A stretch of DNA of 64,000 nt from Planctomycetia bacterium. Its GTDB lineage: Bacteria > Planctomycetota > Planctomycetia > Gemmatales > Gemmataceae. Of the stretch, positions 1-64,000 are shown piece after piece (positions within the stretch are counted from its first letter, which is position 1; every line of letters begins with the position of its first letter). Position numbers and translations under genes: made by a program. The DNA is taken from NCBI GenBank assembly GCA_005786805.1, contig SYCV01000066.1, positions 62,001 to 126,000 of the forward strand, given 5' to 3'. The notes under the pieces were generated by a model. That model saw only the letters and a list, made by a program, of their open reading frames with translations. It had not been told where the DNA came from and did no database searches.

Positions 1-712
1 TTGCCTCAATCCCAACCAATTCATTTGACAAAAGTTGCACATAATATTTTTGATTACCGATCATGGAGATGACAATCGATGAGTAACCAGCGGTCTGGTC
101 CAAAGGGCAAGCCCAGACGGTTTCACCTGTACTTTTATTTAAGGCGACTATGGTTTTATCTTTGCCACCCGGAGTACAAATGAGGTTATTGCCGTCGATG
201 AGAGGTGATTCCGTGTAATTCCATCCCCCTGATTTTCCACCGAAATCCTTGTTAAGGTTTTTTCTCCAGACTTCTTTTCCATCATTGGCATTAAGGCAGA
301 CAAGGTCGCCAAACTGCCCAAGCGCGTAAACTTTGCCTTCAGAAAAGCATGGGGTGCATCGGGTGCCAGAGTAATTACCACCGGTTTTCCCAACCACGGA
401 CTGCCACAATACTTTACCGGAGGAGCGATCCAAGCCGGAAACAAAGGAGGATTTTTCGGATTCAATATCGCCCATGGTGAAAATTTTATCATTCACAGCA
501 CTGATGCTGGAAAAACCACCCCCAAGTTTTTCAGTCTTCCAAAGTAATTTTGGACCATCTTTAGGCCAATCTTTGAGGAGGTTTTTATCAGGGGAAATCG
601 CATCGCGGTTGTTACCACGAAATTGTATCCAGTCAGATGGACCTGCCGGGCTTTGGCCTTGGCTGAATTGAACTGTAAAAAAAATAACCCCAAGGCAAAG
701 AATAGATCGCAT
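1..712 (-). CDS. PQQ-like beta-propeller repeat protein, secreted (3' part outside window)
   Basis: Partial gene; the frame stays open through base 1, so only the first 237 codons are visible. The ORF track misses it because no stop lies in the window. I read the frame by hand from an ATG at 712. It begins with a hydrophobic signal peptide (MRSILCLGVIFFTVQFSQG). Then come propeller repeats of the PQQ_2 type, seen as 'LDRSSGKVLWQSVVG', 'LNANDGKEVWRKNL' and 'LNKSTGETVWACPL', with the planctomycete-typical block 'WNYTESPLIDGNNLICTPGG'. Such proteins are exported eight-bladed propellers of unknown ligand; homology to PQQ dehydrogenases does not imply enzyme activity. The listed ORFs 148..492 and 493..732 are shadows in other frames. 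Confidence 0.85.
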   Translation of the reverse strand, partial: MRSILCLGVIFFTVQFSQGQSPAGPSDWIQFRGNNRDAISPDKNLLKDWPKDGPKLLWKTEKLGGGFSSISAVNDKIFTMGDIESEKSSFVSGLDRSSGKVLWQSVVGKTGGNYSGTRCTPCFSEGKVYALGQFGDLVCLNANDGKEVWRKNLNKDFGGKSGGWNYTESPLIDGNNLICTPGGKDKTIVALNKSTGETVWACPLDQTAGYSSIVISMIGNQKYYVQLLSNELVGIEA

Positions 713-854
713 TTAAAATACCCCTTTATCAAATGGTGACGAAAACAGGCAGGAATGTGATGATAATTGTTTTAGTTTTAATTAACAAGAGACTAAGACC
801 CAAAAAAGTGGGTATGAATTTGATCCTGATAAATTTGAATTGGCAGAAATTGAC

Positions 855-1415
855 CTACTTTTTGCCTTTTGGGTTTGCGGGTTTGTTGTTTGGTTTATCA
901 GAAGAATCTTTGCCATTAACCATAATCATGCTTGCAAAAGGTTTGTTGTCTTGTTTTGCAAGGGTAATGGTGACCAAGTGGCCTGGAACAATATTTTCGG
1001 GCTTGGCCTCATAACCAGGAAGGTTGGGGTTGCTTCCTTTTAGCTTTTTCAGGTCCTGAGGGGTGTAAACCTTGATGTTGCCTTTCTCGTCAAACGCCTC
1101 AACCGGTTCCTTGAACCTGAATTTGGTGTTTTCCCTGATGGGAACTTCCAATTCCTTCCAATCGGGGGCAGGTGGGGTGTTTTTGCCTTTGTTTCCGGGC
1201 GGATTAACATTCGCTTTCGGATTGTGGATTTGAATTATAATGGATTTTTCAGTTGGTTCGGAGGCTACTTTTCCATTGATTGTATTTCCATTTATTTTTG
1301 AAATATCTATTCGATCCACTGGTGATTTGTTCTTTTTCTTCGCATCCTGCCCAAGAGCGGAGAACGATAGGAAAGCGATGCAAAGAATTACTGGAGGGAA
1401 AATTTTAAGATACAT
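855..1415 (-). CDS. small secreted protein of unknown function
   Basis: The ORF track starts at 1568, but the ATG at 1415 is preferred. It is preceded by AAGGATG-type ribosome-binding sequence and opens a classical signal peptide (MYLKIFPPVILCIAFLSFSALGQ), giving 186 aa. The mature part is rich in Lys, Pro, Asn and Gly, with a central segment 'VPIRENTKFRF' followed by 'VEAFDEKGNIKVYTPQDLKKL', and a basic low-complexity tail (KPNNKPANPKGKK). I do not recognise a named domain. The middle resembles small planctomycete secreted proteins with an OB- or beta-sandwich-like core, but this is a guess. It lies downstream of the flavoprotein gene on the same strand with about 90 bp between. Confidence 0.7.
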   Translation of the reverse strand: MYLKIFPPVILCIAFLSFSALGQDAKKKNKSPVDRIDISKINGNTINGKVASEPTEKSIIIQIHNPKANVNPPGNKGKNTPPAPDWKELEVPIRENTKFRFKEPVEAFDEKGNIKVYTPQDLKKLKGSNPNLPGYEAKPENIVPGHLVTITLAKQDNKPFASMIMVNGKDSSDKPNNKPANPKGKK

Positions 1416-1506
1416 TGAAACATCCTTTTGAAAATGCCCTTGGTTAAGAGCCCTCAAGCACAGAATGAATTGTATCAAAATGGAGGATTGAATACATAAA
1501 TGATTT

Positions 1507-2739
1507 TCAAGGTGATTGGGAACCCGCAAGAAAGCCAGTGCTCCATGCAGCTTGAAAGTTGAATCCACCTATCGGGCCATCAATATCCAGTATTTCTCCA
1601 GCAAAATATAATCCTTTTTGAAGTTTACTTTCCATGGTCTTTGAATTGACTTCGTCAAGGTTCACCCCTCCGGTTGTCACTTCAGCCTTGGCGTATCCCA
1701 GGGTTCCCGTGATGTTTATTGTTTTTGACTTGATAGAGGCGACAATTGATTTGCGTTCATCCCTGCTGATGCCCGCGCATTTTTTGTCCGGTGAAAATCC
1801 AATTTGGCTGAACAAGCCATCAAGAAGCCTGCGAGGTAATAAATCCCCAAGGGCTATTGATAAAAGTTTTTTGCCATCGGTGGAAGCCAGCAATTGTATT
1901 TTGCTTTCAAATTCAGGTTCCTTGATTGATGGTAAAAAATCAATTTTAAGGAGAGTATTTTTGAATTCAGGAACACAGTTGAGTGACTTGCTGACATTTA
2001 AGATCACAGGGCCAGATAAACCGAAATGGGTGAGTAGGAAGGAACCACGATCTTTCATGAGGGGTTTTTCGGCAAGACAGGCAGTCACCCCAACATCAGA
2101 TATGGTCACCCCACTTAGATCATGGACCCATCTGGCATCGGTTTTCAATGGGGCTAATGCAGGCTGGGTGGGCTTAATCGTGTGCCCAAATTTGTTTGCA
2201 AACCTGTAGCCATCGCCTGTTGTGCCACAACCGGGGAAAGAAAGTCCGCCAGTTGTCAGGATTATTTTTTTAGCGCTAAAAGATGCCGAGGGAGTTAGCA
2301 ATTGGAAACCATCAGCAGTTGAATTTACATCAATCACGGGAGTTTCAAGGGCAAGTCTCGCGTTATTTTTTTTAAGCTCGTTAAGCAGGGCATCAAGAAC
2401 ATCTAGGGCCTTGTTGCTTACGGGAAAAATTTTTCCAGTGTCCTCAACCTTGGTTGCCACGCCTGCCTGGTTGAAAAATTTGATGGTTTCATCGACAGAA
2501 AATGCTGCAAGGGGTGAATGCAGGAATTTACCATTATCACCAAAGGCTTTTACAATACCCCGGTTATCCGTATTGTGGGTGATGTTGCACCTGGTTCCAC
2601 CAGACATGAGGATTTTGACGCCCGGCTTGCGGTTTTTTTCAAGCACCAGGGTTTTGGCGCCAGACTTTCCGGCGGAGATGCCCGCCAAAAGACCGGCTGC
2701 ACCCGCTCCGACGACAATTACATCCCAATTACTTTCCAT
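1507..2739 (-). CDS. NAD(P)/FAD-dependent oxidoreductase, HI0933/YhiN family
   Basis: 410 aa, full length for the family. The N-terminus carries the Rossmann FAD motif 'VVGAGAAGLLAGISAGKSG' (residues about 10-28) and the family signature 'LMSGGTRCNITH' near residue 45. A second dinucleotide-binding stretch 'KIILTTGGLSFPGCGTTGDG' sits mid-protein, and the C-terminal FAD-closing block 'LYFAGEILDIDGPIGGFNFQ' is intact. The family is a cytoplasmic flavoprotein group (BaiN/YhiN-like) whose physiological substrate is mostly unknown; some members are annotated as aminoacetone oxidases. It starts 30 bp downstream of the phosphohexomutase stop on the same strand, so co-transcription is possible. Confidence 0.9.
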   Translation of the reverse strand: MESNWDVIVVGAGAAGLLAGISAGKSGAKTLVLEKNRKPGVKILMSGGTRCNITHNTDNRGIVKAFGDNGKFLHSPLAAFSVDETIKFFNQAGVATKVEDTGKIFPVSNKALDVLDALLNELKKNNARLALETPVIDVNSTADGFQLLTPSASFSAKKIILTTGGLSFPGCGTTGDGYRFANKFGHTIKPTQPALAPLKTDARWVHDLSGVTISDVGVTACLAEKPLMKDRGSFLLTHFGLSGPVILNVSKSLNCVPEFKNTLLKIDFLPSIKEPEFESKIQLLASTDGKKLLSIALGDLLPRRLLDGLFSQIGFSPDKKCAGISRDERKSIVASIKSKTINITGTLGYAKAEVTTGGVNLDEVNSKTMESKLQKGLYFAGEILDIDGPIGGFNFQAAWSTGFLAGSQSP

Positions 2740-2769
2740 TGAGATTTGCCTGCCTGCGAAATCAAACGA

Positions 2770-4710
2770 TCAGGATTTTAAATCAGCAGGAGTCATTCCT
2801 ATTGTTTTTAATGCTTGAACAAAGAAATCCTCCCCAGCCTTTTTGATAAGTTCATCTACCTTCTTGCATTCTGACTCCCATTTTTCATCACTCATTCCAG
2901 AATTTCGTGGGGCTGTGCAGACTTCAAGGTATATTTTGGCCTTGGGTTCAGTGCCACTGGGCCTAAGCGCGATTTTTGCGAATTCGCCACACCTGTAAAC
3001 AAGCACATTTCGTGAGGCTGCATCTGTTTTGCTTTTGATAGGGCCAAGTTCCCCACTCGTATCAAGAAAATCGGTGACGGATGTCACATCCATGCCCCCG
3101 ATCTTTTTGGGGGGATTTTTCCTTAGATTATCCAGCATTGAAGTCATCAGTGCTTTTCCTTCAACACCCGGCAGTGCTATGGGCATGCCTGCATTACGAT
3201 AATATCCGAATTTTTCGAAGAGATGATTGATGTACTTTAATGGAGTTGTGTTATTTCTGAAAAGATGCAGTGCCCATTCAGCGAATAAAAGCGCTGCGGC
3301 ACCGGCATCTTTGTCACGAATTTTATCCGTGCTCAGGATTCCATGGCTTTCCTCCGATGCAATGATGAAATCGCTGGGTTTTCCAGCGACCTTTGTGTAA
3401 CGCCCGGAGGTTTCAAGATGCCAAAGGACATCCGAGACATATTTGAAGCCCACAAGAAGGTCATCAAGAATTTGAACATTAAAATGCTTTGCTATCCTTG
3501 TGATCATCCCGGTGGTCACTTCCGTTTTGACCACAATTGAATTGGAGTTGAGTTTTTTATTCTGGGCGAGCATTTCAAGCTTGAAACAAGTTGAAATAGC
3601 AGCGATTTCATTTCCGTTGACATAACGCCAGCCACCCTTGTCATCGGGTACCATGGCACCAAGTCTGTCCGCATCGGGGTCGGTTGCCAATAGAAGGTGT
3701 GCGTTATTCGCCTTTGCGACGACCTCTGCCCTGTCCAAGCACTCCGGAATTTCAGGGTTTGGGGTTTTTGTCACATTTGGAAATTGCCCATCCGCAGACA
3801 TTTGTTCGGAGACAGGGATGACATTAAATCCTTGTTTCTGGAGTATTTCCATGCTGGTCATTGAGCCAACGCCATGCAATGGACTGAAGACTACCTTAAA
3901 GGCCTCTCCCTTCGGGGCCGGAATTAGGGCCTGGGCGCAGCAAAGTGAAATGTATTCCTTGTGAGGCGCATCAGATATGAACTGGATGAACTTGTTTTTT
4001 ACAGCATCTTCCCAAGGCATGATTTTAATTTCTTTTACAAGATCAACGAGGTCGGCCATTATCTGGTCGTTTGGAGGAACTGGTTGTCCACCTCGCTCAT
4101 CATAAAATTTTCCGCCGTTGTCATCTGGTGGATTATGGGAAGCCGAGATGTTTAATCCACCCTGGGCCTTGAGTAACCTGATAGTGAATGATAATTCCGG
4201 GGTTGCGATATAGTGGTTGCTATCTGGGGGAAGGGTATGGGTGTAAATACCGTTTGCCGCATAAACCCTGGCGGCATAAGCGGCAAGTTCCTTGGATGAA
4301 AGATTAAGTGCCGGGTTTGGCAGATTTGGATTGTACTGTTTTCTTTTGTCCTTGAAGCACCGAACATCATAAGCCAGAGCGACATTGATTTTTTTGAGGT
4401 TGGGAAATTGATGTTTGAGGTATTCGCAATGTCCCTGTACGGATGCGCCAAGGGTCCAAAGGTTCATGCGATTTGGGCCGATACCAACGGGACCTCTTCT
4501 CCCGCCGGTTCCAAAGGGCAGTATTTGAGAAAAGCGATCCAACAAGCCCGCCCATTTTTTTTCAGAAATCAAATACTCGATCTGGGGTCTGTATTCCTTG
4601 AATTCTTCATTTGTCAGCCACAACTCAAGGTAATGAAGGGCTTGTTTCTTGAATACTTCGGGAGCTTCCAAGGCCATGATTGATTGTTTAACAATTGCAT
4701 CCAGTTCCAT
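2770..4710 (-). CDS. phospho-sugar mutase (phosphoglucomutase/phosphomannomutase superfamily)
   Basis: 646 aa alpha-D-phosphohexomutase. All four signature regions are present. These are the active phosphoserine loop 'ISASHNPPDDNGGKF' (Ser about 191), the metal-binding loop 'DPDADR' (about 344-349), the sugar-binding loop 'EESHG' (about 453-457) and the phosphate-binding loop 'RPSGTEPKAKIY' near the C-terminus. The long N-terminus with 'PFGTGGRRGPVGIG' fits the longer PgcA/PGM2-like branch rather than GlmM. It is expected to interconvert hexose 1- and 6-phosphates in the cytoplasm; glucose versus mannose or ribose specificity cannot be read here. It is divergent from mnmG with about 140 bp between. 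Confidence 0.92.
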   Translation of the reverse strand: MELDAIVKQSIMALEAPEVFKKQALHYLELWLTNEEFKEYRPQIEYLISEKKWAGLLDRFSQILPFGTGGRRGPVGIGPNRMNLWTLGASVQGHCEYLKHQFPNLKKINVALAYDVRCFKDKRKQYNPNLPNPALNLSSKELAAYAARVYAANGIYTHTLPPDSNHYIATPELSFTIRLLKAQGGLNISASHNPPDDNGGKFYDERGGQPVPPNDQIMADLVDLVKEIKIMPWEDAVKNKFIQFISDAPHKEYISLCCAQALIPAPKGEAFKVVFSPLHGVGSMTSMEILQKQGFNVIPVSEQMSADGQFPNVTKTPNPEIPECLDRAEVVAKANNAHLLLATDPDADRLGAMVPDDKGGWRYVNGNEIAAISTCFKLEMLAQNKKLNSNSIVVKTEVTTGMITRIAKHFNVQILDDLLVGFKYVSDVLWHLETSGRYTKVAGKPSDFIIASEESHGILSTDKIRDKDAGAAALLFAEWALHLFRNNTTPLKYINHLFEKFGYYRNAGMPIALPGVEGKALMTSMLDNLRKNPPKKIGGMDVTSVTDFLDTSGELGPIKSKTDAASRNVLVYRCGEFAKIALRPSGTEPKAKIYLEVCTAPRNSGMSDEKWESECKKVDELIKKAGEDFFVQALKTIGMTPADLKS

Positions 4711-4850
4711 CGAGATATTCCTAACAATAAAATAATGATTTAAATCCGGTTAACCCCGTCTATAAAAGTGATAATCTAGACAGTGTGGTCAATTATTGCA
4801 ATTGGAACTCCAAGAAGGAGTTTTGTTTACAGCAAGTACGGTTCAATATC

Positions 4851-6692
4851 ATGAAATATCCATTGGAATTTGAATTTGATGTGGTTGTTGTGGGTGGGGG
4901 CCATTCCGGGATTGAGGCTGCCCTGGCATCTGCGAGAATGGGTTTAAAAACAGTTCTTTTGACAATGAGTGCGGAAACTGTTGGCCTAATGAGTTGCAAC
5001 CCAGCCATAGGAGGGATTGCCAAGGGGCAAATCGTAAGGGAAATTGATGCCTTGGGTGGTGAAATGGGCAAACTTATTGATGCGACTGCCATACAGTTCC
5101 GCATGCTTAATTTGACCAAGGGGCCTGCCATGCACTCTCCCAGGGCCCAAGCTGATAAAAAGCAATATCAGGTTCAGGCTAAATGGACGGTGGAAAAACA
5201 GGACAACCTTACTCTTCGCCAGGAAATGGTTGAAAATATCCTGTTGGAGAATTCAACCCAGGATGATGGTTCAGTTCGAACCGTCAAAGGTGTTATCTGC
5301 AGGGGAAATACTCTTTACCGTGCCCAGTCAGTTATTCTTACAACCGGAACATTCCTCAAGGCGATCATGCATACGGGGGAGTCCAAGTCTCAAGGAGGAC
5401 GGGCCGGAGATGGGTCGTCTGAAACTTTAAGTGAAAGTTTGGCAGCATGTGGATTTAAATTGGAAAGATTTAAAACAGGCACCCCCTGCAGGCTTAACGG
5501 GCGGACAATCGATTTCTCCAAAACTGAGGCGCAACCGGGAGATGTTAATCCAAGACCATTTAGTTTTTCCACAAAAAAAATTGAGCAAGAGCAGGTTCCT
5601 TGTCATATCACCTACACGAATGCCCAAGTGCATGAATTGATACGCCAGAATCTGGACCGAGCCCCAATGTATTCCGGGCAGATCAAATCCCAGGGGCCAC
5701 GCTATTGCCCCTCGATCGAAGATAAAATTGTTCGTTTCGCGGACAAAGACCGGCACCAGATATTTCTTGAGCCCGAAGGGCGCACCACCAATGAGTATTA
5801 TTGCAATGGCATAAGCACCAGCCTTCCCAAAGATGTGCAACAAAAAATGCTCGCACTGATTCCCGGCTTGGAAAAGGCAGAGATCCTGCGTTGGGGGTAT
5901 GCGGTTGAATATGATTACTCGCCCCCCACTCAGTTGCATCCCACAATGGAAACAAAGTACATAGCCAACCTTTATTTTGCCGGGCAGATAAATGGCACCA
6001 CAGGGTATGAAGAAGCTGCGGCACAGGGGTTGATGGCGGGGATAAATGCGGCTCTAAAAATCAAGGGTATGGCCCCTCTTATTTTGGATCGAAGCCAGGC
6101 TTATATTGGCGTTTTGATCGATGATTTGGTCACACGAGGAGTGGATGAACCTTACAGGATGTTTACCAGTCGTGCTGAATATAGATTGCAATTGCGGCAT
6201 GATAATGCTGATAGAAGGTTGAGTCCGATTGGCAAACGGATTGGCCTAGTTAGTGAGGAAGCGTGGGAGAGGTTAAATGAAAAAGAAAAATTAATCGAGG
6301 AGACCATCAAGGTTCTTCGTGATAATTATTTCGAGCATGCATCGCTGGAGCAATGGTTGCGAAGGCATGATGTGGATTGGAAATCAATGCTTTCGATAGC
6401 CACGGAAAAGTTGAAGTTGAAAATTGATCTTCCCCGGGAAGTAGAAGAGCAGATTGAGTTGGAAGTCAAATATGAGGGATATATCAACAGACAAACAGTT
6501 CAGATCGAAAGGTTTCAAAAGCTTGAGTCGAAGTTGATACCCAGCAATTTTGATTATTTGTCGATTTCACATTTGCGTAGGGAGGCAAAGGAGAAGTTCA
6601 ACAAGATTAGGCCCGTAAACATAGGGCAGGCTGGCAGAATCAGTGGTATAAGTCCTGCTGATATCGCTGTATTGTTACTTTATCTTAAATGA
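4851..6692 (+). CDS. mnmG: tRNA uridine-5-carboxymethylaminomethyl(34) synthesis enzyme MnmG
   Basis: FAD enzyme that, with MnmE, modifies U34 of tRNAs reading split codon boxes. The ORF track begins at an upstream GTG (4785). The ATG at 4851 starts '[20 protein letters not shown]', the usual N-terminus with the FAD-binding GxGxxG, and gives 613 aa, normal for the family. No good Shine-Dalgarno sequence precedes it. Conserved blocks include '[10 protein letters not shown]', '[16 protein letters not shown]', 'PTMETK' and '[19 protein letters not shown]'. The C-terminal MnmE/tRNA-binding helical domain ends with '[18 protein letters not shown]'. It is a single gene here; mnmE and rsmG are not adjacent. 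Confidence 0.96.
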
Positions 6693-7120
6693 TGAATCTT
6701 AACCTTGGATTGATGAAGATAATTTTTTATTAAATGAAGATTGGCAAAAATGTGTTTTTAACGAGTTTCAAGCATCCCATCTTTACTCCTTGACAATATG
6801 GGTTAAAGAGGTAAGATTTTGGTGGGTGAATAATCGTTTTAGATGACCTATATTGTTTATTTTGACATAACTTTTTTGTCACGGAATAGATAATCTTGCT
6901 AGGTTGGCATGAACCAATGAAAATCGTGCCTTGCATAAAATTGCTGCTTCATGGTAAGCAAGTTGATATAGGGCAGACTGGATGACCTACAGTTTGCATC
7001 TAAAACAGAGTTTACTGTAATCAATTGGGTTCATGGAAGAATCTTGGGTGAACTGGCGTCTTGCGTGAAGATGGTTATGTTTGCTCAAAAAGCTGGCTAG
7101 CTGGTGCCAGGAAGGACATA
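6693..7120. other. 428-bp intergenic region, no convincing gene
   Basis: AT-rich spacer between mnmG and the HTH-REC regulator, both on the plus strand. A minus-strand ORF in the track (6730..6936) has no ribosome-binding site and no recognisable family, so I treat it as chance. The stretch holds two TTGACA elements (6790 and 6862) that could be -35 boxes of promoters reading into the regulator gene. I see no strong terminator after mnmG and no riboswitch-like structure by eye. Confidence 0.5.
6790..6817 (+). promoter_or_regulatory. candidate sigma-70 promoter
   Basis: A perfect -35 box TTGACA (6790-6795) is followed after 16 bp by TAAGAT (6812-6817), which matches TATAAT at four of six positions. 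It would start transcription about 300 bp upstream of the HTH-REC gene. A second TTGACA at 6862 has only poorly spaced -10 candidates. No further support. Confidence 0.3.
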
Positions 7121-7711
7121 ATGATGAAAACTGTTTTTACGACCGGAGAGGCTGCTAAAATTTGTAAGGTAAGCCAACAGACTATCATCCGTTGTTTTGA
7201 CAACGGTCAACTCAAGGGCTTCAGGGTCCCAGGTTCGCGTTTTCGCAGGATTCCCCGCGAGTCTCTTTATAAATTCATGAAAGATAACGGCATTCCCACG
7301 GATGCTTTGGAGAGCGGCAAAAGAAAAGTTCTGCTCGTTGACGATGACACAGAATTGTTGGAATTGATGAACAAGGTCATCGAGGATGATGGCCGATTCG
7401 AAGTCCGTGTTGCGACCAATGGCTTTGATGCCGGGATGATGGTCAAGGAATATCGGCCTGATGTTATTGTTCTTGATGTCATGTTGCCTGATATCAACGG
7501 CAAGGAAGTTTGCCACAGGGTTCGTGCGGACAACACCCTTGAAGAAGTTAGAATTCTTTGCATAAGCGGTATGATCGAGGAAGATAAGATTCAGGAACTT
7601 CGTCTGGCAGGTGCGGATGATTTCTTGAACAAGCCCTTCGAGATTGAAGAGCTTATTGATCGGATGTGCCAGTTGATGGACATTGAAGCTGCTTCAGCTG
7701 CAGCAAGATAG
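7121..7711 (+). CDS. response regulator with N-terminal excisionase/MerR-like HTH and C-terminal REC domain
   Basis: 196 aa. The ATG at 7121 follows AGGAAGGA at good spacing and is preferred to the track start at 7061. Residues about 4-50 form a helix-turn-helix of the excisionase/BldC kind ('TTGEAAKICKVSQQTIIRCF', then 'GFRVPGSRFRRIPRESLYKF'). Residues about 70-185 form a receiver domain: acidic pair in 'LLVDDDTELLEL', phospho-acceptor Asp in 'VIVLDVMLPDINGKEV', switch Ser in 'ILCISGM' and Lys in 'DDFLNKPFEIEELI'. All phosphotransfer residues are present. The DNA-binding domain precedes the receiver, the reverse of OmpR/NarL regulators. A histidine kinase follows 90 bp downstream, but a terminator hairpin lies between. 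Confidence 0.88.
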   Translation: MMKTVFTTGEAAKICKVSQQTIIRCFDNGQLKGFRVPGSRFRRIPRESLYKFMKDNGIPTDALESGKRKVLLVDDDTELLELMNKVIEDDGRFEVRVATNGFDAGMMVKEYRPDVIVLDVMLPDINGKEVCHRVRADNTLEEVRILCISGMIEEDKIQELRLAGADDFLNKPFEIEELIDRMCQLMDIEAASAAAR

Positions 7712-7740
7712 CAAGGGCTATTTTGTTTAAATTGTGGGGC

Positions 7741-7780
7741 GGACTCTTTTCTGTGCTAAAAGAGTCCATCCCTTTCTTTT
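7741..7780 (+). terminator. intrinsic terminator after the response regulator gene
   Basis: A perfect 10-bp stem, ggactctttt (7741-7750) with aaaagagtcc (7758-7767), closes a 7-nt loop, and a T-rich stretch 'ccctttcttttt' follows. It sits 30 bp after the regulator stop and 34 bp before the kinase start, so it should reduce read-through into the kinase gene. Confidence 0.65.
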
Positions 7781-7800
7781 TGACTGCCTTTTGATGGAGT

Positions 7801-9462
7801 ATGCCTGTGGCAGCCTTGGCCGAACATGGATGTTCGGCAACATTTCTAAATTCTGTTGTGAAATCCCCCTGGTTGTTTCCCAGGCTTTCTTCCGTTGCAG
7901 ATTTTATATCCAAGCCTTTTGAGGAATCCTGGCAGGATATTAAATCTGATCCCGGAGCTGTCTGTTTTTTGCTCCACCATTCAGATTCCAATCCCGATTC
8001 TGTTTTTCCTGTGTGCCTTGAGCAAAATAAGGACGCTATATCGAGGGATTTTTTATCTTTGTTGCGGTTGGGGTTCAGTCTTGAATCTTCCTTGATTTGT
8101 AATGAATCACTGGTGAATGCGTTATGCAGGGCCGCAGTTGCATCTGAGATTTCAACCATTACAGGTTTGGTTTCCCCTGAAGTCGCATGGGTGGCAGGCT
8201 TGTTATTCAATTTTAAATCATTGGCTAAAAATCACGCCCAGGAACAATCTGATAATTCAATTTTGATGAGTCAGTATGGGATGCCTTTATGGATCAGGCT
8301 TGTGAATTTGCTTTCGTTGAAAAATGGTTTGGAAATAGCGAACGCGGCGGGGTTGAAACCAGGTTTTGGTGAATTATTGCTAATTGCGGATTCTTTTTCC
8401 CGTGATGGAAGTGGGGGTGAGACTTCGCAGTTTTCGCGTTGGGAAAAGAAATTAAATTGTAACGGTTTGCGCGATAAGGTCGATTTGGTCGCGATAATAA
8501 ACAAATGGTTTGGAGGGAATATTCGCGCGTATGTTGATTCCAAGAGGAGGCCACCGGAATTTGTAATAGCGGATTCTCTTCAATTCGCAATGGATGCTTT
8601 TGGAGAAAGTCGTTTGATGCGGTTGCGGGATAATTCAGAGTCTAAAGCCTACAAATTTGCTTTGCAAAATCATTTGGCTTCTGAAACCCAGAGGCTAAAT
8701 GACATGAAATTACAATCCGTTGTGGAGCTTGCAGCCGGTGCCGGTCATGAATTTAATAACCCCTTGGCGGTGATCCAGGGACAATCCCAGTTTATTCTTT
8801 CTCGGATGGATGATTTGGAAATAGATGAAACAAGGGAAAAGCTCAAAGGGGCCCTTGAAAGTATTGGAAGGCAGACAAAGCGAATAAATCTCATCCTGCG
8901 CAACTTAATGCAGTTTGCCAGGCCCGCGATCGCAGCGCCTGTAAAATTTGAAATCAATAGTGTCATTTTTGAAACGATTGAGAGATTGGCAGACTGGGCC
9001 ACGGAAAAAAAAGTAAAATTGAATTCTGTTAAAGATGATTTTGGTTCACTATCTGTTTTTGCTGATCAAGCCCAGACAAGGACAATTTTGGAGAATGTGA
9101 TCCGTAATGCTGTTGAGGCCGCTGGAATTGATGGATGGGTCAGGGTTGGTGTTGAAAAAGATGGGGCAGGGCAGCTCGTCTTTATTGTGGAAGACAGTGG
9201 TCCGGGACCAGAAATCGGGAATGTTGCGAATTTGTTTGATCCATTTTTTTCAGGCAGGCAGGCAGGCAGGGGCAAAGGTTTGGGACTTTCCGTTGCCTGG
9301 AGGCTTTGCCAGATGAACAACGGTAACATCACCTTTAAGTTGCCTGCGGAAACAAATCCCACAAGATTTGAGATTTATCTGCCCATGAACGAGGGAGCCG
9401 TTTCAAACTTTTCCAAACAGGATCAAAAGACATCGATGGACTCCTCCTTTAAAGCAGCTTGA
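7801..9462 (+). CDS. sensor histidine kinase with N-terminal HDOD-like region
   Basis: 553 aa, no transmembrane segments, so a cytoplasmic kinase. The N-terminal ~230 residues resemble a degenerate HDOD domain ('ESLVNALCRAAVASEIS' then 'SPEVAWVAGLLFNFKSLA'). The kinase core follows: H-box 'GAGHEFNNPLAVIQG', N-box 'ILENVIRNAVEAAG', G1 box 'VEDSGPGPEIG', F-box 'LFDPFFSG' and G2 box 'GRGKGLGLSVAW', all intact. The partner is probably the HTH-REC protein upstream. The start is uncertain: GGAG lies only 1 nt before the ATG at 7801, while a GTG at 7807 has better spacing. The G2 region is encoded by five CAGG tetranucleotide repeats (9251-9270). The next gene follows after 24 bp. Confidence 0.88.
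   Translation: MPVAALAEHGCSATFLNSVVKSPWLFPRLSSVADFISKPFEESWQDIKSDPGAVCFLLHHSDSNPDSVFPVCLEQNKDAISRDFLSLLRLGFSLESSLICNESLVNALCRAAVASEISTITGLVSPEVAWVAGLLFNFKSLAKNHAQEQSDNSILMSQYGMPLWIRLVNLLSLKNGLEIANAAGLKPGFGELLLIADSFSRDGSGGETSQFSRWEKKLNCNGLRDKVDLVAIINKWFGGNIRAYVDSKRRPPEFVIADSLQFAMDAFGESRLMRLRDNSESKAYKFALQNHLASETQRLNDMKLQSVVELAAGAGHEFNNPLAVIQGQSQFILSRMDDLEIDETREKLKGALESIGRQTKRINLILRNLMQFARPAIAAPVKFEINSVIFETIERLADWATEKKVKLNSVKDDFGSLSVFADQAQTRTILENVIRNAVEAAGIDGWVRVGVEKDGAGQLVFIVEDSGPGPEIGNVANLFDPFFSGRQAGRGKGLGLSVAWRLCQMNNGNITFKLPAETNPTRFEIYLPMNEGAVSNFSKQDQKTSMDSSFKAA
9251..9270 (+). repeat. (CAGG)5 tetranucleotide repeat inside the kinase gene
   Basis: Five exact tandem copies of CAGG encode part of the ATP-lid segment 'SGRQAGRG'. 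Gain or loss of one unit would shift the frame and remove the end of the catalytic domain. Confidence 0.8.
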
Positions 9463-9486
9463 TTTAATTGATATCTGGCGGGAAAA

Positions 9487-10353
9487 ATGCAGGAAATCAA
9501 TGAAATTAAAATTAGTTCCGAGATTTTGGGTACTACTTCGGTCGTAAAGTCCTCTTCATTGGAATTTCGACTTGAGAGAGGGGATGTGGTTTATCCCTCG
9601 TGGTCCCTTGATGAATTTTTAAACCCGGGTGAATTACAGTTTTTGTGCAACTTAAAACCCAGGGGGATGTGGAGTAAAACCATTGATTACCACCAAATAA
9701 ATGGGAAATTGAATGGGCATAACTCCAAGGATGTCCAAAGTTTGTTCGGACGGGTTTCAAGTATCCTGCTCGAAAAGATTCAAAAATTACTGCCTAAATA
9801 TTCAGGGGCGATTCGTCTTGATCGAATTGTTTTAAAAAACTCCGAGGTTGCGACTACTTGTGGCAAAATCCTTGAAAGAGATGATCTTCTTCATTTGGAT
9901 ACCCTTGCTGGTGCATACCCTGAAGAATTGAGATTAATAAAGTTAAGCTGCAATATTAATTCAAAAAAAACAAGAGTTTGGGAAAAGGGGCCGACACTTG
10001 CTGATTTATTATTAGATAACCGGGTAAAAGCCAATCTTTTATTAAAATCAAAGGTGGGGCGACAGTCATTTAATTTCAATAAAACATCAGAATCTATAGT
10101 TGATAAAATAGGTGGTTTGATTAGAAAAAGTGATGTGATACAAGAAAAAATACCAAGAAAATTGCTGGTTTTTCCTGCTCAATCATCATGGATTGCAATG
10201 ACGGATGTTTGTTTGCACTCCACTTTGCGTGGAGCAAATGTTTTGGAATTATATTTTTTTGTTAGGCAGGAGTCGTTGTGTTCCATTGGTTTATCCGCAC
10301 CATCCCTTCTTGATGCTTTTTTTGCTTCCCCAATCATTCAATCCGCAGCATAA
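9487..10353 (+). CDS. Kdo hydroxylase-like Fe(II)/2-oxoglutarate enzyme
   Basis: 288 aa; the ATG is preceded by GGCGGGAAAA. The sequence matches my knowledge of the Kdo_hydroxy family (KdoO), which adds a 3-hydroxyl to Kdo of lipid A core. It shows 'IRLDRIVLKNSEVATTCGK' (about 109-127), 'RDDLLHLDTLAGAYPEELRL' with the iron-binding HxD (His136, Asp138), 'NINSKKTRVW' and a distal His in 'DVCLHSTLRGANVLE' (His244). It lies between the kinase (24 bp upstream) and comF (7 bp downstream), apparently in one transcript. An LPS-kinase-like gene at the end of the window fits an LPS-bearing envelope. Substrate is inferred only; another sugar-acid could be the target. Confidence 0.65.
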   Translation: MQEINEIKISSEILGTTSVVKSSSLEFRLERGDVVYPSWSLDEFLNPGELQFLCNLKPRGMWSKTIDYHQINGKLNGHNSKDVQSLFGRVSSILLEKIQKLLPKYSGAIRLDRIVLKNSEVATTCGKILERDDLLHLDTLAGAYPEELRLIKLSCNINSKKTRVWEKGPTLADLLLDNRVKANLLLKSKVGRQSFNFNKTSESIVDKIGGLIRKSDVIQEKIPRKLLVFPAQSSWIAMTDVCLHSTLRGANVLELYFFVRQESLCSIGLSAPSLLDAFFASPIIQSAA

Positions 10354-10360
10354 TATTTCG

Positions 10361-11107
10361 ATGAAAGAGACTTATGCAAAAATTGCATTTCAATGGTTGA
10401 ATGCTGGTTTACATGTTTGCGCACCCGCATTGTGTCATGGTTGTAATAATTTACTGGATTATCGTGAAACTTGGATTTGTAAACTTTGTTCTGAACGGTT
10501 CCAACCGTCTTCGGATCCCAAATGCCAACGATGTGCAGCCAGAGTCGGGCCAAATTTGGACACAGTTAATGGCTGTGTAGTGTGTAAAAACGACCATTTT
10601 TATTTTGAAAAGGTGGTTTCATTGGGTTTTTACCAAGACCAGTATAAAGATGAGATATTGAGAATTAAAAACTCAAGGGATGAACCTCTCGCACGAACTC
10701 TTGGTAATTTGCTGGGTAAGTACATTGTAAAGAATAGTTTATTTGAGCCGGACTTGATAACCTGTGTCCCAGTTCATTGGTGGAAAAGATTGCTGAAGGG
10801 TTACAATCAGACTGAAGCCATAGCGACTGGGGTGTCGGATGTTTTGAAAATTACATTTGCAAATTCAATTCTTAGAAAAAACCGTCATACATCCGAGCAA
10901 TCAGGATTATTGCCCACTGCAAGGAGGAAAAACCTGCGAGATGCATTTTCTTGCACAGCCAAGGAATCCATCAAGGGCAAGCGGATACTGCTTGTGGACG
11001 ATGTGTTGACAACGGGAACAACTGCAAATCAGGTTGCAAAGGTCTTGGTTTCCGCTGGTGCCAAAAAAGTCATAGTGGCGGTTATTGCAAGATCTTTTGG
11101 CAGATGA
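10361..11107 (+). CDS. comF: ComF family phosphoribosyltransferase-like protein
   Basis: 248 aa from the ATG at 10361, 7 bp after the preceding stop and without its own clear Shine-Dalgarno, suggesting translational coupling. The track start (10205) would overlap the upstream gene by about 150 bp and is rejected. The N-terminus has the ComF zinc-finger cysteines ('CHGCNNLL', 'CKLCSERF', 'CQRCAARVG', 'CVVCKNDHF'). The C-terminus is a PRTase fold with 'KGYNQTEAIA' and the PRPP loop 'RILLVDDVLTTGTTA'. In competent bacteria ComF supports DNA uptake and interacts with ComFA and DNA-processing proteins; no other competence gene is nearby. Confidence 0.9.
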   Translation: MKETYAKIAFQWLNAGLHVCAPALCHGCNNLLDYRETWICKLCSERFQPSSDPKCQRCAARVGPNLDTVNGCVVCKNDHFYFEKVVSLGFYQDQYKDEILRIKNSRDEPLARTLGNLLGKYIVKNSLFEPDLITCVPVHWWKRLLKGYNQTEAIATGVSDVLKITFANSILRKNRHTSEQSGLLPTARRKNLRDAFSCTAKESIKGKRILLVDDVLTTGTTANQVAKVLVSAGAKKVIVAVIARSFGR

Positions 11108-11227
11108 TGTCAAAATAAAGGGGATGTTGGATATAATTTGGCTGTAGGGAATACTCTTGATAATTTAGATGGTTCGCTGGAAGTATTTCTTTTTTTAATA
11201 TAGTCTTCGTTATTATGAATCAATTTT

Positions 11228-11256
11228 TTGACACCTGCCGGATATGGGCAATAAAT
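11228..11256 (+). promoter_or_regulatory. candidate sigma-70 promoter upstream of DUF1573 gene
   Basis: TTGACA at 11228-11233 is followed 17-18 bp later by AT-rich sequence (ATAAAT/TAAATA) lying about 55 bp before the DUF1573 start. The -35 is perfect but the -10 is weak. The 200-bp spacer after comF otherwise shows no gene. Confidence 0.35.
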
Positions 11257-11310
11257 AATATAAGTGGGTTTTAAGTGGGGATAAACAAGTTGCTAATCGG
11301 GAGTGACCAG

Positions 11311-12291
11311 ATGTCATGTCGTTTGATTTTATCTATTGCGTTCTTTTTGGCTTGTGGAGGCGTACAGGCTTCCAATTGGGCTGAAAATATGTTTGTTGAA
11401 TTAAACAAGGATTTTGGGGCCGTTCCCAGGGGGCCAATTCTTGTTCATAAATTCCAAGTTAAAAATAACACATCTGAAACCGTGCATATTTCAGGTGTTA
11501 GGGTTTCTTGTGGTTGTGTGAGTGCGTCGGTTTTAAAAAACCAGATACTGCCCAACGAAGAAACATCTGTCATTGCGAATATGGACAGCACTAGGTTTAG
11601 TGGTTCAAAAAGTGTGACTGTTTATGTGACTTTTGATAAACCCAGGTTTGAAGAGGTTCGATTGCTTGTTCAGGCATATGGAAGAAATGATTATGCCGTT
11701 TTTCCGGAGAATTTTAATTTTAATGAGATTCAAAGGGGAAAAACAGCCGAGTCTAAAATTACTCTAAGATTTTACGGGTACCCGAATATTGAGATGGTTG
11801 AGTCCAAGACAGAAAGCAATTATTTGAAGGTTAAGTCTTCCTTGGTCAAGAGGGAGGGGAATGATGTGGTATATGAGGCTACAGCAATTGTTCGCGAGGA
11901 TATTCCGGTAGGAAAATGGTTTTCGGATATTTTCTTTAAAACCAATGTCGCATCAATCCCGATAGTTCGGGTGCCGGTGAATATACAGGTTGAATCCATG
12001 TTGACAGTAAGTCCATCCACTCTTTCCATGGGCAAGGTCAAAATGGGTGATTCCAGTGATCGAAAAATTGTGGTCCGAGGTAGTCAGCCGTTTAAGATTC
12101 TTGGTGTTGAGGGTTTGGATGATAACTGGGCTGTAAAAGACCTGCCAAAGGAGAAAAAAGATGTTCATGTGGTCACCTTTAACTTTAAAGCGAATAAGGA
12201 AGGGGATTTAAGGCATAAATTGGTGATTAAAACCGATATTCCAGAGGATGGTACCATCGAATTTAACACCAACGCTATTGTTGGCAAATAA
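11311..12291 (+). CDS. DUF1573 domain-containing secreted protein
   Basis: 326 aa. The ATG at 11311 has GGGAG at 7 nt and opens a signal peptide ('MSCRLILSIAFFLACGGVQA'); the upstream GTG in the track (11275) is less likely. Residues about 30-130 show the DUF1573 Ig-like pattern: 'DFGAVPRGPILVHKFQVKN' and the diagnostic 'GVRVSCGCVSASV'. A second Ig-like module with 'NEIQRGKTAESKITLRFYG' and a third with 'TLSMGKVKMGDSSDRKIVVRG' follow. The family is abundant in planctomycetes and Bacteroidetes as exported proteins of unknown function. A strong terminator follows. Confidence 0.85.
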   Translation: MSCRLILSIAFFLACGGVQASNWAENMFVELNKDFGAVPRGPILVHKFQVKNNTSETVHISGVRVSCGCVSASVLKNQILPNEETSVIANMDSTRFSGSKSVTVYVTFDKPRFEEVRLLVQAYGRNDYAVFPENFNFNEIQRGKTAESKITLRFYGYPNIEMVESKTESNYLKVKSSLVKREGNDVVYEATAIVREDIPVGKWFSDIFFKTNVASIPIVRVPVNIQVESMLTVSPSTLSMGKVKMGDSSDRKIVVRGSQPFKILGVEGLDDNWAVKDLPKEKKDVHVVTFNFKANKEGDLRHKLVIKTDIPEDGTIEFNTNAIVGK

Positions 12292-12313
12292 ACTGGTGCA
12301 AATTTTAACGACC

Positions 12314-12376
12314 AAGCGGTTCGGGAACATTGCAATCTTTTGCAATAGAGTCTCGAACCGTTTGATGTTTTTTAGT
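12314..12376 (+). terminator. intrinsic terminator after DUF1573 gene
   Basis: Nested hairpin: cggttcg (12317-12323) pairs with cgaaccg (12354-12360), and an inner attgcaa/ttgcaat pair closes a short loop. 'tttgatgtttttt' follows. It lies about 25 bp after the stop. Confidence 0.65.
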
Positions 12377-12446
12377 ACATTTTCCTTATAGATCTTTAAA
12401 TGATCACCATTGTCAATGTTCCTCCCATTATTGACTGGAATTTTCC

Positions 12447-15400
12447 ATGACCGATGTTCGCAGATTTAAAAAAATACTTGTTGCCAATCGAAGTGAAATT
12501 GCAATCCGTGTGTTTCGAACCGCAAGTGAGTTAAACATAAAAACGGTTGCAATTTATTCCCATGAGGATCGTTTCGCCCTTCATCGTTTCAAGGCAGATG
12601 AAGCCTACAAGATCGGAAAAGCTGGTGAACCTATTCGCTCTTATCTTGCGATTGATGCCATAGTTTCATTGGCTGTGTTGCACGATGTTGATGCTATTCA
12701 TCCCGGTTATGGATTTTTATCGGAGAACGCTGATTTTGCAAAAGCAGCAATCAAGGCTGGCATTGCGTTCATAGGGCCACGCCCTGAAGTGTTGATGAAC
12801 CTTGGGGACAAGGTCCAGGCTAGATTGCTTGCCCAAAGGGCAAAAGTACCGATTCTTTCCGGAAGTGATGCGGTTTCAAGTATTGAAGAAGCAAAGCAGA
12901 TTGCAAACAAACTTGGTTATCCAATTATAATCAAGGCGTCGATGGGTGGTGGTGGTAGAGGCATGAGGGTGGTGAATTCGGAATCAAAACTCCAGGATGC
13001 CCTCGAGCAGGCCCAAAGAGAGGCTGGTGCCGCTTTTGGTGTCTCGGATGTGTTTATTGAAAAATTCATCCGAAAGGCAAGACATATTGAGGTTCAGTTG
13101 CTTGGGGACAAACACGGTAATTTGCTGCATTTGTTTGAAAGGGATTGCTCGGTCCAGCGCAGGCACCAGAAAGTCGTTGAAATTGCCCCCGCTTTTAACT
13201 TGGACAAGGAAACTCGACAAGGAATATTGGATGCCGCTATCGCCATTGGTCGTGAAGCTGGAGTTGATAATGCTTCAACAGTAGAGTTTCTGGTTGATGC
13301 GGAAACCAATAAGTTTTATTTCATCGAGGTTAATCCGCGTATCCAGGTGGAACACACAGTCACGGAGCAGGTTTCCGGTGTCGACCTGATCAAAAGTCAG
13401 ATCCTTGTAGCCCAAGGCCTGCCTCTTGGCAGTCGGGAAATTGGATTTAAAAACCAGTCAGATATCACATTGCGTGGCTATGCAATTCAGTGCAGGGTAA
13501 CAACTGAAGATCCACTGAATAATTTTCTTCCTGATTACGGCAAGTTGAGCAACTATCGCTCCGCAAGTGGAATGGGCATCCGCCTCGATGCCGGTTCAGC
13601 ATTCACAGGTGCGGTTATAAATCCGTTTTATGATTCCCTTCTTGTAAAGGTCACCGCCAGTGCCTTGAGTTATGAGGATGCCGCAAGGAGAATGCTTCGA
13701 AGCTTGAATGAGTTCAGGATTCGAGGTGTAAAAACCAACATTCCGTTTCTTATCAATCTTGTCAATCATGCTGATTTTCTCAATGGACTGTGCACCACTA
13801 GATTCATTGATGAAACACCTTCTTTGCTTGATCTTCCGGTGCGGCAGGATCGGGCGACGAGGTTGCTGCGATATTTGGGGGATATCATCGTAAATGGTCA
13901 TCCGGATATAAAGCGCCCAAAAGGTCTAAGGGAGGCAATTCCCCAGGAACCAGAATTGAGCCAGGTGGTTCAAAATTCGATTGGAAAATCCGCCCCGAAG
14001 GGCACAAGGGATATTTTCAAGGAACTCGGGGCGGAGGGATTCTCTAAATGGCTTCGGGATGAGAAGAAACTATGGGTTACGGATACTACTTTCCGGGATG
14101 CTCACCAGTCGCTTCTGGCAACCAGGATGCGTACCCGTGACATGCTGCGTATCGCGCCTTTTTATGCCGCCCGATTGAATGGCCTGTTTTCCCTTGAGAT
14201 GTGGGGCGGGGCCACCTTTGACACCGCAATGCGCTTCCTTAAGGAATCCCCGTGGGATCGACTTGCGGAAATGCGTGAAAGGGTTCCCAATATCCTTTTT
14301 CAAATGTTGTTGCGATCCGCGAATGCGGTAGGTTACACCAGCTACCCGGACAATGTTGTGAAGCGTTTCGTGAAGGAAGCGGGTATTGCAGGGGTTGATG
14401 TTTTTCGTGTGTTCGACGCGCTTAATGGGATTCCCAATCTACAACTGGCCATTGAGTCCGTAAGGGATTCAGGAATGATTTGTGAGGCTGCAATCTGTTA
14501 CACGGGTGATATCCTTGATCCCAACCGAAACAAGTATAATCTCGCTTATTATGTTGGCTTGGCAAAACAATTGGAGAAGTTAGGGGCCAACATCATAGCG
14601 ATCAAGGATATGGCTGGATTGCTTAAGCCTTGGGCTGCCCAAAAACTAGTACGCGCTTTAAGGCAGGAGATTTCTCTTCCCATTCATTTTCATACCCATG
14701 ATTGTGCAGGCGGGCAAATCGCATCCCTGCTTTTTGCAGCTTCAGAATCGGTTGATGTGGTGGATGCCGCTATGGCTCCTTTTTCTGGAATGACAAGTCA
14801 ACCCAGCCTAAACTTCCTTGTCGAATCCCTAAAATTCCAGGATCGCGACCCAAATTTGGACAAGGAGGCCCTCAATGAGGTTTCCTTGTATTGGGAGGCT
14901 GTTCGTGCGATGTATTCGCCTTTTGAAACCGGGCAGTTGGCTCCTACCGCTGATGTTTATGTGAATGAAATGCCGGGCGGACAGTACACTAATCTTTTTC
15001 AGCAAGCAAAGGCGGTTGGCCTTGGTGATCGATGGCGTGAAGTTTGTGAAATGTACACCCAGGTCAATATGATGTTTGGAGACATTGTCAAAGTTACCCC
15101 TACCTCCAAGGTTGTTGGTGATATGGCTTTGTTTATGGTTGGAAATGGGCTGAGCAGGCAAGACATCGAGACTGGCAAACGAGAGCTTTCGTTTCCGGAA
15201 TCTGTCGTTGAGTTTTTTGAGGGAAGATTAGGCGAGCCACTAGGTGGTTTTCCGAAAGATGTGCAAACGAAAGTACTCAAGGGCAAGGCACCAATTTCAG
15301 GTAGACCGGGGGCGTCTCTTCCCGCTGCTGATTTTGATGCTTCAAAATCGCAATTGGAAAAAACCACCGGGGTTTCTCACGGGATTCAGGAAGTTCTAAG

Positions 15401-15917
15401 CTACATTCTTTATCCCAAGGTTTTCCCGGAATTTGTTGAACATCAAAAGCGTTATTCTGATACCAGTGTGTTACCCACCCCCGTTTTTTTTCATGGCATG
15501 CAACCTGGGGATGAGGCGAGCATTGAGATTGAACAGGGAAAAACCCTGATTTTGAAATTTCTGACTGTTGGTGAGCCTCATTTGGATGGCACTCGAACAG
15601 TATTTTTTGAATTGAACGGTCAACCCCGGGAAGTGGTGACTCTTGATAAATCCCTGACTGCTAAAACCGCTGCTAGACCAAAAGTTATTCCGGGTAACCC
15701 TTTTGAAATTGCGGCGCCGATGCCGGGTGTAATTTCGAAAATGTTGGTTGCAACAGGCGAGGAAGTCAGCCCCGGGCAAAAGCTTTTTGTTCTTGAAGCC
15801 ATGAAGATGGAAACCACGGTTTGCGCGGAAAAGTCGGGTATCGCCTCGCTTATTACAGTCTCGGCTGGCGCGCAGGTTGAAGGCGGGGATTTGATCGTCA
15901 AACTCCAATCCGTGTGA
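12447..15917 (+). CDS. pyc: pyruvate carboxylase
   Basis: 1156 aa, the full length of a single-chain pyruvate carboxylase, which makes oxaloacetate from pyruvate and bicarbonate with ATP and biotin. Domains in order: biotin carboxylase (about 1-460) with ATP-grasp 'KASMGGGGRGMRVV' and 'EVNPRIQVEHTVTEQVSGVD'; carboxyltransferase (about 540-830) with 'WVTDTTFRDAHQSLLATRMR', 'EMWGGATFD' and the metal ligands in 'HFHTHDCAGG'; allosteric/PC linker; and biotinyl carrier with 'VLEAMKMET' (biotin-Lys about 1120). It is cytoplasmic and anaplerotic. Its stop codon lies inside a perfect hairpin. Confidence 0.97.
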   Translation: MTDVRRFKKILVANRSEIAIRVFRTASELNIKTVAIYSHEDRFALHRFKADEAYKIGKAGEPIRSYLAIDAIVSLAVLHDVDAIHPGYGFLSENADFAKAAIKAGIAFIGPRPEVLMNLGDKVQARLLAQRAKVPILSGSDAVSSIEEAKQIANKLGYPIIIKASMGGGGRGMRVVNSESKLQDALEQAQREAGAAFGVSDVFIEKFIRKARHIEVQLLGDKHGNLLHLFERDCSVQRRHQKVVEIAPAFNLDKETRQGILDAAIAIGREAGVDNASTVEFLVDAETNKFYFIEVNPRIQVEHTVTEQVSGVDLIKSQILVAQGLPLGSREIGFKNQSDITLRGYAIQCRVTTEDPLNNFLPDYGKLSNYRSASGMGIRLDAGSAFTGAVINPFYDSLLVKVTASALSYEDAARRMLRSLNEFRIRGVKTNIPFLINLVNHADFLNGLCTTRFIDETPSLLDLPVRQDRATRLLRYLGDIIVNGHPDIKRPKGLREAIPQEPELSQVVQNSIGKSAPKGTRDIFKELGAEGFSKWLRDEKKLWVTDTTFRDAHQSLLATRMRTRDMLRIAPFYAARLNGLFSLEMWGGATFDTAMRFLKESPWDRLAEMRERVPNILFQMLLRSANAVGYTSYPDNVVKRFVKEAGIAGVDVFRVFDALNGIPNLQLAIESVRDSGMICEAAICYTGDILDPNRNKYNLAYYVGLAKQLEKLGANIIAIKDMAGLLKPWAAQKLVRALRQEISLPIHFHTHDCAGGQIASLLFAASESVDVVDAAMAPFSGMTSQPSLNFLVESLKFQDRDPNLDKEALNEVSLYWEAVRAMYSPFETGQLAPTADVYVNEMPGGQYTNLFQQAKAVGLGDRWREVCEMYTQVNMMFGDIVKVTPTSKVVGDMALFMVGNGLSRQDIETGKRELSFPESVVEFFEGRLGEPLGGFPKDVQTKVLKGKAPISGRPGASLPAADFDASKSQLEKTTGVSHGIQEVLSYILYPKVFPEFVEHQKRYSDTSVLPTPVFFHGMQPGDEASIEIEQGKTLILKFLTVGEPHLDGTRTVFFELNGQPREVVTLDKSLTAKTAARPKVIPGNPFEIAAPMPGVISKMLVATGEEVSPGQKLFVLEAMKMETTVCAEKSGIASLITVSAGAQVEGGDLIVKLQSV

Positions 15918-15935
15918 TTGCTTGGCAATCACACG
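15911..15935 (+). terminator. perfect hairpin overlapping the pyc stop codon
   Basis: An 11-bp perfect stem, cgtgtgattgc (15911-15921) with gcaatcacacg (15925-15935), has a 3-nt loop and includes the pyc TGA (15915-15917). No T-run follows, so it may be an RNA 3'-end stabiliser or a terminator of non-canonical kind. Confidence 0.5.
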
Positions 15936-16049
15936 CCTGTCTCGGGGGTTTCCAAAGCCATTTCTTGCAATGTCTTTCGATTCCAAGTAATCTATTTGTT
16001 AATGTCATAGTTCGATTATAAGACTTTTATATTTGGCAAGGATTATTCA

Positions 16050-17720
16050 ATGAGTGTTCTGAAAGTATTGAAGGGGCATAATGAAGGCAATGAGATTCCA
16101 TTGAATGGGGATCGCTTCGTTTTGGGAAGAAACCCTGATTGCGCGATTATAATCCCCATAACTTCCGTTAGCAGGGAACATGCTGTTATTCTAAGGGTTC
16201 AGGGACAGTATTTTCTCGAGGATAACAAAAGTCGAAACGGTACTTTTTTGAATGACCAGCAGGTTACTGGAAGAGTGCAACTCAAGCATAATGATCAAAT
16301 TCGTATCTGTGATTATGTGGCGGCTTTCCAAGTTAAGCAAAATGTAGACCAGGCCTCTTTTGACATGGAGGATGATAAGGGAGAGGATACTTCAAGCACG
16401 GTTCACGCGACCATCAATGCCAGCAGTCAACAGTTGCTTGAAACCCAGCCGGCGGAAAAATTGAGGCTTTTGCTCGAAATTACCAGTTCCCTCAGCAAAG
16501 TGTTGGAGTTGGACAAACTTCTGCCCACCACGGTTGATTGCATGTTTCAGCTTTTCAAGCAGGCTGATCGTTGTTTCATCATCATGGGTGATGCAACCAC
16601 CAACAAGTTTATCCCAAGGGTCATCAAAACCCGCAGACCGCAGGATGAGACAAGCGCTCGGTTCAGCAAGAGCATTGTCAAGCAGTGCCTAGAGCAAAAG
16701 CAGGCTTTCCTTAGCGATGATGCCAGCCAGGATAGCAGGATGCAAACCAGTCAAAGTATCGTGGATTTTAAAATTAGATCAGTGATGTGCGTGCCTTTGT
16801 GTGGTGTTGCGGGTAAAGCTTTTGGCGTGATCCAGGTTGACACCCAGGACCGTAGCAAGAAGTTCACGCAGGATGATCTTAAATTGCTTTGGGGGGTTGC
16901 AAACCAAGCTGGCGCAGCCATGGAAAATGCCAAGTTCCATCAAAGCTCCCTTTTGCAGGAAAGAATCAAGCGCGACCTGGAGTTGGCCAACCAGGTTCAA
17001 AAAAGTTTCCTTCCAGTGGGCTTTCCCGAGATACCAGGCTACGATTTCGCGGCGCATTACCAACCCGCCCAGGAAATTGGTGGCGATTACTATGGTTTCA
17101 TACCCATGACTACTAATCGTCTTGGGGTTGCTGTGGGTGATGTCGCGGGCAAGGGTATACCTGCTGCTCTGTTGATGGCAAAGCTTTCATCTGAAACTCG
17201 GCTTGCTCTTTTGATGGAACCTACTCCTGCCGAGGCTGTCACAAAGCTGAACGATACTCTTTATCCCCACACAAGCCAGTTGGACCGTTTTGTAACCCTG
17301 ATACTTGCGGTTTTAAATCCGGATCACAAGGTTACCGTCGTAAATGCAGGGCATATGGCGCCAATAATTGTCAAAGGGGATGGCTCTCCACCTTATGACT
17401 CCGTGAGTTTGGATACTGCGGGCGTTATGCTTGGCATCATTGATGGTTTCCCTTATGAGTTTGCGGAATTTAAACTTGAACCCAACCAATGTATGATTCT
17501 TTATTCTGATGGTGTTCCTGATGCAATGAGTGTTTCTGACGTGCCTTTTGTAAGCAAGGAAAGAAACAGGGACGGGCTACGCGATTGCCTTATGGGTGTG
17601 ACCGACACCTCTGCAAAAAATGTTCTGAATTGTATTGTTGAGGCTATTAAAAAGCATACTGTTGGCAGGCTTTATCCCCATGATGATATCACTATCGTAG
17701 CGGTTCACCGTAAGGCCTGA
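16050..17720 (+). CDS. FHA-GAF-PP2C (SpoIIE-type) serine phosphatase
   Basis: 556 aa cytoplasmic signalling protein. An FHA domain (about 5-95) has 'FVLGRNPDCAIIIPITSVSR' and 'NKSRNGTFLNDQ', the phosphothreonine-binding loops. A GAF domain (about 135-300) has 'ITSSLSKVLELDKLLPTTVD' and 'IRSVMCVPLCGVAGKAFGVI'. A C-terminal PP2C/SpoIIE phosphatase (about 310-556) has metal-binding aspartates in 'EIGGDYYGF' and 'VGDVAGKGIPAALLMA', plus 'ILYSDGVPDAM' and 'HDDITIVAVHRK'. Such RsbU-like enzymes dephosphorylate anti-anti-sigma (STAS) proteins; no STAS or RsbW partner lies nearby. clpS starts 30 bp downstream and may be co-transcribed. Confidence 0.92.
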   Translation: MSVLKVLKGHNEGNEIPLNGDRFVLGRNPDCAIIIPITSVSREHAVILRVQGQYFLEDNKSRNGTFLNDQQVTGRVQLKHNDQIRICDYVAAFQVKQNVDQASFDMEDDKGEDTSSTVHATINASSQQLLETQPAEKLRLLLEITSSLSKVLELDKLLPTTVDCMFQLFKQADRCFIIMGDATTNKFIPRVIKTRRPQDETSARFSKSIVKQCLEQKQAFLSDDASQDSRMQTSQSIVDFKIRSVMCVPLCGVAGKAFGVIQVDTQDRSKKFTQDDLKLLWGVANQAGAAMENAKFHQSSLLQERIKRDLELANQVQKSFLPVGFPEIPGYDFAAHYQPAQEIGGDYYGFIPMTTNRLGVAVGDVAGKGIPAALLMAKLSSETRLALLMEPTPAEAVTKLNDTLYPHTSQLDRFVTLILAVLNPDHKVTVVNAGHMAPIIVKGDGSPPYDSVSLDTAGVMLGIIDGFPYEFAEFKLEPNQCMILYSDGVPDAMSVSDVPFVSKERNRDGLRDCLMGVTDTSAKNVLNCIVEAIKKHTVGRLYPHDDITIVAVHRKA

Positions 17721-17750
17721 TAAAACAAAAGCATTGAATTTGGGGCTTGA

Positions 17751-18065
17751 ATGGCGACTTTTACCCAGCCTGATGTTGTGAATGATACAAGGATACTTCC
17801 CCCTTATCATGTCATATTGCTTAATGATGAGGATCATACTTATGAGTATGTAATTCACATGTTGCAGACATTGTTTGGGCATCCCCATGAAAGGGGCTTT
17901 CAGCTTGCCAAGGAGGTTGATAAAAAGGGCAGGGCGATAGTTTTCACAACTTCCAAGGAACATGCCGAGTTCAAGAGGGACCAGATTCACGCATTCGGGC
18001 CTGATCCTTTAAGCAGCAAAAATTGCAAGGGTTCGATGAGTGCAATCATCGAACCCTCTATGTGA
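17751..18065 (+). CDS. clpS: ATP-dependent Clp protease adaptor ClpS
   Basis: 104 aa, normal for ClpS. It binds the N-domain of ClpA-type unfoldases and presents N-degron substrates. The core motif 'YHVILLNDEDHTYEYVIHML' (residues about 20-39) contains the usual NDxxT/H region that contacts N-terminal residues. It is followed by 'GFQLAKEVDKKGRAIVFTTS' and 'EHAEFKRDQIHAFG'. The start ATG is 30 bp after the phosphatase stop. No clpA is adjacent. The last codons form a perfect 12-bp hairpin, so the C-terminal 'GSMSAIIEPS' segment doubles as a terminator-like element. Confidence 0.92.
   Translation: MATFTQPDVVNDTRILPPYHVILLNDEDHTYEYVIHMLQTLFGHPHERGFQLAKEVDKKGRAIVFTTSKEHAEFKRDQIHAFGPDPLSSKNCKGSMSAIIEPSM
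18028..18057 (+). terminator. hairpin inside the 3' end of clpS
   Basis: A perfect 12-bp stem, agggttcgatga (18028-18039) with tcatcgaaccct (18046-18057), encloses a 6-nt loop entirely within coding sequence, ending 8 nt before the end of the CDS. No long T-run follows. Confidence 0.5.
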
Positions 18066-18098
18066 ATGTGTTTAAAACAAATCAAAACTTTTGGATTA

Positions 18099-19931
18099 TC
18101 ATGACCCAAATCTGATTTTCAGCAAGGCTGAGCTAGCTGCGTTTCTGACATTTGAATCCTCATCTTTCAAGGATTTTTGAAGAGAAGGGATCTGTGCCTC
18201 TGCGAGTTTCCCGAATTTTCCAAGTGTTTCAGCCGCCTTGATCCGAACTTTGGCCTCCTCTGCTTCAAGGTTTTTTGCCACCGACTCAAGGGTTGGGGAC
18301 CCATCAGTTCCCAAACCAACCACGGTGTTCATCATCGCGATTCTTGAATCAGCATCGCCCCTGGCAATCATTTTGTTCAACGAGGGAATTGCCTTGGCGC
18401 CTTCCTTCCCGTACTTCTTCAACGCCTTTGCTGCTTCAATTCGAATGTCTAGGTCTTGTTCTGTCAGGCATTTTGCCAAAACAGGTACTGTGATTTCAGG
18501 CTTTAATGGTGCTGAACGACCCAGGGCACGAACTGCGGCATATTTGACCATCAAGTTGTTGTCATTGGCGGCAACACTGGCAAGCTTTCTAAATAGGAAA
18601 AGTTCCTTTTCATTGATGATTCTTTCCGTGATATCCTGCATGCTTAAGAATCCTTCGATAATATCAACTCCGTTTAGTCTGACCCTCAAGTTTGGATCAG
18701 ATAAAACCATGATCAAGTCCTGGATTATTTCCTTGAATTCATTTCCATCAGGAATGATGTCATAAGTGATTAACTTGGGACTTGGTGGTGTTGGATTTCC
18801 TGCAAGAATATCAAGTTTGTTGAGGATCGACTCGAATTCAATTAGCTTTTTACGGATTACCACGATGTCTTCAGCAACATCAAGACTTGCAACCCTAACC
18901 ACCAAGTCGGCTTCAAAATTAGTGGCATGATCAGTTAATTCCCGCATATTGTCACGAAATGCCTTTATCAAAGGAATTTCAGAGGTAAGTGCATCGCGGA
19001 AACTTTTGACACGCTGGGTAATTATGTCGGGCCTTTCAAGCAGAGTCATTTCTGCTTCCCTTGTCGGGATTATGTAGTCAACTTCGGCCAAAGTCGATGT
19101 GGCTTGTTTGCATGCAAGAGTTCCTTGTTCCCTCACCACAAAATCCTTGTCCCTGAGGGCTTTCACCCCGAGAGGGAAGCAAAGTTTGCTAGTGGATAAA
19201 AGGTCATTGATCAAGTCGAGATTATCCCTTTCGCGCACTACGCGAATTTGCTTTAGTAACTGACTAACCGTGCTAAGCCTGGTTTTCAGGCTTTCAGCCG
19301 CTGCCCTTCGGATTGCAAGAGTGTTGGAGGGTTTTATTTCCATCAGGTTTGAAACCGTGGCGGCAAATAATTCTGACTTGGATTCTATCTTTCCAAGCGC
19401 TGTTATTGAAGCTATCACCAACCGTTCGTAGTTGCTTTTTGTCAATAATGCCAATTGGGGTGAAAGACTGCTTAATTCCGATCTTAGGTAGCGACTTCGC
19501 TGGGCAAGTTGATCCAAGGATTCAGATGTTTCATCAACAAGATTCGCGGATGCTGTTTCGCCAATTAATATTGCCAAGTCAACTCTTGCGTCATCTTTGC
19601 CATCCTTTAGTAGTTGAAGCCCATTGGTTTTGAATTTTTGAATGACTGCAGTTCGAATTTCACCATTAATGTCAGATATTCTTTTGTTACCCTCAATGAA
19701 TTGCCATTCCGGCATAAGGATGATTTTGCTTAAATCTCCAAGAGCGTTTGTCTTGTCAAGAATATTTAAGAGCTTTGCTTTTCGATCTTCATCAGAGCGA
19801 TTAAGAAAAGCTTTTTTGAATTGCTCTGTCATATCCGCAGGCAGTGGGTCACCCTGAACTATCGAATTCAACAGAAGGGTGAATAAAACACCAAAGATTA
19901 ATGATTTTTTAAGAGAGGATGGATAATGCAT
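18099..19931 (-). CDS. secreted HEAT-repeat protein
   Basis: 610 aa. A signal peptide (KKSLIFGVLFTLLLNSIVQG) is followed by a long all-helical protein. The C-terminal ~200 residues contain clear HEAT/PBS-lyase-like repeats: 'VKYAAVRALGRSAPLKPEI', 'IRIEAAKALKKYGKEGAKAI', 'VRIKAAETLGKFGKLAEAQI' and 'VRNAASSALLKIRFGS'. The central part ('VAEDIVVIRKKLIEFESILN') looks coiled-coil-like. HEAT arrays usually bind proteins; no enzymatic motif is visible. It is convergent with clpS. Upstream is a ~280-bp AT-rich spacer before the zinc-ribbon gene. Confidence 0.82.
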   Translation of the reverse strand: MHYPSSLKKSLIFGVLFTLLLNSIVQGDPLPADMTEQFKKAFLNRSDEDRKAKLLNILDKTNALGDLSKIILMPEWQFIEGNKRISDINGEIRTAVIQKFKTNGLQLLKDGKDDARVDLAILIGETASANLVDETSESLDQLAQRSRYLRSELSSLSPQLALLTKSNYERLVIASITALGKIESKSELFAATVSNLMEIKPSNTLAIRRAAAESLKTRLSTVSQLLKQIRVVRERDNLDLINDLLSTSKLCFPLGVKALRDKDFVVREQGTLACKQATSTLAEVDYIIPTREAEMTLLERPDIITQRVKSFRDALTSEIPLIKAFRDNMRELTDHATNFEADLVVRVASLDVAEDIVVIRKKLIEFESILNKLDILAGNPTPPSPKLITYDIIPDGNEFKEIIQDLIMVLSDPNLRVRLNGVDIIEGFLSMQDITERIINEKELFLFRKLASVAANDNNLMVKYAAVRALGRSAPLKPEITVPVLAKCLTEQDLDIRIEAAKALKKYGKEGAKAIPSLNKMIARGDADSRIAMMNTVVGLGTDGSPTLESVAKNLEAEEAKVRIKAAETLGKFGKLAEAQIPSLQKSLKDEDSNVRNAASSALLKIRFGS

Positions 19932-20207
19932 GCCGCACCTTGATAGGGTTATTTAAAATAAGGTAAAACCAATAATGTTTCCTAGATTAATAATATTGCC
20001 TCAAAACTAAAGTGATGCCATTTCTATTGAAGAATTAACATTAATATAGGGCTAAAACAAATGACCCAACCCCTACAAAACTAAATTAGATTACCTGTAA
20101 ATTTGTTAATTTCGCTAAAATCATCACCTTTTTAATTTATCTGACTGCAAGTAGTATTTTTGTTTGAGTTTAATTAATGAAACGCATTGCGGAAGTCACA
20201 ATTGGAA

Positions 20208-20669
20208 TCATTGGCTTTTGCCAGTTAGAAAATGTGTGGCGAAGCCAGCTAAAAAGCCAACTATGAAAGTGACGATCGTTAAAATTATCGCCTTTTTGGA
20301 CCTCAAAAGCTTTTGCCAGGTTATCGACATATCATTTGGGCTAAGTTGCACAACATCATAAATCGGATTATCGTCATCAAACTCTTCAAAATATACAGGC
20401 GGAGGTGGTGGGGCGGGAATACTTTTGGAGGTGGTTCCAAGTACGATATCCGGGTTCATCGTTTCCAATGAATTCGGTTTTTTTTTATCGGGAGAGGGAC
20501 TTTGGTTGGTTTGAGGGGTAAGTTTTGGTGCAGAAGAGGATTTTTCCTCAGGCAAAGGAGGAACCACAAGATATTTATAGCAAGCTGGGCATTGAACCTG
20601 TAATCCCGCCTTTTTTCGAGTTATGCTCAGTTTGGAGTCGCAGTATTTACATTTAAAGTGGATTGGCAT
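20208..20669 (-). CDS. zinc-ribbon protein with C-terminal membrane anchor
   Basis: 153 aa. The N-terminus is a two-CxxC zinc ribbon ('FKCKYCDSKLSI' and 'VQCPACYKYLVVPP'). A Pro/Ser/Lys-rich linker of about 60 residues follows, including a polyproline stretch 'PAPPPPPVYFEEFDDDNPIY'. The end is one hydrophobic helix ('AIILTIVTFIVGFLAGFATH'). This layout is common in planctomycete proteins of unknown function. The ribbon would face the cytoplasm if the terminal helix is a tail anchor. Confidence 0.7.
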   Translation of the reverse strand: MPIHFKCKYCDSKLSITRKKAGLQVQCPACYKYLVVPPLPEEKSSSAPKLTPQTNQSPSPDKKKPNSLETMNPDIVLGTTSKSIPAPPPPPVYFEEFDDDNPIYDVVQLSPNDMSITWQKLLRSKKAIILTIVTFIVGFLAGFATHFLTGKSQ

Positions 20670-20791
20670 TATTTTTCCCTAATAAGAACAATTCCAACAA
20701 TGAATCATGTTAAAATTACTCTTGTTAATGAACTTATTATATCGACCAAGAGTGGTTGATTGCAAAAAGATAATAAGGCTTAAATGTTCCA

Positions 20792-23188
20792 ATGGATATC
20801 CCAATGAATTTAGCTCTAAGATCCATTTCACTAGTTTTGATCGGCTTGGTTCTTAGTTGTTCAGCTTTGGCTGATATTGTCATTCTGAAGGATGGTTTTG
20901 TTCTTCAGGGAATGGTCAAGCGAGAAAGTGTGACCGAATTCGATCCGGTAAGCAAAGAGCCTGTTGTCATTCCCAAGGGATTTTACATGGTCGATGACGG
21001 GGTGAGGCGAATTTATTTTAATCCCGGACTGGTTCGTACCCTAGATAAGAGAGACCCCCTCCAGGAGGAGAAATGGGTGCATAACAAAGCCATTTATATT
21101 CCGAACGGGAAAGGCGCTCCTCCATTTCTCGCAGAGGTGGAAGCTACTGATTGGGATTCCAAATGGGAGCGTACTTTGAAATATCGGAGTCCTGTTGGTG
21201 TTGTCGGGATATTCCAGCATATTTCCAATCTTTCATCCTATGCAATCAGGGTTGATGCCACGAGTAAATTCGTTTGGAGTTCCATGTACCTCACCCAGGA
21301 AATTGGTTCAAAAAAGGTTCTGGATTTGATCAAGTCTCACCCTGATTTTCAAAACACCGATAAAGTCAAGCCTGAGGAACTTGCCTCAAGGAGATTCAAG
21401 CTGGTGGATTTTCTCTCCCAGGCTGGTTGGTTTGAGGAAAGTGAAAAAGAGTTGAAAGCATTGGGAAAAGATCTTCCTGAACAAAAGGAAAGGGTCGAGA
21501 AAACCCAGGAAATAATCGACTCTTTAAAGGGAAGGGAAAGGCTTGAAAAAATAAAGCGAATCATAGGGTCGGGTCGTCTTGCCGAGGCTAGGAAGCAGCT
21601 TGATTCATTTCCAAAATCTGAAGCCCAAGACAAGATACTTACGGAAATTCAATCATTGCAATCCAAGCTTGAAAAAGCCCTTGAGGAGTATCTTGGAGTG
21701 CAAAAAAATCTCTCATATCTTGCCATTTCTCTTACAGAAAAAAAATCAGATCCGATCCTGATAAACGCTATCCAGAGTCTTCCAAAAATAATCACCGAGG
21801 AATCAATTGACAGGATGGAGGCTTTCTCAAGTATTTCCAGGCAAAAGGGCAAGGATGGAGAAACCCTTTCGTTGGTTGAGTTGGAAAAGAGAGCCTCACT
21901 TGCCATCACAGGATGGATGATGGGCAATTCTTCCGCTGAACCCAATCCAACAACGGCAAAAAGGCTTTGGCAAATCCGTGCTTTTGTTGTCAATTTTATC
22001 AAGGCTGAGAATTCGCTTGGCCGAAAAGCTGCTTTTGATGATTTTTTAAAAAAATATCCAGGCGCCAAGGCTGATGAAGTCTCCCAGGTGTTACAGCAAG
22101 CTATCCTGCCAGTAGAATTAATGCCTCCAGGGAAAGTTTTTCAAAGGGAAATTGTTTCCGGGAAAAGCAGGGGGACCAAATATGCTATTCGCTATCCCGC
22201 TGATTCAAATCCCAACCGGCTTTACCCCCTATTGATTGTGTTTCCGGGAACTAATGAATCCGTTGACTCGATGCTCGAGAAATGGGCGCCATACGCGGAT
22301 GAGTATGGTTTCGTTTTGTTGGGGTATCATTGGCAAATCGGTGGTGTGGGGTATGGATTTTCTGACAAGGAGCACTTTGCGATTCTGGATATTCTCAGGG
22401 AGGTTCGCCTGAATTCCCCTGTTGATCCCGATAAGGTTTTTCTATTTGGCTATGAACAGGGTGGAACTGTTGCCTTTGATATTGGTTTATCCCACCCGGA
22501 CCAATTTGCCGGTGTAATTCCCATGAGTACAAGTCCGGAATTGTTCATCGAAAAATATTGGCGTAACGGACAGTTTCTTCCGTTTTATGTTGTAAACGGT
22601 GATCGATCGGGTGAACCAAACCTTAAAACCAGGCAACTTTTTACCAATTGGATGCCACGAGGTTACCCATCAATTTGGACACAATACAAGGGAAGGGGTA
22701 TCGAGTTTTTTCGCGCTGAATTACCATTGATTTGCGATTGGATGCGCGGTAAGTCCCGGGCGTTTCCGATGAATCAACTTGGTTCCGATGGTGGAGGATC
22801 AATTTTGGGTAATGAATTCCAATCAACAAGATCCTGTGATAATCAATTTTATTGGATAGGAACCGATACTATAAGTGAAAATAGGATAAATTACCCTCAA
22901 ACATGGAAACCAAATCTACAACCCGCTAGCTTTTTTGTAAAATCTGATTCTGCCACAAATAATCTGACGGTGAAAACCTACGGTATGAAAAACTTTTATC
23001 TTTTATTTGGCAAGAATTCAAAGGGTGAGTCACAAATCGATTTTGATAAACCTGTTTCAATCACGACAAATTTGATTTCCAAATGGAATGGAAAGGTTGT
23101 TCCATCGCTCGACACATTGATGGAAAATTTTCTAGAAACGGGAGACAGGAAAAACCATGTCTACGCAAAAGTTTTGGTGAAACCATAG
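20792..23188 (+). CDS. secreted alpha/beta-hydrolase-like protein lacking catalytic serine
   Basis: 798 aa. A signal peptide ('ISLVLIGLVLSCSALA') is followed by an N-terminal domain starting 'DIVILKDGFVLQGMVKRES' that is widespread in planctomycetes, then a helical coiled-coil-rich middle (about 180-420), then an esterase/PHB-depolymerase-like alpha/beta-hydrolase fold (about 450-660). The fold is recognisable from 'YPLLIVFPGTNESVDSMLEK', 'VDPDKVFLFGYEQGG' and 'DIGLSHPDQFAGVIPMSTS'. The nucleophile elbow normally reads GxSxG; here it is G-Y-E-Q-G, with Glu in place of Ser. The usual distal His position also appears to be replaced ('YKGRGIEFF'). It is therefore probably a non-catalytic member. 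The ATG four codons downstream is an alternative start. Confidence 0.8.
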   Translation: MDIPMNLALRSISLVLIGLVLSCSALADIVILKDGFVLQGMVKRESVTEFDPVSKEPVVIPKGFYMVDDGVRRIYFNPGLVRTLDKRDPLQEEKWVHNKAIYIPNGKGAPPFLAEVEATDWDSKWERTLKYRSPVGVVGIFQHISNLSSYAIRVDATSKFVWSSMYLTQEIGSKKVLDLIKSHPDFQNTDKVKPEELASRRFKLVDFLSQAGWFEESEKELKALGKDLPEQKERVEKTQEIIDSLKGRERLEKIKRIIGSGRLAEARKQLDSFPKSEAQDKILTEIQSLQSKLEKALEEYLGVQKNLSYLAISLTEKKSDPILINAIQSLPKIITEESIDRMEAFSSISRQKGKDGETLSLVELEKRASLAITGWMMGNSSAEPNPTTAKRLWQIRAFVVNFIKAENSLGRKAAFDDFLKKYPGAKADEVSQVLQQAILPVELMPPGKVFQREIVSGKSRGTKYAIRYPADSNPNRLYPLLIVFPGTNESVDSMLEKWAPYADEYGFVLLGYHWQIGGVGYGFSDKEHFAILDILREVRLNSPVDPDKVFLFGYEQGGTVAFDIGLSHPDQFAGVIPMSTSPELFIEKYWRNGQFLPFYVVNGDRSGEPNLKTRQLFTNWMPRGYPSIWTQYKGRGIEFFRAELPLICDWMRGKSRAFPMNQLGSDGGGSILGNEFQSTRSCDNQFYWIGTDTISENRINYPQTWKPNLQPASFFVKSDSATNNLTVKTYGMKNFYLLFGKNSKGESQIDFDKPVSITTNLISKWNGKVVPSLDTLMENFLETGDRKNHVYAKVLVKP

Positions 23189-23222
23189 AAGAGTCGGTTT
23201 TAATCGACCCTTTCCATGGTTT
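23180..23222 (+). terminator. terminator hairpin overlapping the stop codon of the esterase-like gene
   Basis: aaaccatagaagagtcg pairs imperfectly with cgaccctttccatggttt across an 8-nt loop. The stop codon TAG (23186-23188) is inside the left arm. It sits between convergent genes and may serve both strands. Confidence 0.55.
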
Positions 23223-23230
23223 GATTGGAA

Positions 23231-23731
23231 TTATACTTTTTTAGCTGACAATATGGTCACATCTTCAACGGGTACATCCCCATGTCCCATCTTGTTTCCA
23301 GTTTGGACAATTTCAATGGCATCAAGAACTTCCATGCCGTTGGTCACTTTGCCAAACACGCAATAACCAAACCCATCATTTGAATTAGATTTGTCCAAAA
23401 AATCATTGTTTTTGACATTGATGAAGAATTGGCTGGAGGCACTGTCAGGGTCTGGGGTTCGCGCCATAGCGATTGTGCCACGAAGGTTGGCAAGGCCATT
23501 AAAGGATTCATTCTTGATATTGCCTTTGGTGGCTTTCTGCTTCATGCCCGGGAGGAAACCACCCCCTTGGATCATGAACTTCTTGATAACCCTGTGAAAA
23601 ACAGTGCCATCATAAAAACCATCTTCCACATAGGAAAGAAAGTTTTTAACCGTGATTGGGGCTGCTTTTTCGTCAAGTTCGATGGTAATCTCGCCCTTGG
23701 AAGTTTTTAATATCACACTTGGATTAGCCAT
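23231..23731 (-). CDS. cyclophilin-type peptidyl-prolyl cis-trans isomerase, cytoplasmic
   Basis: 166 aa with no signal peptide, so probably cytoplasmic (PpiB-like). Conserved cyclophilin blocks: '[15 protein letters not shown]' with the catalytic Arg, 'NLRGTIAMARTPDPDSASSQ' with 'FFINVKNNDFLD', and 'FGYCVFGKVTNGMEVLDAI'. It catalyses proline isomerisation during folding. A secreted paralog lies 24 bp upstream on the same strand; the two share a 44-bp identical stretch encoding '[15 protein letters not shown]'. Confidence 0.93.
   Translation of the reverse strand: MANPSVILKTSKGEITIELDEKAAPITVKNFLSYVEDGFYDGTVFHRVIKKFMIQGGGFLPGMKQKATKGNIKNESFNGLANLRGTIAMARTPDPDSASSQFFINVKNNDFLDKSNSNDGFGYCVFGKVTNGMEVLDAIEIVQTGNKMGHGDVPVEDVTILSAKKV
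23628..23671. repeat. 44-bp exact repeat shared by the two cyclophilin genes (copy 1)
   Basis: Identical to 24174-24217, in the same orientation and reading frame, although the flanking coding sequence has diverged. Confidence 0.85.
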
Positions 23732-23755
23732 TTTATATCTCTTTCTATTGCTGGT

Positions 23756-24349
23756 TTATTTGACCCGGGTGATGGACTTTATGACTACATCCTTGGTTGG
23801 AACATCGCCAATCTGGCCTTGAATTGCCATGGTTTCAACTTTTCGGATCTTATCAACGACATCAATGCCATCAATCACCTTTCCAAACACGCAATATTTC
23901 GCTGGATCAAGGCGGGCATTGTCGACGGTGTTAATGAAAAACTGGCTGGTTGCACTGTCTAACACATTGGTTCGAGCCATCGCGATTGATCCTCGAGTAT
24001 TGGACAGTCCGTTACCTGATTCGTTTTTGATGGGTGCCTTGGTTTTTTTTTGCTTCTTTTCAAAGTCAGAAATAAGCTTGGCGTCTTGAAGTCCAGTTTC
24101 AAACCCTCCTCCTTGGATCATGAAATCAGAGATGACACGGTGGAAGATGGTACCGTCATAAAATTTATCATCAACATAGGAAAGAAAGTTTTTAACCGTG
24201 ATTGGGGCTGCTTTTTCATTAAGCTCAACTTTGATGTCACCAAAGCTGGTTTGAATGTTGACAATAGGGTTTTTTTCCTGGCTGAAAGCGCATGAGGTCA
24301 TTGTGCCCGATATGATCGCAAACATCGATAATGCCAAAAACAAACGCAT
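23756..24349 (-). CDS. cyclophilin-type peptidyl-prolyl cis-trans isomerase, exported
   Basis: 197 aa from the ATG at 24349, preceded by GGAG. The track start at 24382 adds 11 residues before the signal peptide and is less likely. The N-terminus '[20 protein letters not shown]' is a signal peptide whose Cys may make it a lipoprotein, though the lipobox (MTSC) is poor. Cyclophilin core: '[18 protein letters not shown]', '[20 protein letters not shown]' with 'FFINTVDN', and '[17 protein letters not shown]'. It has a short insertion ('[19 protein letters not shown]') relative to its paralog. It is probably a periplasmic folding factor. Confidence 0.92.
24174..24217. repeat. 44-bp exact repeat shared by the two cyclophilin genes (copy 2)
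   Basis: Identical to 23628-23671. Third-position identity over about 15 codons suggests a recent duplication tract or gene conversion. Confidence 0.85.
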
Positions 24350-24534
24350 GGTTAATCTCCTTTGAATCCTATGATCGTTCAATTTGAAAATAATAGCATT
24401 TTTAATTGTTGATGCCAGCCTGCAATTTGCAAAAGTTTAAAAGCTCATGATTTTTAAATAGATGGTTGTGTTTTTATTCAACCTTTCGCTAAACTTAGCT
24501 TAGGTGGATGATTTTAATTGAGAAGGGCGGATTC

Positions 24535-25440
24535 ATGCTTCCGTTAAACACAGTTGAAAAACCCGAACCAGGCAGGCGACTACCCTCGTGGATGAAAAAA
24601 CAACTTCCTGCGGGAAATCAAAATTCGTTCACGCAATCACTGTTGGACGAACTTAAACTTGAAACAGTTTGTGAAAACGCCCGTTGCCCCAACAGGGCCG
24701 AATGCTACTCTAGAAAAACCGCGACTTTCATGATCTTGGGAAATGTTTGCACCCGTCCTTGTGGTTTTTGCTCGGTGCCAAAAGGTGCCCCGTTGCATGT
24801 GGAAGATGATGAGCCGGAAAGGGTAGCTGAAGCTGCACTTAGATTGGGTTTGAAGTTTGTCGTCATAACATCTGTCACCCGAGATGACCTGCCTGATGGT
24901 GGGGCAGACCATTTTCGAAGGTGCATAATCGCAGTTAGAGAAAAAACTGGTGCCTCAGTTGAGGTCTTGACCCCTGATTTTCAGGGGGACTTTGATGCTG
25001 TTGATGTTGTTCTTTCAGCGGAACCCGAAGTATTCAATCATAACATGGAGACTGTTCCCAGGCTTTACAGAAAAGCACGGGGCAGGGCGGTTTATGAGCG
25101 CAGTCTTGCGGTCCTCCATCATTCAAAAAAAACAAAACCCCACATTGTGACAAAATCCAGCATCATGCTTGGAATGGGTGAAACCAATGATGAGCTAATG
25201 GATGTTTTCGCGGATCTTAGGGCTGTTGATTGCGATACCTTGACATTGGGGCAATACCTTTCCCCCACACTCAAGCATATGCCGATTGCAAGGTTTGTTC
25301 ACCCCGATGAGTTTGATCAACTCGCCCAATTGGCAAGGTCGCTTGGATTCAAGAAGGTTGTTGCTGGTCCGTTTGTTCGCTCCAGTTACCATGCGGATGA
25401 GATGGCTGAAGTGAACCTGCATGCCGGGCATATTTCTTGA
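24535..25440 (+). CDS. lipA: lipoyl synthase
   Basis: 301 aa from the ATG at 24535, preceded by AGAAGGGCGG; the track start at 24508 is upstream of this site. It is a radical SAM enzyme that inserts two sulfurs into octanoyl groups on lipoyl domains. The auxiliary cluster cysteines are in 'CENARCPNRAEC' and the radical SAM cluster in 'CTRPCGFCSV' (CxxxCxxC). Further family blocks are 'VITSVTRDDLPDGGADHF', 'FNHNMETVPRLY', 'KSSIMLGMGE' and the C-terminal 'GPFVRSSYHADE' with the conserved RSSY serine. It overlaps or abuts tmk. No lipB is adjacent. Confidence 0.96.
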   Translation: MLPLNTVEKPEPGRRLPSWMKKQLPAGNQNSFTQSLLDELKLETVCENARCPNRAECYSRKTATFMILGNVCTRPCGFCSVPKGAPLHVEDDEPERVAEAALRLGLKFVVITSVTRDDLPDGGADHFRRCIIAVREKTGASVEVLTPDFQGDFDAVDVVLSAEPEVFNHNMETVPRLYRKARGRAVYERSLAVLHHSKKTKPHIVTKSSIMLGMGETNDELMDVFADLRAVDCDTLTLGQYLSPTLKHMPIARFVHPDEFDQLAQLARSLGFKKVVAGPFVRSSYHADEMAEVNLHAGHIS

Positions 25441-25457
25441 GTCCGGGGACACCGTCG

Positions 25458-26084
25458 ATGCGAAAAGGTTTTTTTGTCAGTTTTGATGGCTTGGATGGCT
25501 GTGGAAAATCTACCCAGGTTAAATTGTTGGCTTCCAATCTTGCATCCCGGGGCATGAAAACAACGACATGCATAGATCCGGGCGGCACTGAACTCGGGAA
25601 AATACTGCGTGAAATCCTGCTTCATCATAAATCACAAATAGCAACCAGGTGTGAGGCGCTTTTATTCATGGCGAGTAGGGCCCAGCTTGTTGATCAGGTT
25701 GTTTTACCAGCATTGGACAGGGGCGAGGTTGTGATCTCTGACAGATATTTATTCGCCAATGTTGTTTATCAGGGCTATGGTGGGGGTTTGAATCCTGATG
25801 AGCTTTGGCAAGCCGGGATTTTGTCAACCAATGGCATATTACCTGATGTGACTTTCCTGCTGGATTTGCCTGTTTCTGTCTCCCGCCAAAGAGTTGGAAA
25901 ACCCTCTGATCGAATGGAACAAAGATCGGACGAATATTTTGAAAATGTAAGGAAAGGTTTTTTGAAGGAAGCCTCGATTGGAAGACAAAATATCAAGGTG
26001 ATCGATGCTGAGCTTTCTGAAAAAATCGTGGGTGAATTGGTTCTGTCAGAAGTTGATGAATTGATTCGGAAGCGTGGTTCCTGA
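25458..26084 (+). CDS. tmk: thymidylate kinase
   Basis: 208 aa from the ATG at 25458 (the track uses a TTG at 25437 that overlaps lipA by 4 bp). It phosphorylates dTMP to dTDP. P-loop 'FDGLDGCGKSTQ', the DR(Y/H) motif in 'VVISDRYLFANVVYQGYGGG', and a lid region with 'DLPVSVSRQRVGKPSDRME' are present. Length is standard. It is followed after 28 bp by holB; the tmk-holB pairing is common in bacteria. Confidence 0.95.
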   Translation: MRKGFFVSFDGLDGCGKSTQVKLLASNLASRGMKTTTCIDPGGTELGKILREILLHHKSQIATRCEALLFMASRAQLVDQVVLPALDRGEVVISDRYLFANVVYQGYGGGLNPDELWQAGILSTNGILPDVTFLLDLPVSVSRQRVGKPSDRMEQRSDEYFENVRKGFLKEASIGRQNIKVIDAELSEKIVGELVLSEVDELIRKRGS

Positions 26085-26112
26085 CTAAAGTCATCATGTA
26101 GGAAGTATTCTT

Positions 26113-27141
26113 TTGTCTTGGAAAGATATCATAGGCCATGGCAGCCAGATTAAATTTCTAATACAGGCATGGAAAACCAATAGGCTTGGACAAGCGTATT
26201 TTTTTCATGGCTTGGATGGCGTTGGTAAAAGAACCATCGCTGTGGAGTTTGGGAAAGCCCTTCTTTGCCAATCCGCACGCGGAAATTTTGAGGCTTGTGA
26301 TGAATGCCCCTCGTGTAAATTGGTAGATGTTGATAATCATCCTGATTTGCAAAGACATTTTTGCCCCAGGGATGTTCATGAATTTCCCAGGGAGTTGATG
26401 AAGGAAATCTGCGATAACTTTTCACTGAAATCCTCCCGGGGCGGAGCCAAAGTATTAGTGATTGATGACTGTGACCTGTTGAATGAGGAATCAGGCAATA
26501 TTTTTTTGAAATCACTCGAGGAACCTCCCCCACAGTCGATTATTTTTCTCATTGGCACCAGTGTTGAGCGCCAGCTTGAAACGATTCTTTCAAGATGCCA
26601 GAAACTTGCCTTTCACGGACTTTCAAATGCCGAAGTGGAACTGGTTTTATCAACCAAAAATATTGAAGGGGTACCTGATCTTAAAAGAATTGCCAGTGCA
26701 TGTGGAGGTTCTATCTCCCAGGCGCTGATGATGACAAACCCAGAATTTTCAAAAATTGAAGAATTTTTTTTGACCGAGATCATCGCACCGGTTCCCGACC
26801 CTGTGAAATTGATCAAGATGGTTGTTGATTTTGTTGAGAATGCGGGAAAGGATTCTTCCTCCCAAAGAGGCAGGGCCCGGTGGTTGATCCAGTGTGTGCT
26901 TGCCTGGCTTCGAACGCAGATGATCGTGAAAAGTAATGGGTCTCCAAATCCCAGTCCCAGGTTTCAATTGCCTGGAACAGTTGAAATGGGAAAAGTCCTG
27001 GCCATGATTGAGGCTTGTTTTCAGGCTGAAAACCAAATGCAAAGAAGAGTCCAGCTTCAGCTTGTCATCCAGTGGTGGATTGATGGTTTGATCTGGGCTG
27101 ATACGGTGGCACCATTCAGTTCCCCAGTTGGCCATGTTTAA
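26113..27141 (+). CDS. holB: DNA polymerase III subunit delta' (clamp-loader)
   Basis: 342 aa starting at a TTG codon, supported by GGAAG 7 nt upstream and the typical N-terminus 'SWKDIIGHGSQIKFLIQAW'. It is an AAA+ clamp-loader subunit with P-loop-like 'YFFHGLDGVGKRT', a zinc module in 'CDECPSC' plus an upstream Cys, 'VLVIDDCDLLNEESGNIFLK' followed by 'SLEEPPP' (Walker B/sensor region), and 'LSRCQKLAFHGLS' with the SRC arginine finger motif. Co-oriented with lipA and tmk and probably in one transcript. Confidence 0.92.
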   Translation: MSWKDIIGHGSQIKFLIQAWKTNRLGQAYFFHGLDGVGKRTIAVEFGKALLCQSARGNFEACDECPSCKLVDVDNHPDLQRHFCPRDVHEFPRELMKEICDNFSLKSSRGGAKVLVIDDCDLLNEESGNIFLKSLEEPPPQSIIFLIGTSVERQLETILSRCQKLAFHGLSNAEVELVLSTKNIEGVPDLKRIASACGGSISQALMMTNPEFSKIEEFFLTEIIAPVPDPVKLIKMVVDFVENAGKDSSSQRGRARWLIQCVLAWLRTQMIVKSNGSPNPSPRFQLPGTVEMGKVLAMIEACFQAENQMQRRVQLQLVIQWWIDGLIWADTVAPFSSPVGHV

Positions 27142-27148
27142 ATAATAT

Positions 27149-28063
27149 TCATTCCATCGGATTGTTCGATTTCCAATCCAGCTTCCAAGCCTTGTAAAGC
27201 GACATGGTTGACTCAAGTCTTTGCCTGCAATCTTCCAGAAATAAGAATTCACTTTCTCCTTGGAAAAATTCAAAGTCTTTTTTATGCACTTCTAAGGCGA
27301 ATTTTATTTTTGATGTTGTTTTGATTTGAAAATGAAGATCGTTGATCATTCCAAGATAGCTTTGTCCATTTTTGAGGAATTTCAAGAATTTTGCAGCTTT
27401 TTCAGGTTGTATGGCATCACCCATTATTTCCATGCCGTAGCGTAAAAATTTAAGCTTCAGTCTGAAGGAATGCATCGCATGTTCCGAATCTTCAAGTGTT
27501 TCCATTTCTGCATTGATATCGTCATAATTGGTCATAATACCAAGCCTTGACCATTCGAGAAAACTTGGTGAGGTCGTGTTATTTTTAAATTGGTGAATCT
27601 TCAGTTTTGCCTTTAAGAGAAAGGAGGTTAATTTGTCAGCCTTTGCCTTGAAAAACTTCATGGCGATTTTTTCAAATCGTTGGCGGTTTGCCCAAGCTAT
27701 ACCATCTAAAAAAAATGTCTTTTGAGCCGGGTTTGAAATTCCCCTGTGATTTTCCAACGCATTGGCATAGGAGTCCCAGTTTCGTAAAGTGCCTAGATTT
27801 TCCAGCACTCCTTCCGCCCTTGATTGAACCTTATTAAACAATCTTTTTGATGACACTCTTTTGAAAAGTCTTGCTGCTACAATTAGTCTTCTGCAGGCAA
27901 CCCTTGTTTTGTGTACTAGTTTCGCAGATACTCCGTCGATCCAGTTTTTTTTGTCCAAAAGCACTGCAAGTTGTTCAATTCTCAAATTCAATACGGTTCT
28001 TATGCCCTCTTCTAGAGTGGTGCTTGAATTGATTAGGGCAGGGGGGTACTGGTTTTCTGTCAT
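27149..28063 (-). CDS. CHAD domain-containing protein
   Basis: 304 aa, helical and rich in Lys and Arg. The CHAD signature of basic helices is visible: 'VHKTRVACRRLIVAARLFKR' near residue 50 (the HxxRVxxRR core) and the second half 'HAMHSFRLKLKFLRYGMEI'. CHAD domains bind inorganic polyphosphate; some members localise to polyP granules. Its start overlaps the end of the upstream FAD oxidase gene by 4 bp, so the two are translationally coupled. It is convergent with holB (7 bp apart). No polyphosphate kinase or CYTH phosphatase is nearby. Confidence 0.85.
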   Translation of the reverse strand: MTENQYPPALINSSTTLEEGIRTVLNLRIEQLAVLLDKKNWIDGVSAKLVHKTRVACRRLIVAARLFKRVSSKRLFNKVQSRAEGVLENLGTLRNWDSYANALENHRGISNPAQKTFFLDGIAWANRQRFEKIAMKFFKAKADKLTSFLLKAKLKIHQFKNNTTSPSFLEWSRLGIMTNYDDINAEMETLEDSEHAMHSFRLKLKFLRYGMEIMGDAIQPEKAAKFLKFLKNGQSYLGMINDLHFQIKTTSKIKFALEVHKKDFEFFQGESEFLFLEDCRQRLESTMSLYKAWKLDWKSNNPME

Positions 28064-29175
28064 GATTGGAAAAGTGACTTGGTGTCTTGGTGGGTGGTAT
28101 GCATAAAATAGCCCGGGTTGAATTCTGTTTTTTCTCCCAATAACAATGATTTTATTACCATTGCTGTGGCGGGGGAGGTTTGAAGGCCTTGTCGAAAATG
28201 TCCGGTCGCAAAATATAAGTTTTCTGAGAATGGGGATTTTCCTATTAATGGCCGGCCATTACTGGATGCGGGTCGTAATCCAGACCATTGATCAATTATC
28301 TTGGCTTTTTCGATATCGGGGATGATATCACATGCTGTTTTAAACAAAAGGTCCCGTGCATCGGATGAAGTGCTTGGGTTGAATCCGACATCCTCCTCGG
28401 TTGATCCCACCAGGACCAAGTCGTCTCTTCTGGGCACAATATACATTTTTCCATTGAGAATGATTTCCTTGAGTTTCAAAGAGGATTGCAAAAGAAGCAT
28501 TTGACCTTTGATTGGGAAAATATTTACATCAATTTGTTCTTGTTTCAAAAAAATTCCAGACCAGCATCCGGTGGTGATAATGAATTGATCCGCGGTAAAC
28601 ACTCCTGATTCGGAATCCAACCCAATGATTTTTTCTCCTTTTCTAAGCAGCCCGGTGATTTTGCAGTCATTGTATATTTTGACTCCAAGTGATATGCAGG
28701 CCTTTGTAAGTGCTTTTAAATGCCTTGGGTTTCTGATTTGTGCCATATCTTGAAAGTGGATGGCTTTTTCGAATTTTTTACTGATATGCGGAAATGAACT
28801 GTGAAGTTCGGGCGCATCGACCCTTTTAAAATTAATATTTTCTTGTTGGAATCCCTGTTCACTCATCTCATCAAATTCTTGGGTTAGTTCCAGTCCACCA
28901 CAAACGGTGTAACCATTATTTATCCCGGTTAATTGCAATAATTCTGAAGATAACTCTGGGAAAAGTTGGGCACTTTTGGCCCTTAGCCAATCGACGGGAT
29001 TTTTCGCATGGCAGGGATTTCCGGGAGGAATAATCCCGGCACCAGCCCAGGATGCCTTTCGAAAAGGTAAATATTGATCAACCAGGCTTACCCTTATTTT
29101 GCTTTTGGCAAGAGTGTATGCGGTGCTTAACCCGATTACACCCGCCCCAACTATGATAATGTCTTGTGAATACAT
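28060..29175 (-). CDS. FAD-dependent amine oxidase of the glycine oxidase (ThiO) family
   Basis: 371 aa DAO-fold flavoprotein. FAD motif 'IIIVGAGVIGLSTAYTLA' is at the N-terminus, with 'RKASWAGAGIIPPG' after it, and the C-terminal 'IIDQWSGLRPASSNGRPLIG' and 'NLYFATGHFRQGLQTSPATA' match ThiO-type oxidases that convert glycine to iminoglyoxylate for thiamine thiazole synthesis. No other thi gene is in the window, so another D-amino acid or sarcosine-like substrate is possible. It is divergent from mutS2 and coupled to the CHAD gene. Confidence 0.85.
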   Translation of the reverse strand: MYSQDIIIVGAGVIGLSTAYTLAKSKIRVSLVDQYLPFRKASWAGAGIIPPGNPCHAKNPVDWLRAKSAQLFPELSSELLQLTGINNGYTVCGGLELTQEFDEMSEQGFQQENINFKRVDAPELHSSFPHISKKFEKAIHFQDMAQIRNPRHLKALTKACISLGVKIYNDCKITGLLRKGEKIIGLDSESGVFTADQFIITTGCWSGIFLKQEQIDVNIFPIKGQMLLLQSSLKLKEIILNGKMYIVPRRDDLVLVGSTEEDVGFNPSTSSDARDLLFKTACDIIPDIEKAKIIDQWSGLRPASSNGRPLIGKSPFSENLYFATGHFRQGLQTSPATAMVIKSLLLGEKTEFNPGYFMHTTHQDTKSLFQS

Positions 29176-29268
29176 ATTTCTTTTATAGTGAAATAAGCCT
29201 TATATTTGTGGGGTGATTTCTGTAAATTCATGATATGTCCGAATTATTATATACATGGCATTGATAGG

Positions 29269-31200
29269 ATGGTTTCTGTGGCCTTCGACCCGCATACCTT
29301 GGAACTTTTGCAATTTACCAAAATAAGGGAGATGACCGCTTCCTATTGTTTTACATCACTTGGCAAAGAGCGGGCCCATCAGCTCGACAGGATCGATAGC
29401 TTAGAAGTTCTTAGAGAAGAGATACTACTCGTGACAGAAATGGTCATGGGGCTTTCCCTTGGCCAGTCCCCACCCTTTGCAGGCCTATCCGACATAAGGG
29501 TTTTGGTAAGGCGTGCCTCGATTGGGTCCCAGCTTACCGCGGAACAACTGCTACAGATTTCAGATACCTTGGTTTGTTCCGGTCATATTTATCGCTACAG
29601 GATGAAGCTGCATGAATCCCTGATGACTCTCTCAGACCTGCTTGCACCAGTTGAGGATTTCAGCCTTACCGCCAAAATGATACAGGGGTGCATTGATCCA
29701 AGGGGGCAGGTTCTTGACATGGCTAGCACTGAACTTGCGGCAATCCGATCAAAAATATCCGTGATCGAGGAAGCTATTCAGGTTCAAATAAGAAAAATCA
29801 TTTCTGATCCGGAAATTAAAAAGATTCTTCGTTATCCCAACGCGACATTCAGTGGTGATCATTGTGTGTTACCGATACCTGCGAATCACAGGCAAAAAAT
29901 CCAAGGCGTGGTCCATCGTACAAGTAGTACTGGGGATACGCTTTTTATTGAGCCCGCGCGAATTGCAAAACTTAGTTCTGATCGTTCTGTTTTGAAGGCG
30001 GAGGAATTGAGAGAGATTGGTAAAATCCTAAGAAGACTCAGCTCGGAAGTTGGGAAAATCGCGACTCCCATCACTTTTTCTGTTGAGATATTGGCCCATC
30101 TGGATTTGATCTATGGAAAGGCCAAATTCAGTATTGATTTCAACATGGTTCCTCCGATTGTGGAAAAGGGCACTTTGCTTTTGCTCAAGCAAGCAAGACA
30201 TCCCCTGGTTGAGGATTTGTTGAAAAAACAAAATTTTCAGAATGATGGGGATAAAGAAAGAAGAATGATAGTTCCGATTGATGTGACCCTTGGTGGCGAT
30301 TATCGGTTGCTTGTGATAACAGGGCCAAATACTGGGGGAAAAACAATCTCCCTCAAGACTGTTGGCTTATTGACAGTAATGGCTTTGTCGGGAATGCATG
30401 TTCCAGCTTCCGCTGGTTGTGTTATTCCAAAATTGGATGATATTTACGCGGATATAGGTGATGAACAAAGCATTGAACAGTCATTGAGCACATTTAGTTC
30501 TCATATTTCAAGAATATCCGAGATATTCAAGCGTGTTGGTTCCAAAAGTCTTGTTCTATTGGATGAAATGGGTGCGGGTACGGACCCTGTTGAGGGGGCT
30601 GCTTTAGGTCGTGCAATTCTTGACGGGCTAGGGGATAACAAATGCCTTGGGATGGTGACGACCCATCTGGGAGATTTAAAAACCTATGCCTTGGATCATG
30701 ATTTTGCCCAAAACGCAGCTGTTGAATTTGATTTGGAAACATTGCGTCCAACCTACAGGCTTCTAACGGGAAGGTTCGGGAAAAGTAATGCATTAAGGAT
30801 TGCAAGGCGGCTTGAGTTTCCCATCGATCTTTTGAAGAAAGCGCATCGCCATTTGAAAAAGAAGCGCAAGGGAAAAAGATTGTCAAAGTTGCAGAGGGAA
30901 AAAGAAGAAATAACCAAGGAGCGGAATCTCATTTTGGAGGCGGAATTAGAAGCCCGACAGAAGGAAATGTTGGCCAGGCAGCAGGATATCGCACGCAGGA
31001 GAGAGAATGAGAAAATACAGGCGTTGCATGATTTTCGCATGAATTTGAAGGCTGGCGATGTGGTTCTTGTTCAAAGATTTGACAAGGATGGGAAAGTTGT
31101 CCGGGTTGACCAGAAGCGTTGGCAAGCCAAAGTTAATGTGGGACTTGGGGAATGGGAAATCCCAATGGATGAAATTTTTCCCCCTGAGAAAACAAATTGA
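29269..31200 (+). CDS. mutS2: MutS2-type ATPase lacking the Smr nuclease domain
   Basis: 643 aa from the ATG at 29269; MutS2 proteins are usually about 770-800 aa. The N-terminal 'LELLQFTKIREMTASYCFTS' and the lever/clamp region are typical. The ATPase has Walker A 'VITGPNTGGKTISLKTVG', 'DEQSIEQSLSTFSSHI', Walker B 'LVLLDEMGAGTDPVEGAALG' and 'MVTTHLGDLKTYA'. A basic coiled coil (about 520-610) follows, then a small KOW-like beta segment ('GDVVLVQRFDKDGKVVRV'). The chain ends there; the C-terminal Smr endonuclease domain with its LDxR motif is absent, and no Smr ORF follows. MutS2 acts on branched DNA and collided ribosomes in other bacteria. Confidence 0.92.
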   Translation: MVSVAFDPHTLELLQFTKIREMTASYCFTSLGKERAHQLDRIDSLEVLREEILLVTEMVMGLSLGQSPPFAGLSDIRVLVRRASIGSQLTAEQLLQISDTLVCSGHIYRYRMKLHESLMTLSDLLAPVEDFSLTAKMIQGCIDPRGQVLDMASTELAAIRSKISVIEEAIQVQIRKIISDPEIKKILRYPNATFSGDHCVLPIPANHRQKIQGVVHRTSSTGDTLFIEPARIAKLSSDRSVLKAEELREIGKILRRLSSEVGKIATPITFSVEILAHLDLIYGKAKFSIDFNMVPPIVEKGTLLLLKQARHPLVEDLLKKQNFQNDGDKERRMIVPIDVTLGGDYRLLVITGPNTGGKTISLKTVGLLTVMALSGMHVPASAGCVIPKLDDIYADIGDEQSIEQSLSTFSSHISRISEIFKRVGSKSLVLLDEMGAGTDPVEGAALGRAILDGLGDNKCLGMVTTHLGDLKTYALDHDFAQNAAVEFDLETLRPTYRLLTGRFGKSNALRIARRLEFPIDLLKKAHRHLKKKRKGKRLSKLQREKEEITKERNLILEAELEARQKEMLARQQDIARRRENEKIQALHDFRMNLKAGDVVLVQRFDKDGKVVRVDQKRWQAKVNVGLGEWEIPMDEIFPPEKTN

Positions 31201-31253
31201 TCATATCGCCGGCACCCACGGTTTAAAGTTTGCTTGATTTGGGTGATTTCGCA

Positions 31254-32132
31254 TTAAGCCTTGTTTGTTGGCGCATACCCAATGGTTTCGAGCATTTCTG
31301 GTTTAACTTTTGCAAGAAAACTGATCATTGTTCCCACGGTCAACCCTTCAATTATTCCAAGTGGGATGTGAAGAATGCATGTGATGAAAATGATTGGTTC
31401 CAAATTTGGGACGCCCGATATCAACATGATTGCTGAATGTAAAAATATGGTTAAGATCACTCCCGATATTCCGATGAAAAAACCAAGAGCGAACAGTATT
31501 CCTTTTTTTGATTTCATGAACCCCCAGGAAATGATCATGGAAGACACCATGAAACCGAGAATCGTTTTGGGTGATGACGCAAAAATAATTAATTGATCAG
31601 GGATTTGTGATTTTTCGAGAAAATTAAACTGCCATACTAGCATCATTATTCCCGAAGTGATTGAAAATAGGCAGGCATTTGTGATGAAAAATATGATGAG
31701 GAACTGGACTGCTGGTTTACCCGATAAAAGAGGTTTTTGAATGGTTTTGGTCAAAATGTTTATTAATAAGGCTGGGATAGTCATTACGCAAATGTTTAGA
31801 CCCAGCGATAGGAATCCGCCATGGGCAAATAGAAGGGATTGCAAAAGCAAGGCTGGAGCGATGGCGAGGACGGCATGTTGGCCAAGAAGCACCCCGATAA
31901 GTCCATTTAAAAGAAGATGTGTTTTTGGGCCGCCAGGAATCTGGATCGGTAAAAGACTGGTTAGAAAAAAAACCGCCGTCAAAAATGAGATTTTTGGGAT
32001 GTCGTTGTCTGGAAGTTTTCTGCCTCCGAGGAATATCAGCAGAAACGCGATTCCCCAACCCATGATTATTCCTGTTCCCAGGATCAAGCCATCGGGGAGA
32101 TGTACTGCAAATATAGGCTCAATAAAATCCAT
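31254..32132 (-). CDS. CbiM-family cobalt/nickel energy-coupling-factor permease
   Basis: 292 aa, about seven hydrophobic helices. The N-terminal 'AVHLPDGLI' is the CbiM/NikM metal-binding His region (a His near the N-terminus enters the Co/Ni site). 'PGGPKTHLLLNGLIGVLLG' and 'PALLLQSLLFAHGGFLSLGL' are diagnostic CbiM blocks, and the end 'LGIIEGLTVGTMISFL' is typical. It is about 60 residues longer than most CbiM, with extra hydrophobic sequence in the second half. It follows the DUF4198 gene by 9 bp; no CbiQ or CbiO is in the window. Co versus Ni cannot be decided. Confidence 0.85.
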   Translation of the reverse strand: MDFIEPIFAVHLPDGLILGTGIIMGWGIAFLLIFLGGRKLPDNDIPKISFLTAVFFLTSLLPIQIPGGPKTHLLLNGLIGVLLGQHAVLAIAPALLLQSLLFAHGGFLSLGLNICVMTIPALLINILTKTIQKPLLSGKPAVQFLIIFFITNACLFSITSGIMMLVWQFNFLEKSQIPDQLIIFASSPKTILGFMVSSMIISWGFMKSKKGILFALGFFIGISGVILTIFLHSAIMLISGVPNLEPIIFITCILHIPLGIIEGLTVGTMISFLAKVKPEMLETIGYAPTNKA

Positions 32133-32141
32133 TTGTTGAGG

Positions 32142-32933
32142 TCATGGGGTTTGCGGAGTATCAACAAAATACCAGAAGGTGGTTCGCTGTCTTAAGGTTC
32201 TGGTCTCATTATTTTTCATTGTCACTGATTCCCTCGCTTCTGTCGTGATGCTCCACCATCCTGAACTTGGCGCTGAGAATGATACTATTCCAGAATCATC
32301 AGCTTTTGATGTGAAAGTTATAAGTTCATCGGGAGGAAGGTTCTTGGGGGGAATTGGATTCCATTTTTCGATTTCAAACATCCAGCCTTTTGGTGGCGAA
32401 AGTTTCTTTCGTGCCTGTTCATTGATCTGAAATCGGGCGATCATTCCCGGCAAAATGCCATAAGGTCTAGTTATGGGCATAAGTTCAAATTCCGTGATTG
32501 GTCCGGCATCCCAATTGTTCTGGGTTTGGACATGCACCACAACCTTGATCGTGTCTTGGATGAATTCCTTTTCAGATTCCATCCATACAGGTTGTGATTT
32601 TACGACGATCACATGATCTCCCCGGGACTCAGTTTTAAATTCACCCCTGAAGAAGGTTGTTTCTTTTTTGCCGGACTTGTCCTTCAAAGGTTTAAAACTA
32701 TTGGTGATATCTGCTGTTGATCCTTTTGGTGATTGAAGGATTACTTTCTCGGGTTTAAGGGTGTCTTGTAATTCGCATTCGAATGGGTGCCCAAACTTGA
32801 AATCAAAAACGACGTTGTCACCTTTTTGCAGGGATGCTTTGTCCGGAATTAAAATATGGAAGTGTGCAAATGATAAGGTTGAGAGTGATAACATCACCAA
32901 AACAGTATAAAGTCTGATCATTTTCAGGCCCAT
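32142..32933 (-). CDS. DUF4198 periplasmic protein, NikK-like metal-uptake accessory
   Basis: 263 aa with a signal peptide ('LYTVLVMLSLSTLSFA') whose predicted cleavage exposes 'HFHILIPDKASLQKGD'. That His-rich mature N-terminus is characteristic of DUF4198/NikK-type proteins found with Ni/Co ECF transporters. The rest is beta-sandwich-like ('FKFGHPFECELQD', 'GVSFSAPSSGWW'-like end). Gene order DUF4198-cbiM with a 9-bp gap supports a joint metal-uptake role in the periplasm. The start may be Met1 or Met5. Confidence 0.75.
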   Translation of the reverse strand: MGLKMIRLYTVLVMLSLSTLSFAHFHILIPDKASLQKGDNVVFDFKFGHPFECELQDTLKPEKVILQSPKGSTADITNSFKPLKDKSGKKETTFFRGEFKTESRGDHVIVVKSQPVWMESEKEFIQDTIKVVVHVQTQNNWDAGPITEFELMPITRPYGILPGMIARFQINEQARKKLSPPKGWMFEIEKWNPIPPKNLPPDELITFTSKADDSGIVSFSAPSSGWWSITTEARESVTMKNNETRTLRQRTTFWYFVDTPQTP

Positions 32934-32992
32934 TGGGGAATAATCAATAATAAAAGTCTAGGAATAATCGAGCCAAGAGTCATGTTTTAACC

Positions 32993-35900
32993 CTAAGATT
33001 TCACATTGATAAAATGTCCCAAGTGCTCCTTGAGGAATTCTGAGAGCCTCGGGATCGAAAAATCTTCTGGTTTTCTAAATCTTAAAATAATGACGTCCAT
33101 TTCGTTGCGATGCTCAATTTTTTCCTGTTCAAAGCCAATTCCGGAGGCTCCAGCAAGATTAACCTTTCCAGCGGGACCCGATAACCTGACCTCTAAAGAT
33201 TCATTACCTTTTGTTTTTACCATCATCCAACTGTGGGTGATTCCCTTGACCCTGAATGTCACGCAATCCCTGCTATCCCAATGGGTTTCAAGGTTTTTTC
33301 CTGCTTTGCCCGCGCAATCAAGAACGTCCTCCAAGATTCCCCTATCCCAGAATAATTTCTTTCCGATTGGAAAACCTTTTTCTCCAAGATGCCATTTTTT
33401 TCCATGAAGTTTCCATGGCATTAGGTCTTCCGGTTTCATGGACAATCGCTGGTTATGGCTCAGGTAAGAATCACACGCTGAGTCAATAAATTCCTTGAAA
33501 GCGTCAGTTTTAATTTCTGAAAGACGATGCACAAGAATGGTGACTTGCTGCCAGGGCGATTTTTTCAGATTCCCCACCCTGACTCGTGGTTCATTTCCAT
33601 AAATTTCAAGTCCGGAGGTGTTGTTTAATGTTGGGATTCCCAGGCTTGAATCTAGTTCTTCCTCTTTGAATGTGTTTTTTGGCACTCGGAAAACAAGGCG
33701 TAGCAACCATTCATGCCCGGTGAGCGCGTGGCAAAACCAAGAGGCAGGTTTTCCCTGGGAAGTCAATTCAACCACATTTCGTTCATTCCAATTTGTGGGT
33801 GCGAATTGTTTTTTAGCCTGGACCATCTTTTCAAGAAACTCAAGCGCCTGGCCATCCCACCTGCAGGGTTTGCCATCCAAAGTTATTCGGTTTATGGTGT
33901 GCCATGCTTTTCCATCTGATTCCCAAGGCATTTTGACTTCATCACCCAGGTCTTTGATGTTGATGGATTTTTCTTTTTCAGAAAGAGCCTTGATAAGGTT
34001 ATAAACTGGACGCATGGCTACGGGGCCAGCCTTCAATACTGGAAGCAAAGCTTTGGCTGTGTGGGATAAACCTGTGGTATTTGATGGGGTGTCAGAAGGC
34101 TCGAGCTTTTCCCACTTTGCATCCACAATTGATTCTGGCGGGCCCTGAGCCACGACAATACCACCCTCCGGTCCAGCTTCCGGTCCAAGATCTATGATCC
34201 AGTCGGAATTTTTGATCACGTCAAGATTGTGTTCAACCAATACCACTGTGTTGCCCAAGTCAACCAACCGGTGCAATACTTCAAGGAGTTTCCTGACATC
34301 ATCGAAATGAAGTCCCGTGGTTGGTTCATCAAGTATGTAAATGGTTTTACCCGTGTTGGGCCTTGCAAGTTCTGCTGCAAGTTTCACACGCTGTGCTTCA
34401 CCCCCGGATAAAGTCGGGGCGGATTGGCCGAGAGCCATATAACCCAGTCCAACATCCTCAAGCGTTTGTAATATCTGCCTGATTTTAGGTTGGTTTTCAA
34501 ACAAGGCCAGGGCATCGCTGATGCGCATTTGCAAAACATCTGCGATGGATTTTCCCTTATACAAAACGGCCAAGGTCTCTGGATTGTAACGCTTGCCCTT
34601 GCAGGTATCACACTCAAGCCATACATCCGGCAGGAAATGCATTTCAATGCATTTTTGGCCATTGCCTTCGCAAGCATCACATCTGCCGCCTAGTTTGTTG
34701 AAACTAAATCTTCTAGGTTGGTAGCCTCTTACCTTTGATTCCGGAAGTTTACTGAATAATTCACGAAGATGATCAAAAACTCCAGTATATGTAGCTGGAT
34801 TGGACTGGGGTGAATTTCCCAATGGATCCTGGTCTACATTGATTACCTTGTCAACATTCTCCAGACCTAAAATTTCATCATGCGCGGTTGCTGGCATTCG
34901 AGCACGGTGCAATTTTCGGGCGAGTGTCTGGTATAAAACCTCATTGATGAGTGAGCTTTTTCCTGAACCACTGACTCCCGTTACGGAAATTAATGCACCG
35001 AGTGGGATCCAGACATCTATGTTTTTCAAATTGTTTTGTCTTGCACCCCGAATGCATAGTTTTGCCGATGGGTTGAAATAGCCTGAAGTATTCCTTAAAA
35101 GTCTCCTATTGGCTGGAACAGGGATGGATTTTTTTCCTGAAAGGTAGTTGCCAGTAAGCGAAGAATCTGATTTAAGCACTTTCGCGGGACTTCCACTTGC
35201 GGTTATTGTGCCTCCCAAGGTTCCGGCACCTGGGCCGAAATCGATAAGGTGATCAGCGGAAGATATAACCTCTCTGTCGTGCTCCACCATGATCAGGGTG
35301 TTTCCTAGATCACGAAGTTTCTGCAATGCCTTTAAAAGTCTTTGGTTATCCCTGGGGTGTAATCCAATTGTAGGTTCATCAAGAACATACAGTACCCCTG
35401 TGAGACCGCTTCCCACCTGGCTTGCAAGTCGGATTCTTTGGGATTCACCACCCGAAAGGGTGGGCCCTGAACGATCCAAGGTGACATAGTCCAATCCAAC
35501 ATCAACCAGTAACTGCAATCTTCCAACAATCTCCCTGATTAGTTCCCCGGCAATTTTTTTCTGTGCGGTGGAAAGGGAGAGCCCTTTGAAATAATGCAAG
35601 GATTCCTTCAAAGGCAATGCCTCCAGTTCTCCGATTGTCAACGATGGGAGGCCTTTGCCAAAGTGAAGTTTGCAAGCGGAAGCATCATCCCGAAGCCTGG
35701 ATCCCCTGCAGGTGCCACAGGCCACATCGCTTACAAGGCTATCAAGCTTAGCCCTGTAAAAGGAACTTACCCTAGAAGCTTCCTCGAGAGCAGGGAAGAT
35801 TCCCTTGTATTGGAAAAGCACCTTTGATTTTGCTCCCGGGCCATTTGAAATCTCGGCTTCAAGCCATTCTTCATCCGTGCCATGGAACAAAACCCGTTGC

Positions 35901-38900
35901 TGGTTTGCGGAAAATTGATCCAATTTGGTGTCGAGATTGAAACCGCCTGCAAGTGCGATTGCCGATGCGAATGGAAGAAAATCAGTGTTTTTTTCTAGGT
36001 CGGGCCATGCTGAGAGCGCACCCTTCCTGAGGCTTAAGGAAGGATCCCGGACCAACAGGGCAGGGTTGGCCCCTTGTTGTTTTCCCAGCCCCTCGCAGGA
36101 TGGGCACCATCCCAACGGACTATTGAACGAGAAGTGATGGGGATTTAACGGTTCAAAGCCACGATTGCATTTGTTGCAGGAAAAATGCTGGCTATATTTG
36201 TCGACCTTCCAGTTTTCCTCAGGAAATTGATCGTCAACATGTGCGACATGGAGCATGCCTTTGCCCAGATCCAAGCCGGATTCCACAGCATCGCAAATTC
36301 GGGTTCGCATTCCCGGTTTGATGACAAGTCTGTCAACGACGACCTCAACATTATGTTTTCTACGGTGGTCAATTTCTGGAATGTTTTCAAAAGTGTGAAG
36401 TTTGCCGTCGATTCGTACTCTCAGATAACCAGCTCCACGGATTTCATTGAAAATGGAATCAAATGAATCCTGTCCCTTTCTTTCAATTGGGGCCATGAGG
36501 TAGATCTTTGAGCCTTCCTCCATGGATTCAATTTTGGAGATGATTTCGTCCGAGGTTTGCGTGCCTACCGGAATCCTGCACTTGGGACAGAAAGGTTCTC
36601 CCAGCCTGCAAAAAAGAATCCTCAGGTAATCATGGATTTCCGTTATCGTGCCGATGGTAGAACGGGGGCTTTTGCTGTTGTTTTTCTGTTCGATGGCGAT
36701 TGCGGGGGATAATCCGGTGACATGCTCCACCCTTGGTTTTTGCATCTGTCCCAGAAATTGCCTTGCATACGCGGAAAGGGATTCAATATACCTTCGCTGG
36801 CCCTCAGCATAAATTGTATCCATCGCAAGCGAGCTTTTTCCTGAACCACTGGGGCCGGAGCAAACTGTCATCTTGTCTCTTGGGATCGATGCGCTGATAT
36901 TTTTAAGATTGTGTTGCTGCGCCCCTGCAACCTCGATGAACTTCAATGGCTTAAGCGCACCTTTTTTGTTGGAAACCGACTTTTGGGTTTTTGTTTCAAC
37001 TGGTTTGGGTTGAAGATGTTCACGCAGGGCCTTTCCGGTGTGGGATTTTTTGCAGGACTGAAGGTCTTCAGGGGTGCCGGCAAAAATTATCTCTCCGCCA
37101 CCTTTGCCACCATCCGGCCCAAGGTCGATTATCCAGTCGGCCGTTTTGATCACATCAAGATTATGCTCAATCACAAGTACTGTATTTCCAGAATCCACGA
37201 ATCCGTGAAGCACCTGCAGAAGTTTTCGAATATCCTCGAAATGCAGGCCTGTGGTTGGCTCATCAAGTAGATATAAAGTTTTGCCAGTGGATCTTTTGCA
37301 TAGTTCCTTGGCAAGTTTGATCCTTTGGGCTTCACCACCCGATAAAGTGGGGGCTGGTTGTCCAAGCTTCATGTAATCAAGCCCCACATCGTGAAGGGTT
37401 TTGATCATGGAGTGAATTTTTGGAATATTCTGGAAATGTTCAACTGCCTGTTGAATGTCCATTTCAAGCACTTCCTGGATGTTTTTTTCCTTGAAGCGCA
37501 CCTGCAATGTCTCCCGGTTGAACCTTCGCCCCTCACAAACGGGGCAGGTGACCCATACATCAGCAAGGAAATCCATTTCAAGCCGTGTGCTGCCATTTCC
37601 CTCGCATGCTTCACACCTGCCGCCCGGTCGATTAAAACTGAATCTGCCTTTTTGATATCCCCGAACTTTGGCTTCGGGTAACTCGGCAAACAATGACCTT
37701 ATTTCGTCAAATACCTTTATGTATGTGGCTGGGTTTGACCTTGGAGTTCTTCCAATTGCGGTTTGGTCTATATTGATGATTTTGTCAATATGCTGGTGGC
37801 CCTTGATGGAGTCATGTTCGCCGGGAGGCATTTTTGAAGCATGGGTGACCTCATCAGCTTCGTCCTGAGAATCTTCTTCGGTATCCGCCCCGCGCCCCTT
37901 GTTAAGGAGAGTTGAAAGTCCCCGTTTGAGAATGTCATTTACAAGCGAGCTTTTTCCGGAACCACTTGCTCCTGTCACGCAGATGAATTTTCCAAGTGGA
38001 AACTCCGCGTTAATGTTTTTTAGGTTGTGATGCCTGGCTCCGGTGACATTGATAAACAGCGAATTTCCTGTTCTTCTTTTTGGTGGTCCATTAATAGTGA
38101 TAACACCAGATAAATATTTTCCGGTCAGGCTGTTCTTGTTGCCGATGATTTCCTCGTAAGTCCCAGATGCGACAATTTCGCCCCCACGAACCCCGGGACC
38201 CGGGCCGAAGTCTACTATGAAATCGGCTGCGCGCATGGTGTCCTCATCGTGTTCCACCACGATCACTGTGTTTCCAAAGTCACGGAGCCTTTTCAGGCTT
38301 TCTATGAGCCTTTCATTATCTCTGGGATGAAGGCCTATGCTGGGTTCGTCAAGGATGTAAAGCACACCCACGAGGCCGCACCCAATTTGTCCGGCAAGTC
38401 TGATGCGTTGTGCCTCTCCACCTGAAAGCGTCGGAGCGGATCTTTCCAAAGACAGGTAGTGAAGGCCGAGATTTAGAAGGAAGCCAACTCTTCCGCGGAG
38501 TTCCTTAAGCACCTCATCAGCGATCAATGCTTGTATGGGAGAGATTTGTTTGGCGAGGGGGCCGTTAACAGGTGCGAGCCATTCCGCAAGGTCCGATACT
38601 GGAAGGGAGCAAAGGTCCACGAGGGTTTTTCCCGCGATTTTCACAGAGCGTGCCTGCGGATTTAATCTCTGCCCCTTGCATGATGAACATTTCATCACAC
38701 GCATGTATTTTTCGAGTTGGTATTTCCTTGGGCCAGCAGCGGTTTTTTTAAAACTTGCCTGTAATTGGGGCACTATCCCCTCCCAAACTCCCCCATGCTT
38801 CCATACTCCGCCACCCCGCATCTTCCATTCGTAGACGATGTGTTTTTCTCCGCTACCAAAAAGCAGCCAATCCTGGTGCTGTTTTGGTAGGTTTTTCCAG

Positions 38901-39931
38901 GGAGTTTTTGCATTGATTCCAAGGGTGTTGGTGATCCCAGCGTAAATGTGTTTTCGCCACCGTCCCATTGAGGGGATTTTCCCGAGAATAGCAACTGCAC
39001 CATCATAAAAGCTCAAAGAAGAATCGGGAATAAGTAATTCCGGGTCAAAACTATATGAAATACCCAATCCATCACATTGCATGCACATGCCATGCGGACT
39101 GTTAAAGCTGAAAAGTTGTGGAGTTGGTGGTTCAACGCTTTTATTGCAGCTCAAACATGCGTAATGGGAGGAAAGCAAAATGTCCTCATAGTCGCCCTCA
39201 TTTTTTTCAATTGCTATTATCAAGGAACCTTTGGATTGAAGAAGTGCTTGTTCCACTGCCTCGGCCAGTCGGGAACGCATGTCGTCGCCAATTTTTAGCC
39301 TGTCAATAACCACTTCTATGTCATGTTTGATTTTCCGATCCAGTTTGATGTCTTCCCCCAGGCGGAAGACTTTTTTGTCGGCCCTAGCGCGGACAAATCC
39401 TTTTCTTTGAAGATCCTCAAAAAGATCCTTGTATTCGCCTTTTTGGCCTCTTATTAATGGTGCAAGAACGAGGAATTTTGTGTCTTTGGGTAGTGCAAGA
39501 ATTTGCGAGACAATCTGTTCCCGGGACTGGGCGGTTATTGGTTTGCCGCAGTCTGGGCAGTGCCCAAGTCCTATCCTTGCAAAAAGAACGCGCAAATAGT
39601 CATGGATTTCGGTTATTGTGCCAACGGTACTCCTTGGGTTTCGGCCAGCAGACTTTTGTTGAATACTGATGGTGGGAGATAGACCGGAGAGAAAATCCAC
39701 ATCAGGTTTTTGGAGTTGCCCTAGAAATTGTCTTGCATAGCTGGATAAAGATTCAACATAACGCCTTTGGCCTTCAGCATAGAGAGTATCAAACGCAAGA
39801 GAACTTTTGCCTGACCCGCTGACACCAGTGAATACAATTAGCTGGTTTCTGGGAAGAATCAGGTTTAAGTCACGAAGATTGTGCTCCCTCGCCCCACGGA
39901 CCACAATTGATTGCGAATCTTCAGCTTTCAT
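32993..39931 (-). CDS. uvrA: UvrA tandem fusion (two complete UvrA units plus C-terminal extension)
   Basis: 2312 aa, more than twice a normal UvrA (~940 aa). The damage-recognition ATPase of nucleotide excision repair is present twice. Unit 1 (about 1-975) has Walker A 'GVSGSGKSS' (~36) and 'GASGSGKSS' (~654), zinc cysteines 'CPDCGK', 'CLSCNK' and 'CEACEG...CPVCEG', and two 'LSGGEAQRI' signatures. Unit 2 (about 995-1945) repeats this with 'GPSGSGKSS' (~1026), 'GVSGSGKSS', 'CPKC', 'CNKC', 'CDACEG...CDTCKG', 'LSGGESQRI' and 'LSGGEAQRV'. All four ATP sites look intact. The two units can mimic a UvrA dimer in one chain, a feature known for some planctomycetes. The last ~344 residues are an extra region with two similar segments (see findings). 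The uvrA promoter region is shared with the divergent ECF sigma gene. Confidence 0.95.
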   Translation of the reverse strand: MKAEDSQSIVVRGAREHNLRDLNLILPRNQLIVFTGVSGSGKSSLAFDTLYAEGQRRYVESLSSYARQFLGQLQKPDVDFLSGLSPTISIQQKSAGRNPRSTVGTITEIHDYLRVLFARIGLGHCPDCGKPITAQSREQIVSQILALPKDTKFLVLAPLIRGQKGEYKDLFEDLQRKGFVRARADKKVFRLGEDIKLDRKIKHDIEVVIDRLKIGDDMRSRLAEAVEQALLQSKGSLIIAIEKNEGDYEDILLSSHYACLSCNKSVEPPTPQLFSFNSPHGMCMQCDGLGISYSFDPELLIPDSSLSFYDGAVAILGKIPSMGRWRKHIYAGITNTLGINAKTPWKNLPKQHQDWLLFGSGEKHIVYEWKMRGGGVWKHGGVWEGIVPQLQASFKKTAAGPRKYQLEKYMRVMKCSSCKGQRLNPQARSVKIAGKTLVDLCSLPVSDLAEWLAPVNGPLAKQISPIQALIADEVLKELRGRVGFLLNLGLHYLSLERSAPTLSGGEAQRIRLAGQIGCGLVGVLYILDEPSIGLHPRDNERLIESLKRLRDFGNTVIVVEHDEDTMRAADFIVDFGPGPGVRGGEIVASGTYEEIIGNKNSLTGKYLSGVITINGPPKRRTGNSLFINVTGARHHNLKNINAEFPLGKFICVTGASGSGKSSLVNDILKRGLSTLLNKGRGADTEEDSQDEADEVTHASKMPPGEHDSIKGHQHIDKIINIDQTAIGRTPRSNPATYIKVFDEIRSLFAELPEAKVRGYQKGRFSFNRPGGRCEACEGNGSTRLEMDFLADVWVTCPVCEGRRFNRETLQVRFKEKNIQEVLEMDIQQAVEHFQNIPKIHSMIKTLHDVGLDYMKLGQPAPTLSGGEAQRIKLAKELCKRSTGKTLYLLDEPTTGLHFEDIRKLLQVLHGFVDSGNTVLVIEHNLDVIKTADWIIDLGPDGGKGGGEIIFAGTPEDLQSCKKSHTGKALREHLQPKPVETKTQKSVSNKKGALKPLKFIEVAGAQQHNLKNISASIPRDKMTVCSGPSGSGKSSLAMDTIYAEGQRRYIESLSAYARQFLGQMQKPRVEHVTGLSPAIAIEQKNNSKSPRSTIGTITEIHDYLRILFCRLGEPFCPKCRIPVGTQTSDEIISKIESMEEGSKIYLMAPIERKGQDSFDSIFNEIRGAGYLRVRIDGKLHTFENIPEIDHRRKHNVEVVVDRLVIKPGMRTRICDAVESGLDLGKGMLHVAHVDDQFPEENWKVDKYSQHFSCNKCNRGFEPLNPHHFSFNSPLGWCPSCEGLGKQQGANPALLVRDPSLSLRKGALSAWPDLEKNTDFLPFASAIALAGGFNLDTKLDQFSANQQRVLFHGTDEEWLEAEISNGPGAKSKVLFQYKGIFPALEEASRVSSFYRAKLDSLVSDVACGTCRGSRLRDDASACKLHFGKGLPSLTIGELEALPLKESLHYFKGLSLSTAQKKIAGELIREIVGRLQLLVDVGLDYVTLDRSGPTLSGGESQRIRLASQVGSGLTGVLYVLDEPTIGLHPRDNQRLLKALQKLRDLGNTLIMVEHDREVISSADHLIDFGPGAGTLGGTITASGSPAKVLKSDSSLTGNYLSGKKSIPVPANRRLLRNTSGYFNPSAKLCIRGARQNNLKNIDVWIPLGALISVTGVSGSGKSSLINEVLYQTLARKLHRARMPATAHDEILGLENVDKVINVDQDPLGNSPQSNPATYTGVFDHLRELFSKLPESKVRGYQPRRFSFNKLGGRCDACEGNGQKCIEMHFLPDVWLECDTCKGKRYNPETLAVLYKGKSIADVLQMRISDALALFENQPKIRQILQTLEDVGLGYMALGQSAPTLSGGEAQRVKLAAELARPNTGKTIYILDEPTTGLHFDDVRKLLEVLHRLVDLGNTVVLVEHNLDVIKNSDWIIDLGPEAGPEGGIVVAQGPPESIVDAKWEKLEPSDTPSNTTGLSHTAKALLPVLKAGPVAMRPVYNLIKALSEKEKSINIKDLGDEVKMPWESDGKAWHTINRITLDGKPCRWDGQALEFLEKMVQAKKQFAPTNWNERNVVELTSQGKPASWFCHALTGHEWLLRLVFRVPKNTFKEEELDSSLGIPTLNNTSGLEIYGNEPRVRVGNLKKSPWQQVTILVHRLSEIKTDAFKEFIDSACDSYLSHNQRLSMKPEDLMPWKLHGKKWHLGEKGFPIGKKLFWDRGILEDVLDCAGKAGKNLETHWDSRDCVTFRVKGITHSWMMVKTKGNESLEVRLSGPAGKVNLAGASGIGFEQEKIEHRNEMDVIILRFRKPEDFSIPRLSEFLKEHLGHFINVKS

Positions 39932-40150
39932 AATACGGCTAATCCTTGGCCTTTTATCCTAGTTTGCTTGAATCAGCATAGGTAGAATTGATTATAAGAG
40001 AAAAGTTCGGGGTGTTTTCCAATCCCAAATAACATTTAGATTAATGTTATAAGGAATCATTCAGTTTATATTTTAAACAGGTTAAAATTGAAAATTGTGC
40101 CATTAAATATTTAAGTAATCTAAAATATATAAGCCGAAAAGTGGCCGTAG

Positions 40151-40178
40151 GGAACTTTTTACAGTGAATTGCGTCTAA
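40151..40178 (+). promoter_or_regulatory. sigma-E/ECF-type promoter of the ECF sigma gene
   Basis: GGAACTT (40151-40157), a 16-bp spacer, then TCTAA (40174-40178). This matches the group-2/RpoE-type ECF promoter pattern of GGAACTT and TCTRA with 16-bp spacing. Predicted start of transcription is about 40184, some 10 nt before the GTG start codon. It suggests the sigma factor activates its own operon. Confidence 0.65.
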
Positions 40179-40193
40179 TTTTTTAGGGTTAAT

Positions 40194-40769
40194 GTGAATT
40201 CCTTAGATGATAAAACTCTGATTCGGCTTGTGCTGGAAGGGAATATTTCGGCTTTTGATGTCATTGTAAGGCGTTATAATACAAGGGTTTATAATCTGGC
40301 GTATAGGTTGTTGAATTGTGTTGAAGATGCAGAGGATGTTTCTCAGGAAACCTTCTCGCAGGCTTACAAAGGTTTGTCAAACTTTAGGGGGAACTCCAAG
40401 TTTTATACTTGGTTATTTCGAATTACTTACAATCTTGCAATAAGTCAAAGACGAAAACGAAAGCCAGCGCTTTCATTGAACAGTCAGACTGATAGCCAGG
40501 GAGAAATTTGTTTACCTTCCGATGATGCTGGTCCGATGAAGCACATCGAGGAGGAAGAGGGTAGGTCATTGATGGATAAAGCCCTTGGGTTGTTATCCTT
40601 GGATCATAGGGCTGGGTTGGTACTAAAAGAGATTGAAGGTTTTTCCTATGAAGAAATCGCAGCTTCGTTGGGAGTGCCGGTTGGGACTGTTAGAAGTCGA
40701 CTGCACAGGGCCAGACTTGAGTTAAGGGCGATTTTGGAAAAACTGGGCAATGAAAGAGATGACTTATGA
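40194..40769 (+). CDS. ECF RNA polymerase sigma factor (RpoE-like)
   Basis: 191 aa, GTG start with AGGG a few bases upstream. Region 2: 'LEGNISAFDVIVRRYNTRVY', 'EDAEDVSQETFSQAYKGLSN' and 'FYTWLFRITYNLAISQRRKR'. Region 4: 'LSLDHRAGLVLKEIEGFSYE' and 'EIAASLGVPVGTVRSRLHRA', the -35-binding helix-turn-helix. It is coupled by a 4-bp ATGA overlap to the anti-sigma gene and lies behind a matching ECF promoter. Close to the RpoE/SigW-like group by sequence, which targets GGAAC-type -35 boxes. Confidence 0.94.
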   Translation: MNSLDDKTLIRLVLEGNISAFDVIVRRYNTRVYNLAYRLLNCVEDAEDVSQETFSQAYKGLSNFRGNSKFYTWLFRITYNLAISQRRKRKPALSLNSQTDSQGEICLPSDDAGPMKHIEEEEGRSLMDKALGLLSLDHRAGLVLKEIEGFSYEEIAASLGVPVGTVRSRLHRARLELRAILEKLGNERDDL

Positions 40770-42079
40770 AAAAACATGAGCTGAAGTTGTTGACTTCATT
40801 TGTTGATGGCGAAATTCATCCAAGCATGATCGGTGAATTGAACGAACTGTTAACGCAATCACCTGAAGCTCGGAGGTTACTCGCATTGTTAAAGCAAGAT
40901 GCCTTGATGATTCGCAATCAGGTCCCAATGGAATGTAGCTTTGAGTTGACTCAAAAAATACTTTCTAAAATCAAGGAAAGGCCTGTCTCAAGAGTGGCTC
41001 GATTTAATACCAATGATGGTTTGACACTGAAGCCCTGGCTTTCATTGATGGTGGTTACCTCAATATTGGCATTCACGACATTTATTTCCTTCTACTCCAT
41101 ATATGTTTTTCTTGGAATGCGTCAGATCGAAAAATCCGGATCCGTTGATTCTGTTGCAGATGCCAAGGATGCGGGGGGCGCAGAGGGGAAATTTTTTGAA
41201 ATCCCAGGCTCAAATAATGATTCTGGAAGTTCAAACCGCTTGGCTTTGAATGAGAAGGCAAATATCCTTCCCATACCTCCTGATTCAAGCGGTAAAGACT
41301 CAAATTCTTCTGAATCAAGAAATATTCCAGCCGTTAAGATAAATGAATTGGCCGGGGGTAATAATGGGAAAGATTTACTCGCAGCTCCCGCCAATGACAC
41401 TATCAAATTGATCAAGGTGGATCCGACACTGCCATGGATGTTGCGTAAAAAAGATATTGATGGCGAATTGAATGGCAGGTTGCTTTCCCGGGTTATTGGT
41501 CAGGATGCCCGAATAAAAATTGAACTTTCATGCAAAGATAATCTTGCTGCATTTACCCAGTTAAAATTCAATTTGAACAAGATGGGATATTTTGTTTATT
41601 CTGATGTCACCACATTAATGAGATTGAAAAATAAGAATGATAAGTCTGCAGTCAATTACATGATATATCTTGAAAATCCTAGCATTAACGAGATTGCGCA
41701 ACTAATAAGTCAGGAAAAGGAAAAAAGCACAGCGACTAAGGATGCCCCAAAGATCCCTACTTTGTTCTGGGATGCCATGGTGGTTTCGAAATTGTCCCCC
41801 AGTGATAGAAAAACCATCAAATCAGTCCTTGGTTTTGAACCGATGGACCAGGGTAATTCCAATTCAAATGGGCCCATTAATAAATCTCCTGAAGTCCCTG
41901 ATTCCTCTAGGATTAGTTCACAAAATTCTCAAAAGAACAAAGGTCCGGTATTTGCCTTATCTTTTACCCCAAATCAGAGTCTTGCCAACAATCCGGAGCT
42001 AAAGCAATACATGGACACTTTCAAACCCGCGAACAGTGCTGGAATTAAAGTGCTTTTGGTTTTAAGATCTGAAAATTAG
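40766..42079 (+). CDS. putative membrane anti-sigma factor
   Basis: 437 aa, overlapping the sigma gene by 4 bp, the classical sigma/anti-sigma layout. The N-terminal ~70 residues ('LLTSFVDGEIHPSMIGELNE' then 'SPEARRLLALLKQD') look like the anti-sigma domain of planctomycetes. It lacks the HxxxCxxC zinc motif of ZAS proteins. One transmembrane helix follows ('WLSLMVVTSILAFTTFISFY', residues about 92-115). The remaining ~300 residues are outside the cytoplasm, low-complexity rich in Asn, Ser and Lys, with a folded core around 'RIKIELSCKDNLAAFTQLKF'. The anti-sigma role is inferred from position and layout. Confidence 0.8.
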   Translation: MKKHELKLLTSFVDGEIHPSMIGELNELLTQSPEARRLLALLKQDALMIRNQVPMECSFELTQKILSKIKERPVSRVARFNTNDGLTLKPWLSLMVVTSILAFTTFISFYSIYVFLGMRQIEKSGSVDSVADAKDAGGAEGKFFEIPGSNNDSGSSNRLALNEKANILPIPPDSSGKDSNSSESRNIPAVKINELAGGNNGKDLLAAPANDTIKLIKVDPTLPWMLRKKDIDGELNGRLLSRVIGQDARIKIELSCKDNLAAFTQLKFNLNKMGYFVYSDVTTLMRLKNKNDKSAVNYMIYLENPSINEIAQLISQEKEKSTATKDAPKIPTLFWDAMVVSKLSPSDRKTIKSVLGFEPMDQGNSNSNGPINKSPEVPDSSRISSQNSQKNKGPVFALSFTPNQSLANNPELKQYMDTFKPANSAGIKVLLVLRSEN

Positions 42080-42852
42080 GGAATGATACTAGTCACTGAT
42101 GTTTGCGGTGTGTTGAAGAGCAGGGGAATTACTCTTTTATCCATGTATGGCTGGCCATATGCGCCATAGTGCCCACCATTATTCCCGATTGCTGCGTCCT
42201 CAGGTTTCCAGGCATATTGCTTTAGTTTTGTTCCCACCAACAATTCTTCTTCGCGGTTTCTTGTTGCAGGCGTAAAACCGTATCTGCCTGCCGCATTTTT
42301 ACATTTTCTAAGATCGGCAGTTTTCGTAAATTTTAAAATTGGCCCGAGAATAAAAGTGTCCTCATGGCTGTAAAAAACATGTACTCCATCCTTAACAGCG
42401 ATGATTGACGGAATGATTGGATAATCTTTTGAAACTGAAGGCGCCAGAAGAATAAGTCGTTCGATGCTGTTTTCGTTTAGTAATGAAGTTGCCGCAAGGG
42501 CGACGGATGTACCCGCACTATGTGCAATAATGTTTATTTCAATATCAGGATTTCTTTTCTGGATTAATCTGATTGAGCTTGCGAGTTTTTCACCATTTTC
42601 AGAAATGTGTGATAAATCTGTCTGGTCTGCGACAATTCGAAGATAACCATGAGACCAATTAAATCGTTGTAATTCCATGTTGGGAGGCAACAGGTGCAGT
42701 GATTTTTCCAGCACCTTTGAAACCGCTTGGAAATCACCCGCACCTTCAATTAAAATCAGTAGTTTCTTTTTAACTACGGAGCCAAAAGAAAACTGAGAAC
42801 ATAATGTGGTTAGCCCAAGGGAGAGAAAATATCTACGGCTAAGCATATTCAT
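42076..42852 (-). CDS. exported alpha/beta hydrolase (lipase-like)
   Basis: 258 aa from the ATG at 42852, which has AAGAGG just upstream; the track start is a TTG five codons earlier. The N-terminus 'MNMLSRRYFLSLGLTTLCSQ' with RR followed by a hydrophobic stretch is a possible Tat or Sec signal. The nucleophile elbow is 'IIAHSAGTSVALAA' (Ser in the AHSAG form), and a loop with 'VFYSHEDTFILGP' may supply the acid. A late 'NNGGHYGAYGQPYM' may carry the catalytic His. It is convergent with the anti-sigma gene, stops overlapping by 4 bp. Substrate unknown. Confidence 0.75.
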   Translation of the reverse strand: MNMLSRRYFLSLGLTTLCSQFSFGSVVKKKLLILIEGAGDFQAVSKVLEKSLHLLPPNMELQRFNWSHGYLRIVADQTDLSHISENGEKLASSIRLIQKRNPDIEINIIAHSAGTSVALAATSLLNENSIERLILLAPSVSKDYPIIPSIIAVKDGVHVFYSHEDTFILGPILKFTKTADLRKCKNAAGRYGFTPATRNREEELLVGTKLKQYAWKPEDAAIGNNGGHYGAYGQPYMDKRVIPLLFNTPQTSVTSIIP

Positions 42853-43102
42853 ATGACCTCTTGTCAAAATACCTCCTATTAAATCGCTTTAATCTGCTGA
42901 ATACCTTAATCATTAGGACGAGGGCCTGGTGCTAAATTTCACAATATCGATAATGCATTACTAAAGGTTTGGCTATATTGCCCATCCTTCCATTTGTTGT
43001 CGAGGTGGCTTAATTAATTAAAATTGTGATTTTCCAATCTTTTAGTAACGCTTTTTCGTCTTGTAAATGAAATAGCAAGTCATGTTAATGTCAGGAGGCC
43101 AT

Positions 43103-45502
43103 ATGAACCTTAAATTTCCAACCTTATTGGTTATGATTCTTGTTTTTAATCCAACGATCTTATTTGCAAGGGGTATTTTGATTCCAGAGGATAAAAAAAT
43201 CCCCCCGCTTGTTCTTGTCAAACAGATTGTTGATTTCAAAATTGAAGATCAAATTGCTGAAACAATGGTGGAGCAGGTTTTTTACAATCATAGCGACCGC
43301 CCGTTGGAGGCCACTTATATTTTTTCAGTTCCAAAAGGGGCTTCTGTCAACAAATTCACCATGTGGGTTGATGGGAAAGAAACCAAAGGTGAGTTGTTGG
43401 AGGCTGCCAAGGCGCGGGAAATTTACACGGGGATAGTGCGAAGGATTCAAGACCCTGGCTTGTTGGAGTACATGGAAAACAGCCTTATTCGATTGCGGGT
43501 GTTTCCTGTTCCTCCCAGGGGCAATCAGCGTGTTTCTATTGCATACACTTCAATTGTGCCCAAGGAGGGCGACTTGATGGAGTTTGTCTTTCCCTTGAAA
43601 GGGGAAACCCGCCTATATCAATCAACACAGGATTTCTCCTTGTCGGGAACCATTAAATCCCAGCATGGTATCGCGAACACCTACAGTCCCACTCACGAAT
43701 TGAATGTACAAAGAAAATCTGACAAGGAAATTTCGATAAGCCTTGTTAAACCTATGTTTTCCGGAGACAGGGATTTTCAACTTTTTTATTCATTCACTGA
43801 AAAAGCAATCGGAATGAGTGTGTTAACGCATCGTCCCATAGCCGGCGAGGATGGCTATTTTTCACTGATGATCAATCCGTCATTGAAGTCAGCCAAGGGG
43901 AAACTGATTTCTCGTGACTTTGTTTTTGTGATGGATACCTCAGGTAGCATGCGCGGGCCAAAAATGGACCAGGCAAAAAAAGCCTTGAAGTATTGCATTG
44001 AAAGCCTTGGGGAAAAAGATCGATTTTCAATGCTTAATTTCGCGACGACCGTAAGTTTGTTCCGGGAAGAGTTTGTTGAGGCAAATAATGAGCTTAAAAA
44101 TAATGGCAAAAAATGGATTGATTCACTTGAGTCAACCGGCGGCACAGCTATCAGGGATGCCTTGATTGCAGCGCTGAATGTTCGAGGCAATGATTCCGCA
44201 CGGCCATTTGTGATTGTTTTTTTCACAGATGGGATGCCCACAATTGGTGAGACCAATCACGAAAAGATAGTTCGCGAAGTTATTTCTAAAACTAAGCCTA
44301 ATGTAAGGATTTTTACTTTTGGCGTTGGTGACGATGTGAACGCGACCATGTTGGACCTGCTTGCTGAAAAAACCAGGGCGGTTGCAACTTATGTGCGACC
44401 CTCTGAGGACATTGAGGTTAAATCCAGCGCCATGGTCTCGAAGATAAGTAATCCTGTGCTTGTGAATCCAAGTCTGATTTTTCCACCAAACTTGCAAGTC
44501 CTGGAGACATACCCCCCAAGTTTGCCGGATGTTTTTGAGGGTAGTCAAGTGATGGTGTTTGGGAAGTATAAGGGGCAGGGTGCTTCCGCAATAAAGCTCA
44601 AGGGTGATTTTGGTGATGAAAAGAAGGAAATTGTATATGAGTATCATTTTCCTGAAAAAACATCGGATTCAAAAGTTTTTGTTGAGCAATTATGGGCTCG
44701 AAGAAAAGTTGGCTTCCTTCTTGACCAAATCAGGGTCAATGGTGAAAAATCGGAACTGGTGGAAGAGGTGACTAGACTTGCGAAAAAATATGGAATCACA
44801 ACCCCTTACACAAGCTATCTGGTTGTTCCTGACCAGATAGTCTATCCCATCCCTCGTCCGGCTCCCGGCTTCCCAATGCCAAGAGTTCCTGCTTTGCCTT
44901 TTGGTTTGGCTCCCTCTGCTGGCGGGAACGAAACTCGAAAAGTGTTGGAGTTTGCCAGGGAAAATCAGGATAGGCCAGGGCAGTTAGCCGAGGGTAGGGC
45001 GCTTGCCGCTGAGAAAGCATCGGCATTTGCAGGTTCTCCCGGCAACCTAGGCGCTGAACAGTATAAGAAAGCAATGGAGGCCAAGGGCGCGCTTGACCGC
45101 GCAAAGGATGCTTTGAGAAGAAACGACCAAAATGCGGTTCAGGGGGGCAAACTAGGTGTTGATCTTTCAGTTCAAAACCAAAGTTTCAGGGATCAGGTCA
45201 CTCTCCCTAATACTGCGATCAGGCAAGTGTTTGGACGAAGTATGATAGAAGTTGGCGGGGTCTGGATTGATGAGGGTTTTCAGAAAGCCATGCCCACGAT
45301 TGTTGTCCAGGCCCAGAGCGATGCGTATTTTAGGTTGTTGGAAAAACAACCACAACTCATGAAAATCTTCACTCTTGGGAATTATTTGATATGGGTGACC
45401 CCGTCAAACACCGCATTGGTCATTGATACCCAGGAAGGTGAGGTTAAGATTTCCGACCAGGTGATCGACCAGATGTTTATCAAGGTCCCGGATAAAAAAT
45501 AA
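43103..45502 (+). CDS. secreted VIT and von Willebrand factor A domain protein
   Basis: 799 aa. The ATG at 43103 has a perfect AGGAGG five bases upstream; the track start at 43082 is rejected. A signal peptide ('FPTLLVMILVFNPTILFARG') is followed by a VIT domain (about 25-160; 'ATYIFSVPKGASVNKFTMWV', 'REIYTGIVRRIQDPGLLEYM') and a VWA domain (about 275-450). The MIDAS motif is intact: 'FVFVMDTSGSMRG' (DxSxS), a Thr in 'STGGTAIRDALI', and 'VFFTDGMPTIGE'. The C-terminal third has an Ala/Lys-rich helical stretch and an end domain with 'MIEVGGVWIDEGFQ'. It is like inter-alpha-trypsin-inhibitor heavy chains; metal-dependent protein binding is expected. Confidence 0.9.
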   Translation: MNLKFPTLLVMILVFNPTILFARGILIPEDKKIPPLVLVKQIVDFKIEDQIAETMVEQVFYNHSDRPLEATYIFSVPKGASVNKFTMWVDGKETKGELLEAAKAREIYTGIVRRIQDPGLLEYMENSLIRLRVFPVPPRGNQRVSIAYTSIVPKEGDLMEFVFPLKGETRLYQSTQDFSLSGTIKSQHGIANTYSPTHELNVQRKSDKEISISLVKPMFSGDRDFQLFYSFTEKAIGMSVLTHRPIAGEDGYFSLMINPSLKSAKGKLISRDFVFVMDTSGSMRGPKMDQAKKALKYCIESLGEKDRFSMLNFATTVSLFREEFVEANNELKNNGKKWIDSLESTGGTAIRDALIAALNVRGNDSARPFVIVFFTDGMPTIGETNHEKIVREVISKTKPNVRIFTFGVGDDVNATMLDLLAEKTRAVATYVRPSEDIEVKSSAMVSKISNPVLVNPSLIFPPNLQVLETYPPSLPDVFEGSQVMVFGKYKGQGASAIKLKGDFGDEKKEIVYEYHFPEKTSDSKVFVEQLWARRKVGFLLDQIRVNGEKSELVEEVTRLAKKYGITTPYTSYLVVPDQIVYPIPRPAPGFPMPRVPALPFGLAPSAGGNETRKVLEFARENQDRPGQLAEGRALAAEKASAFAGSPGNLGAEQYKKAMEAKGALDRAKDALRRNDQNAVQGGKLGVDLSVQNQSFRDQVTLPNTAIRQVFGRSMIEVGGVWIDEGFQKAMPTIVVQAQSDAYFRLLEKQPQLMKIFTLGNYLIWVTPSNTALVIDTQEGEVKISDQVIDQMFIKVPDKK

Positions 45503-45549
45503 AATCCTCAGCTTTCTTGTTTTATCTTGAAAATAATTTCGTGGCCAAG

Positions 45550-45590
45550 AACTCCTGACTATGGTTAACATATGTCAGGAGTTTGTCTTT
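45550..45590 (+). terminator. intrinsic terminator between VIT-VWA gene and TIM-barrel gene
   Basis: A perfect 10-bp stem, aactcctgac (45550-45559) with gtcaggagtt (45574-45583), is followed by 'tgtctttata'. It lies about 50 bp after the VWA gene stop and just before the next gene's ribosome-binding site, so the next gene needs read-through or a promoter in the short gap. Confidence 0.55.
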
Positions 45591-45610
45591 ATATAGTTAA
45601 AGGAGCAGCC

Positions 45611-46495
45611 ATGAATTCAATTTTTACAGGAAATACTCGAAGGCATTTTGTAAAACAGGCCTCCTTGGCGCTGATTGGTGCAAGTTCGGGATCATCATTA
45701 ATAAACGCGCAGGATTTTCTAGGCAAAAAGCAGGCGGCACCTGAGATTGTGCTTGGTGTCCAGACCTATACCTACCGGAATTTTGACCTGGAGGCTGCAT
45801 TAAAAAAATTAAAGGAACTTGGTGTCACGCAGGCCGAATTTTACCAAAAGCACATTCCTGCAAACAGCAACCCCGAGCAACTCAAGGCGATACTCAAACT
45901 TTGCAATGAATATGGTGTGAAGCCTGTTGCCTTTGGAGTTCAAAAATTCACCAAAGACCATGATGCCAACAAGAAGATGTTTGATTTTGGTAAAGCTGTA
46001 GGACTCACCGCGTTTAGTGCGGACCCTGATCCTGATAGCTTCGACAGCCTCGACAAGCTTTGTGCTGAATACAAGATCGCAGTTGCCATCCACCCGCATG
46101 GTCCCGCTGGGAAGGGGCAACTTCACCGCTGGTATAGCGCGGAACTGATAATGGCTGGGGTAAAGGATCATCACCCATTGATTGGGGCGTGCTTGGATAC
46201 CGGTCACCTTATACGATCAGCCCAGTTGGGTAAAAATCTTGACCCGGCAACCGAAGTTCGAACCATGGGAAAGAGAAACTTTGGAATGCATCTGAAGGAT
46301 CATGATAACAAAAAAAACACCGATGTCGTTTTTGGCAAAGGTGTCCTGGATGTTGACTCTGTTTTGAAAGCTTTGCGGGAAGTGGGGTTCAAGGGAATGA
46401 TTAGCATAGAATATGAGGCTAATCCCCAGGATCCTTCCCAGGACCTCAAGGCCTGCATTGATATATTCAACACCGCGGTGAAAAAGATTTCCTGA
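45611..46495 (+). CDS. exported sugar phosphate isomerase/epimerase-like TIM-barrel protein
   Basis: 294 aa from the ATG at 45611 with AAAGGAG upstream. The N-terminus 'TRRHFVKQASLALIGASSG' is a twin-arginine (Tat) signal, implying export in folded form. The AP-endonuclease-2-like TIM barrel is seen from 'VLGVQTYTYRNFDLEAALKK', 'CAEYKIAVAIHPHGP' (metal His), 'LIGACLDTGHLIRSAQ' (Asp/His) and 'LKALREVGFKGMISIEYEAN' (Glu). These ligands match the metal site of the xylose-isomerase-like superfamily. Exported members are frequent in planctomycetes and probably act on sugars from polysaccharide breakdown; the exact reaction is unknown. Confidence 0.88.
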   Translation: MNSIFTGNTRRHFVKQASLALIGASSGSSLINAQDFLGKKQAAPEIVLGVQTYTYRNFDLEAALKKLKELGVTQAEFYQKHIPANSNPEQLKAILKLCNEYGVKPVAFGVQKFTKDHDANKKMFDFGKAVGLTAFSADPDPDSFDSLDKLCAEYKIAVAIHPHGPAGKGQLHRWYSAELIMAGVKDHHPLIGACLDTGHLIRSAQLGKNLDPATEVRTMGKRNFGMHLKDHDNKKNTDVVFGKGVLDVDSVLKALREVGFKGMISIEYEANPQDPSQDLKACIDIFNTAVKKIS

Positions 46496-46517
46496 ATAAA
46501 TCGCTTGGAATTAGAAA

Positions 46518-47462
46518 ATGGTTTTTAAATTGCCTTTGGACCAAGTAGATGAGCTTAGAAAAACAAAATACAATGCAACTGTCGTTGAATTAAAAAAAGC
46601 TCATTCCGACCTTATGATTTTGCGGGTGAAGCCTGATAAGCCCATAAGGCCCCATAGGGCGGGTCAATACACGCTTCTAGGGTTGGGTTATTGGGAGCCC
46701 AGGTTTCCAGGATGTCAGGAAGAAAATCTTCCGGACGAAGAGGTTTCAAAGCTAGCCAGGAGAGCGTATTCAATATCTAGCTCTATTCTTGAACCGGATG
46801 GATCTTATTTGAATCCCGGTGAAAAAGATTGGATCGAGTTTTATATTGTCTTGGTCAGGGAAACAGGCAGGCCGGTGGCTCCGGCTTTGACTCCAAGGCT
46901 TTTTAATCTTGAGATCGGATCCCGCCTTTTCATGGGGGAAAAAATCACCGGACATTACAATCTTTCCCATGTAAAGCCTGATGATGATGTGGTCTTTTTT
47001 TCAACAGGCACCGGGGAAGCGCCTCATAATTACATGGCGCTTGAGTTATTGAGAAATAATCACCAGGGAAAGATTATCTCAGCATGCTGTGTTCGTTACG
47101 GGAAGGACCTCGGCTACCGCAATGTACATGATGTGTTGATGAAAAAAACTCGCAATTACAACTACATCCAGCTTACAACCCGTGAGGGGGATGTGGCTCA
47201 GAAAAGATACCTGCAAGATTTGGTCAGGTCTGGAGGGATTGATTCAATTCTGGGATACAAGCTTGATCCTGAAAAGACCCATGTTTATTTGTGTGGTAAT
47301 CCCGCGATGATTGGCGCTCCTTTCAAGCATCCTGAAACAGGTGTTCGGACCTATCCCAAGCCTGAGGGAATAATTGAAATATTGGAATCAAGAGGATTTA
47401 GTGCCGACCAAGGGCATGGACATGCACCGGGAAATGTTCACTTTGAGGAATATTGGTCTTGA
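46518..47462 (+). CDS. fpr: ferredoxin--NADP reductase
   Basis: 314 aa. FAD and NADP sites are present: 'RRAYSISSSI' (RxYSxxS), 'FFSTGTGEAPHNYMAL' (NADP phosphate-binding glycine-rich loop) and 'VYLCGNPAMIGAP' (CGxxxM). The N-terminus 'KLPLDQVDELRKTKYNATVV' and internal insert 'CQEENLPDEEVSKLARRAYS' are longer than in E. coli Fpr, but the overall fold order is that of FNR enzymes. It transfers electrons between NADPH and ferredoxin or flavodoxin in the cytoplasm. It starts 22 bp after the TIM-barrel gene. Confidence 0.88.
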   Translation: MVFKLPLDQVDELRKTKYNATVVELKKAHSDLMILRVKPDKPIRPHRAGQYTLLGLGYWEPRFPGCQEENLPDEEVSKLARRAYSISSSILEPDGSYLNPGEKDWIEFYIVLVRETGRPVAPALTPRLFNLEIGSRLFMGEKITGHYNLSHVKPDDDVVFFSTGTGEAPHNYMALELLRNNHQGKIISACCVRYGKDLGYRNVHDVLMKKTRNYNYIQLTTREGDVAQKRYLQDLVRSGGIDSILGYKLDPEKTHVYLCGNPAMIGAPFKHPETGVRTYPKPEGIIEILESRGFSADQGHGHAPGNVHFEEYWS

Positions 47463-47487
47463 TGCCGATGCTAATGTCGCTTTTGTT

Positions 47488-48777
47488 TTATACGCCTTGA
47501 TTGTTTTTATTCTTGATGCATCTGAAAACCGCACTGCCTATAAACAATGAGATTGTGGACCATGTGACTCCTCCAATCCAGAGAAGTAGCGTGTAAGTGT
47601 TCGCTCCACTTAAATCCTTGTTTAATAAAACCCCCATGATCACCGGTATTGCCAGGAAAAAAAGTGAAAGAAGTTTTTGCCTGTCGCCAATCATTCTTGC
47701 AATGCAAAAAGCTGGAAGTATAAGGATTCCAAAATGTGCTTTGCTTGACATGGGGGAAAGCAAAAGCATCCCGCATAATATCATTGAAACCTCAAAGGGA
47801 AAGAGATGGGAATGATATTTGGGGATTTCGTCAGGGTTTCCCGGTTTCCCCCAGCAATAAAAAGTGAAACCTGCTCCCATAACAATGATCGAAATTAGAA
47901 AGCCTTTTACATTTTTTGCGTTTGAATCACCTTCTTCAATTATGACCTGATATTTCCCAGATTGTTTTTCAAGGTGGGTCTGGGTGAATCGTTTTCCTGT
48001 ACCAGCCAGGGATTGGTTGTAAATAATCTCACTACCCCAGGTTCCGGGGACAAAATCAGGCTTGGTCATAGGTGCCAGAAATCGCTCCACAAAAACAACC
48101 GGCCTTGCTTTTTCGTTTTCGGGTCTGGGAAGAGTGATATCCGGGATGAAATTACAAAACAAAAAGCTTGATGCAAATGCGAAGGTGGCTTTCCATCGGA
48201 ATCTGTAGATCAAATATGGAAGAAATAAAAGTGGGGTTAGTTTGCATGCCGCGGCAATTCCAAGTAATAGTCCACCTCGTATTTCTCTGTTATTTTGGAG
48301 TTGCAGGCACCCGTAGAGTATGCATCCCGCAATGATAACATCGAATTGCTGATGGGAAAGGCAGTTCAAAAAATAGGTTAAAGAGCAGATGATGCCCATA
48401 ATAAATGCAAGCCATCCCTGGCTTGAGTTGGACAAAAAAACTTCCTTGCTAATGTTCCATGAGCTAACAATCGCAAGGTGGAGAAAAAATATATTTATGA
48501 GGCCCCACGATAGCCTCGAAAGCCAATGGGGGGCGAAATTAAAGGGAATGCAAACAAACGCCATCCAGGGCGGATACATGAAAACAGATCCCTCGTGGTA
48601 AATGTCTTCCCCTTGAATGAGAAGTTTGGCGTAGTGCTTGAAAACCTGGTCGAATTCAGAATTGGTCCTTAGGAAAATTGGCGAGGCTGCCGCAAAAAGT
48701 AAAATCATGCTTGTTAAGAAAAACAATATCTTTGTTTTTGATGTGGAATTGGTGATTTCTGGAATGCTAATTGCCAT
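47488..48777 (-). CDS. integral membrane glycosyltransferase-like protein (GT87/DUF2029)
   Basis: 429 aa with about ten hydrophobic helices. The first periplasmic loop holds 'FDQVFKHYAKLLIQGEDIYH' then 'GSVFMYPPWMAFVCIPF', the YxxxPF/W type motif of GT87 polyprenyl-phosphate mannosyltransferases (DUF2029). 'LLLGIAAACKLTPLLFLPYL' has the conserved K-P. A long loop follows ('FVERFLAPMTKPDFVPGTWG'). The substrate and whether it acts on lipids, LPS or glycans are unknown. It is convergent with fpr and divergent from accA. Confidence 0.8.
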   Translation of the reverse strand: MAISIPEITNSTSKTKILFFLTSMILLFAAASPIFLRTNSEFDQVFKHYAKLLIQGEDIYHEGSVFMYPPWMAFVCIPFNFAPHWLSRLSWGLINIFFLHLAIVSSWNISKEVFLSNSSQGWLAFIMGIICSLTYFLNCLSHQQFDVIIAGCILYGCLQLQNNREIRGGLLLGIAAACKLTPLLFLPYLIYRFRWKATFAFASSFLFCNFIPDITLPRPENEKARPVVFVERFLAPMTKPDFVPGTWGSEIIYNQSLAGTGKRFTQTHLEKQSGKYQVIIEEGDSNAKNVKGFLISIIVMGAGFTFYCWGKPGNPDEIPKYHSHLFPFEVSMILCGMLLLSPMSSKAHFGILILPAFCIARMIGDRQKLLSLFFLAIPVIMGVLLNKDLSGANTYTLLLWIGGVTWSTISLFIGSAVFRCIKNKNNQGV

Positions 48778-48969
48778 TCAAAGCCGTTTGGTTCTTCGTG
48801 CTTGTTGGGGAAAACAATTGGGCTTGTTATGAAATACAATAAATTGAAAAATCAGGCAATAGAATGAAGTCCGTAAGTTGTTTGATATTTTTGACTTGAT
48901 AAGATATAAACATCAATTGGGTTGGCTGTATAAGAATTGGAAATTGGAATATGAAATCCAGAGGTATCA

Positions 48970-49965
48970 ATGGGCTCGCAAGCCAGGCTACCGTTTGAAA
49001 AAGAAATTTACGCCCTGGAAGATCTTCTTTCTTCATTGGAAGTAAAGGAGGGTTCAGATATTTCCAACAGTGAGGAGATTCGTCGAATCCGCAAGGAGGT
49101 TGCGAATCTGAAAAAGGTCAAATATGGGAATCTGACTCCTTGGGAGACAATATTGGTTTCCCGGCATCCCGACCGGCCTCAATTGATGGATTATGTCGAG
49201 ATGATTTTTGATGATTTCATTGAGCTTCATGGTGACCGTGCCTTTGGGGATGACCGCGCTCTCAGGACTGGCTTTGCTAGAATCGGGGAACATCGGGTTC
49301 TTTTGGTTGGGCATCAAAAAGGACATACCTTGCAGGAGCGAAGGGAGTCCATGTATGGATGTGCTCACCCTGAAGGATATCGGAAGGCATTGAAGAACAT
49401 GAAGCTGGCCGAAAAGTTTGGCCTGCCAATTATTTCCCTCATCGATACTCCAGGGGCATTTCCTGGCATAGGTGCTGAGGAACGAGGCCAGTCTTCCTTG
49501 ATTGCGGCAAATATTCTGGAAATGTCATGCCTAAAGACACCCGTGATTTGCGTTGTCATTGGCGAAGGTGGTTCGGGAGGCGCATTGGGGATAGGTGTTG
49601 GTGACAAAGTCTGCATGCTTGAGTTCTCTTATTATTCCGTGATCAGCCCGGAAGGTTGCGCGGGAATTTTGTGGAAGTCTGCGACCGAAGTCACGAAACC
49701 CATCGCTGCTGAGGCATTGAAGCTGACATCCAAGGAACTATCCAAGCTGGGAGTGGTCGATGCGGTGATTCCTGAACCGCTGGGCGGGGCCCATCGAAAT
49801 CCAAAGGAAATGTCCAACACATTGAAATCATATCTGCTTCGTTATCTTGGTGAGTTGCTTCAAATTCCCTTGGAAGAGTTGTTGGAAAAGCGATATCAAA
49901 AGTTTCGCGCCATGGGAGTTTTGCTCGAGGGAAATTCGAAGGAGCAATCAACCGGCTCGGCGTGA
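48970..49965 (+). CDS. accA: acetyl-CoA carboxylase carboxyltransferase subunit alpha
   Basis: 331 aa, ATG with AGAGGT at good spacing. AccA forms the carboxyltransferase half with AccD and carboxylates acetyl-CoA to malonyl-CoA. N-terminal helix 'EIYALEDLLSSLEV', then 'PWETILVSRHPDRPQLMDYV', 'LHGDRAFGDDRAL', 'HQKGHTLQERRES', the oxyanion glycines of 'SLIDTPGAFPGIGAEERGQS' and 'VVIGEGGSGGALGIGVGDKV' are all conserved. AccB, AccC and AccD are not in the window. Confidence 0.95.
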   Translation: MGSQARLPFEKEIYALEDLLSSLEVKEGSDISNSEEIRRIRKEVANLKKVKYGNLTPWETILVSRHPDRPQLMDYVEMIFDDFIELHGDRAFGDDRALRTGFARIGEHRVLLVGHQKGHTLQERRESMYGCAHPEGYRKALKNMKLAEKFGLPIISLIDTPGAFPGIGAEERGQSSLIAANILEMSCLKTPVICVVIGEGGSGGALGIGVGDKVCMLEFSYYSVISPEGCAGILWKSATEVTKPIAAEALKLTSKELSKLGVVDAVIPEPLGGAHRNPKEMSNTLKSYLLRYLGELLQIPLEELLEKRYQKFRAMGVLLEGNSKEQSTGSA

Positions 49966-50276
49966 TGAATCACCGGCGAAGGATTGCATCAGTCAATTTT
50001 AAAGCATAGCCTGAAAGAAACATAAGATCCGTTATCGGACGAAGAAAAAAGGCCATAAACTCCATGAACCAAATGGCCCAACGTCCGATAACGACTGTTA
50101 TGTTTCATTAATGGTATAGCTGTTATTTCTCAGGTTTTCTCGGCATTTCCATGGTTTTGTCTTCTTTTTCCTGTTATGGCGAATCCCGGATTCTTGTTGG
50201 TGCGCCGAATCGTTGCAAGTATATTGTGCTTTGAGTTTTTTGTTTCCTACCCGCCCTCCTTCAGGATTGCTTTTCA
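49966..50276. other. 311-bp intergenic region with an inverted-repeat element
   Basis: Between accA and the oxidoreductase gene, both on the plus strand. It contains the 90-bp inverted repeat described separately, then about 170 bp of T-rich sequence without recognised features. The minus-strand ORF at 50098..50286 has no support. Confidence 0.6.
50017..50106. repeat. 90-bp imperfect inverted repeat, possible MITE-like element or long hairpin
   Basis: Arms of 25 bp, 50017-50041 (gaaacataagatccgttatcggacg) and 50082-50106, pair at 22 of 25 positions; the inner 12 bp and outer 9 bp are perfect. The 40-bp centre holds another small palindrome, ggccat (50051-50056) with atggcc (50073-50078). No target-site duplication is obvious by eye and no T-run follows. 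Confidence 0.75.
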
Positions 50277-51590
50277 ATGAATTCAACAGATGGTTTCAAT
50301 GCGAGTTCGAAAGTTTTGCGAGTTGGCATGGTCGGCCTTGGAATGATTTTTGATGAGACTTATAAACCTGTTTTCCTGGATCTGGCCCATTCACCTCTTT
50401 ACTCCCCTGCCACCGGGCCTGTCGATGTTCGCTGGACGGCTGCTGCTTCCCGGACTGGTTCAAGGGGGCGAAATTACCTTCAGCAGTTGAAAAACATCAT
50501 TCCTCCGTTTGAAAATTGTCATGGTGATGATTCCATCCAAAAACTGCTGGCATCCGGAGTTGATGCGGTATGTGTGGCGACACCGGATGACAGGCATTTT
50601 GAAGCTGCAAAAATTGCACTTCTTTCAGGCAAGCATGTTTTGATTGAAAAACCATCCGTTCTTTCCCTTGCGGAATTGGAACAACTTCAAGAAATTGCGG
50701 ATCAAAAAAAAGTGCTCGCCAAGGTTGTTTATCACAAGCTGGCCGATCCGGATCATAAAAAATTACGCACCCACTATGCGGATAATATTTTTCGCCACAT
50801 CAACAATGGCTATTGCTCATTGCTTGAACCCAAGCAGATAAGTGGAAAACAATTCGCTGAGTGGATTGTGGGGAGAAATCCTGGAACCTATGTCGCTGTT
50901 CACTACATCAAGCTGATTGATTTTACATTTGGCTCATCAAGCGTCATTCCTGGTTGGGAACTGACGCGTGTAAGTGCGACAGGCCAGAGGGGTTTGGTGG
51001 GAAGTGCTGATGGGTCTACATGGGATTCCTGCCAGCTTCAGGTCACATACAGGCATCCTGATAATCGGGAGGCCACTTTTGATATCCATACAAGCTGGGT
51101 TATGCCTGATAATTTCCCTGGCTATGTCGAGCAGGAAGTCCAGTTTCGTTTTGACAATGCGATTTGGAACGCGCATCAACGAAAGCGCGGGGTTGAGATG
51201 GCTGTTGAAAATCGTACCCCGGATGAGATGAAAAACACCCCCAACTATCATTACAATGGTTCTTTTTTGGAACCATGGGGCAAACGCTCGCAGCGTGGTT
51301 ATGGGTTGGAAGTGATTCGCAGGTTTTTTGAGGAGGTTTCCTTTGTTGAGTTTGCTGGCCCTTCGTCAAGCAGGCAGGAAAGGTTGCAGGAAATGAGGGG
51401 GCTTACCTATAACGATCTCAGTGCTGATAGGAATACTGTTGCAATAGTTCAGGCAATGGAGGCTATTTTGGCTGAACAAGCCAAGGGGAATCCAGGTTGT
51501 CAAGTTCTTGTAAATGGCCCTGATGGGGGTTTGGTCTTGTATAAGCCCGGGAAAATAGAGCGAGTAGTTCTTCATTCATCCAGGGTCTAG
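50277..51590 (+). CDS. Gfo/Idh/MocA family oxidoreductase
   Basis: 437 aa. The NAD(P)-binding Rossmann motif 'LRVGMVGLGMIFDETY' is at residues about 14-29. The dinucleotide-fold block 'GVDAVCVATPDDRHFEAAKI' and the family EKP motif 'GKHVLIEKPSVLSL' follow; the C-terminal half is the alpha/beta sugar-binding domain. No signal peptide, so cytoplasmic. The substrate is probably a sugar or cyclitol derivative. A class III aminotransferase follows 91 bp downstream, and the two may act in one pathway (oxidation then transamination), but that is inference. Confidence 0.88.
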   Translation: MNSTDGFNASSKVLRVGMVGLGMIFDETYKPVFLDLAHSPLYSPATGPVDVRWTAAASRTGSRGRNYLQQLKNIIPPFENCHGDDSIQKLLASGVDAVCVATPDDRHFEAAKIALLSGKHVLIEKPSVLSLAELEQLQEIADQKKVLAKVVYHKLADPDHKKLRTHYADNIFRHINNGYCSLLEPKQISGKQFAEWIVGRNPGTYVAVHYIKLIDFTFGSSSVIPGWELTRVSATGQRGLVGSADGSTWDSCQLQVTYRHPDNREATFDIHTSWVMPDNFPGYVEQEVQFRFDNAIWNAHQRKRGVEMAVENRTPDEMKNTPNYHYNGSFLEPWGKRSQRGYGLEVIRRFFEEVSFVEFAGPSSSRQERLQEMRGLTYNDLSADRNTVAIVQAMEAILAEQAKGNPGCQVLVNGPDGGLVLYKPGKIERVVLHSSRV

Positions 51591-51681
51591 ATTTTTTGGA
51601 AGTATGATTACATCTGTACTTTCATGGTTTTTAAGGCTATTGTGATAATACAAACTTGGTCATTTGTGGAGGAATTGTGCC

Positions 51682-53109
51682 ATGATTAAACCTATTCACC
51701 ACCCCGGTGAAAATAATTCGAATGAGACTCGGGATCACCTTGTGAAAGTTGAGCCTAGATCCCTTCGCACCTACACCCCCAGTCAGGCGATTCTTTCCAA
51801 AAGTGCTGGTTCGTTTCATTGGACACCAGAGGGCAGAAAGCTTTACGATTTTACCTCAGGTGTGCTTGTTGCAAATCTTGGTCATAATCCGGTCCGTTGG
51901 ACCAAAAGGTTCTTTGAATTGATGGGTTGGGAAAATCTTGGTCATGCCGGTGTCTCGGATGAATATTTTTCCGCGGTTACCATGACCTCCTACAACGCAG
52001 CCACTCCCATAGAAGTCCAGGCTTCTGAAAAATTGCTCGCAATGATGCGCGTCAATCCTGTCGGGGCGAGAATGCAGCAGGTTCTTTGGGCGGCATCAGG
52101 TTCGGAGGGAATACAAAAATCCCTTTGGGCTTCCATGGCAAAAGATAAAAACAGGGACATGATCATTGCCACCCGATACGGGTTTCATGGAAAAAAAGGC
52201 CTGTCCAATGCCATCACCGGCACCGAAAACGACAAAGAGCGTGATCCAAGGGTGAAATTTATTTCTTTCCCCATGTGTGAATGCAATGATCTTTCAATGC
52301 GGGATAATCCATTTGATTTTGCACCTTATCAAAAAGAATTGGATGCCTTGTGGCACCAATATGGCCGAAGATTGGGAAGCTTGATAACCGAACCGTACCT
52401 TGGTGGTGGAGGTTCCTATCATCCCCCCAAGGAATATCTCCAGATGTTGGTTCGCTTTTGCAGGGAAAAGGATATTAATTTTATTCTTGATGAGGTCCAG
52501 GCGAACTTTGGTAGAACCGGGCAAAACTTCGCTTATGAAACATATGGTATCGAGCCCGATATCGTAGTGCTTGGAAAAGGGCTTGGAAATGGTGTTCCTG
52601 TAGCAGCGGTTGTTGGGAGAAAAGATTTGTTTGATAGCCTGGAATATGGCGAGGCTTCTGATACCTGGAGTGCCAATCCGATTTGTTGTGCAGCAGTAAT
52701 TGCCACGCTTGAAGAATTTGAAAATGGAAAAGTGCTTGAGCACTCAAGGAGGGCCTCCGCAATCATCGAGGAGGGCCTTATCGCGCTTAAAAAAGACCTT
52801 CCATTCATCGCCAATGTTCGTGGGGAAAAAGGTGGGATGGTCTGGGGTGTTGAGATGAAAGACTGGGCGGGAAAAAATTCCCATGAATGGGCGTGCGCAA
52901 TGGTGGAAGCCTGCTACAGAGGCGGCCCCAATGGTGATGGAATTCATATTCTTGGACCATTGGCCAGGAAGGTGGTTAGAATCTCACCGCCGCTCACGAT
53001 TTCGCTCACGGAAGCTGCCGCATCAATGAAGCTGATGCATAAACTTCTGGCGCCTTTGGCAAATGTGAATGTAAATTCCGCCACTACTCCCGTTGTGGTT
53101 TCCAAATAG
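51682..53109 (+). CDS. class III (omega-type) aminotransferase
   Basis: 475 aa from the ATG at 51682, preceded by GGAGG. PLP enzyme of the acetylornithine/4-aminobutyrate aminotransferase group: 'KLYDFTSGVLVANLGHNP', 'LWAASGSEGIQKSLW' (cofactor phosphate site), 'FILDEVQANFGRTGQNFAYE' (Asp contacting the pyridine nitrogen), 'DIVVLGKGLGNGVPVAAVVG' (Schiff-base Lys in GKG), and 'EASDTWSANPICCAAVIATL'. The amine donor is unknown. The upstream Gfo/Idh gene and downstream ABC-3 permease are co-oriented, the latter after only 27 bp. Confidence 0.9.
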   Translation: MIKPIHHPGENNSNETRDHLVKVEPRSLRTYTPSQAILSKSAGSFHWTPEGRKLYDFTSGVLVANLGHNPVRWTKRFFELMGWENLGHAGVSDEYFSAVTMTSYNAATPIEVQASEKLLAMMRVNPVGARMQQVLWAASGSEGIQKSLWASMAKDKNRDMIIATRYGFHGKKGLSNAITGTENDKERDPRVKFISFPMCECNDLSMRDNPFDFAPYQKELDALWHQYGRRLGSLITEPYLGGGGSYHPPKEYLQMLVRFCREKDINFILDEVQANFGRTGQNFAYETYGIEPDIVVLGKGLGNGVPVAAVVGRKDLFDSLEYGEASDTWSANPICCAAVIATLEEFENGKVLEHSRRASAIIEEGLIALKKDLPFIANVRGEKGGMVWGVEMKDWAGKNSHEWACAMVEACYRGGPNGDGIHILGPLARKVVRISPPLTISLTEAAASMKLMHKLLAPLANVNVNSATTPVVVSK

Positions 53110-53136
53110 TAAAGAAGTTCATCATGGAATTTTCGC

Positions 53137-54102
53137 ATGCCACTCGAGCTTGTATTTAATCCCCTGTTTGGGGCATCGGAAATTCACTGGCTTGACCAGG
53201 CACTCAATTCAATTGCCTCAAATTTTTCAGAAGGATCCTTCTTCAATCAGGTTTTCAATCTCAGGGCGATGATTGCCCTCGCCCTTGTAAGCCTGACCTG
53301 TGGGGCTGTTGGATCCATGGTTGTGGGAAGTAGGATGGCTTTTTTTAGCGATGCCCTGGCGCATTGCGCGTTTGCCGGGGTTAGCCTGGGTTATGTGGTC
53401 TTTGAACTTTTTATCCTGGGGGCGCGCCCAAAGACCGAATTTTGGGAATGGGTCACCCCGATGATGGTGGTTTTTGGCGTCGCGGTCGGGGCGGGAATCG
53501 CCTATGTTAGGGGGAAAACCGGCTTGGCGAGTGATACAGTCATTGGGGTTTTCTTTGCTTTTTCACTTGGCTTTGCCGCAATGTTAAAAAATATAATCAA
53601 TGATCGCAGCGTTTTCAGCTTGGAGGATTTTTTGTTTGGCGATCCCCTCTTTGTGAGTTCCCCTGAGATTTTGTATATCGCCGTGCTTGCTGTTTTTACC
53701 TGGGTTTTCCTTTTCTTTTTTTACAATCGAATGGTTTTCAGCAGTTTCAATGGAAGCTTGGCGATGTCGAGGCGATATCCGGTGGCTCTTCTGTATTACT
53801 TGTTTGTCATTTTGCTGGCGTTGATTGTGAACCTTTGTTTGCGTTATGTCGGGGTGCTTTTGATCAACGCCTTATTGATCGTGCCCGCTGCAACGGCTTT
53901 CAACCTTGGAAGAAATTTGCGTGAGGTTTTCTGGATGACAGTTTTGCTAAGTGTTTTTGTCTGCATTGCCGGGTTGGGGGCCAGTTGGGAACTGCAGGTT
54001 CGATCTGGTGTCAGATTTGGAGTATCTGGCACGATAGTGATGCTGGGTGTGGTGTTGTTTTTTTGCTCGATGGTCATTGGTAAATTCAAGACGGCATCTT
54101 GA
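53137..54102 (+). CDS. ABC-3 family metal transporter permease (ZnuB/MntB-like)
   Basis: 321 aa with about eight hydrophobic helices. Family blocks: 'RAMIALALVSLTCGAVGSMV', 'RMAFFSDALAHCAFAGVSLG' and 'GLASDTVIGVFFAFSLGFAA', the coupling and pore region of Zn/Mn/Fe ABC importers. The end 'LLINALLIVPAATAFNLGRN' is also typical. The ATP-binding and substrate-binding subunits are not in the window, so it is an orphan here. The neighbouring permease and His-rich protein suggest zinc. Confidence 0.85.
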   Translation: MPLELVFNPLFGASEIHWLDQALNSIASNFSEGSFFNQVFNLRAMIALALVSLTCGAVGSMVVGSRMAFFSDALAHCAFAGVSLGYVVFELFILGARPKTEFWEWVTPMMVVFGVAVGAGIAYVRGKTGLASDTVIGVFFAFSLGFAAMLKNIINDRSVFSLEDFLFGDPLFVSSPEILYIAVLAVFTWVFLFFFYNRMVFSSFNGSLAMSRRYPVALLYYLFVILLALIVNLCLRYVGVLLINALLIVPAATAFNLGRNLREVFWMTVLLSVFVCIAGLGASWELQVRSGVRFGVSGTIVMLGVVLFFCSMVIGKFKTAS

Positions 54103-54180
54103 TTGATATTAGAATAATAATTGAACCAGCTTATTGATTCCTGGCTTCATCTAAATGACAATGATGGTGCGTTCTGTTTG

Positions 54181-54209
54181 TTGACAGTTAGTTTCAAAAT
54201 AGGATTAAT
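54181..54209 (+). promoter_or_regulatory. candidate promoter for a leaderless permease mRNA
   Basis: TTGACA (54181-54186), a 17-bp spacer, then ATTAAT (54204-54209, four of six to TATAAT). A start about 7 nt later would fall on the GTG at 54216, the predicted start codon. Confidence 0.35.
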
Positions 54210-54215
54210 GCATCT

Positions 54216-55271
54216 GTGGATAGCGCTCAAGCATTGGATAAAATAAAGGATTTTATCCTGATTTTCACAAGTATTTTCTATGAGGCTTTGCCATTCATAG
54301 TTATTGGTTCGTTGCTTGCAGGTCTATTAGAGGAGCTTTTGCCTCAAAAACTCATTGCCAGGCTTCTTCCCAGGAACAGGCTATTTGCAATTTTAATCGG
54401 GGCTCTTCTAGGATTGATTTTTCCCATGTGTGAATGCGGAATCATCCCGGTGATGCGCCGGTTATTGCGAAAGGGTTTGCCATTAAGCTGCTGTGTCGCA
54501 TATCTTCTCGCGGGCCCTATCATTAACCCTTTGGTTTTGTTGAGCACATTTGTTGCATTTGATGGCATGGAGAATGCCACCGAAAACGGTGCCCTGGCTT
54601 ACCAGATGGGTGGAATAGCCATGGTTTTAACCCGGATGGGAATGGCTTATCTTGTGTCGGTCGGAACCAGCCTTATTGTTGATCGCCTGCACCAGAAAAA
54701 TGGTGATGAACTTCTTATGCCCTTGGCCAAGCCGCCTGTTAAAAGTCCCCTATCCCTCGATGTGATTGATGAGGATAATGGCCGTGATCCATCAGAAATG
54801 CACTGGTTCAAGCGTGCCTCCAGGATTTCTGAAACAGCTCTTCACGATTTCATAGATATCACAGTTTTTCTTACAATCGGGGCGTTGTTGGCAGCCTTCA
54901 CCCGTATTTGGCTGACTCATGATGCGATTTCTGAGTTGTCGCGCTCCCATATCATACTTGCAGTGCTTTTAATGATGGCTCTTGCCGTTGTCCTATGCTT
55001 GTGCAGTGAGGCTGACGCATTTGTGGCAGCCAGTTTTGTGACCTTGAGACCTGCTGCAAAAGCGGCTTTTCTAGTTCTTGGCCCAATGCTTGATCTAAAG
55101 CTTTACATGATGTACACCAGGGTGTTTAAACCCCGATTGATATGGACTATAATAATATCAGTGGTAATTCAGGTTTTTGTTTACACCATGCTTCTGCATG
55201 GGTTCTGGGAAAATTTCGCTCCCAAGGTGTTTTTCCCCAAAGTTGAATCAATAACCCAAAACTCAAGGTGA
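54216..55271 (+). CDS. UPF0718/YraQ-family permease
   Basis: 351 aa with about eight hydrophobic helices; GTG start. Family hallmarks: '[20 protein letters not shown]' and '[20 protein letters not shown]' with the conserved Cys-x-Cys, '[20 protein letters not shown]' and the second-half repeat '[16 protein letters not shown]'-like block. The family (DUF318) is often paired with a TIGR03943 partner and linked to metal, chiefly zinc, homeostasis in other bacteria. It overlaps the next gene by 4 bp (GTGA), so the pair is translationally coupled. Confidence 0.88.
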
Positions 55272-56260
55272 CAAATTTGGCCAGTCAGCACCATCATCAT
55301 GATCATGGAAATGAGTATTACATCGAGCAATTGATAAGCATAGGTATTTCTCTTTCCATTGCTTATGTTTGCATCATGCTGTGGTGGCCTTTTCCAATTT
55401 ACGGCGGGGACGGCCAGGTTGTCTCCTATGGGAGAAAACTGTCAATCATTCTGCATCCCAAGTTTCATTTCTGGGTCTTGACTGGAAGTATCATCCTTCT
55501 TGGATTTGTAATTGTAAGGATCATAGCGCTTTGGCTCGAATCTTCTGGTGCAAAGTCCCATGGTAACCATGATCACGGCCATGTTCATGGTCCCGATTGC
55601 GATCATGAACATGAACATGATCATACACATGGCCCGGGCTGTGCTCATGACCATGCACATGATCATGGTCATTCCAGAACTGCCGGTCACGCTGATTGTG
55701 GACATGATCACGGCCATGGTCATGGATCCGCGCCCGTAAGATTCATTGTTCTACTTTTGCCCATTGTCTTGTTTTTCCTCAATGTCCCCAACGAGGTTTT
55801 CAGCAGCGTGAAGGCGGTTGACCTATCGCAGTTTGGTGAAGTTGGCGCGGTTGCTGAAAAGGGTGTTGATTTCAATGTTGGTTTTTTACAATTGGAAATG
55901 GCATCCATGACCCAGGAAAGCCGGAACCATTACGAGGGTAAAACCGTCCGATTGATCGGAAAATATGTGGGCGAGGATGAAAAACGGTTTTCACTTATCA
56001 GGTTCAAGATCAATTGCTGCGCTGCTGATGCTGTCCCATTGAACGCCGTGATGATGGTTGATCCAAATTCCCCTGAAAAACTTGCATGGAAAAAGTATCG
56101 GAATGCGTGGGTCCAAGTGACTGGCAGGGTTCATTTTTTAAAGCGCAAGGACAATGAACAGTACATGACCGCATTGATTTTATACCCTGATTCCGAGCAT
56201 AAGTTGAACGATGGCCTGGTCAAGGTTGTGCCGCAGGATTCCAACCCGTATGCAAATTAG
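55268..56260 (+). CDS. TIGR03943 family permease subunit with His-rich loop
   Basis: 330 aa; GTG start overlapping the preceding stop. Two or three hydrophobic helices in the N-terminal half, then a metal-binding loop of about 60 residues with dozens of His and Asp ('[20 protein letters not shown]' and '[12 protein letters not shown]'), then a further helix and a C-terminal globular DUF1980-like domain ('[20 protein letters not shown]', '[20 protein letters not shown]'). A second His cluster opens the protein ('[12 protein letters not shown]'). The His loop would bind Zn2+ or Ni2+. Partner of the UPF0718 permease. Confidence 0.87.
55560..55730 (+). repeat. degenerate CAT/GAT-rich repeats coding the His-rich loop
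   Basis: Imperfect tandem units based on catgatcacggccatg encode the HxDHxH runs. Base bias differs from neighbouring sequence and the stretch is prone to slippage. Confidence 0.6.
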
Positions 56261-56305
56261 CAAGCATGTTTTTTCATGTTTACTTGCGATGATTTTGGAG
56301 CATTT

Positions 56306-57469
56306 ATGAATAGCAGGAATATCGGTCTTTTAGTGTTTGGTTGCCTGATTTTGATTTACGGCAGGGTCTTTGCCTGCCCATTTTGCACGATGCAGGGCCA
56401 GACTTTGGTTGGCGAGGTGAACCAGGCCAGCATGGTGCTTTTTGGAACTTTGAAAAATGCAAAGATCGGTAATGCTGATGGCTCGGATGGCAGCACTGAT
56501 TTCGAAGTTGAAAAAATAATAAAGGATCATGTGATAAGGGCTGGGAAAAAAACGCTCACCCTGCCCCGCTATGTCCCACCAGACAAGGATGGGAAATATA
56601 AGTTCCTTCTTTTTTGCGAAGTTTACAAGGATAAGTTGGATCCTTACCGTGGTGTTGCCGTTCCCCCTGAAAGTGAAATCGTACCTTATTTACAAGGGGC
56701 CTTGGCACTCAAGGACAGCCCGTTGCCCAAGAAACTTGGTTTTTACTTTAATTATCTCGAGAATAATGATTCTGAAATTTCAAATGATGCTTATAAAGAG
56801 TTTGGCAATGCAGGCTACAAGGAATTTGAGATCGCCGCCAAGCTTTTCTCCCGGGAGAAGGTGATTTCCTGGCTGAAAAATTCCTCCACCCCATCCTTCA
56901 AGATGGGATTATACGCATCGATACTTGGTCATTGTGGAAAACCTGAAGACGCGAAAATATTGAAACAACTGCTTGAAGATCCTGATAAACAATCCGCGAG
57001 CGGGATTGACGGTGTATTTGCCGCTTATGCCATGCTTAATCCCAAGGAGGGATGGGATTACCTTGTCGCGGTAATGAAAAACCCGAAGAAGGAGTTCCTT
57101 TTCAGGTACGCGGGCCTTCGTGCTGTAAGGTTTTTCCTGGAATTTGCCCCCGATTTGATTCCCAGACAGAAGTTGATCGAGGCTATTGTCTTTTTGCTTG
57201 ACCAGGAGGATATTTCGGACCTTGCAATCGAGGATTTAAGAAAATGGAAAGTATGGGACCAGGCTGATAAAGTTCTGGCCTTGCAAGAAAAAGATGCCTA
57301 TAAGAAAATTCCAATTGTCCGCAGGGCGGTGCTCCGATATGCCCTTTCGTGCAAGGATAACAAGGCTGCAGAGGACTTTGTAAAAAAACAAAGAGTTGCG
57401 GATGCCCAGGGTGTCATGGATGCTGAAGAGTTGTTGAAATTGGAGCAACCCGCGCCTCCTGCAAAATGA
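56306..57469 (+). CDS. secreted CxxC protein of unknown function (paralog 1)
   Basis: 387 aa from the ATG at 56306 with GGAG upstream (track start 56276 rejected). Signal peptide 'NIGLLVFGCLILIYGRVFA' is followed directly by 'CPFCTMQGQTLVGEVNQAS', a CxxC right after the cleavage site. A beta-rich domain (about 35-140; 'VLFGTLKNAKI', 'YKFLLFCEVYKDKLDPYRGV') precedes a helical, HEAT-like C-terminal half ('FKMGLYASILGHCGKPEDAK', 'VRRAVLRYALSCKDNKAAED'). I do not recognise a named family. A clear paralog follows in tandem. The gene starts about 45 bp after the His-rich protein and may be in the same transcript. Confidence 0.75.
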   Translation: MNSRNIGLLVFGCLILIYGRVFACPFCTMQGQTLVGEVNQASMVLFGTLKNAKIGNADGSDGSTDFEVEKIIKDHVIRAGKKTLTLPRYVPPDKDGKYKFLLFCEVYKDKLDPYRGVAVPPESEIVPYLQGALALKDSPLPKKLGFYFNYLENNDSEISNDAYKEFGNAGYKEFEIAAKLFSREKVISWLKNSSTPSFKMGLYASILGHCGKPEDAKILKQLLEDPDKQSASGIDGVFAAYAMLNPKEGWDYLVAVMKNPKKEFLFRYAGLRAVRFFLEFAPDLIPRQKLIEAIVFLLDQEDISDLAIEDLRKWKVWDQADKVLALQEKDAYKKIPIVRRAVLRYALSCKDNKAAEDFVKKQRVADAQGVMDAEELLKLEQPAPPAK

Positions 57470-57512
57470 GGCATTAAAATCTTGCTTAGCAAAAGTCCAT
57501 GGAAGGACGACC

Positions 57513-58670
57513 TTGATAAGAAATATATTTCCTTTGTTTATTCTTCTTGCCTGCGTGTTGGCATCAGCCTGTGATGCCTTCGCCTGCAGTATCTGCGCGG
57601 GTCTAGGCCAATCACTTTCTTTGCGTGAGCAGGCATTAAAGTCCAACACAAAGCTGGTTGTTTTTGGACACATAACCAAATCTAGCCTTGATGCTGCTGG
57701 AACGGGTAAAGCGGAAGTTTCAATCGTGAAAACTTTAAAGGCCCCCGAGGGTTTTACTGTCCCCGCCTCGCTTATTATCAGCCAATATCTCCCATTCGAT
57801 ACAACCGCTTACAATGGGATACTATTGTTTGCGGAATACTCAAATGGCAAAATTGATGTTTTTCGCGGTGTGTCAATTCCATCAAAAGAAGTTGCTGATT
57901 ATGCAGCGGGCGCGGTGGGGATTGCTGGCCGTGGTGGCCCTGCCCCGCTTGATTATTACCTTCCTTTTTTACAGTCTCCCAGCAGGGAAATCTCCTCAGA
58001 TGCCTTTTTGGAATTCGCAAAATCATCGGATTCTACCCTTGTTGAATTTTCAAAAAAAATGAATCCATCGCTTTTGAAAAATTGGATTCTTGACCCCAAG
58101 GTTCCGGAAGAAAGGGTGGGATTGTATGCTTTTCTTCTGGGGGGCTGTGGAAAGGGTGCGGATGTTGGTTTTCTGGTTGAATTTCTCAGCAGCTCAAGCC
58201 CAAGGGCGCAGGTGTCATCTGATGGGGCGATGGTCGCATTGATTCGGTTGGATCCTGAAAAAGGTTGGGCCATTCTTGATGGCTTTTTAAAGGCTGATAA
58301 TACCGGATTACAAACAAGGCTGTCATGCATTCGCTCCCTTAAAGTGGCCTATGACATACTTCAGGATAAATCGGAGAGGGAGAAGGTTTTTAATTCCCTA
58401 AGGATTGCACTCAAGCAAGGCGAACTTGCAGACCTTGCGGTTGAGGAATTGCGCAGATTAAAGTACTGGGGATTCACCAGTGATGTGTTGGGTGTTTATG
58501 GTGCCAAGGGTTACACCGCACCTGTTATGAAGAGGGCCTTGCTAAGGTACGCGCTTTCCGTTCCAAGTGATCCAATGGTGGAAAAATTCATTGCTCAATG
58601 CGAATTAAAGGAACCCCAGTTGCTATCAGAAGTAAGGGAATCCTTGGGGTTGGCTTCCCCTAAGCCATGA
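57513..58670 (+). CDS. secreted CxxC protein of unknown function (paralog 2)
   Basis: 385 aa; starts at TTG with a strong GGAAGGA upstream. Signal peptide 'FPLFILLACVLASACDAFA' is followed by 'CSICAGLGQSLSLREQALKS', matching the CxxC and Gln of paralog 1. Shared blocks: 'VFGHITKSSL', 'YNGILLFAEYSNGKIDVFRG', 'ERVGLYAFLLGGCGKGADVG', 'LADLAVEELRRLKYWG' and 'MKRALLRYALSVPSD'. The two are diverged tandem duplicates. The CxxC next to the membrane suggests metal, haem or redox binding, but that is inference. It is convergent with the PD40 gene (8 bp apart). Confidence 0.75.
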   Translation: MIRNIFPLFILLACVLASACDAFACSICAGLGQSLSLREQALKSNTKLVVFGHITKSSLDAAGTGKAEVSIVKTLKAPEGFTVPASLIISQYLPFDTTAYNGILLFAEYSNGKIDVFRGVSIPSKEVADYAAGAVGIAGRGGPAPLDYYLPFLQSPSREISSDAFLEFAKSSDSTLVEFSKKMNPSLLKNWILDPKVPEERVGLYAFLLGGCGKGADVGFLVEFLSSSSPRAQVSSDGAMVALIRLDPEKGWAILDGFLKADNTGLQTRLSCIRSLKVAYDILQDKSEREKVFNSLRIALKQGELADLAVEELRRLKYWGFTSDVLGVYGAKGYTAPVMKRALLRYALSVPSDPMVEKFIAQCELKEPQLLSEVRESLGLASPKP

Positions 58671-58678
58671 TGCTAGTC

Positions 58679-59596
58679 TCATTTTAATTTAAGTTCCATC
58701 ACATTCGCACTGTAAATATCAAGTCCGCCCTGCCCCCCTGCCCTGTCGGATGCGAAATAAAGTTTTAATCCATCCCTGCTAAGGGATGGGGATTTGGTCC
58801 CGATTTTTCCAGTGGATTCCCTAAGATTGGAAACCGCCACGGGCTTTGACCATCCACTCGGGGTCTTGCTGCAAGAGTAAATCTCCAATCGGCCTTCCTC
58901 ATTTGGACCTTCAAGAAACATTATGGTTCCCAAAGGATTTATCGTCGCATGATGAAAACCCAAGGGTATGTCTTTCACCGGTTCAGGAGCATCAAAATTT
59001 CCCTCGACCCCGGAACCTTTTACCCTTTTGGCAACCATCAGTTGCCATCCTTCCTTGGTTTTCCTGCTGAAATAAAGTGCCATTTGGTCCTTGGTCAACC
59101 AAGGGAACATTTCATCCGCCTCGGTGTCGAGGGCGAGCAGTGGTTTTCCGGGGTTAAAGGCCCGGTCTTCCAAGTCTTTGCCTGGTTGGTCCCGGAAAGA
59201 TCGGAACAAATCGAAGTTGTTGTTAAGCTTGTCTTTTTTTGTAGCATAGATGATCGTTTGCGGGAATTTTCCCTCCTCGGTTAAAAAACAGCTTCGATCA
59301 TCAGCCTCAGTATCAACATATGCGCCTATGGTCTCAGGCGAACTCCACTTACCTGTTTTTTTTAGAAACTTTGAGAAATAAATTGAGAATTTATCCTTGT
59401 CGTTTTTTCGAGAAAAATAAAAACGGGAGGGAAGCACGGTGCTTAGTGAGGGCACAAAAAGCGGGTCATCCTCATCCAATTCTGAATTGATGGGCATCGG
59501 TGTAATCTTGAGTGGGACATCAGCGGCAAATAAGTTCGCAACGCTAAAGATGGTTGCCACCAAGAATAACATGCCCATCAAACTCACTAAGCGCAT
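58679..59596 (-). CDS. secreted WD40-like (PD40) beta-propeller protein
   Basis: 305 aa. Signal peptide 'LVSLMGMLFLVATIFSVANL' is followed by PD40/TolB-type blades: 'FVPSLSTVLPSRFYFSRKND', 'FPWLTKDQMALYFSRKTKEG', 'GFHHATINPLGTIMFLEGPN' and 'SPSLSRDGLKLYFASDRAGG' then 'QGGLDIYSANV'. This is the OmpA-associated/planctomycete propeller type; the ligand is unknown. It lies about 45 bp downstream of the SMP-30-like gene on the same strand. Confidence 0.83.
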   Translation of the reverse strand: MRLVSLMGMLFLVATIFSVANLFAADVPLKITPMPINSELDEDDPLFVPSLSTVLPSRFYFSRKNDKDKFSIYFSKFLKKTGKWSSPETIGAYVDTEADDRSCFLTEEGKFPQTIIYATKKDKLNNNFDLFRSFRDQPGKDLEDRAFNPGKPLLALDTEADEMFPWLTKDQMALYFSRKTKEGWQLMVAKRVKGSGVEGNFDAPEPVKDIPLGFHHATINPLGTIMFLEGPNEEGRLEIYSCSKTPSGWSKPVAVSNLRESTGKIGTKSPSLSRDGLKLYFASDRAGGQGGLDIYSANVMELKLK

Positions 59597-59641
59597 AATG
59601 AAAACCTCCGATTTAATATTTATTCAATTGATGGAACTAAG

Positions 59642-60598
59642 TTAATCCGGCCAACAGAGATGATAGCCCCTGGTGTTGGCCTGAATTCGATAAAGGGAAA
59701 CCCCCGCAGTGATGTAAAGAATGTTTCTGTCCTTTCCCCCGAATATGCAGTTGGATGAGGTTTCCGGGGTGTTTATAAAATCAATCACTTTCCCCATGGG
59801 ATTAAACACATAGACCCCGGTTTCTTTTCCCGTGCCCGCGGTGGCAAATATGTTTCCTTTTTCATCCACGCACATTCCATCAATGCCTCTTGATTTTCCG
59901 AAGTCATAAAGCACATTTTTTACCCCAAGTGATCCATCATCGGAAATCTTGAATGAGACAAGTTGTTTGTTGCCTTGCGGGTCGTTTTCCGCAACATACA
60001 GGATCTTTTCATCGGGGGAAATCACGATTCCATTGGGCTTTTTGCATTCCTTGGTTGCGATGGAGACCTTGCCCGTGCTGGATATCATAAATACGCTTTC
60101 ATGATCAAGCTCGCGAGGTTCCTTGCCCACATAGCGTGGGTCGGTGAAGTAAATGCGCTGCTTGGAATCAATCACAAGGTCGTTGGGACTATTGAATTTT
60201 TTACCCTCATAACTATCAGCAATGACGGTGATTTTCCCATCTTTTTCGGTTCTGGTGATCCTGCGGTTTCCCCCTGTGTTGGCGCCTTCGGCGGCCACAA
60301 GCCGACCCATTGAATCAAAATCCAGCCCGTTTGACCTTCCGCTTGGATTTCGAAATTCAATGGTTGACTTGGTTGCTGGGTCGAACTTCATTATGCGGTT
60401 GCCAATGTCGGAGAAATAAACGCAGTGGTCTTTTCCGTATGCGGGACCCTCGGTGAATTCCCCACCAGTCCAGACCTTTTCCACTTTGGTGCCTTCGGGA
60501 AAAATCAGCCCGGTGGACAGGCTTTTTTCCTGCGCGAAAACGGTTGATGCGATTGATAAAAATAAAAATGCCAGTGTGTGTCTCATGGGTATTCTCAT
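59642..60598 (-). CDS. secreted SMP-30/gluconolactonase/LRE family protein
   Basis: 318 aa with signal peptide ('RHTLAFLFLSIASTVFAQ'); the second Met (60586) is an alternative start. Six-bladed propeller lactonase signature: metal Glu in 'WTGGEFTEGPAYGKDHCVYF', Asn in 'KFNSPNDLVIDSKQRIYFTD' and catalytic Asp in 'SRGIDGMCVDEKGNIFATAG'. All three metal ligands are visible, so hydrolytic activity on a sugar lactone is plausible. Exported versions are common in planctomycetes. Confidence 0.88.
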   Translation of the reverse strand: MRIPMRHTLAFLFLSIASTVFAQEKSLSTGLIFPEGTKVEKVWTGGEFTEGPAYGKDHCVYFSDIGNRIMKFDPATKSTIEFRNPSGRSNGLDFDSMGRLVAAEGANTGGNRRITRTEKDGKITVIADSYEGKKFNSPNDLVIDSKQRIYFTDPRYVGKEPRELDHESVFMISSTGKVSIATKECKKPNGIVISPDEKILYVAENDPQGNKQLVSFKISDDGSLGVKNVLYDFGKSRGIDGMCVDEKGNIFATAGTGKETGVYVFNPMGKVIDFINTPETSSNCIFGGKDRNILYITAGVSLYRIQANTRGYHLCWPD

Positions 60599-60694
60599 GT
60601 GAGTCTTCAGCGGTATTCGGTAATTGCACCAATCAATATTAAATCAAAAAAATCATGGTCTATCATTAAAAAATAATGAATGTGCATGCAGGGG

Positions 60695-61324
60695 TCAAAT
60701 GGTTGATAATTCCAAACTCATTTCGATTATTTTATCAATGGAGGCCATCGCACCAATGCCAAGGTCGCCGCAGGCTAGAAGCTTTTCTTCGGGCTGTAAA
60801 ACCTTGAGTTTTTTTATTGATTGGTTGATGGCGTCGCATGCCTCATCCAGGTTGCTGGGATTTAGATTTGTTAATCCGTTTTCCTCTGCAATCAACATCA
60901 GGTGCCTTTTGGTGGCTGGTTTTTGCCACATTAAAGTGTTCATTGCTGGAGCCAGGATGGCAGGTTTGTTTGTGTCCCTGGCGCGCCAGATTGAAGTGAG
61001 GCAATTATCGGCAAGGCCCAAGGCGATCTTTCCCAGAGTGTTGGCGTCAATCGGGGCAATTATCAAAAGGTCCGCCCATTTTCTTAGTTCAATATGCAGT
61101 ACCTGGTCCTTGCGTTGGTACCCCTCCCCGGGCCATTCGTCTGCATCTGTAAAAATGCACGATTCACCAAATGAATGCCTTAGTTTTTCCAAATCGACAA
61201 AATATCCAGCATGCTTTGTTAGCACGATTTTAATTTCGTTAGATTGCCTGATAAGTCGGGTGGCAAGTTCCTCCGTTTTTATGGCAGCCACAGATCCTGT
61301 GACACCCAAAAGAATTTTCGCCAT
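60695..61324 (-). CDS. coaC: phosphopantothenoylcysteine decarboxylase (stand-alone CoaC)
   Basis: 209 aa flavoprotein. Motifs of the HFCD family: 'LLGVTGSVAAIKTEELATRL', a substrate-contacting Asn/Ala region 'IIAPIDANTLGKIALGLADN' (the ADANT/PxNxNT area), 'ILAPAMNTLMW' (PxMNxxMW) and a C-terminal 'PEEKLLACGDLGIGAMASID' with the active-site Cys and the ACGxxGxGRM-like loop. It decarboxylates 4'-phospho-N-pantothenoylcysteine in CoA synthesis. Its start overlaps the CoaB stop in a TAATG arrangement. Confidence 0.88.
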   Translation of the reverse strand: MAKILLGVTGSVAAIKTEELATRLIRQSNEIKIVLTKHAGYFVDLEKLRHSFGESCIFTDADEWPGEGYQRKDQVLHIELRKWADLLIIAPIDANTLGKIALGLADNCLTSIWRARDTNKPAILAPAMNTLMWQKPATKRHLMLIAEENGLTNLNPSNLDEACDAINQSIKKLKVLQPEEKLLACGDLGIGAMASIDKIIEMSLELSTI

Positions 61325-61998
61325 TATCTTGCCTCCAGCATCGTTTCGATGGCGTTGATAAGTTCCATTGCAAGATTTTCCCGATCAACACATTTGTATC
61401 TGGAATTAAGTGGGCCAATCCATGCCCTGTTGGAAGCGTCTTCCAGTCGGTTGGCAACCATGAGGTCGGCCTTGGAATGCAATCTTGATTCTTCCGCCAG
61501 AGAAAGCAGTTTTTGCTCATCGATTTGCGATTCAAGCTTGAATTTGACCAGGATGCCACAAAAATTCCATTTGGTGCGAAATTGGTCAATCAATTTGGGA
61601 AGGGGTTTTAGCCTTAGCCATAATTCGTCATGATGTCCCGGGATTTTTTTCGCGTCGATTTTTGCGACAGGGGTTTCAGGAGATGGAGTGGTGAAAATCC
61701 CAGAACAACCATAGTCGCTTACCGCAGCGGTCATTATTACTGCGTCAGGATTTGTTTCCATGACCTTGTTTTTCAAGAGCGAATTTAAATCCTCGAATGT
61801 GTCAAACAAGATGGTTTCAATCTTTTCATGGGCCGTGGTGAGGTAATGGTTGCTTGTCAAAAGGCAAACCTTATGTCCCCGTGAGGCTGCCTCGATTGCA
61901 AGAGTTTGGCCCGTAAGCCCCTTTGCCATGTTGGTGATTTTTCGGGCGGAATCAATTGGGACGGAAGTTGCGCCGGCAGTGATTAGAATGCGAGCCAT
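61324..61998 (-). CDS. coaB: phosphopantothenate--cysteine ligase (stand-alone CoaB)
   Basis: 224 aa from the ATG at 61998 (the track start at 62019 is TTG). CoaB block 'RILITAGATSVPIDSARKIT' followed by 'NMAKGLTGQTLAIEAASRGH' is the Rossmann nucleotide-binding N-terminus. 'DAVIMTAAVSDYGCSG' and 'AKADLMVANRLED'-like 'SKADLMVANRLEDASNRAW' are the catalytic and dimer-site blocks, with 'FCGILVKFKLESQ' the KFKxE motif. Usually this domain is the C-terminal half of bifunctional CoaBC; here it is separate and upstream of coaC. Confidence 0.86.
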   Translation of the reverse strand: MARILITAGATSVPIDSARKITNMAKGLTGQTLAIEAASRGHKVCLLTSNHYLTTAHEKIETILFDTFEDLNSLLKNKVMETNPDAVIMTAAVSDYGCSGIFTTPSPETPVAKIDAKKIPGHHDELWLRLKPLPKLIDQFRTKWNFCGILVKFKLESQIDEQKLLSLAEESRLHSKADLMVANRLEDASNRAWIGPLNSRYKCVDRENLAMELINAIETMLEAR

Positions 61999-62069
61999 AA
62001 GGCGTGGGTTCCCTTCCAAAATCCATTGATAAGTTTATTTTACAGAATAAAGATGGATTTCCAAATGAA

Positions 62070-62963
62070 TCAGGAACCGGCGGGAATGCGCACCTTCTCC
62101 CCTGATGGAAGATTAAGCTTCAAGATGTGGTTTTGAAGTTCGGCTTCAGGAAGTTGGATAACTTCGATTAGTTTCTCCCGCAAGCTTCCCGGACTTGGAT
62201 TTTCCCTTAGGTTTTGCATGAAGGCCAGAAGCACTTTTTTATTTTCAGGGGTTGAATGCATGAAGTAATGCACCCATGCCCAGGATTCACGGTATTCAGC
62301 ACGGTTCATTTTGCCCACCTCGTCCAATAATTCAAGGCGTATGAGGTCGGGTTTGAAATCATTGTTCAAATCTTTTCGCAGATGCTCGACATGCTGCCGG
62401 TTGATGCCGTTTTTATCCGGTGATAATTCGTAGTATTCCGCCAGTCCCTCATCAAGCCAAAGGGGAACATCCTTTAAAACACTATGAAGCAGCGCATGGG
62501 TGAGTTCATGCCTGAGATCCTGCTGGACTCTTTCGCCCCAATAGGTGTAGATCAGAAGGTCTTCTGATCTTCCAACACCTCGTGTCTGGGCGACAAAAAA
62601 AGCCCTTCTTGAGGGAAGCTTTGGATATTTTGAAACCATGAATTTGTCATACTTCTCACGATCTTCAAACAGATAAACCTGTATCATTGTTGAGGATTCA
62701 GGAAGTTTCAAATCACCATACACCTGGTCCCGAAGCTTGGCGAGTTCATTGAAAAGTGGAAGATCCTTCTGGATTTCAAAGTCGCTTAAAAATACATAGG
62801 GGGCTACCCTGATTAAGAATTTTCCAGGTAGAATGGGTGCTGATGATTGGCTTGCATCCCCATTTTCCTTACCCGATTGATTGGGGTTGAAATGAAAAGT
62901 GGAGCAACCACCAAAAAGAACCAGCGCGGACAGCAATAAGCCCGATAACCTTGCAAAATTCAA
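62070..62963 (-). CDS. DUF1570 lipoprotein with HExxH-type metallopeptidase motif
   Basis: About 297 aa. Only TTG codons are available near the start; 62963 (AAGGG upstream) gives 'MNFARLSGLLLSALVLFGGC', a lipoprotein signal with lipobox LFGGC, while 62984 is an alternative. The zinc-peptidase-like motif is 'DLRHELTHALLHSVL' (HELTH) followed by 'PLWLDEGLAEYYEL', where the Glu of EGLAEYYE could be the third ligand. This is the gluzincin-like DUF1570/peptidase_MA pattern frequent in planctomycetes. A cell-envelope location is expected. Confidence 0.84.
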   Translation of the reverse strand: MNFARLSGLLLSALVLFGGCSTFHFNPNQSGKENGDASQSSAPILPGKFLIRVAPYVFLSDFEIQKDLPLFNELAKLRDQVYGDLKLPESSTMIQVYLFEDREKYDKFMVSKYPKLPSRRAFFVAQTRGVGRSEDLLIYTYWGERVQQDLRHELTHALLHSVLKDVPLWLDEGLAEYYELSPDKNGINRQHVEHLRKDLNNDFKPDLIRLELLDEVGKMNRAEYRESWAWVHYFMHSTPENKKVLLAFMQNLRENPSPGSLREKLIEVIQLPEAELQNHILKLNLPSGEKVRIPAGS

Positions 62964-63059
62964 ATTAACAAACCCTTCACACAAAAGAAAAACCCTTTCC
63001 GTGGGCGGAAAGCATAAGCAGGAATTGAGTTTAAAGCAAGGCGAGTCGATGCGGAAATG

Positions 63060-63995
63060 TCAGGCGAGTGGCCTTCCTGATTTCTGGTTTTTAGCTATTT
63101 TCAACTGGGTGAGTCTGCCTATCCTGCGCCACCAGGCTTTCCAGGTGAAAGGGCCCTCCATTCCCCATCTTAGATATTGCCTCAAAAAGCGCAGTCTCTC
63201 AGGGTTGTTTATTTGACTCGAGTTGACAAAGCTTGAATTCAACCTAGCTAGATTTTGAGCTTTTCTTTCTTGGGAAAGATTTGTGTGGGTGCGAACCCCT
63301 ACAAGGTCGACCAACCAGATTTTAATTTCGCCATCTGCTTCAGAAACCATTAGGTTTGGAGATTTAAGATCGCGGTGTGAAACAGAAAGGTCATGCATTT
63401 TTCTGATCAAATTCGCAATTTTAATCACGACCGACCTTAGAGCTGCAGTTCTTTCAGGTTCCAATAGGGTTTCAATTTTTGTCAGGTATCCCGGAAGGTC
63501 CATCGCATTTGATATTTCCTCGGTGATGATAACGCCATCGGTTTGTAATCCCGCAGTATAGGTATGCCAGACCGCCAGGGGTTTTGGGGTTGGAAGTTGC
63601 CTGATAAGCAGCGCGTTTCCCATTGTCCAGGACCTTGAAGTGCCATCTTGTCTGAAAAGCGACAGGAATGGATCAAGGCTTTTAGTGGCAAATATTTTTT
63701 TGTATATGATTCTTCTTTGAACTTCACCATCGTTGATGGTCAGGGAGGCGACCTCGGAACTCTTTGACTTTTTAAGGATTTTTAATCCCCGCACATCTTC
63801 AAATGAAGATTGCATTTTTACAAGTTCCAAAAGGCAGTCTTTGCCAAGTTCCGCGACATGATGACCCCTTGTGTTGTTTAGTTTGAACTTTTTAAACCTG
63901 CGGTTGTTCCCAAGGCAGCGGGGATCGAATCGTGACCAAAGCTTCAGGTTGGCGTTGAATTCAAGCGACTTCATGATTCCAATCTGCCTTTTCAT
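63060..63995 (-). CDS. lipopolysaccharide kinase (Kdo/WaaP) family protein, start uncertain
   Basis: At least 311 aa. Protein-kinase-like fold of the WaaP/KdkA group: Lys region 'RRIIYKKIFATKSLDPF', 'GVIITEEISNAMDLPGYL', the catalytic loop 'SHRDLKSPNLMV' (HRDxxxxN) and the metal Asp in 'EIKIWLVDLVGVRTHTN'. The C-terminus 'RFLRQYLRWGMEGPFTWKAW' resembles the tail of LPS heptose/Kdo kinases. It would phosphorylate inner-core LPS sugars at the inner membrane. The frame is open to the edge of the window, so the gene may start beyond base 64000; Met8 at 63974 is an alternative. Confidence 0.8.
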   Translation of the reverse strand: MKRQIGIMKSLEFNANLKLWSRFDPRCLGNNRRFKKFKLNNTRGHHVAELGKDCLLELVKMQSSFEDVRGLKILKKSKSSEVASLTINDGEVQRRIIYKKIFATKSLDPFLSLFRQDGTSRSWTMGNALLIRQLPTPKPLAVWHTYTAGLQTDGVIITEEISNAMDLPGYLTKIETLLEPERTAALRSVVIKIANLIRKMHDLSVSHRDLKSPNLMVSEADGEIKIWLVDLVGVRTHTNLSQERKAQNLARLNSSFVNSSQINNPERLRFLRQYLRWGMEGPFTWKAWWRRIGRLTQLKIAKNQKSGRPLA

Positions 63996-64000
63996 CCAGT

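Follow-up and report, generated by a model that had tools for sequence, protein, structure and literature searches.

A conserved, predicted autoregulatory promoter ahead of an RpoE/SigW-like ECF sigma/anti-sigma operon in planctomycetes

The window, which is the whole 64-kb stretch of DNA analyzed here, contains a sigma factor gene that starts with GTG and an anti-sigma gene whose start overlaps the sigma stop codon (ATGA), and two promoter-like boxes lie immediately ahead of the pair (Table 1). The sigma factor consists of Sigma70_r2 (PF04542, residues 24–90) and r4_2 (PF08281, residues 127–177), that is, sigma-70 regions 2 and 4 with regions 1.2 and 3 absent, which places it among the ECF (group IV) factors. 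It scores 101 bits against TIGR02937 (cut-off 42.9), its closest solved structures are AlgU/RpoE/SigW-type factors, and its region 4 retains the AlgU recognition segment (PVGTVRSRLHRAR vs PVGTVRSRIFRAR). The cut-offs of the equivalog models are not reached: the score is 137.2 bits against the RpoE model TIGR02939 (cut-off 236.15), and 127.7 and 140.3 bits against the SigW models TIGR02948 (cut-off 243.1) and NF007223 (cut-off 209), respectively.

The anti-sigma protein has one transmembrane segment, with a hydropathy peak of 1.88 at residue 94, between its N- and C-terminal domains. Searched alone, it gave no Pfam match, its long C-terminal domain included. The family profile of the N-terminal domain matched the solved structures of RsiW (E 4.6e-6), RseA (E 5.2e-5) and MucA (E 0.031), and among 24 family members RseA_N is matched in 7 and zf-HC2 in 18. 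The related N-terminal domain and the single transmembrane segment make this an RseA/RsiW-type membrane anti-sigma factor, and by homology the sigma factor would be released by regulated proteolysis of its partner. The original prediction had proposed an ECF factor, an anti-sigma partner and a planctomycete origin of the operon, all of which are supported. Divergent from the sigma gene is a 2312-aa ORF in which two complete UvrA units are fused head to tail, with UvrA_inter and UvrA_DNA-bind each occurring twice, and an 806-aa VIT and von Willebrand A domain protein is encoded downstream of the operon.

Table 1. Features of the locus and coordinates of loci mentioned in the text
Feature	Position	Strand	Basis
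-35 element GGAACTT	40151-40157	+	sequence; class-wide conservation in orthologs
-10 element CGTCTAA	40172-40178	+	sequence; CGTC-N-A-A conserved; numbering after PMC6411747
Predicted mRNA leader TAGGGTTAAT, 10 nt	40184-40193	+	ECF promoter numbering; +1 at 40184 ±1 inferred
ECF sigma factor gene, 191 aa, GTG start	40194-40769	+	Pfam, TIGR02937, solved relatives
Anti-sigma factor gene, 437 aa	40766-42079	+	ORF, hydropathy, N-terminal family profile
ORF with fused UvrA units, 2312 aa	32993-39931	-	
VIT/von Willebrand A protein gene, 806 aa	43082-45502	+	
Caspase-domain locus	L368:3123-5462	-	
Caspase-domain locus	L295:3185-5488	-	
Further caspase-domain loci	L299, L371, L375, L378		
RpoD-like sigma locus	L297:515-2071	+	
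Further RpoD-like sigma loci	L262, L263		

The stretch from 40151 to 40178 reads GGAACTTTTTACAGTGAATTGCGTCTAA, and the predicted arrangement of GGAACTT-N16-TCTAA shortly before the GTG of an ECF sigma gene can be read from it directly: the spacer is 16 nt, and a gap of 15 nt separates TCTAA from the start codon. TCTAA (40174–40178) is itself the end of CGTCTAA, within an extended -10 element GCGTCTAA (40171–40178) whose conserved portion is the CGTC that had not been singled out before. In the numbering taken from the M. tuberculosis SigH open complex (PMC6411747), G-11, T-10 and C-9 correspond to 40173–40175. The promoter thus reads GGAAC-N16-CGTC, with the AAC in the -35 and the CGT in the -10 that mark the own promoter of an ECF factor, and both are kept in orthologs. 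The 64-kb window contains a single match to GGAACTT-N15..18-TCTRA, where dinucleotide shuffles predict 0.08; the chance of such a match in one given 50-nt single-strand stretch is ∼3e-5, and GGAACYTT-N13/14-CGTC has a single occurrence in the entire 3.9-Mb assembly.

We searched 99 relatives for the sigma protein, kept the best match per genome and compared the upstream regions of 88 loci, ranging from genus to class. The original prediction had staked itself on conservation upstream of orthologs, and 71 of the 88 loci across the class indeed carry GGAAC-N16/17-CGTC at most 45 nt from the sigma start. The background in the same loci is 0.003 per 50-nt stretch for each locus, and 0.28 occurrences are expected over all 88. 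The six other genomes of the genus, whose sigma orthologs are 86–88% identical, retain the two boxes with their spacing as well as the GTG, and farther upstream their sequences diverge. The distance from the element to the sigma start is nearly fixed across genus, family, order and class. About 7 of the 17 loci without the strict motif in this interval have a one- or two-base variant, or the strict motif slightly farther away or at a mis-set start; the other ∼10 orthologs, several of them from one family (f6), have no recognizable site. An AT-rich upstream region could hold sigma-70-type promoters, and one might suppose that the boxes resemble an ECF promoter by chance while a housekeeping promoter farther upstream drives the operon. 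With the element at the same place in 71 loci against 0.28 expected in total, we regard this account as extremely improbable; judged from the aligned loci, conservation already refutes chance as the origin of the motif, and a housekeeping promoter may act upstream of the operon in addition.

The element is also specific to this group of sigma genes. The strict motif was found upstream of none of 14 paralogous planctomycete ECF genes (3 from the genus and 11 from other genomes) and at 1 of 73 non-planctomycete ECF loci, and a paralogous ECF gene of the genus carries its own, different AAC/CGT element (GAACCTTTTGC...CGTAGAA). The element is most naturally taken to accompany this sigma lineage because it is this sigma factor that reads it. 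Planctomycete genomes hold several ECF factors each, and ECF promoter boxes are often common to paralogs, an example being SigM/SigW/SigX of B. subtilis (as cited in PMC6767563); the same boxes may therefore also be read by other ECF factors in these cells, and the promoter could be a real one that is mainly read by another of them. Against such cross-regulation, which we consider unlikely, stand the class-wide association of the element with this sigma lineage, its absence from all 14 paralogous genes and the different element of the genus paralog. Conservation in orthologs and absence at paralogs thus argue for the positive autoregulation that the original prediction had proposed, and the assignment of the site as an autoregulatory promoter of the sigma gene appears well supported.

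A consensus built from 65 strict sites, with the six sister genomes left out, reads g-GGAAC-T(73%)-T(64%)-N-CGTC-N-A(63%)-A(92%), in which GGAAC and CGTC are invariant by construction since both were required in the search. The conserved element overall is gGGAACTT-N14/15-CGTC-N-A-A. The two boxes originally described are present at the site, but the conserved -10 is of the CGTC-N-A-A type and not TCTAA. SigH-type numbering (PMC6411747) places +1 at 9 nt past the final C of CGTC, at ∼40184. The leader predicted in this way is 10 nt long, in line with the short leader of about 10 nt first proposed, and over the 69 loci across the class that start with ATG or GTG its median predicted length is 9 nt. 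In 14 of the 69 it would be 0–4 nt, making these transcripts effectively leaderless. The start codon is GTG in 58/69 loci, and a Shine-Dalgarno-like run is seen in only 26/69. Since GTG and its distance from the element are both conserved, what is conserved could in principle be an element acting in translation or at the RNA level near the start codon, with no promoter involved. The conserved blocks, however, are two ECF boxes set at a rigid distance of 16–17 nt by a spacer whose sequence varies, the leader lacks conservation from one genus to another, and the scarcity of Shine-Dalgarno-like runs points the same way, so that we give this alternative very little credence. The genus paralog of the ECF gene (L397, L398, L399) has its own conserved element GAACCTTTTGCACAGCAGCAGCGTAGAA close upstream of a GTG, and given this arrangement short leaders may be a shared feature of ECF genes here.

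The regulon scans were pattern searches. GGAACTT-N16-TCTAA had been offered as a ready motif for finding the regulon, and it proved a poor probe: with spacers of N15..18 it gives 5 matches genome-wide against 6 in the reversed control. In the absence of any excess, the literal pattern was dropped for CGTC-N-A-A. The looser GGAAC-N15..18-CGTC has 36 matches in the window's own genome (the 302 matches of its reversed control stem from that control's composition and did not serve as the expected number). Nearly all of the 30 examined lie inside ORFs, and the autopromoter is the only intergenic site among them just before a real gene. GGAAC-N16/17-CGTC-N-R-A matches 3–7 times in each of the seven genus genomes, and besides the autopromoter only one such site recurs in all seven. 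GGAAC-N16/17-CGTC-N-A-A is the better regulon motif, and even so the predicted regulon is small. One recurrent match in the genus, GGAACTATGGCGCACCGACACCGTCCAA (L177, L184, L187, L197), was rejected as lying inside a conserved coding region. Recurrent family targets with caspase-domain, DUF1501, PSCyt2/PSD1 and RpoD-like sigma genes were left unassigned to this sigma factor, as these boxes may also be recognized by paralogous ECFs. Caspase-domain (Peptidase_C14) genes repeatedly begin 11–47 nt past a strict GGAACTT-N14/15-CGTC-N-A-A in family genomes and are a possible further ECF target. In one genus, two genomes also carry a strict ECF motif ∼185 nt upstream of a sigma gene of the primary (RpoD-like) type.

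The site common to the seven genus genomes falls in an operon of the order MotA/ExbB, ExbD, ExbD, a ∼400 aa membrane protein and a squalene-cyclase-like membrane protein. It is located in the 3′ end of the ∼400-codon gene, and a ∼606-codon gene whose product weakly resembles squalene cyclases lies 113–121 nt downstream. GGAAC and CGTCTAA show no variation among the aligned sequences, in contrast to the spacer and flanks; the window's own genome retains CGTC despite differing codons beneath it. We scanned 95 family genomes for the strict motif and clustered the genes downstream of the matches. The largest cluster is the ∼400 aa gene and the second is the squalene-cyclase-like gene. In 18 family genomes from six genera the site stands directly before the ∼400 aa gene and ends ∼17–28 nt before its ATG, often with GGAGG in between, a close spacing similar to that at the sigma gene. 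Some genomes have a site ahead of exbB, and at least three apparently have one before exbB and another before the ∼400 aa gene (Pfam identifies exbB in one of these; in the rest it was recognized by its size and position). A conserved GGAACTAAT...TGTCAAA stands before exbB in four other genomes of the genus; at this place the window's own genome shows CGTCAAA and a degenerate -35 (CGACT instead of GGAACT). Looser sites in 20 further operon regions number 9 in the sense and 1 in the antisense orientation. The refined motif therefore points to one conserved predicted target, the ExbB-ExbD-ExbD-∼400 aa-squalene-cyclase-like operon. That this particular sigma factor reads the operon sites is our inference, since other ECFs may share the boxes.

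Taking these observations together, we consider it highly probable that the site is the autoregulatory promoter of the sigma/anti-sigma operon, and the same holoenzyme is predicted to read the envelope operon as well. This explanation draws on the observed sequence, its conservation and position, its specificity for the sigma lineage, the homology of the anti-sigma factor and the recurrence of the motif at the operon. An envelope signal would free the ECF sigma factor from its membrane anti-sigma, and sigma-RNA polymerase would bind GGAACTT and GCGTCTAA, presumably acting directly at its own promoter. Transcription would begin ∼10 nt ahead of the GTG, and more sigma would be made together with more anti-sigma through the overlapping ATGA junction, so that the loop would amplify and then reset. 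The same holoenzyme would read similar promoters at the ExbB/ExbD/ExbD envelope operon. Counting against this explanation are the ∼10 orthologs without a site, the degenerate exbB-proximal site in the window's own genome and the overlap of the conserved genus site with the 3′ end of a coding gene. A broader proposal, which we put forward tentatively and with some doubt, is that throughout the class the sigma factor is a dedicated regulator of the ExbB-ExbD-ExbD/squalene-cyclase-like operon and that the minimal or absent leader and the GTG represent weak initiation, conserved as part of a feedback that keeps sigma at or below its coupled anti-sigma.

What began as one promoter look-alike has become a predicted autoregulatory element that is conserved throughout the class and has a defined consensus, and a planctomycete ECF sigma factor gains a concrete target that can be tested, an uncharacterized ExbB/ExbD envelope operon. 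A literature search, with most subscription papers outside its reach, turned up no planctomycete ECF factor of this type whose regulon or start site had been mapped, and nothing direct was found on planctomycete ECF promoters, leaderless transcripts or ExbD/squalene operons.

The locus is well supported as an RpoE/SigW-like autoregulated ECF system with an RseA/RsiW-type anti-sigma factor. E. coli RpoE/RseA and Pseudomonas AlgU/MucA likewise have an ECF sigma factor with regions 2 and 4, a GGAACTT-type -35, a TCTAA-type -10, an autoregulated operon and a membrane anti-sigma with a related N-terminal domain. The factor described here differs from RpoE in falling below the equivalog cut-off (137 of 236 bits) and in its class consensus of CGTC-N-A-A; compared with the RpoE/AlgU systems its leader is ∼10 nt or less and its predicted target is the ExbB/ExbD operon, and the anti-sigma differs from RseA/MucA in its long C-terminal domain without a Pfam match. 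Bacillus SigW is the second-best NCBIfam match of the sigma factor (140 bits), and RsiW is the best solved match of the anti-sigma profile. The SigW -10 motif is CGTA, whereas the -10 here is CGTC, and the sigma factor lies below both SigW cut-offs (209 and 243 bits). E. coli RpoE, which is of the same type, reads GGAACTT; AAC/CGT boxes, a co-transcribed anti-sigma and autoregulation are the standard ECF pattern, and autoregulation is stated for ∼55% of ECFs (PMC8103513). The basic design of the promoter is thus already well known: boxes, spacing and co-transcribed anti-sigma are as in autoregulated ECF promoters in general, and only the details are lineage-specific. Less ordinary are the predicted class-wide minimal leader with its GTG start and the putative conserved link to the ExbB/ExbD envelope operon.
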